A stretch of DNA of 64,000 bases from Tillus elongatus (Eukaryota > Arthropoda > Insecta > Coleoptera > Cleridae): the NCBI GenBank assembly GCA_964006375.1, contig OZ023262.1, forward strand, positions 93,073,654 to 93,137,653, written 5' to 3'. Positions within the stretch are counted from its first letter, which is position 1, and each line of letters opens with the position of its first letter. This document shows positions 1 to 64,000 of this stretch, one piece after another. Position numbers and translations under genes: made by a program. The notes under the pieces are model-generated. The model worked only from the letters and a program-made list of their open reading frames with translations. It had not been told where the DNA came from and searched no databases.

Positions 1-888
1 GTCACCAATATATTACAGAATATTGCGAAAAAATTTTTTAATTAAGTTTATGTAATGGTATGGAAAACGAGAAACATGTTCTTCTAATAAAACACAATAT
101 AGAAGATACAGTCAAGACAAAATGAGCATAGACACTTTTCAAACAGAAACATTCTGGGTTTGATTTTGACATCCCTCCAAAATATCATTTGCTTTGCGTG
201 CACCGTATGATTTGAGATGTGACTTTTATGAAAGGTTTCTTGCACGATATACATGCAACCTATCCCGTAGTGTTGAACCAGCAGCTTTTCGACACTGCTT
301 TTGTCGCCCTATAAATGGTTGCCTAATGGTACCTCTTTAGGCGACACCAAAGAAACTGTGCATTTTTTTGCAAATTCGTTTAGGAAGCCCACTGTCAATG
401 GGGTAATTGGTTTCATCTTGCAGCAGAAGACTATTGTTTTTACTAATGAAAATAAAACGTTTTGCCTTATTAAACGCAAAATGCTATGATGAGAGATTCT
501 TCATTACTTTTTGATCTTTTCACTCTAGTCGAAAACTCTCCAGTCAATACTTAACCTCCAAATAGTTAGAATGCTTATAAATTAAATAATCATATTAAAA
601 AGGTTACACAATTAGTGATGGCTTCTTTATATCCGTTTCAACCAGACCAAAACCAGGTGGGGGAATGAAGGAATGTCCAACCATCGGTAAAATTATTTCT
701 AGACAATTGATATTTTTTTTGCGCCTCTTCTTGAAACCAGTTGGCTAGCCATCACTGGAGTATTTTTGTTTTGGCCGCCACAGCCGTCAGCGAATATATT
801 TATTTTTGTTAGTGTTAGTAAGTTAACCATCGAACAGCTAATGCTATAGCATTAAAAGTTTTCGGGGATTGAATTTTCGCCTTAACTA
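1..888. other. AT-rich stretch, no gene recognised
   Basis: No reading frame here has a recognisable domain; the longest open stretch (301-489, 62 codons) shows no family motif and no splice context. No terminal repeats were found. It probably consists of old repeat or intron sequence. Confidence 0.5.
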
Positions 889-1212
889 TGAAAAGTCTGG
901 ACGCAGCAAGTGCGTTATGATTTGAATTTTCATAAAAATGTTTTAAATAGCAAATATGTGTTTTTTTTAAGAAAGCAAACATCAAATTTGGTTACCAGCA
1001 TAACATATATAATAGAAACAATGTACCATATTTCATGAAAATAACTTTAATATTTGAAAATGTACAAAAAATCTTCGAAAAAAAACTTAACATGTTCCCG
1101 AAAAAACTAGTTTCCTGTCCAACGAACCTTATAGGTTAATAGCAAACTGAGCTATTCAAATTTGCGGCATTCAATCAAAATTCGCTATCATAACGCACTT
1201 GCTGAGTCTCTA
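889..1212. repeat. Helentron-like repeat with a hairpin end on both sides
   Basis: The left edge carries the hairpin ACGCAGCAAGTGCGT (stem ACGCA/TGCGT) followed by a gaattttcat block. The right edge carries the same hairpin inverted (aacgcacttgctga). The interior (tttggttaccagcata, acaatgtaccatattt) is shared with the copies at 20818-21092 and 54768-55010, so this is one member of a dispersed family. No coding capacity. Confidence 0.75.
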
Positions 1213-1452
1213 ATTTATTTTCTTACAAACATGCATTATAATTCCGTTGTCGAAATTCCATACATTTAATGTCAGCTCAGAACTGGTACTGACCGGGGAA
1301 ATCCGTCTGTCAAATTGAGCCAAATCATTGTTTAATATATTTCAACTAAACAGATTTTTCTGGATAACGAACTTATTCAAGCCACTGGGAAAAGAAAGGT
1401 ACTCGCCAAATTTGATCAAAATCGGCCCATTATTTTTTGAGTTATCGATGTG

Positions 1453-1681
<229 letters not shown>

Positions 1682-1682
<1 letters not shown>

Positions 1683-2098
1683 TCTGTAAATTCATGTGTC
1701 ATCGATCTGAGTAATATTTTATCTTTTTGTGGCGAAACTAACAATTTTATGAGAAAATATCGAGACATAAAAAAGTTGCTAAATGAATCCTTCTTTCTAA
1801 ATGATTTTTTTAAATTGAAAACGGTACACACAATAAAAAGTACTGATAAAAAATAATGTAATGGTAGGTTTTTTCACCCTCTTGTGATAACATTATAGGG
1901 TTATAAAATCCTTTTAAAACTGTCATTTTGTTAGCCCTATGCATCTGCAAAATTTCGTTTTTTAAAATTATTCCATAACGGAGAAATTTAATGAAAACTT
2001 TTTTTTTGCCAAAATTTCAAAGGGCTGTAACTTGGAGGAGAAGGGGTTTCAAGAAAAACTTTATAAAAAAGACACCCCTTATTATTTGCCAAAGAATC

Positions 2099-2102
<4 letters not shown>
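1682..2102. other. Unassigned AT-rich stretch
   Basis: No coding motif, no terminal repeat and no structured element seen between two TA tracts. Confidence 0.4.

Positions 2103-2152
<50 letters not shown>
2103..2152. repeat. (TA)n microsatellite
   Basis: About 50 bp of pure TA repeat. Confidence 0.97.
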
Positions 2153-2155
<3 letters not shown>

Positions 2156-2899
2156 TGATACAGACCTGGCACTTATGTTCAATGTGACGTAGGTCGTGCT
2201 CATTTGAAGAATTGTTTTCAAAATTCAAAACTCGCGATCTGCTCACTAGTGAATTTTTATTCCACGAAAATTCACAAAAAAGTATGTTATAAAAGTTCAG
2301 TGGCATAATAAAATATCTCTTTACCACGTTCAAGTAAACGTATAGTCCTACTGACAAAGACGAAGTATTGAATTGCAAATTCAGCAACCACCCCTGAGCA
2401 GACATCTAATTAGTTTGCTCAGCCTTGTATTATGACATTATCAGCGGACTTCTGTCTCCTGCACCACATGAGGACGACGCTATCGTATTTTCGATAAGTT
2501 TGTCGTTTGATTAATCTTGTCGCCACGTCGAGATAAATGCCTTGAAGATGTTCAAATAATGGAGCTCATTCAATTTCAGGGTTTAGATAATAAAGAGTTT
2601 CATATTCTGATTTAGATTTATCACCGACCTAAATAACTTGTTCATAGGAAGACGTGATGAAACATTTTGCAAGATTTATTTTAAAAATTTTAATCCCCCA
2701 AACGTGATAAACATCATAGCTGTAGGTTATTTTTCAAAGAGGATTACTCATGTAAAAAAGTAAGCTAAATAAATGTAAGCTGTGTAAAATTAAATATGAA
2801 TATACGCAGTATGTGCGTTGCGGTTACAAATTTTGAGACATAACACACAATAATTTAGTATTTTCTATCCGGGGTCAGTTTCGATTTTTATATGTTGTG

Positions 2900-2900
<1 letters not shown>
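2153..2900. other. Unassigned stretch
   Basis: No gene or terminal repeat seen. The last 30 bases before the next TA tract (ccggggtcagtttcg) match the sequence that precedes TA tracts in the Helentron-like repeats at 28.2 and 38.6 kb. Confidence 0.4.

Positions 2901-2964
<64 letters not shown>
2901..2964. repeat. (TA)n microsatellite
   Basis: Pure TA repeat, preceded by a Helentron-like repeat fragment (ggggtcagttt). Confidence 0.97.
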
Positions 2965-2965
<1 letters not shown>

Positions 2966-3098
2966 TGTGTCCACGGATTGAGTGTGGGTATAGTACAAGT
3001 GACAAAAAATTCCGAATTAGATTATGATATTCTGGGAATCGCTCCTGCTTTGTCCTAAACTGAGATGTTGAGAAAATGAATAAAATCAATTAATATAC

Positions 3099-4775
3099 AG
3101 GGTGGTTTATAACTGATGTAATAAAATGTATTAAGATACCGCAAAAAGTTATTAACAAAAATTATTTAGAATTGAAATTTATGACAGGCTCTCAATTTTC
3201 AAACTGACCAGCCTACTATGAATTTTTTTAGCTGCGAATCTATTTAAATGACGTTCGTCGGCTTCTGTCATTAGGTGTACTTTAAAAAATACTTGAAACT
3301 GCATTAAAAAAGTCTTTACCATAATTAAACTTGGGGTAGGTTTGCTTTCATCTCAACCAATAAAAAAAGTAAAGTAAACGCACAATTGGACATTCGAAGC
3401 AGTAATTGACGAGTTGCATGGCTACTTGAGCTCTGCCTTGTTGTTAGTTTCCCGGGATACTACTCATTTGGAAAATTGAAATTTCGATTTTATTTGTCAC
3501 GTACGGCAAGCTTCTGTATTTAAAAATGTTAACAACAGAACAAAAAGTGTTTATTGTGCAGTGCTATGGTTTGGGTGAAAAACAATCTTATCAGGGAGTG
3601 ATAATTCCTTGAACGCTGGCCAAATTATTCGGTTTCCGCTAGTGGTGTAAAAACGTTGTTACAAAATTTATGGGAGTGTTTTAAATGTTAAGAAGACAGA
3701 ATCCAACCTCAATGAATAAGACAATGCTGGAGCTGAATTAGCTATGGATTCTGTTAGGTGTTTTCCGAAATTATCATTAAGAAAAAGGGCATTAGAAATT
3801 GGCAATATTAGCAAATCGCATTTGCAACAAATTTATCGTACCAACAAGATGAAATTTTTCAAAGAAAAACTTATACACACTTTGAAAGAAAATGACAAGT
3901 CAAAACGATTAGATTTTTGTTTATGGTACGGCGAGCAATATCTACAAAATCACAATTTTGGCAGAAGTATTATGTTTTCGGACGAATCCACTTTCACCAG
4001 TAATGGGGTGGTAAATTCCCAAAATGCACGGCATTGGTCTACGGGAAATCCAAATTATAGAGTTAATTGCAGAAGACAATGCCATAAAAAAGTAAATGTG
4101 TGGTGTGCTGTTTCTTACACTGGGATCATTGGGCCATATTTTTCTGGGCAGAATATGACCAGTACAGTTATCTGGAAATGCTGGAAAATATTCTTCAAGA
4201 CCATTTGCATAACATGTCACTAGAAGATAGACAGACAGCATACTTTCAGCATGACAGCCACCCAGCATATGCAACACTAATCGTTCGAGAATGGTTAGAT
4301 CGCGAATTTCCTGGGCGGTGGATTGGTCGATATGGGCCAATACCTTGGCCTCCCAGAAGTCCCGATCTTACCATAATGGACTTTTATTTACGCGGCTCCA
4401 TTAAACAACTATCTTGATTTGTTGAAACTGAGGTTGGGAGAGGCAATTGACCGTATTCCAATTCAACATATTCAAAATGCCTACAAAGCATATACTAAAC
4501 GGGCTGAGTTATGTGTATCGGTTGGTGGCAGCACATTTGAATAATTTTTTTATTTTTCGTTGTACGTTTTGATTTTTGTTAGCAATAAACGTTTTGTATT
4601 TTACTAAAAAAATATTATTTAACATTGCATGGTTACTTACTTTGCGCACCTGCATTCATAAAACCACAGGTAAAAAGCTCCATGTTGATAGGGAAAAAAT
4701 GTTAATAATTTATTTGAAAATTCAAAGTAGGATGATCTGGCTGAAAATTGAGAGCCTGTCATAAATTTTAATTGT
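3099..4775 (+). mobile_element. Decayed DD41D Tc1/mariner element, 3' end lost
   Basis: The left end starts TA-CAGGGTGG, the form seen at other mariner-type ends here. A block at 3173-3207 (atgacaggctctcaattttc) recurs inverted at 4741-4772, giving long inverted terminal repeats. The right outer arm is missing: the match stops near 4772 where Helentron-like sequence begins. Between the arms is a transposase pseudogene. Inferred: a mariner copy with about 200-bp inverted ends, truncated on the right. Confidence 0.8.
3526..4544 (+). pseudogene. DD41D mariner-type transposase pseudogene
   Basis: Starts with MLTTEQKVFIVQCYG, the opening of the DUF4817-type helix-turn-helix seen in insect mariner relatives. 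It is soon interrupted and resumes at 3744 with HTH2-like sequence and then IMFSDESTF, which carries the first catalytic Asp. A frameshift near 4170 moves the rest to another frame: FQHDSHPAY (normally QHDGAPPH) and WPPRSPDLTIMDFYL (normally TPLDFYLWG). The second and third Asp are still present with 41 residues between them, hence DD41D. A further shift separates the C-terminal tail ending in GGSTFE. At least four lesions: not functional. Confidence 0.85.
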
Positions 4776-5280
4776 CTCTAAAACTCAAAAATATTGGGCC
4801 GATTTTGATTACAGTTGGTTAGTACCTTCCTTTTGTAAGTGGCTAGGACGTGTTGGTTAGTCAGAAAAATCGGCATACGTTTTCCCGGAAAGTTTTGTGT
4901 TACCTTTAGGGAAAAAATATATCTCTAGAAATAAAAAAGTAAGGGCAACCAAATTTGGTACGCATATTTGCATTATAAAAGGTGAATCATGTGCCAAAAT
5001 CTATGTCTGTAAGTTAAAAGAAAAAAACGTTATCGGCATTTAAAAAAGAAAAATTTGTGCTCTTCCTCAAAACCTCAAAGTCTTGATTTAAAACGTCAAA
5101 ATTGGCAATATATAGGCAAATAACTTAAAATACATATGGGCTATGTAAAGAAAATGCCGCAAGAAGAGCGTTCTACAAACCCTTAAGTTTCAGCATCAAC
5201 CGTCATTGACTTGACATTGTCTTACTAAAATAGACATTCCAGAAAATTCATTTCAAATAGACATTTGCAACGTCCCCAAA
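4776..5280 (+). repeat. Helentron-like repeat, inner block
   Basis: The sequence from attgggccgattttgatt through caaccaaatttggta and the aaacgtcaaaattggcaat block recurs at 24931-25660 (+) and inverted at 55640-56450. It shares no coding domain. It is a fragment of one non-autonomous family. Confidence 0.7.
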
Positions 5281-5665
5281 CTTCTTCTGAGGTTTCTTAT
5301 GGGCAACAGTTGATATATGCCCCACTTCGAGTATAGTGACCTAACAGTTTCTCAACTCTAACCTCATAAAGATTTCTCAAACTCTTCAGGTCTACAGACA
5401 ACATCAGACAGGCATTATAATCGGTAATGTTGCCGGTACATATGTGGCCGCCAGGTTTTAAACAGTGGAGCTGGGCGTGGTTCTTCAACAAGATATTCAT
5501 AAAGAGCGCCTTTACATTAGTCTTACAACTATCACTGGTTATTTAAAAAGATGTTACTAATTAATTATCATCAACTTACAGCTGATCCAACTCCAATCAA
5601 GGACCGTTGAACCTCTGGGTGGCTGCACCTCGTGCTTACTGAAAGAGAAACACACTCGCCTATAT

Positions 5666-5667
<2 letters not shown>
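5281..5667. other. Unassigned; possible 59-bp exon on the minus strand
   Basis: Mostly featureless. At 5580-5638 (minus) a short stretch lies between a pyrimidine-rich acceptor (tttctctttcag) and a gtaagt donor, and one frame reads KHEVQPPRGSTVLDWSWIS. I recognise no family, and it may be chance. Confidence 0.25.

Positions 5668-5738
<71 letters not shown>
5668..5738. repeat. (TA)n microsatellite
   Basis: About 70 bp of TA repeat, followed by gcaccagggcgacacctg. Confidence 0.97.
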
Positions 5739-5742
<4 letters not shown>

Positions 5743-6640
5743 CAGGGCGACACCTGAAACCAACAAAAACAAAAACAAAAACAAAAACAACTTCCTCAAA
5801 ATACAATACAATAAAATTCTGATTTATTCAAACACTGTACGTAACCTACAAAGATGACATAACAAACCAATCGTCAATCACTAGTACACACAATTAGGTA
5901 TTGGCATAAAAATGTAAATCAAATGATCTATAAACAACAGTTAAGTTCTCTAAAACATGTTAACATAGAGTCGATATTGCTCTCTGTGGGTGACTTGAAA
6001 TCTTACTAAGTTACTAAACAGTGGTATATACAAGACGTGCACACACTTACTTCACATACTATAACAAAATAACAGCAAACAAATCCATTCGTTCTCACAG
6101 ATAATGATAACGCTCTGTATAATATAAGAAATCTATTAGCCTAGTTCCCCACATGAATCAAATACTTCTGCATGCTAGATGACAGAGCAACTATATAAAT
6201 ATGTATGTGTAAATCTAACTATCTAATGTTAGATACTTACTCTCTGGTTGTATTAACGACCAGTCATACGATATATAAAATTAAATTAAATTAAGCTATT
6301 AAAATTTGTGAACTATAGGCTATCAATGTCTTTCTTATCTGCTCAAAATAACTAAAATTAACTATCAGAACCACAATCCTGTGTAAAATTTCCGCCGCCT
6401 TCTAGCTGACAAAAGACTACCACAATACTGTCCCAAAACTCCAATTCTCGGGGGACGCCTATACCTCTTCCAAAATGCTGCGACAACGATGTGAAAATTC
6501 GCTACTACGTCTACTTGCCACGACGTCTTGGTATACTACTACGAGTGCTTGGATATGTCTCACCTATCCACTTCAACCAATATGAAATTAATTAAAGACC
6601 AACCTTACTGCCAAACTCTTCCTCAATACCTTTGCATTCA
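5739..6640. other. Unassigned stretch with a short (CAAAAA)n tract
   Basis: 5759-5791 holds five to six CAAAAA units. Otherwise A- and C-rich sequence with no long frame, no terminal repeats and no RNA gene that I can see. Confidence 0.45.
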
Positions 6641-6747
6641 ACCATTAATAACACAGATATCACTGTAATACTCTTACTTGACCCAGGTCCAACTCAAATG
6701 ATTGCTTACAGAATAAAACCAGATGCTAAAACAATACATGGAATAGT

Positions 6748-6925
6748 TCCACCAGGTACCAGAGTATTTATTCTACCTGTTACTGGAAGATATTTCCGTT
6801 TGTTACAAGAAATACGTCCGCCTGTCACTAGATTATATTTCCACCTGTCACCAGAATTCGCCTGCTACCTGAAGTGCTTCCACTTGTCAGGAAATATTCT
6901 ACCAGTTACTAGAGCCCTGCAAAAA
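6748..6925. repeat. Imperfect minisatellite, period about 21-24 bp
   Basis: About eight degenerate units share a core like CCACCTGTCACYAGA followed by an A/T-rich spacer (for example ctacctgttactgga, ccgcctgtcactaga, ccacctgtcaccaga, ctaccagttactaga). A 105-codon frame runs through it but has no domain. Confidence 0.65.
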
Positions 6926-7570
6926 AAACAAAAAAAAACACAAATATAGATGGCCAAACGAAAAACTCATGGCATGTATTACCGCTTAGTACTATAGGGA
7001 GTTGACACGGCGTTATACGACGCCTTTTCGCCGGGCTAGCTCCGCATAGGTTAACCAATTTACTATTGCGTTTACGGCTTATAAGATGGCCTCTATTCCT
7101 GATACAACGGTTGCTTGCATTCTTGACCGCTTCTAAGTTATCTGTCCACAAGATTCCGCAAGTCCTATTTAGACGCCGAATAATCCCCGAACCACATTGC
7201 GTTAGAACTTGCACACAATTCTATATTTCTTGCACTAAATATTGCACCAAAACTACAGCGACCTTTTTACCTACCTCTCCGACTCTCTGCAGTTAACACC
7301 CTTCTTTAATAACTATCGCTTTCCTGCCCATATCGATGTTTTCACACAAGGTAGACTTTCGACAAGGGTATGTTTCTGTCTGTCACACCCGTTACCCCCT
7401 TGTATATGAAGGGGTGACATGCCCATATTGGTCTTGACCACGCCTTCTTGCTCAAAATATACGACAGCCTTCTCTTTTGCCGCATTCTCCGATCTTCGTA
7501 TCTCACATAGTCTTAATGTATAGGCAATACACCTTACATGATGCACATATATCTCACAAAATATGGAGTT
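6926..7570. other. Unassigned stretch beside a mariner fragment
   Basis: Several short frames on both strands, none with a recognised motif. It may be the decayed continuation (minus strand) of the transposase whose DNA-binding part lies at 7571-7792. Confidence 0.35.
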
Positions 7571-7792
7571 TTACATCTTCTTCAACAAACTTGGGTCTTC
7601 TAGGCAGTGGTTTAACGTGTCCATAATCACGAAACTGTGAATGTATCTTAGACACAGTTCCTGGGTTAAAAGGGGCAAATCTGGATGTTTTTCATCAAAT
7701 AGGTTAACAGCTTGTACCTGTGTTCTACACATATCACCATACCCGATCATCATTAATATTTGTCTTCTCAGAGTTTCAGTTAGATATCGCAT
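7571..7792 (-). pseudogene. N-terminal HTH fragment of a mariner-type transposase
   Basis: The translation opens MRYLTETLRRQILMMIGYGD and continues with LFDEKHPDLPLLTQE, the pattern of the DUF4817-type helix-turn-helix that begins many insect mariner-like transposases (an LFNEKHPDRPPIS-like block before the recognition helix). The expected continuation is out of frame (a shift near the LTQ segment), and no DDE/DDD core follows. Role when intact: sequence-specific binding of the inverted terminal repeats. A dead remnant; the exact family is unknown. Confidence 0.65.
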
Positions 7793-8420
<628 letters not shown>

Positions 8421-8581
8421 TCCGAGCGATAACACAAAAGATGCTAAACTGATTTCAATCAAACTTGGAAAAAAATCTTGTTTGGGCAAAAACCGAGGTT
8501 GAGTTCGTTAATCAGCCTTTATGCTCAGGTTTTTCCGGTGGAAAATCGAGAAAACTTTTTGAAAACGCTATAATTTTGTAA

Positions 8582-10040
8582 GTTTTTTTTTTCAACAACA
8601 CACCACGCGGGCTTACAGCCTAAATACTATCGTACCGTGGGTGTCGACAAGGGGAAAAGAGGCAACTTGTTAATTCTGGACTTGAAGGTTAGGAGGTTCG
8701 GGGGAGAAGGAAAAACATGTGGCAGCAAAGAATTCCAAAACTTGGAAGTCCTAGGGACAAAAGTGCGGGCATAACAAGATGTTCTATGTCTGGTGACCTG
8801 GACAGTAAAAGGGTGCATTCGCTCTCTGCCCATGGTAGATCTGGTGGGTGCAGCAGGTGGAGCAACTATGGAAGAAAGCTCCTCTGAGCAGTGCCTGTGC
8901 ATATATGCATATACGTATAAAAGAGCGACAGGTCACCAACGGCACGTCGGTAGGCAAGGGATGGCTGTCTTTGGGTGCGGGTAGGGTCACTGATGAGACG
9001 TATAGCTCTCTTCTGAATGGAGTCCAGGATAGAGAGTGTAGAAGCGGCAGCAGCACCTCAGATGTGGGAGCAGTATTCGAATCTTGGCCTTATTTGTGAT
9101 GTATATAAGACATAGAGATTATCTGGTGAAAAGCATTCGCAAGCCCGGAAGAGGAAACCTAATTTCTTAGCAGCCGCTTCTGCAATTGATGTGACATGTT
9201 GGTACCGATTGAGATTCCGATCCACAGAAATGCCAACAAGTGAAAAGGATTAATTACTTTGAATAACTTGGTTGTTCATTGTGATGGATCTAGGGCTGAT
9301 GTATCTCTTATGAGAAAGAAAGCAAGACTGATATTTGGTGGGGTTGAATTGTACAAGATTTCTACTTCCCAATCTTATATTTTTTGGCGATCTACAGAGA
9401 GAGAACCCTTCATGAGTCAGAGCTCCCCATCTAATTGGGCTAAAGAGACAGGTTTAGAATATTGTATATTTGAGTGAGGGTGCTGTCGTCAGCGTAGCTG
9501 TGAACTGGGTTGGATGTGCTAGAGAGGAGGTCATTGATGTGGAAAAGAAACAAGTAGGCGCTAAAGCTGAACATTGAGGAGCTCCTGCATTAATTGGATA
9601 CAGTCTAGAGGAATGGCCATCCACAACAGCAGAAATGCTCCGGTTGGAGAGGAAATTTGCTGTCCGGGTACAGAGTTTTGGTGGTAGGCCATAGGCCGGA
9701 AGTTTATTAAGCAGCGCTACGTGCCAGACCTGGTCGAGTGCTGTGGATATGTCTAGGGCGACAATCTGGGATTCACCGTGTAGTTCCATAGACTTGTTCC
9801 AATAATGGGTGACAAAGGAAAGAAGGCCGGCAGTTGATTTGCGCTGACGGAATCCATACTGCCTGTCGTGGATTAGACTGTGCTTTTCAAGAAATTTTAG
9901 TAATTCGGTGTTTATATACTTTCCATCACTTTAGAGACGACTGAAAGGAGAGAAATAGGCACGTAGTTGCTAGGAAGCGCTTTGGATCCTTTCTTGGGGA
10001 CGGGTTGTACTCGAGCAGTTTTCCAGTTACTAGGGAATAT
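8582..10040 (-). mobile_element. 5'-truncated Jockey-like LINE, copy 1
   Basis: Read on the minus strand, it begins abruptly within the reverse transcriptase domain (about 10035) and ends near 8582 in a T-run on the plus strand, i.e. an A-rich 3' tail. The last 3' block (cacccacggtacgata) also ends copy 2 at 25915-27785, so both are the same family. 5' truncation is the usual outcome of target-primed reverse transcription. Confidence 0.85.
8640..10035 (-). pseudogene. Reverse transcriptase (LINE ORF2) fragment
   Basis: Conserved RT blocks are visible in order: NWKT followed by VPKKGSK, then IVALDISTALDQVWH (motif A, catalytic Asp kept, usual Lys changed to Thr), SNRSISAVVDGHSS, and a NAGAPQ block in place of NAGVPQG. 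Motif C (YADDST) is readable only in a different frame from motif A. The downstream part (HSLSWTPFRRELYV) is the C-terminal region of Jockey-like ORF2 proteins. Stops and frameshifts throughout; no endonuclease domain because of the 5' truncation. Confidence 0.85.
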
Positions 10041-11463
10041 CATAGAGTATCAGAATAAGTGTAATGAAACTTTACATGTTTCTAAAAAAAGTACAAATTA
10101 ACCTATGTTGTGAATTTTATGTAATTTGGTGCACAATATTTAGAGTTGTTTTTTTAATTAAAAATAAAATCACAAAGACATGCATTGAGACGACTTAGTG
10201 GTTAAAGTCCAATGTCTGACAGACAGAGTAGTTAACTGCCATGCGTATATTGATTAATACAACATGTATAAACCATACATAAACGGTAACCAAACTAAAT
10301 AAATACAAGGCATAAAACATACTACCCGAACCAACAATCATGTAATCTCGGCCGCAATTATGGAAAATGACAGACATGAATATGAAAATTTGACAAGTGA
10401 TTGTTATTTAACTGAGGGACACATTCAATTATTTAAAAAAACTGTATTTGTAGCTTTATGAACGCCCTGAAATACAGTTTTAGCGCAGCATAGATATATT
10501 ATGCTGTCGTATAATAAAGCAGAAATGTGGACAAAATCAAGCCAAGTTTCTATAAAAGTGGTTCTAAAATAATTTCTTTTATCTTTAAACTTAAACATAA
10601 GACGTCATGTAAGACCGAAACAGTCGTGGGATGTGTTTCAATGTATTGGCGGTGGTCAACACACATGTAAAATACGTAGTTCTCGTTTCCTTTGTCAGAT
10701 GTCAGCATCGCTCGGGCATCTTCTTAAAGTGGCACCCCTCCCTAAGGGGTGCGAGGTGCGGGTGATTCTTTAGGCATTTAACCATTAAGCCAGAACAACA
10801 AAATAACTTAAGATGTCTTTAGTCTTTATACGTTATACAATTCATTGTACAAATATACATATCCATACGCATTATATCCTTTACACAAAATGTAAATTAA
10901 ACAACTTTAATTCACTCCTATATCACATAGTTATAGTGTTAAGTGTAAATAGTGTTTGTACATACAAGTAATAGTTCTATAAAAAATTTTATTAAGAAAT
11001 CCGAGAGTGTTAGTATTTTTAACCACCCTTTAAATCAATAAAAGCAAAATAAATCACACAATTAGTGTTGCTGGTTAACGCAATGGTAATTCTACTAATT
11101 GTTACGTATACTTTGAATATAAAATGCCGGGCATGAAGCCGATCTAATGTATCACGTAAACAAAACGTTATTTGACGTATGCGTAGACGACTGAGAGGGG
11201 TCGCGCTTGCCTACTAAGTAGAAGGTTACGCGATCGAATCCAGCTTGATGAATGTATGTTTTTTATGTTTTATTTTGTCGTTTGTAGAAACAGTAGTGCA
11301 CAGATTTTATACGTATTGAACAATATCTTATTTTTTGTTTGCCTAAATATGTTTGTCAGCTTTGAGTTTGAATCTAGAATTGTGTTATTGTTGATATTGG
11401 AAAGACCGGTTTGATTGGGTTGATATAAACAAAATCATACTGGCGATTAATAAGGAAAATAAC
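10041..11463. other. Unassigned stretch with tRNA-like motifs
   Basis: Two places resemble the head of a tRNA-derived SINE: 10189-10240 (acttagtggttaaagtcc, A-box-like) and 11165-11235 (tcgcgcttgcctactaag ... gcgatcgaatcc, B-box-like). Neither folds into a convincing tRNA by eye. No protein-coding signal. Confidence 0.35.
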
Positions 11464-11848
11464 TGCTACGTTTATAATTTGGCAGATACTTTACTTTTCT
11501 TAATATAAACTAAGTTCCCTTCTGGAAATCTTCTATATAACTTTAACGAAATTTGTAATACAAGTTTCTTTTAAAGAGACTTACACTATCTGCAGATACA
11601 GCAAAATTTAGTTCTTTAGCTTCGCAGAAAATTGAGTTTTGGGCGTTTTCTCAAAAGGCGTTAGAACACAAGAGTTTTTTGATAATAGAGAGATAGGAAT
11701 TCTTCAAATGTGCGCTAGGACCTCTAAAATCAATCTTCAAAGTCTTTGTAAGTTTAGAGTATTAACTTTACCATTTTGCCGTATAATAATGTTGTATAAT
11801 TCTTATGAAAATTTGCTACTATAACGCACTTGCTGCGTCCCGAAATTT
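11464..11848 (-). repeat. Helentron-like repeat arm
   Basis: Ends at the right with aacgcacttgctgcgtccc, the inverted form of the family hairpin. The interior (ctttaacgaaatttgtaa, ctgcagatac, ctctaaaatcaatcttcaa) is shared with 22281-23052, 23100-23450 and 31628-31915. Confidence 0.75.
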
Positions 11849-12341
11849 TTTGCCTTTACTGAATGTGGTACATTTCGCTAACATTTCATTTTTTCTATGT
11901 CTATTGATTAATTCGTCGAATTTGATGTCCACAGGAAGGAAACTACCACCCTAAGTTACATTCCAAATGACTCACATAATACGTTTCTACAAAAACGGCC
12001 GGTTTAACTTTCTTAGTAAATCGATTAATAAAATGTCTCTTAAGTAAAATTATATATAGTATAGAATAAGAGTACACTAAAAAACGTGGCTAAATATAAC
12101 GAATATGCGCATTGTTTAGTGGAAAAATTAATTAATAGACACATTACAAAGAAAATGTTAGCGGAATGCACGACATTCAGGAAAGGTAGAATATAGAAAA
12201 CATTATACCTTTTGAACCGCATATCACAAGGGGTCCGAGAGAATTTTTGAGAAAACCGATTTGCAGCTAACTTTTTTAGCAAAAAATAATTTAAGAAATG
12301 TGTAAGGTAATACGTAAGATAAAGATAAAGCCACTGAAATG

Positions 12342-12610
12342 TCTGGTATCTAAGAGATAGGTTGCAAAGATTGTAATCTAAAATAAGTTGGGCAGACTAA
12401 GAGAACCGTTGAGACTAGATTTAGCGAACATATGGCACAGCTGAGATACGGTAGCTTAGTCATGCGTAGAACAGCATATTCGGGATAATCACCACCACAC
12501 TGCTAAAGAAAATCTGAAACTAATAAAAAATGTGAGTGCCAGCGAAGCTAGATCCAAACAAAAGCTCCTTAAACACAGCTCCTCCACTGGTTTGTAGTCA
12601 TCTGTTTGCG
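12342..12610 (+). pseudogene. PLE GIY-YIG endonuclease remnant
   Basis: One frame reads SGI-stop-EIGCKDCNLK-stop-VGQTKRTVETRF and then SEHMAQLRYG. This is the signature order of the Penelope GIY-YIG domain: GIY, a CxxC pair, YIGQT, and a basic stretch with ...TRF.EH. Both signature tyrosines (GIY and YVG) are replaced by TAA stops. After VMRR a frameshift leads to HIRDNHHHTAKENLKLIKN, the usual C-terminal part. Family role: nicking of target DNA to prime reverse transcription. Clearly dead, but the assignment is firm. Confidence 0.85.
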
Positions 12611-12801
12611 CTCTGTCTTTGATGCAGATAAACATTCCGAAACCTCTCAGGTAAAGTGATAAAGGAAGTTCAAAACCTCATCCGGTAACTAAAAGGCAAT
12701 ACACTGATAATTTGCCTGCGATTTAGTCTTCCGCACGGTATCTTTCTTTACCTAAGACTCAGTATAAAAGGTGATGTTAGTAGTGAGTTAGAAATTTTCA
12801 T

Positions 12802-12838
12802 CCTCTGATGTCCCTTTGTTAGTGAAACGATCGTCAGG
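12802..12838 (+). ncRNA. Degenerate hammerhead ribozyme motif (PLE)
   Basis: Reads CCT-CTGATGT ... GTGAAACGATCGTC-AGG. Stem III is the self-complementary ACGATCGT, the cleavable triplet GTC is present and stem I CCT/AGG pairs. The last base of the CUGANGA box is changed and stem II no longer pairs, so it is probably inactive. Same family as 42297-42337 and 42362-42402. Confidence 0.6.
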
Positions 12839-12920
12839 TCTTTTAAAATATGGTGATTTGGGTTCTTCAAGTGTACTTATCAGTGCTCATCATAGGTTCC
12901 AATTTTCACTTAGTGACATT

Positions 12921-14156
<1,236 letters not shown>

Positions 14157-14169
14157 CTGCCCCCCTCTT

Positions 14170-15236
14170 ATATTCGATCGTCCCGGTCAAATTCTGACAT
14201 TTCTTGGCATGGAGTAAGTCTGTAAATTAGACCACCATAATCTTGCTCTTCAGGCTCGTTTGAATGCGATGGACAACGTCATTGATCCTTTTGATCACCT
14301 TATAAGGACATTCCCATAATTTCTGTAGTGACTGTCCCTTGCGTCGTACTGGATTGTATAACCAACTTCTTTAAAACCGGCTGAGTTAGCTCACACGTCA
14401 TAACAGGTATTCATGCGCTCACTTTCTATTCGTATATGTTTTCCAACAGCAGAGTGGATGGTTTTCCTTCTCGTCAATATGTCGTAGCTTCCTTCAAGCG
14501 AAGTTTTTACGTGGTACTGGTTCTTCCATGTAGTTGCTCTTGTTCTGGTGTTTCTACTTGCACAAATATCTCGGTGGGCCCTATTCCTGCTGTCGACATC
14601 GGCACTGTTCCATCAAATGTGTTCACTGACCTTTTTCTGGGTTGGCTTCACATTTACATGGTCTTTACACCTTTCGTCTTGCACTTCTCTCATAATTTCT
14701 TTTCCACTTGCTTCTGGCTGAGTAACTGGGTCGTCTCTTTCTCTCACAGCTCTCTTCACTGGTGTATCACTTTCACGGCAGGCGTTGCTATTTTATTCTA
14801 TGATGATTTTCCGCACTACCAGGTTACTGCCAGGCGACATTATTATTTCTTCAGCGCCGATAGTCAGGATGCTAGTGCCAAGATCAAGTTGAGCGCACTG
14901 ACCTTGAAGTATGTCCAACCCAATTATATTCGGGTCTGATATGGCAGCGACTATGGCACTCTGCTTTGCCTTCCATGTCCCAATTTGCAGCTCGTCGTCA
15001 GTTTCGCAAAATACCTGGATCCGATCACCATCGGCTGCATTTACTCTGTACACTCTGTGTGGCTCTCTTACTTGCTATCTTGGAGCCATGTCGCGGCGAA
15101 AACCGTTCCAGGTGCGCCTCTGTCGACGACCATCTGGGTCTTATTACCGCTTACGTATCCGTCTACGACGAAGATGCTGCCAGAATCGCTGACCTGGGAA
15201 ATGGTTACCGACTGCACTTTGTCTCTCTCTCTATTA
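14170..15236 (-). pseudogene. Gypsy pol remnant: protease and integrase C-terminus
   Basis: Protease: SIFVVDGYVSGNKTQMVVDRG and then YRVNAADGDRIQV, ETDDELQIG, SDPNIIGLDILQ. This is the retropepsin fold of Gypsy elements, including the IIGLDIL flap/alpha-helix block. The active-site DTG reads DRG and a stop follows shortly after, so it is dead. Nearer the LTR, KLWECPYKVIKRINDVVHRI and QTSLKSKIMVV match the integrase C-terminal (GPY/F-like) block. Several stops and shifts lie in between, with the central pol domains deleted. Confidence 0.8.
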
Positions 15237-15474
15237 GCGAATTTTTCTTAATGAAAATTCGCTTAAATCAGGACAAAACAATTGCGTTATAGTGGCGAAT
15301 TTGCATAAATTTTGTAAAAATAAACCATAAGTGAAAGGAATTATGCAAAAATTGAAGTTGCATGAACAATAGTCAGTAGAAGCAAACATCTGTAAAGTAG
15401 GAGCGGCCTGTAGAAATTGGAAAAGTTGATAGTGACAATTTCAGAAAGGTTCATTATTTGTTTATTTAGGCATG

Positions 15475-15815
15475 AGCGCCTCGATGGTTCAGTTATAAGC
15501 GTGTGCGCTTCTGAACCGAAGGGTACTGGGTTCGATCCCAGGGTTCTTTTTCCACTTTTCCAGTACAAATTATAACATTAATATCAATCGAGATTATGAC
15601 ATTGCAATTGAGCGAGTTGAATGTCTGCACGTTCCGCCGTTCGGAGGAGGCGTAAAACCGTCGGTCCCGTGCCTGTGCGATGTTGGGCACGTTAAATATC
15701 CCTACCCTGCTTACAGAAAGGCAAGGGTTCGCAAATATTCCAAAGTGAGGTAAAACAGCTCCGTGGCGTCGGTAATTGGCCATAGTTGCGGAAATAGGCC
15801 GACGTTAAAGAAACA
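15475..15815 (+). repeat. tRNA-derived SINE, copy 1
   Basis: The head has an A-box-like gatggttcagttataag and a B box gggttcgatccca. The body runs through tgcacgttccgccgttcgg and ggccatagttgcggaaata to a tail ttaaagaaacaaagacaca. The same head, body and tail recur inverted at 21550, 34483 and 36659. Transcribed by RNA polymerase III when intact (family knowledge). It is a SINE head rather than a tRNA gene: the anticodon arm does not fold properly. Confidence 0.85.
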
Positions 15816-15903
15816 AAGACACACAGACACATATACTTATGCATTACAGTTAACTAAAATGTGTCTCTTACATACGCAAACACAAGCTTATTTGTACACT
15901 ACT

Positions 15904-15944
15904 CTTTACGTTCTTCGGGGTTCTCTATTTGTTGATTAACAAAA
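15904..15944 (-). repeat. Fragment of the Gypsy LTR end
   Basis: tttacgttcttcggggttc and gatttgttgattaa-like sequence match the terminal 40 bp of the LTR at 13710-13750 with several changes. Confidence 0.6.
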
Positions 15945-15947
15945 AGT

Positions 15948-18240
15948 CTGGACGCAGCAAGTGCGTTATGGAAGTGAGTTTTGATGGAACTGCCCAAGCA
16001 ACAAATTAAGGCATGTTAACCAGCACTCGAGTCCAAATAACCTAACCAAGTTGTAATTTAGTAATAATTAACCAAAATGTTGCCTTAATTGTCATAATGA
16101 CTACAAATTTGGAAATGCGGATCCGAACTAGCTTATTTTTGACTATTAAAATTACTCCAAAGTCAGTAACTTACAAGTAACTAAATTTGGAAAAAATTGG
16201 TTTAATTTTACTCATAAAATATACTTGAATATACTTTTGTGTTTCAATTCCAGAGTTGGTGATTTTTAGGTCAAAGTGTGCCCTAAATTGGACTGAAAAT
16301 CGACTATTAAGCCCAGATACCTGAAATACCTACTTTAAGGTAATTTATTACCTAATATTAACCTACAATATGTCTTTGTGCTATAGTAAATTGGATGTCT
16401 TCTTATGAAGTCCAGCTTACATATATATTACCAATTTCATTGCAATACAGCACAGGAAATGTTTTAGGCACTGAGCTAACCTAAAATGGCTTTCTGATCG
16501 GCTATAAAGTCATAATTACTGCAGAAATGGTCTTTCAAGTCAAATTGCCTACCTTCAAGTTGAAAATACCCATAAAATCTGACTTGAAATAAAAATTGTC
16601 CTCAAAGTTCAAAGTGTACAGCAGTGAAATACATTTGTGAATCTTAAAGGTATGTCAGTTGATAAACTTCATCAATAAAAGTTTCTTTTTGTTGTTAATG
16701 TGCGTGTACCAGTAACAAATATAGTGTTACAATGCCCCTTTGAAACCAATAAAAGTTTACAGGCATACTACAAACTATTATAGAGTAGTAAAGAATGCTC
16801 ACAGATAAATAGTGATAGATGCTGATCATTCAAAGTGGCTTACATCAAATCAGCACGTTTCCCTCTTCAATATAATACATCCATTTTCATGCCAAATGGA
16901 GTGAAGCAGTGGCAACACGGTCAGCTGTCATGTTTATGTTTATTTACTTATTTTATTTTGTTTATATTTTATATTAATGTCTATATATTATGGAATCAAA
17001 GACCAAAAGCGCTGTACAATCATTCCTATATGTCTCTCGGCTGTGCACGGATATAAGTAATATATAAGTATTTCTATACGAAAATGTTTCATTTCTAATA
17101 AATTCAAACAAAATTCGTTTACCATATAGTTGAAATTCCCATAATTGGAAAAAATGTCTTCAAAGTTTGGTTAGTTTGCCCTGTCATTAGGAATTGTGAC
17201 TTATAGGTAAAAAAATAGGGCAAAATTAACTTTCAGGTCAATAATGTTAGAAGGGCAGCCATATTAAATTAATTTTGCGGTATCCATCTTGATTGTATTG
17301 GAAAATGAAAAATAATTTTCTGTTAAATATAGTGTAATCAAATTTTAGTTCGATAAAAACATTAAATAATGATTGTATACCATGACGACAAGATAGTTTT
17401 GTGTTGTTTACATCACCAATCCTCCAAAATCAGAATTTCAAGAATTTTGAATAATTTTTTATTTTCACTAATTTTATCTTTTATACGGGCGCTCGAATTT
17501 TATCGAATTATCATCATCGTGTTAACAGAAAAAAACATAACCGCAGTGGGTTTTGTCTTTATACAGTGCGAATCACCTTTATCATTGTTGCAAATATTTG
17601 AAGTAAGTTCTTTGATCATTCAAGCTATCATTTTTTAACAAAGATGGACAATATCTCTACTGTTTGTTTATACACACATAACCACAGATCCTGCAGAACC
17701 GGATAATGTCACATGCATAGTTCGTTGTTAAGAACGTCACGGCACTCGGCGCCTAGATGTCAGATTCAAGTAAAGCGTAGCACATATTTACCAAGATATT
17801 ACGTCCATTGGCCCAATGTTGAATGAAAATTCCCTAAATATAACTAAAACGCCTTGGTCGAAACGCCTTGCTGGACGTATTATCGACTTCCATATTAATT
17901 TGACTTTATTCCCCACCTTGGTAATATACACTTAAATTTTACTTGAAAATGACCTGTGATGATTTGGTCGCCGACCTATTGGTAGGGCGATTTTACGTCA
18001 ATTTGACTTTAAATGTTGCTTGGGTGTGGTTAATAGCATATTAAAAAAAAATGTTTGAAAATGTACAAAAATTTTACGAAAAAAAACTTACACATTTTCA
18101 GAGAAAAACTGGTTTCCAAGCCAGGTTAATAATTATTATTAATTCATATATTAGTTAATATTAGGTTAATAACAGAGTTATTGAAATTTGAAACAATTAT
18201 TCAAAATTCGCTACCATACGTTCTTCCTGCGTCCAAAAAT
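15948..18240. repeat. Helentron-like repeat split by a 2-kb insertion
   Basis: The left hairpin (ggacgcagcaagtgcgttat) is at 15951. The matching right part (atgtttgaaaatgtacaaaa ... ttcttcctgcgtcc) is at 18050-18237. The element at 15993-18024 sits between them. Compare the uninterrupted copies at 889-1212 and 20818-21092. Confidence 0.75.
15993..18024 (+). mobile_element. Non-autonomous DNA element with CCCAAGCAAC termini, copy 1
   Basis: The termini are inverted: left CCCAAGCAACAAATTAAGG, right (inverted) CCCAAGCAACATTTAAAG. A full inverted copy is at 44412-46541 and a truncated one at 57560-58642, which proves the boundaries. Flanks are tg/tg here and tt/tt at copy 2, possibly a 2-bp target duplication. 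No transposase; the one 89-codon frame (17369-17638) is conserved between copies only because the DNA is. Copy 1 lacks about 100 bp present in copy 2, apparently lost between two atcaaat repeats near 16846. Superfamily not recognised. Confidence 0.85.
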
Positions 18241-18339
18241 GTTTTCCTTACAAACATGCATTATACTTCGATGGAAAATGCAAAAGTGCAATAATATAAG
18301 ACATGCTCGGTTAAAAGAAAAGAAAATTCGTATCACCAG

Positions 18340-18485
18340 GGACTATGAACCAGCCTGTGATTGTACAAATAATTTTATGAGACGCAGCTCAAGACACTAT
18401 AATTAACGTAGGTATAAACATTTTTCTCCTATCTTGTCTAATAACGAAGATATTTAGCTTTAGCGTAGAAATGCGTCACCCTTTA
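18340..18485. repeat. Fragment of a caccct-ended element
   Basis: The block gtgattgtacaaataatttt ... atgcgtcaccct is the inverted counterpart of 25740-25900 and is also found at 55520-55640. The caccct/agggtg ends suggest a mariner-type terminus. Confidence 0.55.
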
Positions 18486-18619
18486 TATATGTAAACAGAT
18501 AAAAACTAAAAGTAATCCCGGATGTGGGCTCTAGGGGGTCTAGTTCGCGCTGATTTAAAGAAACCTTTTGAAATTCAAAAGTCGAATGGTCCACATTGGG
18601 GAATTTTTCCTACGAAACT

Positions 18620-19930
18620 AGCTAAAACTAGTGCTGAAAATTAAATCATAACTTCCACATAGCTGTGATAGTCTACTCTCCTTAGAAAGACATTCTTATG
18701 AAATGAATTTAGGGTCCACGCTTTACCACAAAGAAAATATTCGTATTCCTGCACCCATACATTTCTAACACCTTATATTACTCAAGTTTTAATAATAAAA
18801 TCGCAATTTTCACCAAATTACCCCTCATTTATCCTCTACCTCATGGAGACATCTTATCTTAAAACAATTCTAAGCGTTCCTTTGTCGGGTGCTAACTGGG
18901 TATCCAATTTGAAGATGATATCTCAATTCATTCGTAAGTTATTGAGTCGACAAACAGACATAGAGTTTGACAGACCAACCGACCGACCAACAGACAAAAT
19001 ATTTCGTTCCTGAGTCAAGTTTTTCTATAGGTTTTGAAACTTTTAACGCCGTTTTAGCAAAAAAAAAATAGGTCGAAATATCTGTCACGGATATTCTACC
19101 CCCACAGATCCAACCCCAAATTTAATTTGAGCGCAGAATACGAGATGTTTGATGAAATTGAAAGTTGTCTAATAAACACACTAAATTACTCGAGTTTTAA
19201 CGAAAAAATGACAATTTTCACCAAAGCATGCCCCATTTAGCCCCTATCCCCAGGAATGATTTAACCCAAAACCAATCCGAACCGTTCGTTTACCGGATGC
19301 TAGCCGCATACAAAATTTGAAGACGATATCTCAATTCGTTCTAAAGTTATCATGGCTACAAATAAACAGACCTACAGAACGACAGACAACAAAATTTTGT
19401 TTCCAAATCATGCTTTTTATGTTTTGACACTTTTTACGACGTTTAAGCGAAAAACATTTTTGAAATTTTTGTCGCCGATGCCGCACTTCCATACGTATTG
19501 ACGACGTGAAAGTAATTATATAAATTCTATAAGTAAAATTACTGCCAAAGCATCAGTGAATGGGTCTATTTGAAATGAATTTTCTGCTAATAGTTTATTT
19601 CCACATCGTCAATACGTGTAGAAGTATGGCATCAGAGACCAAAATTTCAAAAATTTTTTTCGCTTTAACATCGTCAAAAGTGTCAAAACATATAGAAACA
19701 TGAGTTGGGAACAAAAATGTTTTTTTTTGGCCTTTGTTGGTCAGTCTGTTTGTAGCCACGATAACTTTAGAACAAATTGAGATATCGGCTTCTAATTTGG
19801 TATAAATTCAGCACCCGACAGACGAACGGTACGGATTGTTTTTAGGTAGAATAGTTCCAAGGGGTAGGGGATGCATGGGGGATGATTTTGTGAAAATTGA
19901 CGCTTTTTCCTTAAAACTCTACTAATATAA
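18620..19930. repeat. Repeat cluster: two direct units and one inverted unit
   Basis: 18772-19090 and 19183-19500 are diverged direct repeats (period about 411 bp) sharing gatatctcaattcgttc and accaaccgaccgacc-like blocks. 19600-19925 is the same unit inverted. A related inverted segment lies at 59250-59710. The intervening atgccgcacttccatacgt and its inverse near 19490 and 19620 form a large hairpin. No coding domain. Confidence 0.7.
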
Positions 19931-20399
19931 CGTAGTTAACCTTAGGTAGTATGGCTTCGACGTTGTTAATGATAATAGAAATTTAAAATGTCGCTATGTT
20001 CAAGATAAGCAACGCTTAAATAGCCTCGGTCAAATTGGCAATAATTTTACACATTTTTATCAATAACTCAATAACGAATGACAATCGCCAACTTACCCAC
20101 TCTAAATTTTGATTTGTCTCAGTCCACTAAATAAAGTCCCGAAAGCATGTGAGTCAATCTTGGCAGAGACTGCGTAAACTTATAACGTCGGGAATTGACC
20201 TCGGACATGGGTTTTAAACTCCGATTTGGGCCTACTAAGAAATAATTAAAAATTCGCACGTCGTTACCTCTCTGTGTTTTAGTGAAAACTTCAGTGGAGA
20301 TAATGAGTACCTAGGGGTCAAATTTTACAGAGACGTACCTGGACAACTATCCTAAGAACGGAAAAGATATGTATTAAAAACAATTAATGTTTTATTATT
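19931..20399. other. Unassigned AT-rich stretch
   Basis: No motif, frame or repeat end seen. Confidence 0.4.
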
Positions 20400-20817
<418 letters not shown>

Positions 20818-21092
20818 GGACGCAACAGGTGCGTTATGAAAGTGTGTTTTCATAAAAAATAATAATAATAGCAAATGCAAGCAGGCATCAATTTGGTTAC
20901 CGCTATAATATATATAGTAGGAACAATGTACCATATTTTACCGAAATAACTTGTTTAAAAATGTACAAAAATTTTCCGAAAATAAACTTGAAACGTTTCC
21001 GAGACAACTCGTTTCCTAGCTCACGAACCTTAGGTTAATAGCAAATTGCGTTATTGAATTTTGAAGCGTTTAACGAAAACTCGGTACCAAAA
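20818..21092. repeat. Helentron-like repeat, sister of 889-1212
   Basis: Begins ggacgcaacaggtgcgtta, has the shared tttggttaccgctata and acaatgtaccatatttta interior, and ends at gtaccaaaacgcaag with a truncated right hairpin. Confidence 0.75.
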
Positions 21093-21264
21093 CGCAAGAA
21101 AATTCACTAATAAAAATACAAAGTTCGACAAAAGTCTGTGAATTCTTTAAGAAAACTTTGTATTAGGGACATCTGTATATATAAAATATGAAAAAGGTAA
21201 ATAAAATTGATTTGGATATTTCGGACAACTTTCAGAACAACTATGTATAGTTTTGCAAATAAAT

Positions 21265-21405
<141 letters not shown>

Positions 21406-21549
21406 AAAATTGAATAAACGATATGTCCCTTACCAAAAACAATCACGGATTTATCAAAGTAAAAAGTAAGGTACTCTCGGTTTTCTACGGATTTAAATAT
21501 TATTTCCCAGAGTCAAATTTAAACTTTAATTGAAACTCTATTCTGAACT

Positions 21550-21885
21550 CCTATTGTGTGTGTGTTTTTTTTTCTTTAACGTCAGCCTATTTTCGCGACT
21601 ATGGCCAATCACCGACGCCAGGGAGCAGCTTCACCTCACTATCCCGGGAATTTTGCCGAACCCCTGCCTTTCTGTAAGGATGGTAGGGATTTTTAACGTG
21701 GCCTATATCGCATGGACACGGGACCGACGGATTTACGCCCCCTCCGAAGGGCGGAACGTGCAGACATTCAACTTGCCCAAATACAATGCCAGAACCTCGG
21801 TTGATGTTAATGTTACAGTTTGTACTGAAAAACTGAAAGGAGTACACTAGGATCGACCCCAGTTCCCTTCGGTTCAGACTGCTAT
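21550..21885 (-). repeat. tRNA-derived SINE, copy 2
   Basis: Minus-strand copy with the tail (gtgtgtgtgttttttttt on plus) and the body intact. The head is truncated after the B box. It retains gttgatgttaatgttacag, the uninterrupted version of the site where piggyBac inserted in copy 4. Confidence 0.85.
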
Positions 21886-22280
21886 TCGAAACTGGTATTT
21901 GGAACTGATTTTACCCGACCGGTGCACCGGCTTATATATGGTATAAAATGGGTGTCTTTGTTTAGTTCTACAAGCTTTGATCTCCTTCTTTAACTCACAA
22001 CCTTGGTCAAAATTTTTAAGGACGATATTCGGCGATTTGTATATTTTCACCGGTGTAATCTAAGTGATAAAATTCCGATGTCTGCTTTATCAAATTATTT
22101 ATGGTAAAAAAAATATCTTACACGGTTTTTGGTTTTACACAGGTGTCTTTAGAATATTTATTACAAATACCAATTAAGAGAATTGTCCGAGTTGTGTTAC
22201 GGAAACGAAATAATATTTTATTGAAACGAAACGGGAATTTCGTTACAAGTTATTTATGGAGTACCCTAGTAAACAAAAGG
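21886..22280. other. Unassigned stretch
   Basis: No gene or terminal repeat seen. Confidence 0.35.
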
Positions 22281-23052
22281 TTCGGGACGCAGCAAGTGCG
22301 TTATAGTAGTGAATTTTGAGAATTGTACACTAATAGTAAGATATATTACTAAAACTAACTCTTTCAATTTAAATGGACCTTGGAGAACGGTTTTAGAGTC
22401 CCAGTTAGCGATTATTTGAAAAAAATATATATATTTTATATGGAGCGAAAAAATTAAAATTGGGTCGTAAATGTGTGTCTTATGTGAGTACTGTAAGTCT
22501 GTCTTATGTGAGTACTGTAAGTGCCTTTAAAAAATTGTGTTACAAATTTCATTAAAGTTACATTCATTAAAGTTACAAAGGTTTTTCAGTAAAAAAAAAT
22601 ATTTACAAAGGGGATGTACCTGGCAAATTATAAATATGGCAGGTATTTTTAACTATGGATGGTTTTGTTTTAGTCAACCCATCCAATTTCTACAAACAAT
22701 AAACAACAAAAAAGGTTTCTTATTTTATATTTTTTATTTATAATTTGACAGGTACATTCCCTTTGTAAATAATAAAAAAAAATTCTGGAAAACTTTTGTA
22801 ACTTTAACGAAATTTCTAACATAATTGTTTTAAAGACACTTGCAGTATTTACATATTGTATCTAAGACCAAATTTCAATTTAGTAGCTCCATATAAAACA
22901 TATTGTTTTTCAAATAATCGCTAACTAGGACTCTAAAACCGATCTCAAAGGTCCATTAAAATTTAAAGAATTAGTTTTAATAGTATATTTTACTAACAGT
23001 GTACATTTCTAATGAAAATTCACTACTCCAGCGCATTTGCTGCGTCCCGAAA
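22281..23052. repeat. Palindromic Helentron-like element with two identical hairpin ends
   Basis: The left end gggacgcagcaagtgcgtta and the right end (inverted) with gcgcatttgctgcgtccc enclose two long inverted arms of about 300 bp (ggttttagagtcccagttag / ctaactaggactctaaaacc). Between the arms lie about 120 bp. A 25-bp direct repeat (tcttatgtgagtactgtaag twice) lies at 22482-22520. The arms are shared with 11464-11848, 23100-23450 and 31628-31915. Confidence 0.8.
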
Positions 23053-23099
23053 TTTTTGTTCTTGCTAATTGTTTGCAAAAACTGGATGGGTTGACTAAA

Positions 23100-24074
23100 A
23101 CAATACGATCGAAGCAATTAATAAGAAAAAATACGTGCCATATTCATAATTTGACAGGTACATTCCATTTGTAAATATTTTTTTTCTGAAAAACTTTTAT
23201 AACTTTAATCAAATTTGTAACACAATTTTTTTAAGGCACTGGCAGTACTTGCAGATTATATCTAAGACCAAGTTTTAATTTTTAAGGTCCATATAAAATA
23301 TAATTTTACATATGGGACTCTAAAACCGATCTTCAAGGCAAATTTAAATTTAAAGAATTAGTTTTAATAATATATCTTACTAATAGTGTACAATTCTTAT
23401 GAAAATTCTATACTATAACGCACCTACTGCATCCTGAAATTTGTTATTTATAGTATCCATTCGCATGCTAAAATTTATCGCTTGTAGATGCAAACTTTGT
23501 CCCAGTATTACGAAAGTCCAAGGCTGACAGTTTACACAATTATTGTTAGTTGATTGTATACAGATCTATCTATAAAATTGTGTGTAAACTAGAGCTATCG
23601 TACTACCTAGTCCTGTACCAAGGCGGCGCCTCTGTCGTATCTTTCAGAACGTTCTCCCGGCTGACATTTTCCGACAACTTCCATTGTTTATATTTTTATC
23701 TACGATTTATTTTAAGAGTATAGCAGTACAGATAACGTCACCTGTCTTTGTCCAACATTGTACATATTGCATACATGAAGTGATGTCAAGGCTTATTTTA
23801 TTATTAATTTCGAATAACTTTATTTTCCTCTGATCAAAAGACTTGAAAATTTGTACACAACCACGTCTGTCTATGCTCTTTTAAGTTGTAAATATTCGTT
23901 TCAATCACTTAGACAATTTAAGAGGTATTGCGTTTGAAAAATTATTTTTTAATTATTTATTAAGAAAAATTGGCCGTTAAGATTTGATGAACGAACTCAT
24001 CCAAGCCATTAGCAAAATAAGGGTAATTCCCAAATTTAGTCCAAATCAGAGAAGTATTTTTTGAGTTATTGGTT

Positions 24075-24146
<72 letters not shown>

Positions 24147-24240
24147 ATTTTAGCTGACCACGGAAATTGGTTCCAGAAGCCCTAATTCGCGCCAAAGTCT
24201 CACTATAGTGAATTTTCTTAGTGAAAATTCACTAAAAACT
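23100..24240 (-). repeat. Helentron-like element, inverted relative to 30700-31915
   Basis: From the right, it runs from the hairpin block agtgaattttcttagtgaaa (24210-24230), through a TA tract and a unique-looking middle (gttgtgtacaaattttcaag, gccgggagaacgttctg), to aacgcacctactgcatcc near 23415. The whole order recurs in opposite orientation at 30700-31640. The middle is not shared with other family members. Confidence 0.8.
24078..24143. repeat. (TA)n microsatellite
   Basis: TA repeat inside the element at 23100-24240, between ggttggat and aaacatttta. Confidence 0.97.
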
Positions 24241-24930
24241 ACCCGGGATGTAGTTCTTAATGTCACAGTTTACGGTTAAAAAAAAGTTCTCAATACGTGT
24301 AGTATTTATTTTTTACGAAGATTTGGGTTGCAAAAGACCAAACTAGAACAATATGAATATGACATATTTTTATCAAAACGAATATATTTTTCATTTTATT
24401 TTAAATATATGTCAAGACTATGTCTGTGCAAAAAACTACACATGTATTTTATAAGAAACATCTCCAGAACCAGCCCATACTATAAGCTTTAAGAAACATC
24501 AATCTGCAGTATTTTCATTGTGTAGAAGTGAATCTGGCAAAAGTTGTTTGACATACAGAGGCCCTCCCGGGCAACAAAAACTAATTTCAGCATACAATGG
24601 AATTTATCACCATGTGACATTTCCTATAACGTTGATATGTTTATATCTGGCATTTTACTGTTGACATAACGAAACGTCCCCACACAAAAGCAATGCCAAT
24701 GAAATAAAGAGACAGAAAAGATATTGCCCCTTGTTTAGTGCTGTAACCAACGCTTTTGATTTCATAATTAAATACGTTAGTAGTCATTACAGCTTATTAA
24801 TTTTCTGCTGAAGCAGAGGCAATTAAATTTACATTATATCTGTTTGATAACATAAATTAATATGTCATCAAACATGTTTCAGCTGATCTTTATTATCGAC
24901 TTGATTATTACAGAGTTTGGAGTTCAAGAG
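24241..24930. other. Unassigned stretch
   Basis: No coding motif or repeat ends seen. Confidence 0.4.
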
Positions 24931-25660
24931 TGAATTATAATTATCTAAAGTCACAGGAAGTGCGTACAGTAGCGAATTTTCATAGGTTTTCAATACACAT
25001 CGTTTTTGGCGAATTTTTCTTAGAACGAAAACTCACTAATGAGGAGAACTGTGTTTTTGTTGTTGTAACTCTAAAAATAACAAAGATATGGCAACCAAAT
25101 TTGGTGCTCGCTTTTACACTATCAAATTTACACTGCATGCCAAAATCAGATATTTAAGTTAAAAGAAACAAAAAAGTTATAAGCATTTAAAGATGAAAAT
25201 TTTGGTTGCCACTGATGACCAGAAAAACGCACAAAATCAAAATATTTTGTGTGGATAAGAAAATATATTTTCCATTCGAGACAAATATTAAGTTTTCATG
25301 GCGCAAAAGGGCCAAGAAATAGTAAAAAAAATACTTTTAAATTGTATAGTTCTTCTTCTTAAAACGTCAAAGTCGCAATTTGAAACGTCATAATTTGCAA
25401 TTTTTAGACGAACAACCTGAAACCAAAAGAGGTTTTGTAGAAGAAATGTCGTAATATATGTGTTTTACACAGCCTTAAGTGACAACTTCAACCATCATTG
25501 TCCTTGAGTATACTAAAATATTTGCATAAAATTAATAGCAAATTGAACCTTTCTCTGATGCTTTGGCTAGAGTTTGTGGTTTAATAGTCTACCATTTTTA
25601 GCGAATTTTCGTAGAAGAATTTGATATTTGGGACACCTCACCTTTAGTATTTTGAAAATA
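24931..25660 (+). repeat. Helentron-like repeat, same inner block as 4776-5280
   Basis: Begins aggaagtgcgtacagtagcg, a diverged family hairpin, and contains gcgaatttttcttagaacga, caaccaaatttggtgc and aaacgtcaaagtcgcaattt. Confidence 0.7.
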
Positions 25661-25739
25661 TTTCCTCAAATCAGCGCGACCTAGGCCCCTAGAAGAAATA
25701 TCCGGGGGAAATTTAAGTTTTTACATCTCAACATATACA

Positions 25740-25900
25740 CAGGGTGGCGCGTTTCTCCGGTAAAGCTCAATATATCCTCTATTATGCGAGATAAGTAAAA
25801 ATAATAAATATAACAAGAAAATAAGTTAATTATAGGGTGGCGTGAGCTGCATCTTATATAATTATTTTGACAATCACAGGGTGGCCCATAAGTCGTTGGT
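25740..25900. repeat. Cluster of agggtgg-type termini
   Basis: cacagggtggcgcgtttctc (25739), atagggtggcgtgagctgc (25835) and cacagggtggcccataagt (25877) are three ends of the kind that begin mariner-type elements here. The first two bound a short palindromic fragment repeated at 18340-18485 and 55520-55640. Confidence 0.55.
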
Positions 25901-25914
25901 AAAAGGTAAAAGCT

Positions 25915-27785
25915 CAAAAAACGCTTCTACACAATCACAGCCAAGAAAACCGTCAAGCATTTAACGACGCAAGAAACGCATGTCCGCAATCTTTTTGAGG
26001 AAAAAAACTCGTTTAATAACCACATCAAAAACAAAGTCCTTTCAAGCTTCAACGGCAGCAAACCCTTCTGGATTCTTGCTAAATCTATCTGGAATAATTT
26101 CTGCAAGCGCACGTTCCCACCTATTGTTTCAGGGGATGAAATTGTTTCTACCGCCCTGGGCAAGGCTGAACTTTGTCGCGGATAAAATGGCGGATATCAT
26201 TTCCAAAACTAAAAAGGTACAAAAGATGCTCTCTTCTCTTAATACCAGGACAGCCTCTGACCTTGACGACATCCCAGCAACTGTTCTCAAAAAAATGCGC
26301 ACTTGCGTACCAAACTTGCTCCTGTCCTGACCCGTCTGTTTCAGACATCTTACAATAGCATATTCCCAAGTAACTGGAAAACTGATCGAGTAGAACCAGT
26401 CCCCAAGAAATGATCCAAAGCGTTTCCTAGCAACTACAGGCCTATTTCTCTCTTTTCAGTCGTCTCTAAAGTGATGGAAAAGTATATAAACACCGAATGA
26501 CTAACATTTCTTGAAAAACACAGTCTAATCCACGACAGCAGTATGGATTCCGTCAGCGCAGATCAACTGCTGACCCTCTTTCCTTTGTCATCCATTCTTG
26601 AAACAAGTATATGGAACTACGCGGTGAATCCTAGATTGTTACTATAAACATATCCAAAGCATTCGACCAGGTCTGGCACGCAGCGCTGCTTAATAAACTT
26701 CCGGCGTATGGTCTACCACCAAAACTCTGTACCTGGGCAGCAAATTTCCTCTCCAATCGGAGCATTTCTGTTGTCCTAGATGGCCATTCCTCTAAACTGT
26801 ATCCAATTAATGCAGGAGTCCCTCAAGGGTTAGCTTTAGCCCCTAATTTGTTTTTTGTCCACATCAATGACCTCTTCTCTAACACATCCAACCCAGTTCA
26901 CAGTTACGCGGACGACAGCACGCTCCACTCAATCTTGTCTCTTTAGCCCAATTAGATGAGCATCGCAGACTCATGGAGGGGTCTGTCTCCGTGGACCTCC
27001 AAAAATATATTAGGCTGGGGAAGTAGAAATCTTGTACAATTAAATTCCACCAAATTTTCGTCTTGCTTTCTATATATATCACAAGATATACACCAGTCCT
27101 AGTCCCATCACAATGAACAACCAAGTTACTCAAAGTAATGAGCCCTTTTCACTTGTTGGCTTTTCTGTGTATCGATATCTCAAATGGCACCAACATGTCA
27201 CATCAATTGCAGAAGCGGCTGCTAAGGTATTAGGTTTCATCTTCTGTGCTCGCAAAGAAATTTCACCAGCTAATCTCTATACTTTATATACTTCACAAAT
27301 AAGGCCGAACCTTGAATACTGCTCCCACATCTGGGCTGCCGCTGCCGCTTTTACACACGCTATCCTGGACTCCATTCAGGAGAGAGCTATACGTCTCAAG
27401 GGTGACCCTACCCTCACCCAAAGACCACCATCCCTTGCCCACTGGCCTCTATCTCTTTTATAGATATCTGCACGGGCACTGGAGAGGAGCTTCCTTCCAT
27501 AGTTCCTTCACCTCCTGCCCCCAACAGATCTACCAGGGGAACAGAACGAATGCACGCTTTTACTGTCCAGGTCAGTAGACATAGAGCATCTTGTTATACC
27601 TGCTTTTTTGTCCCGAGGACTTCTAAGTTGTGGAATTCCTTGGCGGCACAGGTTTTTCCTTCTCCTCCAAACCTCCAAGTCCAGACTTAACAAGTTGCGT
27701 CTTCCCTCCTTGTCGACACCCACGGTACGATAATATATAGGGTGTAGTCCATCGTGGTGTCTTGTTGAAATTTAAAAAAAATCAA
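25915..27785 (+). mobile_element. Jockey-like LINE, copy 2 (5' truncated)
   Basis: Same family as 8582-10040 but extends further 5', into the linker between endonuclease and reverse transcriptase (KPFWILAKSIWNNF-like). It ends with the shared cacccacggtacgataata block and an A-rich tail near 27780. Confidence 0.85.
25925..27725 (+). pseudogene. Reverse transcriptase (LINE ORF2) pseudogene
   Basis: Readable blocks in order: linker (SSLNTRTASDLDDIPATVL), then after several stops SNYRPISL-like sequence, a QYGFRQRRSTAD block, ISKAFDQVWHAALLNKL (motif A; its first catalytic Asp reads Asn), YPINAGVPQGLALAP (motif B region) and SYADDSTLHSIL (motif C, intact). The C-terminal region with RPNLEYCSHIWAA and HTLSWTPFRRELYV follows. 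Multiple frameshifts and stops; inactive. Enzyme role: copies the LINE RNA at a nicked chromosomal target. Confidence 0.87.
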
Positions 27786-28216
27786 GTTTTCTTTTTTTAA
27801 TGGAACACCCTTTTTTGTGTTGTATTATTGCACCTTTTATCGAATTATAATTCATGCTTGTAAAACTTATTGTATCGTCCACCGTTTTCAAGTTATTTAA
27901 CATTTGTGACAAACGTCAAAGATCGTGATATGGCAGTTTTTACCAGTATAATTTAAAGTCCCGTGAAAATTAAGCATTCACGAAAGTTTTCGTTTATATT
28001 ATTCATCAAAAAACTTAATAAAATGCCATATACAGGCGCACTTAAATAGTGTCTGAATCTGAAAAAAATTAAATTACCGTAACTCGTTTTTTCAGTGAAG
28101 ATTTATTTAAAAAAAATTCACTAATAGAGAGGTATCAATGGTGAGACTTTACAAAAAATTTTTCAAATGAGCGCGAACTAGGACCCCTAGAACCCAGAGT
28201 CGGGGTCAGTTTAAAT

Positions 28217-28336
<120 letters not shown>

Positions 28337-28497
28337 CCGTCTGATAACTCAAAAAATAATTAACCGATTTCAATGAAACTCAGCAAGTGCCTTTCTTTTA
28401 TTAATGGCTTGGATGCGTTCGTTATCCAAAAAAATCGGACTAGGTTTTCCGGGAAAATTTTGAGTTTTATTTCAAAAAAATAATTTTTATTCAAAAA

Positions 28498-28883
28498 TAA
28501 CAAAGCTGTTTTAATGAAATTTATTATATATGTTGCCTTGGGAGAGAGCTTACTAGGTACCAAAATTCAACTTTTTAGGTTTATAGAAAATTCAGTTATT
28601 CAAATTTTCAGTTTTCTTTCGAAAAAAAATTTTTCTCCAAAAATTACAAAGCTATTTTAATTAAATTTGGGGGATATTTTTCCCCATGATAACAAAGCTG
28701 TTTTAATGAAATTTATTATATATGTTGCCTTGGGAGAGAGCTTACTAGGTACCAAAATTCAACTTTTTAGGTTTATAGAAAATTCAGTTATTCAAATTTT
28801 CAGTTTTCTTTCGAAAAAAATTTTTTCTCCAAAAATTACAAAGCTATTTTAATTAAATTTGGGGGATTTTTTTCCCCATGAAA
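28498..28883. repeat. 193-bp tandem duplication (two units)
   Basis: 28498-28690 and 28691-28883 are nearly identical, starting aacaaagctgttttaatg and ending ttccccatga. Only a handful of differences, so the duplication is recent. Confidence 0.9.
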
Positions 28884-28996
28884 CCTTATAACATGCCCAA
28901 AGTAAACTTTCTAAGTTTATAGAAAATGGAGTTATTTAATTATGAAGCATTAAATAAAAATTCACTACACTAACGCACTTGCTGCGTCCCGAGATT

Positions 28997-29471
28997 TTTT
29001 CAAATGAAACAGTTTATGTTTTAGAAGTAAACGGCATTACCACTGCTCCAACTCTTGTATTATACCCCCTATACCTAAGGACAAAATTTTGAATTTATAA
29101 TTTTTGAAAAAAAAAATACATATTTAAATTAACTTTGGTACAAAAAGCGTAGGAAATAATTAATTTAATTTTGTATACATATTTACATATTCATAGATTT
29201 AATATTTAATAACAATAATAATGGTAATAATAATCGCCTTTGTTCGCAGACCTACTTTACAACTACAAACTATCAACTGGACGTTAAATTGACATTTTTT
29301 CGCTTATATTTTTCTTTACTTAGACTGGTTCAGATTTTCCGTTTTTTTGAGTAAATTTTCACAAAAAAAAATATGCACTAACGAGGAGATCATGACCTTT
29401 GAATTTAAAAAAAATCTTAAAATGAGCTCTTATTAGGACCCCTAGAACATATATCCGGGCTCAGTTATTTT

Positions 29472-29473
<2 letters not shown>
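28997..29473. other. Unassigned; ends in a repeat block
   Basis: 29340-29470 (gagtaaattttcac ... aggacccctagaacatata) is the 5' block of another Helentron-like copy that leads into the next TA tract. The rest is featureless. Confidence 0.5.

Positions 29474-29548
<75 letters not shown>
29474..29548. repeat. (TA)n microsatellite
   Basis: About 75 bp of TA repeat between Helentron-like blocks. Confidence 0.97.
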
Positions 29549-29551
<3 letters not shown>

Positions 29552-29996
29552 CACACCGATAAATAAAAAAATAAATGGGCTGATTTTGGTAAGTACATTC
29601 CTTTGGCAAGTCGCTTGGATAAGTTTGTTGGCAAGAAAAATCTGATCACTCCAAATAGATTAAAAAATGATTTACAATCTTGACTTACCCATTATTTTAA
29701 CTACGAGTGCAAGTGATTACGCTATTGGGGGATAAACAAAATAATGACATCAATAAAGTTTTATGTAATTTTTTATTCGACTTTAGCAACACACCACAGG
29801 GTACAACTGGTGGCACATCAGCAAAGTTAATATTTAAATCTGCGCACTATACTTGATAACCTTTTACCTGAAAAAAACAGATCGATTTCGTTAAATGTTA
29901 AAAAGAAAATTGTTAATCAACAAATGGTACAAGCGGTACCGTGGATGTGAAAGATTTTAAAATTTAGACATTAATGAAACTATATATTACAGAAAT

Positions 29997-30311
29997 GTAC
30001 AAAAACCTACATGGATTAAGGGTGTAATTTGTAAAAAAAAAATTGCCAAAACCACGTATCTGGTAAAAATTCCGTCATTAAATGATATTATCTGGAAGGG
30101 GTATTGAAACCAAATTAAAAAGTTTGTAGTTAGTGACCCTTTGACTTCAGTTGTTGACGACGTGCGGGAAACTACAAACCTCAACAAAAACAAGGACAAT
30201 TTAGTAGGTGAAACAGTGAAGCTGACAACTGCATCAGCAGCCACACATGTGAATACTACAGAGCGACCTAAAGGCGTAGTGAGACCAGTAGAACGTTTAA
30301 CGTATACCTAA
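29997..30311 (+). pseudogene. Gypsy integrase C-terminus remnant
   Basis: A single frame reads VQKPTWIKGVICKKKIAKTT, then YLVKIPSLNDIIWKGY, a TGA stop at 30105-30107, then NQIKKFVVSDPLTS and a tail ending RPKGVVRPVERLTYT before TAA. The order W.KG.I, TTYLV.I, IWKRH..QI is the integrase C-terminal block of Gypsy-type polyproteins, where the IWKRH histidine is expected at the damaged place. It is followed 14 bp later by a polypurine tract and an LTR start. No upstream pol sequence was found, so this is a 3' fragment. Confidence 0.75.
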
Positions 30312-30324
30312 AAACTTTCTTTTG

Positions 30325-30480
30325 TAGGGGAGAAGTGTAATATATTAATAAACTAAGTCAGTTTAACTTGACTTTGTCAATATAGGTGGCCACGTCTGTC
30401 TTCTGCATACTGTATGATTTTTAGGAGCAATGCGCGGTTATTGATACGGATCAGATAACAGTGGTAGAAACACCTTGTAT
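30325..30480 (+). repeat. Polypurine tract and start of an LTR
   Basis: aggggagaag is immediately followed by TGTAATATATTAATAAAC, the expected layout for the 3' LTR of the Gypsy fragment at 29997-30311. The LTR's far end could not be placed; 30480 is only a guess. Confidence 0.5.
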
Positions 30481-30699
30481 TTTCGTTAATCGAGAAAGTT
30501 TAACCTTTGCTTTGTTTTATTTATTTATGCAAATTTCCTAAATATTATAATGGTCTTTTCAGTGTGACGGACGACTGAAAGTTACTATAAAGCATTTTTC
30601 AGAAAAGTCTGTAAAAATCAACGTTTTTCGACCGTCGATTTCAGCCATACTGCTTGACCAAACTGAATATTTAGGATCTTTATTTGACGCAGAATTTTA

Positions 30700-31627
<928 letters not shown>

Positions 31628-31640
<13 letters not shown>

Positions 31641-31918
31641 AGTGCATTATAGTAGTGAATTTTCATAATAATTGGTACATAATAATACACTATTAGTAAG
31701 ATATATTATTAAAGCTAATTCTTTAAATTTAAATGGACCTTGGATATCGGTTTTAGAGTCCCAGTTGGTGATTATTTGAAAAGCATTCTATTTTATATGG
31801 AGCTGAAGAATTAAAATTTGGTCGTAGAAATAATCTGTAAGTACTGAAAGTGCCTTAAAAATTGTGGTACAAATTTAGTGAACGTTACAAAAGTTTATTT
31901 GCAAAAATAATTATTTAT
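31628..31918 (+). repeat. Helentron-like arm
   Basis: Starts gggatgcagcaagtgcatta and shares ggttttagagtcccagttgg with the left arm of 22281-23052. It ends where the mariner at 31919 begins. Confidence 0.75.
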
Positions 31919-32006
31919 TCATTCCGATAAGAAATGTGCTGATAGTCAATGTTTTGTTGGTTTGTAAACAAAAAATGGACTATCAGAACATTTCTTATCG
32001 GAATGA
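31919..32006. repeat. Subterminal palindrome of the mariner
   Basis: cattccgataagaaatgtgc ... and its inverse ... catttcttatcggaatg pair over about 28 bp around a loop with ttgttggtttgtaaacaa. The same palindrome is present at 54190-54278 in the sister element, so it belongs to the family. Confidence 0.85.
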
Positions 32007-32080
32007 GAGAAATGCGGTTTATTATTTCAGTTTATCGGTCGGTTTGATACTTGATAGAACTACCGAAAATTAATTTCACA

Positions 32081-33117
32081 ATGGTGTATTCTGTAGAAGA
32101 AAGAGTTGAAATTTTTTTTTTCAAAAACCATGACTTTGCCAACCGTATCACAAATTTGTTTAATGAACGACATCCGGACAGACGTGTAAAAAAATACATT
32201 TTGGAGTTAGTTGCAAAGTTTCGACAAAGTGGTTCAGTAGTCAACAAAAAACGGGATCCTGAAGGTGAATTTCCGGTTAGAAATGAGACTACTGAGAACA
32301 AATTGCTGTAGACGTGAGCAGGAGAAAATTGGCCACTGTTTCAAACATCAAAAGAATAACTATTCAGCGAATACTGGTGCATCATAAATTTGACCCGTAT
32401 AAAATTCATCTTGTACAACAACTGAATGAAGATGATTTTGATCGGCGGCTGGACTTTTGTGAAGTTATGACTGCACGAATAGCTGATAACGGGAGCTTTC
32501 TGTTCAATATCTGTTTTTCAGACTAGTGTACGTTCCTATTAAATTCTACAGTCAATCGTCATAATTGCCGTTATTGGGCAGATGATAATCCAATAAATTG
32601 TCACAAAGTCCACACTCAAACTCCACAGAAATTAAATGCCTGGACTGGCATTTTTGGAGACCGTTTAATCAAACCAATTTTTCTTGATGGTAATTTTAGT
32701 GGCGAAACGTATTTAGAGTTACTAGAAGATATCGTTTACCCTTTACTAATTGACATTGTTGAAAATGATGATCACTTTCAAGAAAATCAATTAGTGTTTC
32801 AACAAGATGGAGCTCCTCCGCATTTTTCACAACGTGTTAGGGGTTTTTTAAACAAAGTGTTTCCAAAGCAATGGCTTGGGCGTAGAGGTTCTATTGAGTG
32901 GCCCCCTAGATCACCGGATTTAACTCCTTTAGACTTATTTCTATGCGGCCATTTAAATAGTAGAATTTACGCAACAGAACCGAAGTCTCTGGAAGAATTA
33001 CGACGACGCATTGTTGAAGAATGCCGTCTAATAACTCCACAAATGCCTCAGAATGCCAGAGCTGGTTTTGAACAAAATTTGTTCTTTTTGTATGGAAGCT
33101 GGTGGTCAAAAATTTGA
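32081..33117 (+). pseudogene. DD41D mariner transposase with two lesions
   Basis: Starts MVYSVEERVEIFFF. An N-terminal helix-turn-helix (LFNERHPDR ... KFRQSGSVVNKK) is followed by a frameshift near 32300, a second HTH (SNIKRITIQRILVHHKFDPY) and ICFSD, the first catalytic Asp. The next codon is a TAG stop (32524-32526) where Glu is usual. The same frame then stays open to 33117: RLIKPIFLDG, VFQQDGAPPHF (second Asp), WPPRSPDLTPLDLFLCGHLN (third Asp, 41 residues later). About 345 codons in all, normal for the family. Only one shift and one nonsense change separate it from an open frame. Function when intact: cut-and-paste transposition into TA. Confidence 0.9.
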
Positions 33118-33407
33118 ACACATACTTAACTGAATAAACATTTTTGAGCTTTTGGTTTTGTTTTTTAGTTTTTTTAACTAAAAATGGACTAATTAGTGCA
33201 TTTCTTATCACAAAGAATGAAATACGTTCTTCCAACTCCAACTGTGAATAATTTGTAAACCAGTTGATAAAACTTAAAAAAAAAGTGTGCTGAATTCAGA
33301 GAAGAAAGAGCTTTCAAATAATGTAACACTCGACCCATATTCCCTACCCATTTAAAATATAATGGTTGTTGTCACCACCCCTAAGGGATTGCTGTGACAA
33401 GGTTGAG

Positions 33408-33596
33408 AGTAGGTATAGATGATATGTTCTTATGGTATGTTCTTACTCCGCCACCCGCCACCCGCCAGCCAGGTATCAACCCGCCACCGACCTAACATAC
33501 AGCTGTTGTAGACAGCTGAGCTGTCTAATACAGCTGTCGGTTAGGTCGGTGGCGGGTGGCGTGTGGCGGAGTTAGAACATACCATCTATACCTACT
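33408..33596. mobile_element. 189-bp foldback (MITE-like) insertion with 6-bp duplication
   Basis: The ends are inverted: AGTAGGTATAGATGATATG and, inverted from the right, AGTAGGTATAGATGGTATG. GC-rich arms (cgccacccgccac) surround a second small palindrome (cagctgttgtagacagctg). GTTGAG flanks both sides (33402-33407 and 33597-33602). The sister mariner ends at 53.3 and 54.4 kb show the empty site (aaagttgagttttatg). Confidence 0.85.
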
Positions 33597-33714
33597 GTTG
33601 AGTTTTATGTAAAACATGTCCCCCTCAATATCAAAATTGACGTGCTTCAGCGTTTCTTAAAAAAATATATGTGGATGCAAATCGGTCTGTTTCGTTTTCA
33701 CTGCGCCACCCTGT

Positions 33715-34471
33715 ATATCACTAACATAAAAATTGAAGAGCAAGTAATGTTTAAATAATTTTGAACAATTTTGTGTAAAGTCGCGCTATAGTGAGATCCA
33801 TTGAAACATGCCGAAACTTTACCGATGCCAGCATACGTTACACGACACTATAATATTTACCCGTATGTCGTTACTGCATGTTTGTACAAACCACTGAATG
33901 CAAGTAAACCATCGAGGTGTTAACAACACAGTATTGATAGCCACAAGGAGTAGGTCAAACTGTTAGAAACTGAAAATAAACTGCAGTAAGTCAAGTGAAT
34001 AATACAACTACTGCAATTTTAAGATAAATGTATCCGATATATATACACTATGTCAAGTATTGATCCAATAATAAAACAACTTCGGACTAGTTGAAAGAAC
34101 TACGTGAACATAGCAAGCAACAAATGGGTATAAAATGATAAACTACTTGTGATCATATGAGTGAATTGCGATCGAAGCTGACGGAAAAACTCTGTCATAA
34201 GCTTTGTAAAATATATTATAGTTTCTAAAAAAAAAAAATGAATTATATAAGTTTAAAATGTTCAGGCGTAGGAAAAGCGTTGTGGTAGCGAATTTTGATA
34301 TACAGCCTTTGAAATCATTTTACCTCAATTTCTATTATCCTAAAAACCTATATAGTAAATTTGTTATACGATGCAATAAGCTTACCAAGTTTTATACAGT
34401 TTTAAAGCCTACGAGGATGCAACTTTTTTGGAAATCTATATCTTTCCAGAAGCCAGTGATTGGGCTGGCAG
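33715..34471. other. Unassigned stretch
   Basis: No protein motif. 34262-34310 (gaaaagcgttgtggtagcga) is a diverged Helentron-like end. The rest shows nothing recognisable. Confidence 0.4.
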
Positions 34472-34482
34472 CCAAATTTAAT

Positions 34483-34791
34483 GTGTGTGTTTAGTTTCTT
34501 TAACGTCGGCCTATTTCCGCGACTATGGCCAATCTCCAACGCCTGGGAGCAGTTTCACCTCACTATCCTGGAATATTTGCCGAACCCCTGCCTTTCTGTA
34601 AGGAGGGTAGGGATCTTTAACGTGCCCAACATCGCATGGACACGGGACCGACGGCTTTACGCCCCCTCCGAAGGGCGGAACGTGCAGACATTTAACTTGT
34701 ACTGAAAAAGTGAAAGGAGAACCCTGGGATCGAACCCAGTACCCTTCGGTTCAGAGGCACACGTTCTTACCCCTGAACCACCAAGGTTCTC
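34483..34791 (-). repeat. tRNA-derived SINE, copy 3, with 11-bp target duplication
   Basis: Complete head-to-tail minus-strand copy: a head with A box (tggttcaggggtaag) and B box (gggttcgatccc), the body, and a tail ending agaaac. ccaaatttaat flanks both sides (34472-34482 and 34792-34802). It lacks about 48 bp of body present in copy 2. Confidence 0.9.
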
Positions 34792-34942
34792 CCAAATTTA
34801 ATAAAGTTGTTTAAACAAAAAAGGAGCAATAGTTAACATTCTCGTTAACTAAGTAATTGTTGTTTCCTTAACTTGGTGAAACCGTTCCATACTAATTACA
34901 GATGTGGAGACTTTCTGGCTTCACAAATGTTTGTTTTCGTGA

Positions 34943-34981
34943 CTGCAACTGGTTTCGCTGCTTGACTGCATCATCAGACAG
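34943..34981 (-). ncRNA. Hammerhead-type motif, third family
   Basis: On the minus strand: CTGT - CTGATGA - T - GCAG TCAAG CAGC - GAAA - CCAGTT - GCAG. The two core boxes are intact and stem I CTGT/GCAG pairs with one G-U. Stem II has one mismatch, and stem III is short. The triplet before the cleavage point is GTT. Related to 41800-41840. Confidence 0.6.
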
Positions 34982-35035
34982 AATAAAATTAAATTAATTT
35001 ATACGATTTAATGACCACTACAAATAAGAAAAGTT

Positions 35036-35485
35036 CGGGACGCAGAAAGTGCGTTATGGTAGTGAATTTTTATTAAATGCTTCAAATTTGAATAACTCAA
35101 TTTTCTATAAGCTTAGAAAGTTTAGTTTTGATATGTAGTAAGGTCTTTCCTTATTAAAGATATCCACCAAATTGTATTAAAATAAATTTTTTTTTCGAAA
35201 GAAAATTCAAAATTTAAATAACTCAATTTTCTATAAACATAGAGAATTGAATTTTGGTACGTCGTAAGAACTCTCTCAAGGAAACATATCCGTTAAATGT
35301 AATTAAAACAGGTTTGTAATTTTCCGAGAAAAAAATTTTTTTCGAAAAAAACTTAAAATTTGCCCGGAAAACCCTGTCCGATTTTCCTGGCTAACGAAAT
35401 ATTTTAAGTCATTAATAAGATAAAGATACTTGCCGAGTTTCATTGAAATCTGTTTATTATTTTTTGAGTAATCGGATGGATACAT
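35036..35485 (-). repeat. Helentron-like element end and inner block
   Basis: Starts gggacgcagaaagtgcgtta and contains two diverged copies of a block (aactcaattttctataagc and aactcaattttctataaac). It ends with the ttattttttgagtaatcgga block that normally borders the TA tract; here the tract is absent. Confidence 0.75.
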
Positions 35486-35677
35486 ATAATTAGATTATAA
35501 AATTTTAGATACATTTTTATTAGACTTGAAATTTTGTAATGTAAGTAAACAAATTGAGGCCCGATTAATTAAACTTTTAATTTACGGTTTTAGGAATGTG
35601 TATTGTGTAACATGTAACAAATATGTACCTGTTTGGGTAAATAACTGACGAATGGTAGGGCTTCGTTCAATGCGATG
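35486..35677. other. Flank of a transposase fragment
   Basis: No independent feature seen. Confidence 0.3.
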
Positions 35678-35944
35678 TCAAATAGCGTCAACAACATTCT
35701 CTGTTAGAATAGTTGGCCTGCCTGTAGACTTGCCTTTGCAAATACAGTGCTTTTCCTCATCTCGTTTAATAAGGACCAATCTGTGGTTTTTAAAAATATC
35801 GTATGGAATGTTATCCTCAGGAAAAGCTTTAGAACATTGCTCGATGCATGATTGTATCGAAGACCAACTTCCATTTGGATTTCGTGTACCACTGCGAAAA
35901 TGGGCCATTAAAATAAAGGCATCCTGCTCCGGTATGAAAGGCAT
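35678..35944 (-). pseudogene. N-terminal part of a mariner-like transposase
   Basis: Reads MPFIPEQDAFILMAHFRSGT and then RNPNGSWSSIQSCIEQCSKA, FPEDNIPYDIF, CICKGKSTGRPTILTENVVD. This is the first helix-turn-helix plus the GRP linker typical of DUF4817-type mariner relatives. A second Met 12 bp upstream (35956) is possible; MPF fits the family start. The frame ends after 89 codons and no catalytic core follows downstream, so it is a 5' fragment. Role when intact: end recognition. Confidence 0.7.
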
Positions 35945-36415
35945 CTTTACAATCAAGTCTAAAAAAATAGAGCAAATATGTGAATGAACATAACCTCAAC
36001 ATTCCTACACTTTTAATTTACGTAAAAACACAATGAAAATGCAAAGTTTTAATAAAAACTGTTTATTTTTATTGGTCAACAGATAGAAAATTATTTGAAG
36101 AGAGTAAACACTGGTCGGTCTTGGCAAATGCACAATATACATACAAAATAACCGGTCAAAAGGGAAATGAGAGCCGATGGACTGAACTGTCAATTGTCAA
36201 TTGATTTAGTAACTTTGAGGTCCCTAGTCTAGTGTTTTTTTTTGGTTACTTTTTGACTGTCAGCTCATAAAATCATATTCCGCTAAGAGAGGGACAGAAT
36301 CCGGTCACGTGGGACTCGGGAATTAATGAAAGCCCTCTATATAATACATTTAAATTTTAATCAACGTATTACATATTTGACTATAATATTATTAAATTCA
36401 CTTTTAAGTACGAGT
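35945..36415. other. Unassigned; upstream flank of the transposase fragment
   Basis: Probably old element sequence; no terminal repeat recognised. Confidence 0.3.
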
Positions 36416-36450
36416 TGGAGAACCCAATTCATCACAATACAGTTTTTAGA

Positions 36451-36491
36451 CCTGACGATATTTTTGCTAAGAGAGTTAGCGTCATCAGAGG
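36451..36491 (-). ncRNA. Degenerate hammerhead motif, left arm
   Basis: Minus strand: CCT-CTGATGA-C-GCTAACTCTCTTAGC-AAAA, then ATATCGTC-AGG. The first box and stem I are intact; the GAAA box has lost its G. Confidence 0.5.
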
Positions 36492-36529
36492 GATTAATAC
36501 ACTTTGGAGTATTTAGGTAGTTTACTAAT

Positions 36530-36572
36530 CCCTGTGATGACGCTAACTTTGTTAGCGAAACGATTGTCAGAT
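36530..36572 (+). ncRNA. Degenerate hammerhead motif, right arm
   Basis: Plus strand: CCT-GTGATGA-C-GCTAAC TTT GTTAGC-GAAA, then CGATTGTC. Stem II (6 bp) and GAAA are intact, but the first base of the CUGANGA box is G instead of C, which should abolish cleavage. Confidence 0.5.
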
Positions 36573-36912
36573 CTCAAAAATGTATTGTAATGAATTGGGT
36601 TCTTCAAACTGCACTTATCAGTGCTCATCACAGGTTTAACTCTTCACTCATTGAAGTTGTGTGTGTGTGTGTGTTTTGTTTCTTTATTTTCGGCCTATTT
36701 CCGCGACTATAGCCAATCACCGACGCCAGGGAGCACCTCACTATCCTGGAAATTTTGCCGAAACCCTATCTTTCTGTAAGCGGCGTAGGGATATTTAACG
36801 TGCCCAACATCGCATGGAGACGGGACCGACGGCTTTACGCCCCCTCTGAAGGGCGGAACGTGCAGACATTCAACTTGCTCAAATATAATTCCAGAACCTC
36901 GGTTGATGTTAA

Positions 36913-37881
36913 CCCGTTAGCGCCCAGCGTCATATTTATAGGACAATGCATTCTTGAATTTATTACCGGCACTTACCGATACATGATGAATACCGGGTAT
37001 TCCCCGACTAAGAAAAGATACACAACAGCCTGCCAAGCTTGCATTAGTTTGCCCGCATTAGTTATTACAGCTCGGCTCTTGCTGCCTGAACATTATCGTT
37101 TTTTTGTCACTGTGCAGCGTCTGTTTACTTCGGTGAATTTATAGATAATATACGAGGTAAGTAACTTTTTATTGTGACTTTGTCAAGGCATTAGGTCAAG
37201 TTTACTATGGAAAATATAAAATCTATTTGTTTGCGACTTGATTTTTGTGTGTAGGCCTGGAAATCCTGGTGTCATATAAATATGACGCTGGGCGTTTCAG
37301 GGAATATTTGACCATCTTAGCCATTATGTCATAATATATGAATTTTATTTCAGGTTTCATTCTAAATCAACAAAAATGAGAAGGGTATTCAAAACCATGG
37401 AGGAAGCCTGGGAGTATGCGCTTTCAGCGGAATGTGAAGCAGAAATGTTAGCTCTACCACCTGAAGTCGATGAATTGACCGATTAGGAAGAATTTGATGA
37501 TTGAGATTTTGGCATACCTATGGTCACTGACATACCAGGAAATACCACCTTAAGCCATGAGTAATTTATTTTATACATTTTGTTTATTCCTTATTTGATC
37601 ATTTATACTATGCTGCCTTATTTTTTCTCTGTAGAATCGACCTATGTTGTTGTAGTTTTTGAAAAATAAATATTTTAATCACCTTTCAAATTTTACTTTC
37701 ATTCCGCAAAACTATTCATATCCTGCCAGTGTCCTATTTATAGGACAGCTTTTTTGAAAAAAACTAAATCTTTTTGATCATTTTGATCACTCTTACTGAC
37801 TTGAGGTGCAATATAGCAGCAACATATTAAAATTTTATAGAATTTTGACGAAAAAAAAAAAAGAATTTGGGCGTTAATGGG
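36913..37881 (+). mobile_element. 969-bp non-autonomous piggyBac element
   Basis: TTAA on both sides (36909-36912 and 37882-37885). The termini are inverted: CCCGTTAGCGCCCA and, from the right, CCCATTAACGCCCA. Subterminal blocks around cagcgtcatatttatagg recur inverted at 37265-37300 and 37727-37750. SINE copy 2 preserves the empty site (gttgatgttaatgttacag). It retains a 5' coding remnant. Confidence 0.93.
37376..37564 (+). pseudogene. N-terminal remnant of a piggyBac transposase
   Basis: Reads MRRVFKTMEEAWEYALSAEC and then EMLALPPEVDELTD, stop, EEFDD, stop. The acidic PPEVDELTD(D/E)E stretch is typical of the N-terminus of piggyBac-family transposases. An upstream gtaagt (37156) and tttatttcag (37345-37354) suggest a short intron in the 5' leader. 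The DDD catalytic domain is deleted, so the element depends on a transposase supplied elsewhere. Confidence 0.65.
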
Positions 37882-38002
37882 TTAATGTTACAGTTTGTAT
37901 TGAAAAAGTGAAAGGAGTACCCTGGGATCCGAACCCAGTACCCTTCGAATCAGAGGCACACGTTATTACTCCTAAACCACCGAGGTTACACTTATTGAAG
38001 TT

Positions 38003-38560
38003 AACTTTTATCAAGACCTGATAAAATTCTTCGAATAACAAGTTGAAATAAAGAAGTAGAGTATTGTTCTCTTCCTGAAGTAGTGAACATGCTATTAGAG
38101 TTTGTCGTCCCCTAGGCGAGTACAAGTATTACAAAAGGCAATTTAAATATAAACCCATAACAGGGGAAACAACATGTGTTTGTGGATGCAATATGAAAAT
38201 TGAAATTGTTTCCAGAGCACATATTACAATGGTGCAGAATACACAAGACCTGAATGTTAATATTAGGTACAAAAATGTGAACACTTTGTCGTTCTTTCAC
38301 ATTAATAACACAGTAGTAATTTCGTTAAGTGCTCGCGTTTAATAATTAATAATAAAACACTTACGAAATAACAAACAGTTGTCGTTCTTGATGAAAATAA
38401 AGCTTCAGATGATGCATTGTTCTTTATACGTTTGATATATTTAACTATGATTATGAGTTAACATATCCATTTAACACAGACAAAAAAGTCAATATATAAA
38501 AGTAATTTCTAATATTAAGGCTTTTTGTAAACCGATTAATTATTAGTGCTTATGCCTTTT
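38003..38560. other. Unassigned stretch
   Basis: Minor frames of 62-83 codons, no motif and no repeat end seen. Confidence 0.4.
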
Positions 38561-38561
38561 T

Positions 38562-39118
38562 AGTGAATTTTTATTTTAAAAAAAATTCACTAATAGAGAG
38601 GTATCAATCGTGAGACTTTGCAACTAGGACCCCTAGAACCCATATCCGGGGTCAGTATCCAACCGATAACTCAAAAAATAATTAATCGATTTTGATGAAA
38701 CTCGGCAAGTACCTTTCTTTTATTAATGGTTTAAATGAATTCGTTATCCAGGAAAATCAGACAAGGTTTTCCGAAAAAAAATTGAGTTTTCTTTTGAAAA
38801 AAAAATTTCCTCCTAAAGTTACAAAGTTATGTTAATGAAATTTGATATGTACGTTGACTTACAAAATACCTTCTTACGAAACAAAACTCAACTTTCTAAG
38901 TTTATAAAAAATTGAGTTATTAAAACGTAAATTTAAAAAAATATATTTTTTATCCGAAAATTACAAAGTTATTTTAATGAAATTTAGTGAGTACGCTGCA
39001 TTAGGAAAAGACCTTACTGTGTGTCAAAACTCAACTTTCTAAGTTCATAGAAAATTGAGTTATTCAAATTTGAAACATTTAATAAAAATTCACTACCATA
39101 ACGCACTTGCTGCGTCCC
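38562..39118 (+). repeat. Complete Helentron-like element without TA tract
   Basis: 5' TTTTTAGTGAATTTTTA folds back on aaaattcactaatagagagg. The block aggacccctagaacccatat runs directly into ccaaccgataactcaaaaaa where sister copies have 70-130 bp of TA. Near the 3' end aaaattcactaccat (inverted partner of the 5' block) precedes the hairpin ACGCACTTGCTGCGT. This gives the family order: 5' block, optional microsatellite, inverted partner, terminal stem-loop, as in Helentron-derived HINE/DINE elements. Confidence 0.8.
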
Positions 39119-39684
39119 GATCTTTTATAAGATCTTGTAGAGTACTTATGCATTCTGTCTTTTACTAAAACCATATTTGGATGCAGCAAGTGCGTTATGG
39201 TAGGGAATTTTTATAAAAATTTAATATTTTTCTTCTAAAATTCGCCACATAATCCTATAAGCTGATCAGCTATTTGAATTTAATAAAAAAGTGAAAGCAA
39301 AATTAAAGTGATCCCTACATGAATTATGGTATGCGATTGTCAATCTAAATATTTTTAGAACTAGAGTCTTTGGAGTATAGGGAGTCTTAAATAAAAATTG
39401 AAGCAAAGGACATGCGTTTTACTTCTGAAACATAAAATACATACTGTTGCATTAAAAAAAACTTGTTCCTTTTTTAATAACACGTTTCGGCCTAGAGCAG
39501 ATTTTTTTTTAGCCACGGTCACTCCAGGTCAACAACTAATGCTTTAGCTCCCTACTATATTACGATGTTTTACACCAAGAAAGAACAAATGCTGTCGTCC
39601 ACGAATCTCAGCAAGCAAATCCTCCAATTTTCTTTGCTTCATATAAACCAATAATAATTTAAGAAGAGAGACAATGTCCATCAT

Positions 39685-39688
<4 letters not shown>
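39119..39688. other. Helentron-like end (39178) and unassigned sequence
   Basis: 39178-39215 (ggatgcagcaagtgcgttat) is another family end facing right. At 39483-39503 acgtttcggcctagagcaga resembles a decayed PLE hammerhead half on the minus strand. The remainder is featureless. Confidence 0.5.

Positions 39689-39760
<72 letters not shown>
39689..39760. repeat. (TA)n microsatellite
   Basis: 72 bp of TA repeat. Confidence 0.97.
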
Positions 39761-39764
<4 letters not shown>

Positions 39765-40135
39765 GTATGGTGTATATGTTTAAGTCTTCTAAACTAGACT
39801 TATAAGTAAGGAAAAAAGACATGGGATCACACACTTTATTTGAGACATACTAAACTGAACCAAGGTAAAAATAAAAAATTTAGTTACGCCAATGGGACTC
39901 CCTGAACCAACTAGTAGAATTGATTTTATGAGTAAACGATACTTAGTGAGTGGTGGACATGCCGCCACCTAGTTGCGGAACCAAGTAGTATATTGTCACG
40001 CCAGCTCTAAATAACACAAAGTGTTAAAAAATAGAGACTGTATACAACTAACTTACAATTTAAAAAAATGTCAGCCCTGGCCCATTTCGACTCCAATATA
40101 GGGACAAAGTATGTAAGGCTAGATGCATTCTCGCA

Positions 40136-40198
40136 ACAATTAGAACTGTAGACCGGTTTCGCTCTCATTCGAGCTCTTCAGTACGGCATACTAATTGT
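40136..40198 (-). ncRNA. Type I hammerhead ribozyme, array unit 1
   Basis: Minus strand order: outer stem I ACAATTAG, loop, GTA, box CTGAAGA, stem II GCTC-GAATGA-GAGC, box GAAA, stem III ACCGGT, C, then TAC, loop, CTAATTGT. Stem I pairs GTA/TAC and ACAATTAG/CTAATTGT (8 of 8). The triplet GTC precedes the expected cut, between plus-strand positions 40151 and 40150. All core bases fit the CUGANGA/GAAA/NUH consensus. Stem III is only two to three pairs and self-complementary, as in dimer-active PLE and retrozyme hammerheads. Confidence 0.85.
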
Positions 40199-40444
40199 AG
40201 CAAAAATGCACCTATAAAGTAATACGGCTATAGTAGCCAGCCTTTTAACACTAAGTGAGTGGTGGACATGCCGGCACCTAGTTGCGGAACCAAGTAGTAT
40301 GTTGTCACGCCAGCTCCAAATAACACAAAGTGTTAAAAAATAGAGACTGTATACAACTAACTAACAATTTAGAAAATTGTCAGCCCTGGCCCATTTCTAC
40401 CCCAATATAGGGACAAAGTATGTAAGGCTAGATGCATTTTCGCA

Positions 40445-40507
40445 ACAATTAAAACCGTAGACCTGTTTCGCTCTCATTAGAGCTCTTCAGTACGGAATAC
40501 TAATTGT
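40445..40507 (-). ncRNA. Type I hammerhead ribozyme, array unit 2
   Basis: Exactly 309 bp from unit 1: CCGTA - CTGAAGA - GCTC-TAATGA-GAGC - GAAA - CAGGTC - TACGG. Inner stem I is a full five pairs here (CCGTA/TACGG). Stem III is changed to ACAGGT, keeping the two closing pairs. The core is intact. Confidence 0.85.
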
Positions 40508-40759
40508 AGCAACAATGCACCTGTAAAGTAATATGACTATAGTAGCCAGCCTTTCAACACTAAGTGAGTGGTGAACATGCCACCACCTAGTTGCGGAACC
40601 AAGTATACAGTCTCTATTTTTTTAACACTTTGTGTTATTTGGAGCTGGCGTGACAACATACTACTTGGTTCCGCAACTAGGTGGCGGCATGTCCACCACT
40701 CACTTGGCGTTGAGAGGCTGCGCACTATAGCCGTATTACTTTATAGGTGCATTTTTGCT

Positions 40760-40822
40760 ACAATTAGTATGCCGTACTGAAGAGCTCTCATGAGAGCGAA
40801 GCCGGTCTACGGTTCCAATTGT
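40760..40822 (+). ncRNA. Hammerhead motif, inverted unit (core changed)
   Basis: Plus strand: CCGTA - CTGAAGA - GCTCTC-AT-GAGAGC - GAAG - CCGGTC - TACGG. Stem I (5 bp) and stem II (6 bp) are strong, but the GAAA box reads GAAG, so activity is doubtful. Confidence 0.75.
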
Positions 40823-40856
40823 TGTGAGAAAGCTTCTAGCCTTAGAGTAAACGATA

Positions 40857-41042
40857 GTTTTAATAATTAATTTGGAGAAAATTGGATGAGCTCAATAAAA
40901 ACTGTAGACGCTATTTTCATATACTATTTATATTTAAATCCAAGAATCTAATAACTAATGTAGAAAATATTGTATTTTTTGTGAAAACTTAAGCAAAGAA
41001 TCACTTGGTTCTTTTTTTCTGAAATTTGATTGCGGATATTAA
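40857..41042. other. Short unassigned spacer up to the piggyBac TTAA
   Basis: No feature other than the TTAA at 41039-41042. Confidence 0.4.
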
Positions 41043-41676
41043 CCCTCGGTTAGGCGTGTGGTGGTCCAGCAGACTACTGCGTCTTTATTTCGTTTATATT
41101 TTAAAATCTATGTAAGATAGCGGATTGTGCCTTTGTGACATGTCATAAGGGTTTGTTTACAATCGTATTTCAAAGTCGCACACTCGTACCGGCCATAGAG
41201 GCCCCGCAATGAATGACTAAGCAGAGCCGGTTCATGAATAGGTCTGCCAGACCTACGCGCCCGGTCACGTTAGTCTTTTACCAGTCAGTGCGAATAATCC
41301 TAATCGTCGTCAGTGTGTGTTTTGGTTTTCGTTCTGCGACCACAGAGTTGGATTTTGTGTTTCTCAGTGTTAGTAAATATTACAGGATAAACAGTTTTTC
41401 ATCATAGAATTTTTGTTTACAAAAGTGTCTAAAAAAATTTACAACCCGAATAATCACGAGGATATCGAGGAACTCAATCGACTTGTTTTTGAAGAAGATA
41501 ACTTTGGTGGTAATTCTATACCTGACGAACGAGAAGATGACTCTGAGGAGTCTCAATCGGAGTCTGAGACAGATGAACATTCGAAAACCAAGTCAGTTGA
41601 TTCAGACACGGATCATAAAGTCGATTAGAGGGAATTAGGGGAAGTTGATGGGACAGAGGAAGGTGATAATTTTTCA

Positions 41677-42113
41677 GCAGTAAGTTAGAGCCACTTGTTG
41701 ATTTCTATAGACCTTTTTTCATTCTTTTATTTCATCCCTTAGCCTGTGATTATTGTATTCGGATCCTTTCAAAATTATTATAGTGATTAAAATTGTAATC
41801 TGTCTGAGAATGCTGTCAAGCAGCGAAACTATAGTCACAGAAACGTTGAAGAACATCCTAGAAGATCCAGAATTCATATGGGCCACTTACTCCAATTAGC
41901 TTATGCACTGGCTACGTCCCTCACCAACCAAAACCAACAGTGAAGCCAGAGAAGTAGTCTCCAAGTCTGTATGTACTATGAACAAGTTTCACCAAGTAAG
42001 GGCAACAACAATCAATAAACATTCAATAATTCTATTCGTCGTCGCTTAATTTCATGAAAATTTCGCATATAAGATGTGTAAAGATTATAAGTAAGATTCG
42101 TTCCAATTGTTAC
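41677..42113 (+). other. Probable intron in the piggyBac gene
   Basis: Donor cagcagtaagt at 41673-41683 and acceptor ccaattgttacag ending at 42113-42117 enclose non-coding sequence that separates two parts of the transposase. A hammerhead-like motif lies inside it. Exact ends were read by eye and may be off by a few bases. Confidence 0.5.
41800..41840 (+). ncRNA. Hammerhead-type motif, third family
   Basis: CTGT - CTGAGAAT - GCTG-TCAAG-CAGC - GAAA - CTATAGTC - ACAG. Stem I CTGT/ACAG (4 bp), stem II GCTG/CAGC, the self-complementary stem III ACTATAGT and the GTC triplet are all present. The first box reads CTGAGAA rather than CTGANGA, one base off, so activity is doubtful. Sister of 34943-34981. 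Confidence 0.6.
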
Positions 42114-42296
42114 AGGCCAAGATGGTACCCAATAGAGTAAAACTCCCTAGAGAGTTTCTCAAACACCTCCGCCTAATATAAAGCTTCCAGGATTTGTTAG
42201 TCAAACTGGGAAAAACGCGAAGGATATTTTAGAGGGTTGGCAGGTAATAAGTACACTTGGAGAACACCCAAATCACCACAACACATATTTCAGAGA

Positions 42297-42337
42297 CCTT
42301 ACGATCGTTTCGTTGACCAAGTCAACATCTTCAGAGG
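42297..42337 (-). ncRNA. Hammerhead ribozyme, left arm of the PLE palindrome
   Basis: Exact mirror of 42362-42402, so it has the same intact core on the minus strand. Confidence 0.75.
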
Positions 42338-42361
42338 AAGAAAAATTCTAGAATTTTTCTT

Positions 42362-42402
42362 CCTCTGAAGATGTTGACTTGGTCAACGAAACGATCGTAA
42401 GG
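42362..42402 (+). ncRNA. Hammerhead ribozyme, right arm of the PLE palindrome
   Basis: CCT - CTGAAGA - T - GTTGAC-TTG-GTCAAC - GAAA - CGATCGTA - AGG. Both core boxes are intact and stem II has six perfect pairs. There is one extra base between the first box and stem II, as in many PLE hammerheads. Stem III ACGATCGT is self-complementary and the triplet is GTA, with stem I CCT/AGG. Expected cut after 42399. Confidence 0.75.
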
Positions 42403-44117
42403 TCTCTGAAATATGTGTTGTGGTGATTTGGGTGTTCTCCAAGTGTACTTATTAGTGCTCATCACAGGTTCCAGTTTTCACATAGTGGCAGGTATTTTTT
42501 GATATCAAAATTTTGACTCTGCTTGTCTAAAAAACTAACCTGCATATAGATATCATAAAAGAAAAAAATTACCGCGAAAGGTGCAGAGAAACTGACCAAA
42601 CAGAAATGAAGGCATTCGTAGGTCTTTTGTATCTGGCAGGAGTTTTTCTGGTCATCAAACTCTTGAAGATTTTTGGTCAACTGGTGGTCTTGTAAAAGAC
42701 ATACTCAAAATGATAATGTCGGAAAAGTGATTTGGATTTCTTATCAGATGTATCCGATTTAAGGACAGAGCGACAAGGAAAGTGACAGATAAATTAGCTC
42801 CAGTGAGAGAAATTTTTAGTTGTTTTCTGGAAAATTGCAAATCACACTACCATCTTAGACAGATATCACTATCGACGAAATGCTTCCGCCTGTCCGGGGG
42901 GTGCTGTGGATTTAGACAGTACATCCCGTCAAAACTCAGTAAACATGGTATATTTTTTTTTTGTCTAAGCGGTGCAAAATTGTTTAACACGTACAATATG
43001 GAGATTTACTGCGATCAGCAGCCAGAAGGACCATATACGAAAAATAATTAAGCTGAAAATATTGTACTAAGGTTGTCCGAGCCCAGTGGTAGAAATATAA
43101 CTGCCAATAATTGGTACACAAGTTTCAACCTTCTCAGGAAGCTGGAGGAAAAAAATATCCTGTCGGAACTGTGAGAAAAAAACCGACGAGAGATACCCTC
43201 TCCTTTCGTTGTTTCCAAAACGAGAAACCAATACGACACTCTCTTTGGGTAAACAAAACGAGAAACATTGGTTTTATATGTACCAAAAAAAAAACAAGAC
43301 TGCTTTATTGATGTCGTTTCGAGACAGCTAGTTCTGCGGTGTCGACTGAAAAAGATAAGAAACCAGAATTTATCGACTTTTAAAACAAGAGTAAGACGAG
43401 TGTAGCTATCGTGGATAAATTTTGCGCTACATAAAGTACAGCACGATCCACAAAAAGATGGCCAATGCTTATTTTTTACCATACGCTACATGTAGTCGAA
43501 ATCAACTCGCGTATTTATTTTTTTCGGGAAATGAAATGGAATATATTCCTAGACGGGTGTGCTTGAAAACGCTAGCTTTGATATTAGCAACACGTCAGTT
43601 TCAAAGAAGGTCAATTGTGATAACTTTGCCGTATGAACTGCAAGGCCTCCTCAAAAAATATAAACCGGACCAACCTGCTAAAGAAGTTTAACCAGGACCA
43701 AGTGAAACAAAGCGAAAAATTTGCAGCCATTGCTATAGTACCACACAAAAGAAGTGTAAGACTCAATATTCTTGCAAGAGGTGTAATACATTTTTACATT
43801 TTTGTGTTTGCGTCTACATACGAAAGGACTGTGCCGCTAATGTTTTCCAAAAGCTCCAGAAGAAGAAGAAAATAAAAGGAAGGTACCTAATGGAAAATTG
43901 GTTTGATAATTTTGTATTCACAAAAATGGAATATAATATCCCGTTTCTTACAAGAACCTTCTCCAAAATAGGTTAATTAAGCTTTATATCAATTAATATC
44001 AAAAGATTATATCATAAATTCTTAGAAAACAACGACAAACAATATGATTATTAGCCAGGTGTCTGCAGGACCCACGCGCCGAAGCGCGTTACGTTAAGTG
44101 ACGCGCTTAACCAAGGG

Positions 44118-44411
44118 TTGCGAAAGATACAAAAGGATAAAACAAAAAAAAGGGAAATAACATTTATTTCAGTCGATTATTTATAAATATAACTACTCGT
44201 CTTGTATTGGGTCCACCAATTCTAAATCTAGTTCGTCATTGTATCCCTAAATGTGTTCTTCTATAGTAGCATCAGCAACAAGATTTGTATAAAAATTTTG
44301 GTCGGCAACAGGAATAAAATGCATATAAATAAGATTTTATATCTTATACTTTTGCCGCGGCTACTAGTTTTCCTTGGGGGCAAAAGTTTCTAGGTGTTTA
44401 CATAAACTGTT
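44118..44411. other. Unassigned; short coding-like stretch on the minus strand
   Basis: On the minus strand, 44335 to about 44185 reads HFIPVADQNFYTNLVADATI, then (after one stop) YNDELDLELVDPIQDE before a stop and an aataaa. I recognise no family. Confidence 0.3.
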
Positions 44412-46541
44412 CCCAAGCAACATTTAAAGTCAAATTGACGTAAAATCGCCCTACCAATACGTCGGCGACCAAATCAGCACAGGTCATTTACAAGTAAAAT
44501 TTAAGTGTATATTACCAATGTGGGGAATAAAGTCAAAGTAATATGGAAGTCGATAATAGGTCCAGCAAGGCGTTTCGACTAAGGCGTTTTAGTTATATTT
44601 AGGGCATTTTCATTCAACATTGGGCCAATGGACGTAATATATTGGTAAATATGTGCTACGCTTTATTTGAATCTGACATCTAGGCGCCGAGTGCTGTGAC
44701 GTTATTAACAACGAACTACGCATGTGACATTATTCGGTTCTGCAGGATCTGTGGTTATGTATGTATAAACAAACAGTAGAGTAGTAGAGATATTGTCCAT
44801 CTTTGTTAAAAAATGACATCTTGAATGATCAAAGAACTTACTTCAAATATTTGCAACAATGATAAAGGTGATTCGCACTGTATAAAGAAAAAAACCACTG
44901 CGGTTATGTTTTTTTCTGTTAACATGATGATGATACTTCGATAAAATTCGAGCGCCCGTGTAAAAGATAAAATTAGTGAAAATAAAAAAATATTCAAAAT
45001 TCTTGAAATTCTGATTTTGCAGGATTGGTGATGTAAACAACACAAAACTATCTTGTCGTCATGGTATACAATCAATATTTAATGTTTTTTTCGAACTAAA
45101 ATTTGATTACACTATATTCAACAAAATATTATTTTTCATTTTCCAATACAATCAAGATGGATACCGCAAAATTAATTTAATATGGCTGTCCTTCTAACAT
45201 TATCGACCTGAAAGTTAATTTTGCCCTATTTTTTTACCTATAAGCCACAATTCCTAATGACAAGGCAAACCAACCAAACTTTGAAGGTATTTTGTCCTAT
45301 TATGGGAATTTCAACTATATGGTAAATGAATTTTGTTTGAATTTATTAGAAATGAAACATTTTCGTGTATAGAAATATATATTACTTATATCCGTGCACA
45401 GCGGAGAGACATATAGGAATAATTATACAGCGCTTTTGGTCTTTGATTCCATAATATATAAACATTAATAGAAAATAGAAACAAAATAGAATAAGTAAAT
45501 AAACATAAACATGACAGCTGACCGTGTTGCCAATACTTCACTCCATTTAGCATGAAAAGGGATGTATTATATTGAAGAGGGAAACGTGCTGATTTGATAC
45601 CAGCATAGAATTGAAATTCAGTTTTACTTTCATATATCTAGTAGTAGTAGCCGATAAAGTTGTCATACTTTTTTAGGATTGAAAAATAAGTTCTTCATTT
45701 GATGTAAGCCACTTTGAGTGATCAGCATCTATCACTATTTTTCTGTGAGCATTATTTACTACTCTATAATAGTTTGTAGTATGTCTGTAAACTTTTATTG
45801 GTTTCAAAGGGGGCATTGTAACACTATATTTGTTACTGGTGCACGCACATTAACAACAAGAATAAACTTTTATTGATGAAGTTTATCAACTGACACACCT
45901 TTAAGATTCACAAATGTATTTCACTGTTGTACAGTTTGAACTTTGAGGACAATTTTTATTTCAAGTTAGATTTTATGGGTATTTTCAACTTGAAGGTAGG
46001 CAATTTGACTTGGAAGACCATTTCTGCAGTAATTATGACTTTATAGCCTATCAGAAAGCCATTTTAGGTTAGCTCAGTGCCCAAAATATTTCTTGTGCTG
46101 TATTGCAAGGAAATTGGTAATATATATGTAAGCTGGACTTCATAAGAAGACCTCCAATTTACTATACCACAGAGACATATTGCAGGTTAATATTAGGTAA
46201 TTAATTACCTTAAAGTAGGTATTTCAGGTATCTGGGCTTGGTAGTCGATTTTCAGTCCAATTTAGGGCACACTTCGACCTAAAAATTACCAACTCTGGAA
46301 TTGAAACACAAAAGTATATTCAAGTATATTTTATGAGTAAAATTAAACCAATTTTTTCCCAATTTAGTTACTTGTAAGTTACTGACTTTGGAGTAATTTT
46401 AGTAGTCATAAATAAGCTAGTTCGGAGCCGCATTTCCAAATTTGTAGTCATTATGACAATCAAGGCAACATTTTAGTTAATTAATACTAAATTACAACTT
46501 GGTTAGGTTATTGATTAACATGCCTTAATTTGTTGCTTGGG
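44412..46541 (-). mobile_element. Non-autonomous CCCAAGCAAC element, copy 2
   Basis: Inverted relative to copy 1 (15993-18024) and alignable end to end; both termini are present and the flanks are tt/tt. It retains about 100 bp near 45600-45700 that copy 1 lost. No transposase. Confidence 0.88.
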
Positions 46542-47940
46542 TTGTTTGATTCTGACTGTCTCCCTTTCTTTTTAGTGAATTTTCTTAGAAAAAAAATCAC
46601 CAATGAGGAGGTCCCAACTTTTGAATTTTGAAACAATTGCTTCAAATGAGCGCGCTCTACTATAACATCCCATAATACAGCTCAAATCCCTTGGATCTCC
46701 TTCTTACTACAAAACCTGAATGCGAAACATGGTTCGCAAAGCTTCCACGCCACCTAGAAACTTCCTACCCTGGATGGAAAATTAGTTTCGGAAGCTAAGT
46801 TTGTGAGCCAGATCTACGAGTCAAGTTTTTTCATAAAAATGCAAGTTTTCTACTCTAAAATGCTATATTTTTGAAACTCGACAAACTATGCAGTTTAGTT
46901 GATTAGTTTCAATTCCAATTTTCAGGAGTTAAATGTAACATAATTTAGAAAATGTGTTTAAATATATTCCTGGTTGTTAGAATAAGACACAACTGTGCAT
47001 TGTTAAGTTAAATACAATAAATAAAGACGAGTATATTACAGGATTTTATCGCTGTGACTGCTTCTAGTCAACACAGCATCACACATTGTGATTAACATAT
47101 TAAAATTGATGGAAACATCTAAAATCCCCTGGAGTGAATTGTCTATAAACGTAAGCTACCTAAATTTCACATGTGTGCATTATAAAGTCATCCGTCATCC
47201 ACTGACTAAATTTAACATAAATAGGGTTCGTGCTAAATTGCGTTATGCATTGCAAACTCATTAAAATTTTCTACTATAATGCACTCGCCGCATTCAGACT
47301 TTTCACTTGTTATTTTCATAACCGGGGATTAAATAAAATAATATGTTGATATTTTTTAAACCAAAAGTCACAAATACTGTATTTATGTCTACTACTACAG
47401 CTTTCCATCAACTTCTAAATATATAAAAAAACTATGTTTTAATTAAAGCCGGAATGAGTGACCTTGATACAGTCGGTTATTTCAGGTCATACCACTTTGG
47501 TATAATTACCTACATAATTACCGCTACGATTAACCTAGTGTAATATACGTAAAGTGGGAAGCGGAGCTACGAGCTTTAACTAACAACGACAATTCCTTTC
47601 CAACACGGTGATTAAGTAATTATCTAAAGCATTCCCCCAGGACTCAGTTAATGCATGTTAAAGGAGAAAGTACTATCCTGAAACCAACCAGTTGAATTCT
47701 GATCGAGAAAGCACGTTCTCACTCTTTCGAAATTGATGTAATTGTTTTGGTAAAGCAGAAACGACGCGAGACTTTACGCATAGTGTTATCAACATTGTAT
47801 ACAATAGAAGGTTGTTTTCTTGCATTTTTCCTGGTCTATAATCGCAGGCAATCAGACGTGCTGTAAGAGTTTTGTTACCTGAGAACAACGTTCAAATCTC
47901 TGTGTCGATTGCAAAATGGAGCATCTAATTCCTTTTAAAG
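46542..47940. other. Helentron-like fragments and unassigned sequence
   Basis: 46573-46660 holds the family 5' block (tagtgaattttcttagaaaa ... gaggaggtcccaac) and 47270-47300 a decayed 3' hairpin (aatgcactcgccgcattcag). The rest, including 47300-47940, shows nothing recognisable. Confidence 0.5.
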
Positions 47941-48156
47941 CAGAGGCGGCTCCTCAATTAGTGCGCCTGTGCGGGCGCACTGCCGCCTGCCGTGGAAAAA
48001 AATTATATTTTTGCTATGCTATATTTTGATAAATTTTTATTTGCTTTTTACCTCCTGCATTCCTGCATTCCACAAACAATATTAGTATATCGAGGATCGA
48101 GGATCGCAGAGTCGGCAGCCATTAATACAGCATCAGAATAAGTATAGTGTTAATGG
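47941..48156. mobile_element. Possible hAT-type terminus
   Basis: cagaggcggctcctcaatta and the GC-rich hairpin tgcgggcgcactgccgcc look like the end of an hAT-type element (CAG-start). No opposite end or transposase was identified. Confidence 0.3.
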
Positions 48157-48626
48157 TTGGTTGCAGACATTATCGTTATATACATCCATATCCAAATATC
48201 CATATATACATCAGTCGCCGGCGATGTGTATTTTTCGGCGCTCTTGAGGAAATGCGATACTTCACTGCGAAATGATCTCGAGTATCATCGTCGAAAACGA
48301 CCTAATAAGCAATCTGGTGTGCGCTCTCAAATTCCACACTTGCAGTTTGCAGTGGAATTTTGGCAGAGCGTGTCTGTCTCTAGCATATGTTTAGTAATTT
48401 TCGTGTAGTGCTGCGCGGCGGATTGATTTTAATTAGATTATTTCGTTGTTGTTTACATGTTCTAACAAAACAATTATTATTATTATGATGGCTACTACTT
48501 CGAGATGCTTAATAAGTAGACAAAATAATTGTGTTACCGTGATTAATTCAGTGGATAATATTTTAAATTTAAAGGTTAACTTTTTAAGGGACTATTTAAC
48601 TACTATAACCTAAAGCATAAGGCAAC

Positions 48627-49493
48627 ATGGCCGTGACAAATGTGCTTGTTAACGAGCTGAACAAATTTAAAAAAGAAGTATTGATAGACATTATATTGAA
48701 AAATAGTGTTCCAGACAATATTGTAACTAGTCCAGAACTTCGCAGTTTTGTAAGTTCTAAGAAATATGACTGTAACGGGGATGTTTTTAGTGATTCTATG
48801 GCTGAAGTGATTCCTAACCTGGAAAACAGTGTGAATGTAAACAATCTAAAATGTGAACTCAAAGTTAATAGAAAGGAAATAGAATGCCTTCGCATATTAA
48901 ATAGTAATTTGGAGAAATCAATAAATGATAAAAATCTTATCATTGAACTATTAACCGCCGATAAAAAGAACTTCTTGCAAAGTGAAGGTGGCAGCGTTGC
49001 CACGTTGCCGAAAATTTCCAATGAAGGTATGACAAAGCATGTGAAATATAGGGATCCCAAAATGTCAAATGAATACGATGGGAGAGTATCACAAACGCTT
49101 GAAAAATTAAATGACGATCACATAATGCATAAAGTAGAGAAAACCTATTATATTAAACAGAAGAAAAATATGGTTATAGGAACTGGTTCGACGCAGAATA
49201 ATACAGCTACTTTTCAAGCTGTCGCTAAAAAAGCTGTCATTCATTTGGAAAGAGTGGGGTTGAACACAAAAAAGGAAACTATTTTGAACCATCTTCAGAA
49301 AACTTTCAAGCGAAGTGATTTCACTGTGGAAGAATGTCCGGTGAGAGAGGGCGCAAAAAGTATATCTTTCAAGGTAGAAGCAGACTTTGCGCTGTTAAGT
49401 GAAATTTATGATGCACAAAATTGGCCCACTGGGGTAACAGTATCCAGATATAGGTTTTTTCGAGGAAGAGATAATGCAAAATTCGATGCATAA
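48627..49493 (+). CDS. LINE ORF1 protein, 288 aa, intact
   Basis: An open frame starting MAVTNVLVNELNKFKKEVLI with a clean ATG. Residues about 70-125 are rich in Glu/Lys/Leu with heptad spacing (LRILNSNLEKSINDKNLIIE), consistent with a coiled coil. The last about 90 residues (AVIHLERVGLNTKKETILNH ... ISFKVEADFALLSEIYDAQN, WPTGVTVSRYRFFRG) match the RRM-like C-terminal domain common in insect LINE ORF1 proteins. Family role: RNA binding and ribonucleoprotein assembly. The stop overlaps the ORF2 start by 20 bp in a different frame. It is the only complete reading frame of a mobile element here, yet its ORF2 partner is dead. Confidence 0.85.
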   Translation: MAVTNVLVNELNKFKKEVLIDIILKNSVPDNIVTSPELRSFVSSKKYDCNGDVFSDSMAEVIPNLENSVNVNNLKCELKVNRKEIECLRILNSNLEKSINDKNLIIELLTADKKNFLQSEGGSVATLPKISNEGMTKHVKYRDPKMSNEYDGRVSQTLEKLNDDHIMHKVEKTYYIKQKKNMVIGTGSTQNNTATFQAVAKKAVIHLERVGLNTKKETILNHLQKTFKRSDFTVEECPVREGAKSISFKVEADFALLSEIYDAQNWPTGVTVSRYRFFRGRDNAKFDA

Positions 49494-52239
49494 AAATTCT
49501 CAAAAAAGTTGTTTTTCTTTGATTAACCTGAACTTACACGGACTGCCTAGGAAAATAGATTGCCTAAAAAATTGTTTAAAAGTGGAAGACTGCTGTATAG
49601 CTTGCTTTATAGAACATGGGCTGACTAATGACAACGTAAACAAAATCATAATACAAGGCTACAGAATAGCAAATTGCTTTACGAGACAATCAACTTCTCG
49701 TGGTGGTGCTATGATATTGGTAAGAGAAGGAGTGGAATATGAATCAATTGATCCGATAACTAACCTGTCTGTTGAGGGTTGTATAGAGATACCTGCAGTT
49801 AGACTTCCAAGTCTAGACATGACCGTTCTATCAGTTTATCGCCCCCCGGGAGCTGACATGCATGTTTTTATGGAGAAAGCTGACATTGCACTTGGTACTT
49901 TAATAAATAGTGGGGTTAATAATCTTTTCGTCGCTGAAGACTTTAATGTGAATATTTTGGAGTCAACAATGGAGAGTACCAAGCTGCATCATCTGTTTGT
50001 GTCCTATGGACTTTATAATCTATTTGCAGAAGCATCTAGAATAACAAAGACATCTGCAACTTGTATAGACAATATTTATTCAAACATAAACCTAAACAAC
50101 TGTCTAGCGAAAACTGTGAATTTACACCTGTCGGACCATCTTGCGCAAAAGCTCCTGATATAGAAGGACAACAAACAAGAGGATAAGTTTTATAATGTAA
50201 GGGATACAAATAACAGTGATAGTGTTCAGCTTTTCATACACCAGTTGCAAAACATTGACTGGAATTCACTTCTGGTACCAAATGCTGAAGAATCTTATGT
50301 TCGTTTCCACGAAGCTCTAATGGAAAGCTTTGAAAATTGCTTCCCTTTGAAAAGGAAGGGGGTTATCTCTGTTAAAGAACACATTTTCCGGAGTGAAATT
50401 ATCAGAAAACTTAAGAATCAGGTAGATGCTGCATATGCAATCTTTAGAGTAAAAAGAGATCATAATTCAAAAACTCTTTATGAAAGCCTAAAGAAACAAC
50501 TAAGGACACAGATTGACACTTCTATTAGAAACTATAACAGAGATAGAATTGCAAATGCTGATAATAAATCTAAAATCATCTAGAAGTTGATAAATTCGAA
50601 TATAAAAACCTCGAGGATTAACCAAGGAGCAAGTACACTAAATGCGGACTGTCTAAATTGCCATTTTTCCAGAATTGGTGAGGATAATTTGGTGCCAGTA
50701 GAAGACACGTCAAAAAAGTGCCATTCCTATATAAAACGTGTCAAACTGCGGAGCAATGGGTCATTGTTTCTCGAGGACACATCCCTACGTGAAATTATGC
50801 AGGTGGTGTTGATGATGAAAAATAAGTTAGCTTGTAACATCTTTGGATTAAACATAGTACTTTTAAAAAGGATAATCCACGTGATTGCAGACCCACTGAG
50901 CAAAATTGTCAATATGTGCTATGCTCAGGGTATATTTCCAAATCTATTAAAAATTGCAAAGATAATTCCTTTCCCAAAAAATGGCGACATGAACGATTGA
51001 AACAATTATAGGCCAATTTGTATTCTCCCTATAATCTCGAAAATCTTGAAAGCACTTATTAAAGAGAGATTAGCAAGCTATATTGATAGGCAGGAAATCC
51101 TAAACCATTCACAGCATGGATTCAGAAGAAATAGGTCAACAACGACGGCGATGACATATATAGTTGATTTTGTCTTGGAAGCACTTAATCACAAAGAAAA
51201 TGCCGAGCTATTGTGCTTTGACCTTAGTAAAGCCTTTAATATGGTAAACCACCAGATCCTTATCTCTAAGTTGGAATATTATGGAATGAGAGGCAGAATA
51301 GGGACACTTTTACAATCATATTTAAGGAACAGGGTGCAGTTGGTTAGCTGGCAAAATACCACATCAAATTTTAAACAGGTAGACTTGGGAGTACCACAGG
51401 GCTCTATACTGGGGCCAATGCTCTTCCTATTATATATTAACGATTTGCCCGAAAACATTAGGGCAGACAGAAGCTGCATCTTCGCAGAAGACACGACAGT
51501 AATTAATAAAGCAGTTCCAGACCTTATAAAACACAAAGGTGACCAATACATCCAGCAGGTGGAAGCATGGGTTAAGGCAAACAAGTTATTTCTTAATGCA
51601 GAAAAAACATCAAGACTTGTCATAACTACCAGGGACTATCTACAGAACTCAGGCGAAAATATTAACGTTTTAGGCTTTCATATTGATAGTTGCTGGAAAC
51701 CCCACATAGACCATATGTGTAAAAAATTATCTTCAGCCATCTACTCAATCCGTAGAATAAGATACATCATAGATGAAAGCGCCGCAACGGTTACTTACTA
51801 TGCTCACTTTCAAAGCATTGCAACCTATGGGATTTTGCTGTGGGGATCCTCGCCACATGCAGAACGTGTCTTTATACAACAGAAAAGAGCAATTAGGGCG
51901 ATTGCTAACGTTCCTGAGGACCACAGTTTTAGAGAACTATTCCAGAGGTATAAAATACTTACCCTACCAGCAAGTTATATAATTACTTGCCTTCTTTACA
52001 TTTATGACCATCAGGCAAGTTTTATCTCCCATGAACAGGTTCACAGTTACGAAACTAGAGGTAAAAGTCAGTTTGTGATTCCTCATCACAGGATAAGCCG
52101 CACGCAGAGGAGCCATGGGTATACTGGAGTTATGTTGTTTAATTCACTTCCAGTGGTGGTCAGTGAATTGCCTAGAAGACAGTTTGCATCTGTGATAAAA
52201 CGAAAATTAATAGAGAGACCTATATATTCAATTGAATAA
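49474..52239 (+). pseudogene. LINE ORF2: APE endonuclease and reverse transcriptase, three stops
   Basis: One continuous frame of 922 codons interrupted only by TAG 50161-50163, TAG 50581-50583 and TGA 50998-51000; no frameshift. Endonuclease (1-229): SLINLNLHGLP, GGAMILVREG, VYRPPGA, EDFNVNIL, TCIDNIYSN, LSDHLAQ, all in the expected order. Reverse transcriptase: NNYRPICILPIISK after the third stop, SQHGFRRNRSTTTAM, LLCFDLSKAFNMVNHQILIS (motif A), LGVPQGSILGPMLFLLYIND (motif B) and FAEDTTV where FADDT is usual, so a catalytic Asp is Glu. A C-terminal region follows to IERPIYSIE. Inactive, but decay is slight: a fairly young copy. Confidence 0.9.
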
Positions 52240-52400
52240 TTTAATTTTTAATTAACTGTTGTGTGTTTTTGTCAGCTCATTTTATATTTTGTTTTATTTT
52301 ATGTATATTGTCACCCACTATTTGCCATGGGTAAGTCCAGTATACAATTATTTTATTATTTTATGTGCGACGAACCATGTAAATGTTGATGGTTAAATAA

Positions 52401-52424
52401 ATGTTATGTTATGTTATGTTATAA
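52401..52424 (+). repeat. (ATGTT)n 3' tail of the LINE
   Basis: Four ATGTT units directly after ggttaaataa. Confidence 0.8.
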
Positions 52425-52425
52425 C

Positions 52426-53004
52426 ATACTAGAGGAAAACTTGGTAAGTATAGTTAATAATTATTAAGTTTAGTTAGTTTAGTAAGTAGGTTTTTTTATA
52501 ATACATTCTCGGGGAAAAAATAGGCGAGCCCTTTATTTTTGGTGAATTTTTATTACAAAATAAAGGTAAATTTATTCAATTTAATAATAAATATAAAATC
52601 TGTTTAATATTGATTCTAATTCTTATAAGATAACAAAATTTTCTTACATACAGGTCTTCTAAAAGTATCGGAATTTGAGTTACAAATTAATTTAAAAAAA
52701 TATTGAACCCTATAATCAATAACTTATATAACTTTAAAGGCGCCCAACAAAATAAGCAGATATAATCTGACATTTAAGTACACTACCCGCTATAATACTA
52801 ACTTTACAAATAGGAGTATAAAATCTACAAATTACACGAATAATCTACAAACACTAAACACTATACAATAATAATCTATACTTAAAATTAAACAATATAC
52901 ACACCTTAAAAAACTATATTATACACATTAAACCATTTCAATTGATAACAACAAACGTAAGAACACCATATATACAATATTAAAACAAAATACCCCACAT
53001 TAAG
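52426..53004. other. Unassigned AT-rich stretch
   Basis: No coding motif or repeat end seen. Confidence 0.4.
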
Positions 53005-53159
53005 GGTTGTTATTACCACCCTTAAGGGGTCGATGTGACAAAGTTGAGTTTTATGTCAAAACATGTCCCCTTCAATATTAAAATTGACGTGTTTCAGCGT
53101 TTCTTAGAAAAAAAATTCTCTGGACGCAAATCGGTCTGTTTCGTTTTGAATGCACCACA

Positions 53160-53162
<3 letters not shown>
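53005..53162 (+). repeat. Orphan right end of a DD41D mariner
   Basis: ttgttattaccacccttaag ... gcaccacactgt-TA is the terminal arm of the mariner family at 31919 and 53239, with no element attached. Confidence 0.85.

Positions 53163-53240
<78 letters not shown>
53163..53240. repeat. (TA)n microsatellite between two mariner ends
   Basis: TA repeat flanked by the inverted ends cacactgta and tagtgtggtg. Confidence 0.97.
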
Positions 53241-54734
<1,494 letters not shown>

Positions 54735-54767
54735 CCTCATTAATGTTTAACCTTAAAGTATTAACAC

Positions 54768-55010
54768 CCAACAGCAAGTGCGTTATAGTAGCGAATTTTC
54801 GTAAAAATGGTTTTAATGGTAAATATGCCTTGTTTTTAAAAGAAGGACATTTGGTTGGCAGTATAACCTATATAGTACTAACAATGTACCATACTTCATT
54901 AAAATAGCTTTGTTGTTTCAAAAACATTTTCCGAAAATAAAATTGAAAAGTTTCAGAAAAAACTGGTCCGATTTTCCTGGCGAACGAACCGCTTTAAGCT
55001 ATTTACACAC
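54768..55010 (+). repeat. Helentron-like repeat
   Basis: cagcaagtgcgttatagtag followed by acatttggttggcagtataa and acaatgtaccatacttca, as at 889-1212 and 20818-21092. The right end is missing. Confidence 0.7.
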
Positions 55011-55519
55011 CTGCCAAGATATCATTATTCACAAACAACTTTAAGACCGAAAAAAAATATTATGAAAATTTGCAAACATTTCTTGTACAAAAAAAAATCA
55101 CCATTTTTTTTACAGAAATAGCTTTCAGTAATGTTACACTGAATTATAATTGACAACTTTTTTAACAATAACTTACTAAACATTTATTACCAATTACCAC
55201 CATATCACAAAAATCTGCGACAATTTGAGAGTGTCTGTATACGGCAGCTCGATTTTTTCGACGAGTAATACAAACAAAAAGCTCTCTGAATGCGCATCTA
55301 TTGATTAAAACGCCGTATCATAATTTGTGATGTGTTTGAAATTTGTGCCAAAAACGAGAAAATTTGCAAAACAATTGAAACCACTCAAAAACTATTAACG
55401 ATATGATTTTTTTTCTTACAAACATGCATCATAATTCGATGGAAAACACAAAAATGCAATAACATAATGGGGTATTCTATTGAAAAAAGTGCGTATCATC
55501 AGCGACTTATGGGCCAGCC
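55011..55519. other. Unassigned stretch
   Basis: Old repeat-like sequence without ends or coding motifs. Confidence 0.35.
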
Positions 55520-55640
55520 CGTGATTGTCAAAATAGGTTTATAAGATTCACCTAGAGATACCCTATAATTAACATATATACTTTTTTCTCATATCTTGTA
55601 TAATAACGGATATATTGATCTTTACCATAGAAATGCGCCA
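55520..55640. repeat. Fragment shared with 18340-18485 and 25740-25900
   Basis: Contains gtgattgtcaaaataggttt and atgcgccagcctgta, the inverted form of the 25.7-kb fragment. Confidence 0.6.
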
Positions 55641-56448
55641 GCCTGTAAATGTGTAAAGAGACAAAAACTGAAACTGACCCCGTATATGGGTTTTATGGGT
55701 TCTAGTTCCCGCTCATTTGAAGAAATCTTTTTAAAATTCATAAGTTGCGGTCCTCTCAATAACATTTTTTTTCTGCGAAAATTTGCTAAAATATAGACTG
55801 TTAAATTATAAACCATATAGCTGAAACTACTGCAGAAGCATCAGAAAGAGGGTCTATTTGAAATGGATTCTCCGAATACATTTTAGTAAAATTAAGGACT
55901 GTGATGCTTGAAGCTGAAGCTTAAGGCTTTGCAAAACACACTTAGTACGACATATTTTCCACATAATCCGTATTTTTCTCAAATTCGTTGTCTGAAAATT
56001 GCAAATTTTGACGTTTCAGATCGCAACTTTGACGTTTTAAGAAGAAAAATGATAAAATTTTAAAATTATTTTTTCTACTACTTCTTGACCTTTTTGCGTG
56101 AAGAAAACTTAACAGTTGTATGTAATATTCAATTGTTTTTGTTAGTCACACAAAATATTTTGTTCTTGTGCTTTCCTGTGATCACCAGTGGCACCCAAAA
56201 TGTATTTCTTAATTAAACTGCCTATAACTTTTTTTTCTTTCAAGTTAGCGTAAGTTTATAGTATAAATGTATGTGCCAAGTTTTGTTGTCATAGCTCTGT
56301 TATTTTCGGAGATACAAAAATTGTTCGAAAGAAAACCCAAAATTTTCCCGGAAAAACTAGTCCGATTTTCCTGACTACGAACTTGTCCAAGTCATTTACA
56401 AAGCGAAGGTACGTACCAAATTTCATGAAAATCGGCCTATTATTTTTT

Positions 56449-56451
<3 letters not shown>
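55641..56451 (-). repeat. Helentron-like element, inverted inner block
   Basis: From the left: accccgtatatgggttttat, then the hairpin-forming region, the aaatttgacgtttcagatcg block (inverted partner of 25380) and ttattttttgagatatat running into a TA tract. Confidence 0.7.

Positions 56452-56528
<77 letters not shown>
56452..56528. repeat. (TA)n microsatellite
   Basis: TA repeat with one TATAAATATA interruption. Confidence 0.97.
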
Positions 56529-56531
<3 letters not shown>

Positions 56532-56569
56532 ATGGCTGTATTGTCGAAATGTTGCCATTGACATCTCTC

Positions 56570-57545
56570 TATTATCCCAAAAACTGTTTTAGTCTTGCCG
56601 TCTAGCTCCTTTTAAAGAACTTAAATGCGCACAGCTAAATTTTCTATGAAGCTAAAAAATTAAAACTTGGTATATCTAGCTACTGTAAGTGTATTAAATT
56701 TTTTTTAATGTAACAAATTTTCTGTAGAAGTCCTAATTTATATTCAGAAAACGAATGCATTTGCCAAATTATGAACGTGGCAGGTATTTTTCCTTACCAG
56801 TCGCCTGGAGGATTTCGTTTTATTTAACACAACCCAAGCGGTTTTTTCAACAACAAAAATTTTTAAAAAACAATTTTTCTTAGTGCATTTTTTTGAACAA
56901 AAATTAAAATTTTAGAAATGAGATCTTGTTCTAAATGTAACTTCAGTACCTACCCACACCACTGAAAAGTCCATACTGAGAGCGAAACCGGCCTATGTCT
57001 GCTGATTTACATCGTAACACAAGTTAAAGCACGATTGAAATGATGGTGACAAGTGAGTGGTGTAATCTAAAGACAGTCGTGGTATTAGCCATGGGAGTAG
57101 TTGCTTTCGCTCGCAGGTTTTCTTTCCACAACTTTATTTTTGATGTACTGTGTGTACATAGAAGTTGCTGTGGCAGTCTATAACCGTCACAACACCAGAG
57201 ATGCGGCTTTGACCTATTCTGCATTGCAAAATATTATCTTTTTATGGGCGGAATTTTTTTTTGTTGTGAAAACTCGCTTAAAATATTGCACTGCTGGAGT
57301 CAAAATTGGCAAAATTTAGACAAAAAACCTGAAACTAATACGAGTTATGTAAAAAAATGTCGCAAGAAGAATGTTCTACAAACACTTAAGTTTCAGCTTC
57401 AATCGTCATGGTCCTTTATGTTACTAAAATATTTCCAGAAAATTAATTTCAAATAGACCCTTTTCTGGTGCTTTAGCTGTAGATTTAGTTAAGTGTATGG
57501 TTTAAGGGTATATAATTTTTAGCTAATTTTCGTAGAAAAAAATCG
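56570..57545. repeat. Mixed repeat fragments
   Basis: 56600-56830 resembles the Helentron-like arm (gctactgtaagtgtattaaa). 56971-57000 (actgagagcgaaaccggcc) is a relic of the 309-bp array's hammerhead with stem II deleted. 57220-57545 repeats the 4776-5280 inner block. No gene. Confidence 0.5.
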
Positions 57546-57901
57546 GTACTGAAAAGGGGCCTTACCGAGTTGTAATTTAGTTTTTATTAACCAGAATGTT
57601 GGCTTTATTGTCATAATCACTACAAATTTTAGAATGCAGCTCCCAATTAGCCGATTTTTGACTATTAAAATTACTCCAAAATCAGTAACTTACAAGTAAT
57701 TATTAACTTAAATATAAGCTGAGTTTCAATTCCACGATTGGTAACTTTTAATTCGAAATTTGCTCTGAATTGGACTGAAAACTGACTACTACGTCCAGAT
57801 ACCTTAAACACCTATTTTAAGGTAATTATTTACCTAATATTATCCTGCAATACGTGCCTGTGGTATAGTAAGTTGTAGGTCTTCTGATGAATTCCGGATT
57901 A

Positions 57902-57903
57902 TA

Positions 57904-57988
<85 letters not shown>
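57902..57988. repeat. (TA)n microsatellite
   Basis: TA repeat expanded from the short catatata of copy 1 at 16420. Confidence 0.97.
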
Positions 57989-58231
<243 letters not shown>

Positions 58232-58639
58232 CCAATTTAACTGCAATACAGCATAGGAAATATCTTGGGCAATACGGTAACATAAAATGGCTTTCAGAAT
58301 GGCCATACAGTCATTGAATGTTGGAGGTGTTTCAGTTGATGGACTCAATTAATAAAAGTTTTGTTCTTCAATAATATCCTCTGTGTAAATCCTAAAAACT
58401 CTTGATAACTTTATCGGCTACTATTATATGGAAGTAAACCTGCTGATTTCAAATTAACACGTGTCCCTCTCCAATATAATATATTCCTTTTCATGATCGA
58501 TGGATCATTGACAACACGCTGTCATCTGTCATACGTTTATGTTTATTTACTTATGTTCTCTCTATTAATCTATATAATATATTATGGAATCAAAGATCAA
58601 AAACGCTATGGAATCATTCCTACATGTCTCCGGTGTGCA

Positions 58640-58642
<3 letters not shown>

Positions 58643-58697
<55 letters not shown>
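58643..58697. repeat. (TA)n microsatellite
   Basis: Left border of the 363-bp palindrome. Confidence 0.97.
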
Positions 58698-58700
<3 letters not shown>

Positions 58701-58765
58701 TTTGGAATATTGCACTACACTACACTGTAATTGTTTGCTGGAGGTTTGTGATTTTTTATTGGTTT

Positions 58766-58810
58766 GCGCGGACTGCAGTTTCGAACCGCCCCGGTTCATC
58801 ATCAGCACGC
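58766..58810 (-). ncRNA. Hammerhead ribozyme, left arm
   Basis: Minus strand: GCGTG - CTGATGA - T - GAACC-GGGGC-GGTTC - GAAA - CTGCAGTC - CGCGC. Stem I five pairs (one G-U), stem II five pairs, stem III ACTGCAGT self-complementary, triplet GTC. All core bases intact. Confidence 0.83.
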
Positions 58811-58947
58811 TACTGACTGTTACGCTCCTGTGCGATCTACGTCTGAGATTGTACGTGGCGCCTGGTGAGCTTCTATTGGTCGGTTTATTGTTAGCTGACG
58901 GCGCAGGCGCCACGTACAATCTCGTACAAGACGTAGACCACACAGAA

Positions 58948-58992
58948 GCGTGCTGATGATGAACCGGGACGGTTCGAAACTGCAGTCCGCGC
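58948..58992 (+). ncRNA. Hammerhead ribozyme, right arm
   Basis: Plus strand: same order as the left arm with a GGGAC loop. Core intact; expected cut after 58987. Confidence 0.83.
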
Positions 58993-59057
58993 AAACCAAT
59001 AAAAAATCACAAACCTCCAGCAAACAATTACAATGTAGTGTAGTGCAATATTCCAAA

Positions 59058-59060
<3 letters not shown>

Positions 59061-59129
<69 letters not shown>
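59061..59129. repeat. (TA)n microsatellite
   Basis: Right border of the 363-bp palindrome. Confidence 0.97.
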
Positions 59130-59132
<3 letters not shown>

Positions 59133-59249
59133 AATGTAACTCAAGTAATGTAAAGTTTATGGGTTTGTTTATTAGAAAGCTTTTAATTTCATCAAGCATC
59201 TGGTATTGTGTGCTTAAATTAAATTAGGAGTTGAATGTATGGGGGTGGA

Positions 59250-59710
59250 ATACCGGTGACAGAAATTTCGAATTGTTTTTTGCTAAAACGACGTAGAATT
59301 CTGAAAAAGTATACAAAACTTTATTCTGGAAAGAACTTTTTTGTATGTCGGTCTGCCGCCAGTCTGTCGGCATGTACACCTGTCTGTTAGTAGGCGCAAT
59401 AACTTTCAAAGAATTGAGATATATTCAAATTTGGTTTCGAGTTAGCACCTGACAAAGGAACGCTTCGAATTGTTTTTGAGTAAGATCGCTTCAGTGGTGG
59501 GGATAAATGAGGGGCCACTTTGTGAAAATTTAATTTTTTTCAATAAATCTCTAGTAATATAACGTTGCAGAAATTTATCGGTAGATGAATACGAATATTT
59601 TCTGGTTGGTCAAGCCATGGACCCTAAATTCATTCCATGAGAATATCTTTCTGAAGAGAGTAAATTGTCACAGCTATGTGGAAGTTATGATTCAATTTTT
59701 AGCACTATTT
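59250..59710 (-). repeat. Inverted copy of the 18.6-19.0 kb repeat
   Basis: caaagaattgagatat, taaatgaggggccact and ggaccctaaattcattccat are the inverse of blocks at 18700-18930. Confidence 0.75.
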
Positions 59711-59847
59711 TTTCTCAACATGATCGCACCCCTCCATTTAATTTTATCACGCCCCACAAGTTGAGAGTCGCTGGTACAGAAATTTGCAGTGAGCGTTTCA
59801 AATGCTAGTTGACAATTTACCAGCTTAATTATAATATGTGCTTGCAG

Positions 59848-60055
59848 GTAGCGTGGCTGCGGGTGGATACACAAACAATACTGACAATACATAATCATGT
59901 TATCACCAAGAATCACAGGATCTATGTCACTCACAGCGAACACAAGACATGGTATCTGCATATACGAGAGGTCAGAGAATCCGATAGAGGTTGGTACATG
60001 TGTCAAATTAATACGGATCCGATGAAGAGCCAAGTGGGATATCTAGATGTTGTAG
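59848..60055 (+). CDS. Exon of a DIP/lachesin-type immunoglobulin cell-surface protein
   Basis: 208 bp between a pyrimidine-containing acceptor (atgtgcttgcag) and a gtaagt donor; 69 codons plus one base (entry phase 0, exit phase 1). It reads VAWLRVDTQTILTIHNHVIT, KNHRIYVTHSEHKTWYLHIR, EVRESDRGWYMCQINTDPMK and SQVGYLDVV. This is the second half of Ig domain 1 of insect DIP proteins: the core Trp in VAW, and the Tyr-x-Cys (WYMC) whose partner Cys lies in the preceding exon, outside or unseen. DIPs are neuronal surface proteins that bind Dpr partners to specify synaptic connections. The wording is closest to DIP-alpha/-beta types (from memory, not a search). No other exon was found in the window. 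Confidence 0.93.
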
Positions 60056-60157
60056 GTAAGTATTCAAGACATGTGACATACATTCTTAGATTTTACAGGT
60101 TTAACAATTTACCTAGTTGCTCACTAATTTTAAAGTCGATAAGGTAGTTATCTATAA

Positions 60158-60159
<2 letters not shown>

Positions 60160-60230
<71 letters not shown>
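60160..60230. repeat. (TA)n microsatellite
   Basis: About 105 bp downstream of the exon's donor, at the left end of the next mariner. Confidence 0.97.
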
Positions 60231-60232
<2 letters not shown>

Positions 60233-60234
<2 letters not shown>

Positions 60235-61184
60235 GGTGAGCCACGGTGGATGGAGTATTAAAAGTATATAGAGAACGAATCAACCGATTGCTCTGAAATT
60301 TTGGTTACGGATGTAACGGAGTATGATCTCTCGACCTAAAATATTTTTGAAAATGCAGTGTTGCCACATATACGTAAAACTGGCAACATCTTCGTAATTT
60401 TAAATGGAACACCCTATATATTTTTGCATTTTTTGAATTGTCGTCTCTTTTTGAGTAACTTTTGTTGATATTTTTCTATACCTATCTCAAGTCGTTTTCG
60501 AGATAATAATTATTTTCTGAATTTATTACCAAAAATTTGACTTTCATTAAATCGTGTTTTCTCCTACCGACGAAGCGATTTAAAGATAATTTTTTAGCTA
60601 CGGTTAGGCAAGGTCTAGGGGCATCTCCTCCATTAATCAAATCTTTAGAATATCATACAGGGTGAGTTAGAGAACGCTTTCTATAAGTGACTCGGAGAAA
60701 TGCACGAAAGTCATTTTTTTTAAATAGAACGCCCTGTATATTTTCAAATTTTTTGGATCGTCTTCTCTTTTTGAGTAACTTTTGTTAATATTTCCCTATA
60801 CCTATCTCAAGGCGTTTTCGATTTATGGTCACTTTTCTCTAACCTATCCAAGATTATTGGTCTTTTTGTATATCATAATGGGTGGGCCATGAAATTTCTA
60901 TTTTGTCACTTTGTCATGACAACAGACATGCTGTTTATCTAAATAAATTTGACGTTAGTGATATTTACATTCAATTTGAATAGCTATAGCACAAACATGA
61001 CATAAAATAATTATACAAACACAGTTTTAATGGATTTGTTTTTTATTCATGAACAGTGCAATAAGATTATCAGCAGAACTTGTAGAAGATTTAATGAGAA
61101 ATATCCGAATTTGCCGCAGATGAATAACAGAAAGTTTCTAAGAATTCATAGGAATTTTATAAATTTTGGTTCGTCGTTATGAGA
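60233..61184 (+). repeat. Left inverted arm of the mariner
   Basis: Matches 62168-63121 inverted. Includes atggatttgttttttattca (start of the transposase frame) at about 61030 and breaks off at tcgtcgttatgaga. Confidence 0.9.
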
Positions 61185-61305
61185 ACAATAACACTATCAG
61201 TATTTGGAAAAACTAATACCTAATCAGCGATAATAGTAAAAAAGGCCAAGTAGCAATAACAAATAATACCAATGACAGTAATAAATATGTATAAAAATCT
61301 TAAAA

Positions 61306-62323
61306 CTATAATAATTGTTCGAAATGTTGACCGTTAACTTCCAGACACTTTTGTATACGATGATGCACGGCGTTTGTTGTAGCAGCTCTTATTTCAGCGG
61401 GGTCCAAGTTTTCAATCTCTTGAATCACTCGACGTTCTAATTCTGCCCTGTTGTGGACTGGAGTTTTATAAACTCGATCTTTAAGAATACCCCAAAGATA
61501 AAAATCTAACGGGGTAAGGTCAGGGGACCTCGCAGGCCAGTTACACGGTCCCAAACGTCTGATCCAACGGTCATCGAAAAGCCGGTCCAACTCCATACTA
61601 ATTTCGGATGTACAATGTGCAGGAGCCCCGTCGAGTTGATACCAACAAGTTCTATATGTTTCAATTGACAGATTATCAAGGAAGCCTTCCACAATTGTTC
61701 TAATTATATCTAAATATTTTCTGGAATTCAATTTTTCGTCATATATGTAATATTTTATTTTGTCATCCAATAACATACAAAAAACATGTAAACTAAATTT
61801 GACTTGAAAACCAGCCTCTCTAGTAACGTGGGGGTTGTCTGTGGCCCAATAGTGACGATTTCGTGTGTTACAAATCCCCTCCCTAGAAAATTTTCTTTAA
61901 AAAATTGGGGTCCTCTTGCATACGCACAACTAACATTTCACACAACTCTATTCTCTGTAGATAATCCTGAGGCGTGAGAAATTGAACTCTTGTAAATTTA
62001 TAATTATGCATTTTATGATTTACTAGTATTCTTCGAATGGATGAATATGGCAATCCTAAATCCTGTTCAGCACAACGTATGGAATACTGGGGATTCGCAT
62101 GAAAATACGCTAGCACATTGATTTCATTTACCTCGTCAGATGTCACAGGTTTGGGTAGATTTCTTGCATCTCTTAACGACGCACCAGATTTTATAAAATT
62201 CCTATGAATTCGTAGAAACTTTCTGTTATTCATCTGCGGCAAATTCGGATATTTATCATTAAATCTTCTACAAGTTCTGCTGATAATCTTATTGCACTGT
62301 CCATGAATAATAAACAAATCCAT
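61306..62323 (-). pseudogene. DD41D mariner transposase lacking the first catalytic Asp
   Basis: Starts MDLFIIHGQCNKIISRTCRR; helix-turn-helix (RFNDKYPNLPQMNNRKF, LPKPVTSDEVNE), second HTH (LPYSSIRRILVNHKMHNYKF), then NFLKKIF and a stop. The next frame resumes GICNTRNRHYWATDNPHVTR, GFQVKFSLHVFCMLLDDKIK, CWYQLDGAPAHC (second Asp), WPARSPDLTPLDFYLWGILK (third Asp, 41 residues on) and ends HFEQLL. A deletion of roughly 20 bp at about 61883 removed the (F/L)FSDE segment with the first catalytic Asp and shifted the frame. No other lesion was seen, so it is a young copy killed by one event. Confidence 0.9.
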
Positions 62324-63118
62324 TAAAACTGTGTTTGTATAATTATTTTATGTCATGTTTGTGCTATAGCTATTCAAATTGAATGTAAATATCACTAACG
62401 TCAAATTTATTTAGATAAACAGCATGTCTGTTGTCATGTCAAATTGACAAAATAGAAATTTCATGGCCCACCCATTATGATATACAAAAAGACCAATAAT
62501 CTTGGATAGGTTAGAGAAAAGTGACCAAAAATCGAAAACGCCTTGAGATAGGTATAGGGAAATATTAACAAAAGTTACTCAAAAAGAGAAGACGATCCAA
62601 AAAATTTGAAAATATACAGGGCGTTCTATTTAAAAAAAATGACTTTCGTGCATTTCTCCGAGTCACTTATAGAAAGCGTTCTCTAACTCACCCTGTATGA
62701 TATTCTAAAGATTTGATTAATGGAGGAGATGCCCCTAGACCTTGCCTAACCGTAGCTAAAAAATTATCTTTAAATCGCTTCGTCGGTAGGAAAAAACACG
62801 ATTTAATGAAAGTCAAATTTTTGGTAATAAATTCAGAAAATAATTATTATCTCGAAAACGACTTGAGATAGGTATATAAAAATATCAACAAAAGTTACTC
62901 AAAAAAAGACGACAATTCAAAAAATGCAAAAATATATAGGGTGTTCTATTTAAAATTACGAAGATGTTGCCAGTTTTACGTATATGTGGCAACACTGCAT
63001 TTTCAAAAATATTTTAGGTCGAGAGATCATACGCCACTACATCCGTAACCAAAATTTCAGAGCAATCGGTTGATTCATTCTCCATATACTTTTAATACTC
63101 CATCCACCGTGGCTCACC

Positions 63119-63120
<2 letters not shown>

Positions 63121-63184
<64 letters not shown>
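63121..63184. repeat. (TA)n microsatellite
   Basis: TA tract at the right end of the mariner. Confidence 0.97.
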
Positions 63185-63186
<2 letters not shown>

Positions 63187-63275
63187 ATTTATTTTTCTTA
63201 TTTTAAAAATTATCAATATATATTCTAAAGGTCCCTTATAATTTGTTTATTTTTAATAACAATAAAACACACACA

Positions 63276-63279
<4 letters not shown>

Positions 63280-63341
<62 letters not shown>
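63280..63341. repeat. (TA)n microsatellite
   Basis: Preceded by acacacacacac and followed by tacagagtgttacaaaat, the probable start of a further element. Confidence 0.97.
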
Positions 63342-63346
<5 letters not shown>

Positions 63347-64000
63347 GTGTTACAAAATAGTGGGCCAACCCGCTAACCACAGAGTCCTCAGACGAAAATT
63401 TTTTGACTTTTCTTATAACATTTTTCTCCTGGGGGCCCCGTTTTGGAAATACAGAGTGTTGAAATTGAACTTAAAAAATCATTTTTAATTTCTAATTTTT
63501 ATGTTTTTGAAGTTATCTCCATGAAATTTTGCACGTAGCCTTATTTCAGAACTAGACGCCATCTGTGTAGATGAGGAGAGAAAAATCAAATAGCAAGGGG
63601 GGTACAGGGGGGTGGAACAAGTATTGACCCTCTAAACTTTTTTGTGCGCACGCCAATGGTTTCAAAACAAATGGCTTTTGTTAGACAAAATAATTTTATA
63701 ACTTTTGTTTCTCTAGTTCAATTTTGATAAAACAACTAGTTTATGAGTTATTGTAGGTTGTATGGTCCGATCCAAACAGGCGAGAAAAAACCTACGAAAC
63801 TTTTTCATTTCTAATTTTTATGTTTTTGAAGTTATTTCCATGAAACTTTGCACGTAGTCTTATTTGAGAACTAGACGCCATCTGTGTAGATGAGGAGAGA
63901 AAAATCAAATACCAAGGGGGGTACAGGGGGGCGGAACAAGTATTGAGCCTCTAAACTTTTTTGTGCGCACGCCAATGGTTTCAAAACAAAGGACTTTTGT
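63342..64000 (+). repeat. Element start and 319-bp tandem repeat, cut by the window end
   Basis: 63492 onward (ctaatttttatgtttttgaa) repeats at 63811 with few changes through ttttgtgcgcacgccaatgg, a period of 319 bp. The second unit runs off the window. No coding motif. Confidence 0.8.

Follow-up and report, generated by a model that had tools for sequence, protein, structure and literature searches.

Metazoan non-LTR retrozymes are described in PMC7229834 as non-coding tandem units of about 170–400 nt, with a type I hammerhead ribozyme and a GC content below 50%, that are bounded by duplications of more than 4 bp and occur in genomes that also hold Penelope-like elements (PLEs). PLEs are named there as strong candidates for the mover of animal retrozymes, and LINEs or PLEs are named in PMC11722881. 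Copies of Penelope are reported with adjacent inverted pLTRs, one of which bears a tail, and with duplications of 9–10 bp (PMC3846280). Purified PLE protein cleaves the two strands and extends each of them, and it starts internally, at two sites next to one another (PMC11167929). Plant LTR retrozymes have the name and the circular-RNA strategy in common with the family described below, but are characterized by type III hammerheads in LTRs, a primer-binding site, a polypurine tract and 4-bp duplications (as presented in PMC4918200, PMC11722881 and PMC7229834); the type I arrangement and 12-bp duplication of our array set it apart from them.

Here, we describe an array at positions 39930–40856 of a 64-kb stretch of DNA (hereafter the window; C1:93073654–93137653 of a 1.72-Gb genome in 30 contigs, whose transposons suggest an animal host), which is AT-rich and dense in TA repeats and transposon remnants. 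We conclude, with a probability of roughly 0.8, that the array arose as a single insertion of a metazoan (non-LTR) retrozyme that was copied in trans by PLE machinery from two internal starts, one per target strand. Established by sequence are the ribozyme core, the ends at two sites, the head-to-head structure, the duplications and a resident element that encodes a reverse transcriptase and an endonuclease and has a like end rule. The family is a new one of the known metazoan retrozymes, and what the genomic copies add to the known is a two-site, one-per-end rule common to the retrozyme and the resident PLE. No report of such a rule for retrozymes was found in the largely open-access literature surveyed.

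The array is flanked by two exact copies of a 12-bp target-site duplication, GAGTAAACGATA, at 39930–39941 and 40845–40856. Its direct part (39942–40605, ribozyme sense on the minus strand) holds about 2.15 units of 309 bp: unit 1 (39941–40249) and unit 2 (40250–40558), both with minus ribozyme sense and 93.5% identical over 309 bp, and a stub of 47 bp (40559–40605), or 44 bp minus the 3-bp junction overlap. An inverted partial unit of 242 bp on the plus strand (40603–40844), 93% identical to the unit, joins the direct part head-to-head via a 3-nt overlap, GTA. Counting from u1 as the first base past the predicted cut, it runs from u106 to u309 and then from u1 to u37. The RNA-sense 3' end of the direct part, at 39942, is u209 (site B) and that of the inverted partial unit, at 40844, is u37 (site A). 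This is the layout that an initial annotation had proposed, and the coordinates and exact repeats confirm it.

The unit has a GC content of 41%. With a longest open stretch of 60 aa in the circular unit, the array has no open reading frame of its own for a reverse transcriptase and GIY-YIG endonuclease and does not qualify as a PLE proper. It does have the hallmarks of a metazoan retrozyme (PMC7229834): a type I hammerhead in each unit, as judged by sequence, tandem non-coding units of 309 bp within the known size range, a GC content below 50%, dispersed insertions with duplications of more than 4 bp (8–16 bp here) and PLEs in the same genome. Compared with the description in PMC7229834, whose main text does not use the word 'inverted', the array family differs in its two fixed internal ends, its inverted partial units and the rule of one end per site.

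Type I hammerheads are predicted at 40136–40198 in unit 1 (minus strand; the span includes the inner 8 bp of the outer helix), at 40445–40507 in unit 2 (minus strand) and at 40760–40822 in the inverted piece (plus strand), with predicted cuts, in the motif GTC/TAC, between 40150 and 40151, between 40459 and 40460, and after 40807. All three copies contain CTGAAGA, a GCTC/GAGC stem II, a GAAA box (GAAG in the inverted one), GTC and a stem I, which in unit 1 has one C x A mismatch in its inner part; the six letters of stem III are ACCGGT, ACAGGT and GCCGGT across the copies. Past an internal loop, stem I is predicted to extend into a helix of about 22 pairs (u247–269 with u8–30); the 'second outer helix' of the initial annotation (ACAATTAG/CTAATTGT) is the inner part of this longer predicted helix. 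A strict type I descriptor found two sites in the 64-kb window, both in the array, and none in 100 dinucleotide shuffles. With a relaxed descriptor, eight window sites were found against a shuffle mean of 0.05, and three of these, including the one in unit 1, are in the array, so that the proposed core is matched in three copies out of three. An Rfam covariance search, suggested as a check, returned only Hammerhead_HH9 at the array, at 26.0, 20.7 and 19.2 bits, and copies from 10 further loci reached 24–30 bits; the matches are to a hammerhead model, but all fall below its gathering score of 52. On the whole window, the best Rfam matches were microRNA models on palindromes or TA repeats, all below the gathering score, and at the array, large matches to 'MIR447' and 'MIR5070' were rejected as the inverted repeat itself.

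Cleavage at both sites of the direct part would release one 309-nt monomer from this locus, between the two predicted cuts (40151–40459, minus strand). The stem III is palindromic and very short, as in an axolotl repeat family that cuts efficiently only as a dimer (PMC7229834), and because of this likeness dimeric action of the present ribozyme is likely. The newt and axolotl hammerhead repeats, which we liken to the array by their description in PMC7229834, have a very weak palindromic stem III and a length of 330–350 bp, compared with 309 bp for the array unit.

A query of the genome with the unit yielded 3687 first-look candidates, of which the best 40 were scored, giving 130 matches. The set examined, 39 other stretches and the window, hence consists of best matches to unit 1 and is not random. 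We dissected 49 insertions or fragments in these 40 stretches and classified 47, the two dropped being truncated by the end of a stretch (L033 5560–6001 and L034 1–30). In this best-match sample of 40 stretches, two internal positions account for 62 of the 76 outer RNA-sense 3' ends, site A (u30–50) for 29 and site B (u204–218) for 33; the 76 include ends at interruptions, and one duplicated end, in L035, was entered twice. The other 14 comprise 4 at u6–29 and 10 elsewhere, the nearest to the cut being u6, and none of the 76 falls in u250–309. The 5' ends are scattered, with 7/79 in u30–50 and 3/79 in u204–218, and array lengths vary among insertions. Insertions with a single orientation end at site A or B in 16 of 18 cases. 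Two insertions (L015 and L043) have a possible minor third start at u242–243 (GTATTACTT), opposite a site-A end.

The two ends of head-to-head insertions are paired in a regular way. Among 29 such insertions, 17 have one site-A and one site-B end (AB), 1 has two site-B ends, 5 join site A and 5 join site B to another position, and 1 has neither site; of the 18 insertions in which both ends could be assigned to a site, 17 thus show AB pairing. Exact duplications of at least 8 bp flank 14 of the 29, all of them AB, with corrected ends at u34–42 and u206–213. These duplications are 8–16 bp long (median 12) and differ in sequence between insertions, and the same duplication search gave 0/147 at random boundaries. 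The lone insertion with two site-B ends (L025) becomes AB with a 15-bp duplication after bridging of a 270-bp interruption, a post hoc step that brings the head-to-head insertions with duplications to 15; it was the one convincing case in a search of the remaining insertions for hidden short inverted pieces or duplications. A possible duplication with mismatches, in L035, was left out of the counts. If the two ends were independent, the chance of AB pairing would be 3.6e-6 for 18/18 and approximately 7e-5 for 17/18 (hand arithmetic). The arms overlap by 1–7 nt in 18/29 junctions, abut in 1 and are separated by a gap of 1–27 nt in 10, and the mean overlap in the 19 gapless junctions is 2.8 nt compared with 0.69 for random joins. 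From the two-site ends and the head-to-head joins, copying seems to begin at two internal sites and to be able to traverse the ribozyme junction, two cDNAs then meeting head-to-head; as read from genomic copies only, reverse transcription would start internally, away from the RNA 3' end.

These ends could also be explained if the hammerhead were a relic and the arrays had spread as uncut RNA, the ribozyme taking no part in insertion. Pieces of more than one unit do cross the cut junction, no outer 3' end lies at the cut, and ribozyme mutants of a lizard PLE insert normally in vitro (PMC11167929). Among the genome copies, core positions show no excess of conservation over other unit positions (P 0.38), and covariation of the ribozyme helices was not detected: stem I pairing equals that of shuffled partners, and stem II pairing (572 compared with 566.6 for shuffled partners, maximum 570) gives no covariation support. 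The lack of covariation and of extra core conservation weighs against strong ribozyme claims; the copies are mutually close and seem to decay unselected after insertion. However, the core is retained in 95 of the 120 genome copies whose ribozyme zone is complete, a self-complementary stem III in 93, and core and stems together in 89. Units are also more similar within insertions than between them (4.8% compared with 6.6% divergence, lower within in 29/33 insertions), a closeness reached by 0/500 label permutations, and 13 rare variants occur in a single insertion each, compared with 2.06 expected. Lower divergence within insertions is expected if one template is copied repeatedly and fits repeated copying of one monomer circle, although a local multimer, or later conversion inside the array, would equally produce it. 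The array in the window has no such excess, with 8.75% divergence within and 7.75% to others. On balance, we regard a relic hammerhead as unlikely.

The machinery assumed for a retrozyme copied in trans is encoded in the same genome. In a search for GIY-YIG domains, the best 150 of 14221 candidates were scored and 150/150 exceeded the cut-off. One locus (L050) has matches to RVT_1 and GIY-YIG in a single open frame of 637 aa, for which a PDB sequence search gave no match. A reverse transcriptase and a GIY-YIG endonuclease in one frame are the hallmark of PLEs, and by this frame L050 is an autonomous PLE. L051 and L052, selected for close opposite GIY-YIG matches (a third pair, C1:213665263 and 213665864, was left out), are head-to-head copies of the L050-type PLE. 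In both, one arm ends in ...GTACTTA (site 1) and the other about 34 nt further at ...TTTTCACATAG (site 2, the tail), with flanking duplications of 12 bp (L051) and 9 bp (L052). A retrozyme array (L041) lies within about 6 kb of L051 on contig C6. For comparison, the window itself has a head-to-head mini-insertion of the PLE terminal region at 42247–42485, 1.4 kb from the array; its left arm ends at site 1, its right arm at site 2, and it is flanked by a 9-bp duplication, TGGCAGGTA. In three further PLE copies, at 36399–36647, in L017 and in L022, the ends are no more than a few letters away from sites 1 and 2. All six head-to-head PLE copies seen therefore combine an end at or near site 1 with an end at or near site 2, and four of the six have duplications of 9–12 bp. 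These ends agree with the published pLTR tail (PMC3846280) and two-site start with both strands cut and extended (PMC11167929). Older PLE remnants in the window are found at 11919–12536, 12787–12914 and 36399–36647.

The PLE ends carry a hammerhead variant of their own, in which one U is added between A9 and stem II, and stem III is a palindrome of 8 nt. In the PLE-end alignment, L050, L051 and L052 have this CTGAAGA-T-stem-GAAAC arrangement, and the mini-insertion has one variant per arm. The relaxed descriptor matches it in the PLE copy of the window; in L050, no hammerhead was found by the descriptor that bars an extra base before stem II, nor by Rfam. In the window, variant sites are at 42334, 42365, 58035, 58805 and 58953; they belong to the terminal region of the PLE and to a second repeat, a palindrome with TA tails. 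A palindromic repeat at 58643–59115, with TA-repeat tails at both outer ends, carries the variant.

The retrozyme resembles PLEs (as described in PMC3846280 and PMC11167929) in its head-to-head inverted end, duplications of 9–12 bp, two alternative 3' ends, internal start and partial tandems, and an inverted copy whose 3' ends differ between its two sides is what Penelope machinery would be expected to leave. Unlike PLEs, it has neither reverse transcriptase nor endonuclease, and the unit has no extended similarity to the PLE in L050; the one match obtained among PLE copies, a weak one (65%, E 0.004), is located in the L052 flank. By its sequence, the retrozyme is a non-autonomous rider and not a PLE proper. 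The initial annotation had suggested a retrozyme-like, non-coding retroelement inserted in one piece, or one derived from a PLE. The former is upheld by the 130 genome matches, the 47 insertions, the duplications and a PLE with the same end architecture; the latter, in the sense of carrying PLE sequence, is not, as the likeness is limited to a 10-nt end match. Among all 309 unit positions, the final 10 nt of PLE site 2 (TCACATAGTG) match best at u211, with 9/10 letters (TCACTTAGTG) and a shuffle fraction of 0.0004, the length of 10 having been chosen after the match was seen; over 14 letters, two further places in the unit match as well as site B does. At its site-2 end, the L017 copy of the PLE has TCACTTAGT. 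Site A and PLE site 1 have only CTTA in common (shuffle fraction 0.19, not significant). The start sites are 172 nt apart in the retrozyme and about 34 nt apart in the resident PLE, and the inner junctions are nearly symmetric in L051, L052 and the mini-insertion of the window, unlike those of the retrozymes. The likeness of retrozyme ends to resident Penelope ends suggests whose enzyme moves the retrozyme.

A LINE-type (L1-like) reverse transcriptase could instead have inserted the retrozyme by target-primed reverse transcription, the inverted piece being a 5' inversion by twin priming, which is described as yielding inverted, truncated L1 copies with duplications (PMC2837659). Frames with RVT_1 matches but no GIY-YIG match, which we took for LINEs, are present in the window at 51001–52236 (region 48621–52236) and 9457–9930. 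However, the retrozyme starts are internal at two fixed positions, the listed ends have no common tail, and L1-type twin priming would not be expected to place one end at each site, whereas the PLE obeys this rule too; we consider LINE-driven insertion improbable. Still less credible is the reading of the array as a plain satellite, or as a DNA element whose ends are fixed, spread by recombination and flanked by a duplication by chance: it would account for tandem units, and fixed outer sequences could pass for the termini of a DNA element, but it fits poorly with 47 classified insertions in 40 stretches, differing duplications at the same two ends, variable array lengths, scattered 5' ends and microhomology at head-to-head junctions.

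For the preferred reading, a retrozyme copied by a resident PLE, we infer self-cleavage, circular RNA and mobilization in trans as follows. RNA that spans units in tandem would be processed by the type I hammerhead, probably acting as a dimer through its palindromic stem III, into 309-nt monomers that could circularize. This RNA would be copied in trans by a resident PLE with its GIY-YIG endonuclease and reverse transcriptase: a staggered cut of the target would expose two 3' ends, of which one would prime at site A (about u37) and the other at site B (about u209). The cDNAs could extend through the ribozyme junction for the length of one unit or more, and would join head-to-head, often via microhomology. 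The outcome would be a direct array with an inverted partial unit, bounded by duplications of 8–16 bp.

The retrozyme end map, in common with that of the resident PLE, thus points to PLEs as the mover, offers a simple test for any retrozyme-bearing genome and suggests an integration rule for PLEs, one start site per target strand. A wider proposal, which we put forward tentatively and with slightly more doubt than confidence, is that Penelope-type integration uses two distinct starts on one structured RNA, one per target strand, and that retrozymes, as parasites, imitate both signals. In structure predictions for the circle, u32–36 pair with u216–220 at a mean pair probability of 0.34–0.39 in 30 natural units, with competing pairings. 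Sites A and B may hence lie opposite one another at the foot of the long stem of the hammerhead, where a reverse transcriptase dimer could hold both.

The window also contains two diverged relatives of a nearly whole unit (approximately u5–u272), found by alignment at 23455–23710 (plus) and 31340–31615 (minus), with scores of 114 and 118 compared with shuffle maxima of 62 and 64. They sit in a composite repeat of about 1 kb with two copies in the window; a decayed hammerhead was considered for them and rejected, given that the scores of the ribozyme zone are no better than shuffles. Frames at 32527–33114 and 61309–62347, which lack a Pfam match, look to us like mariner-type transposase. Approximately 20–35 letters before site B, the unit has a sequence (AACTAGGTGGCGGCA in unit 1) that may resemble the binding motif of the insulator protein CTCF.
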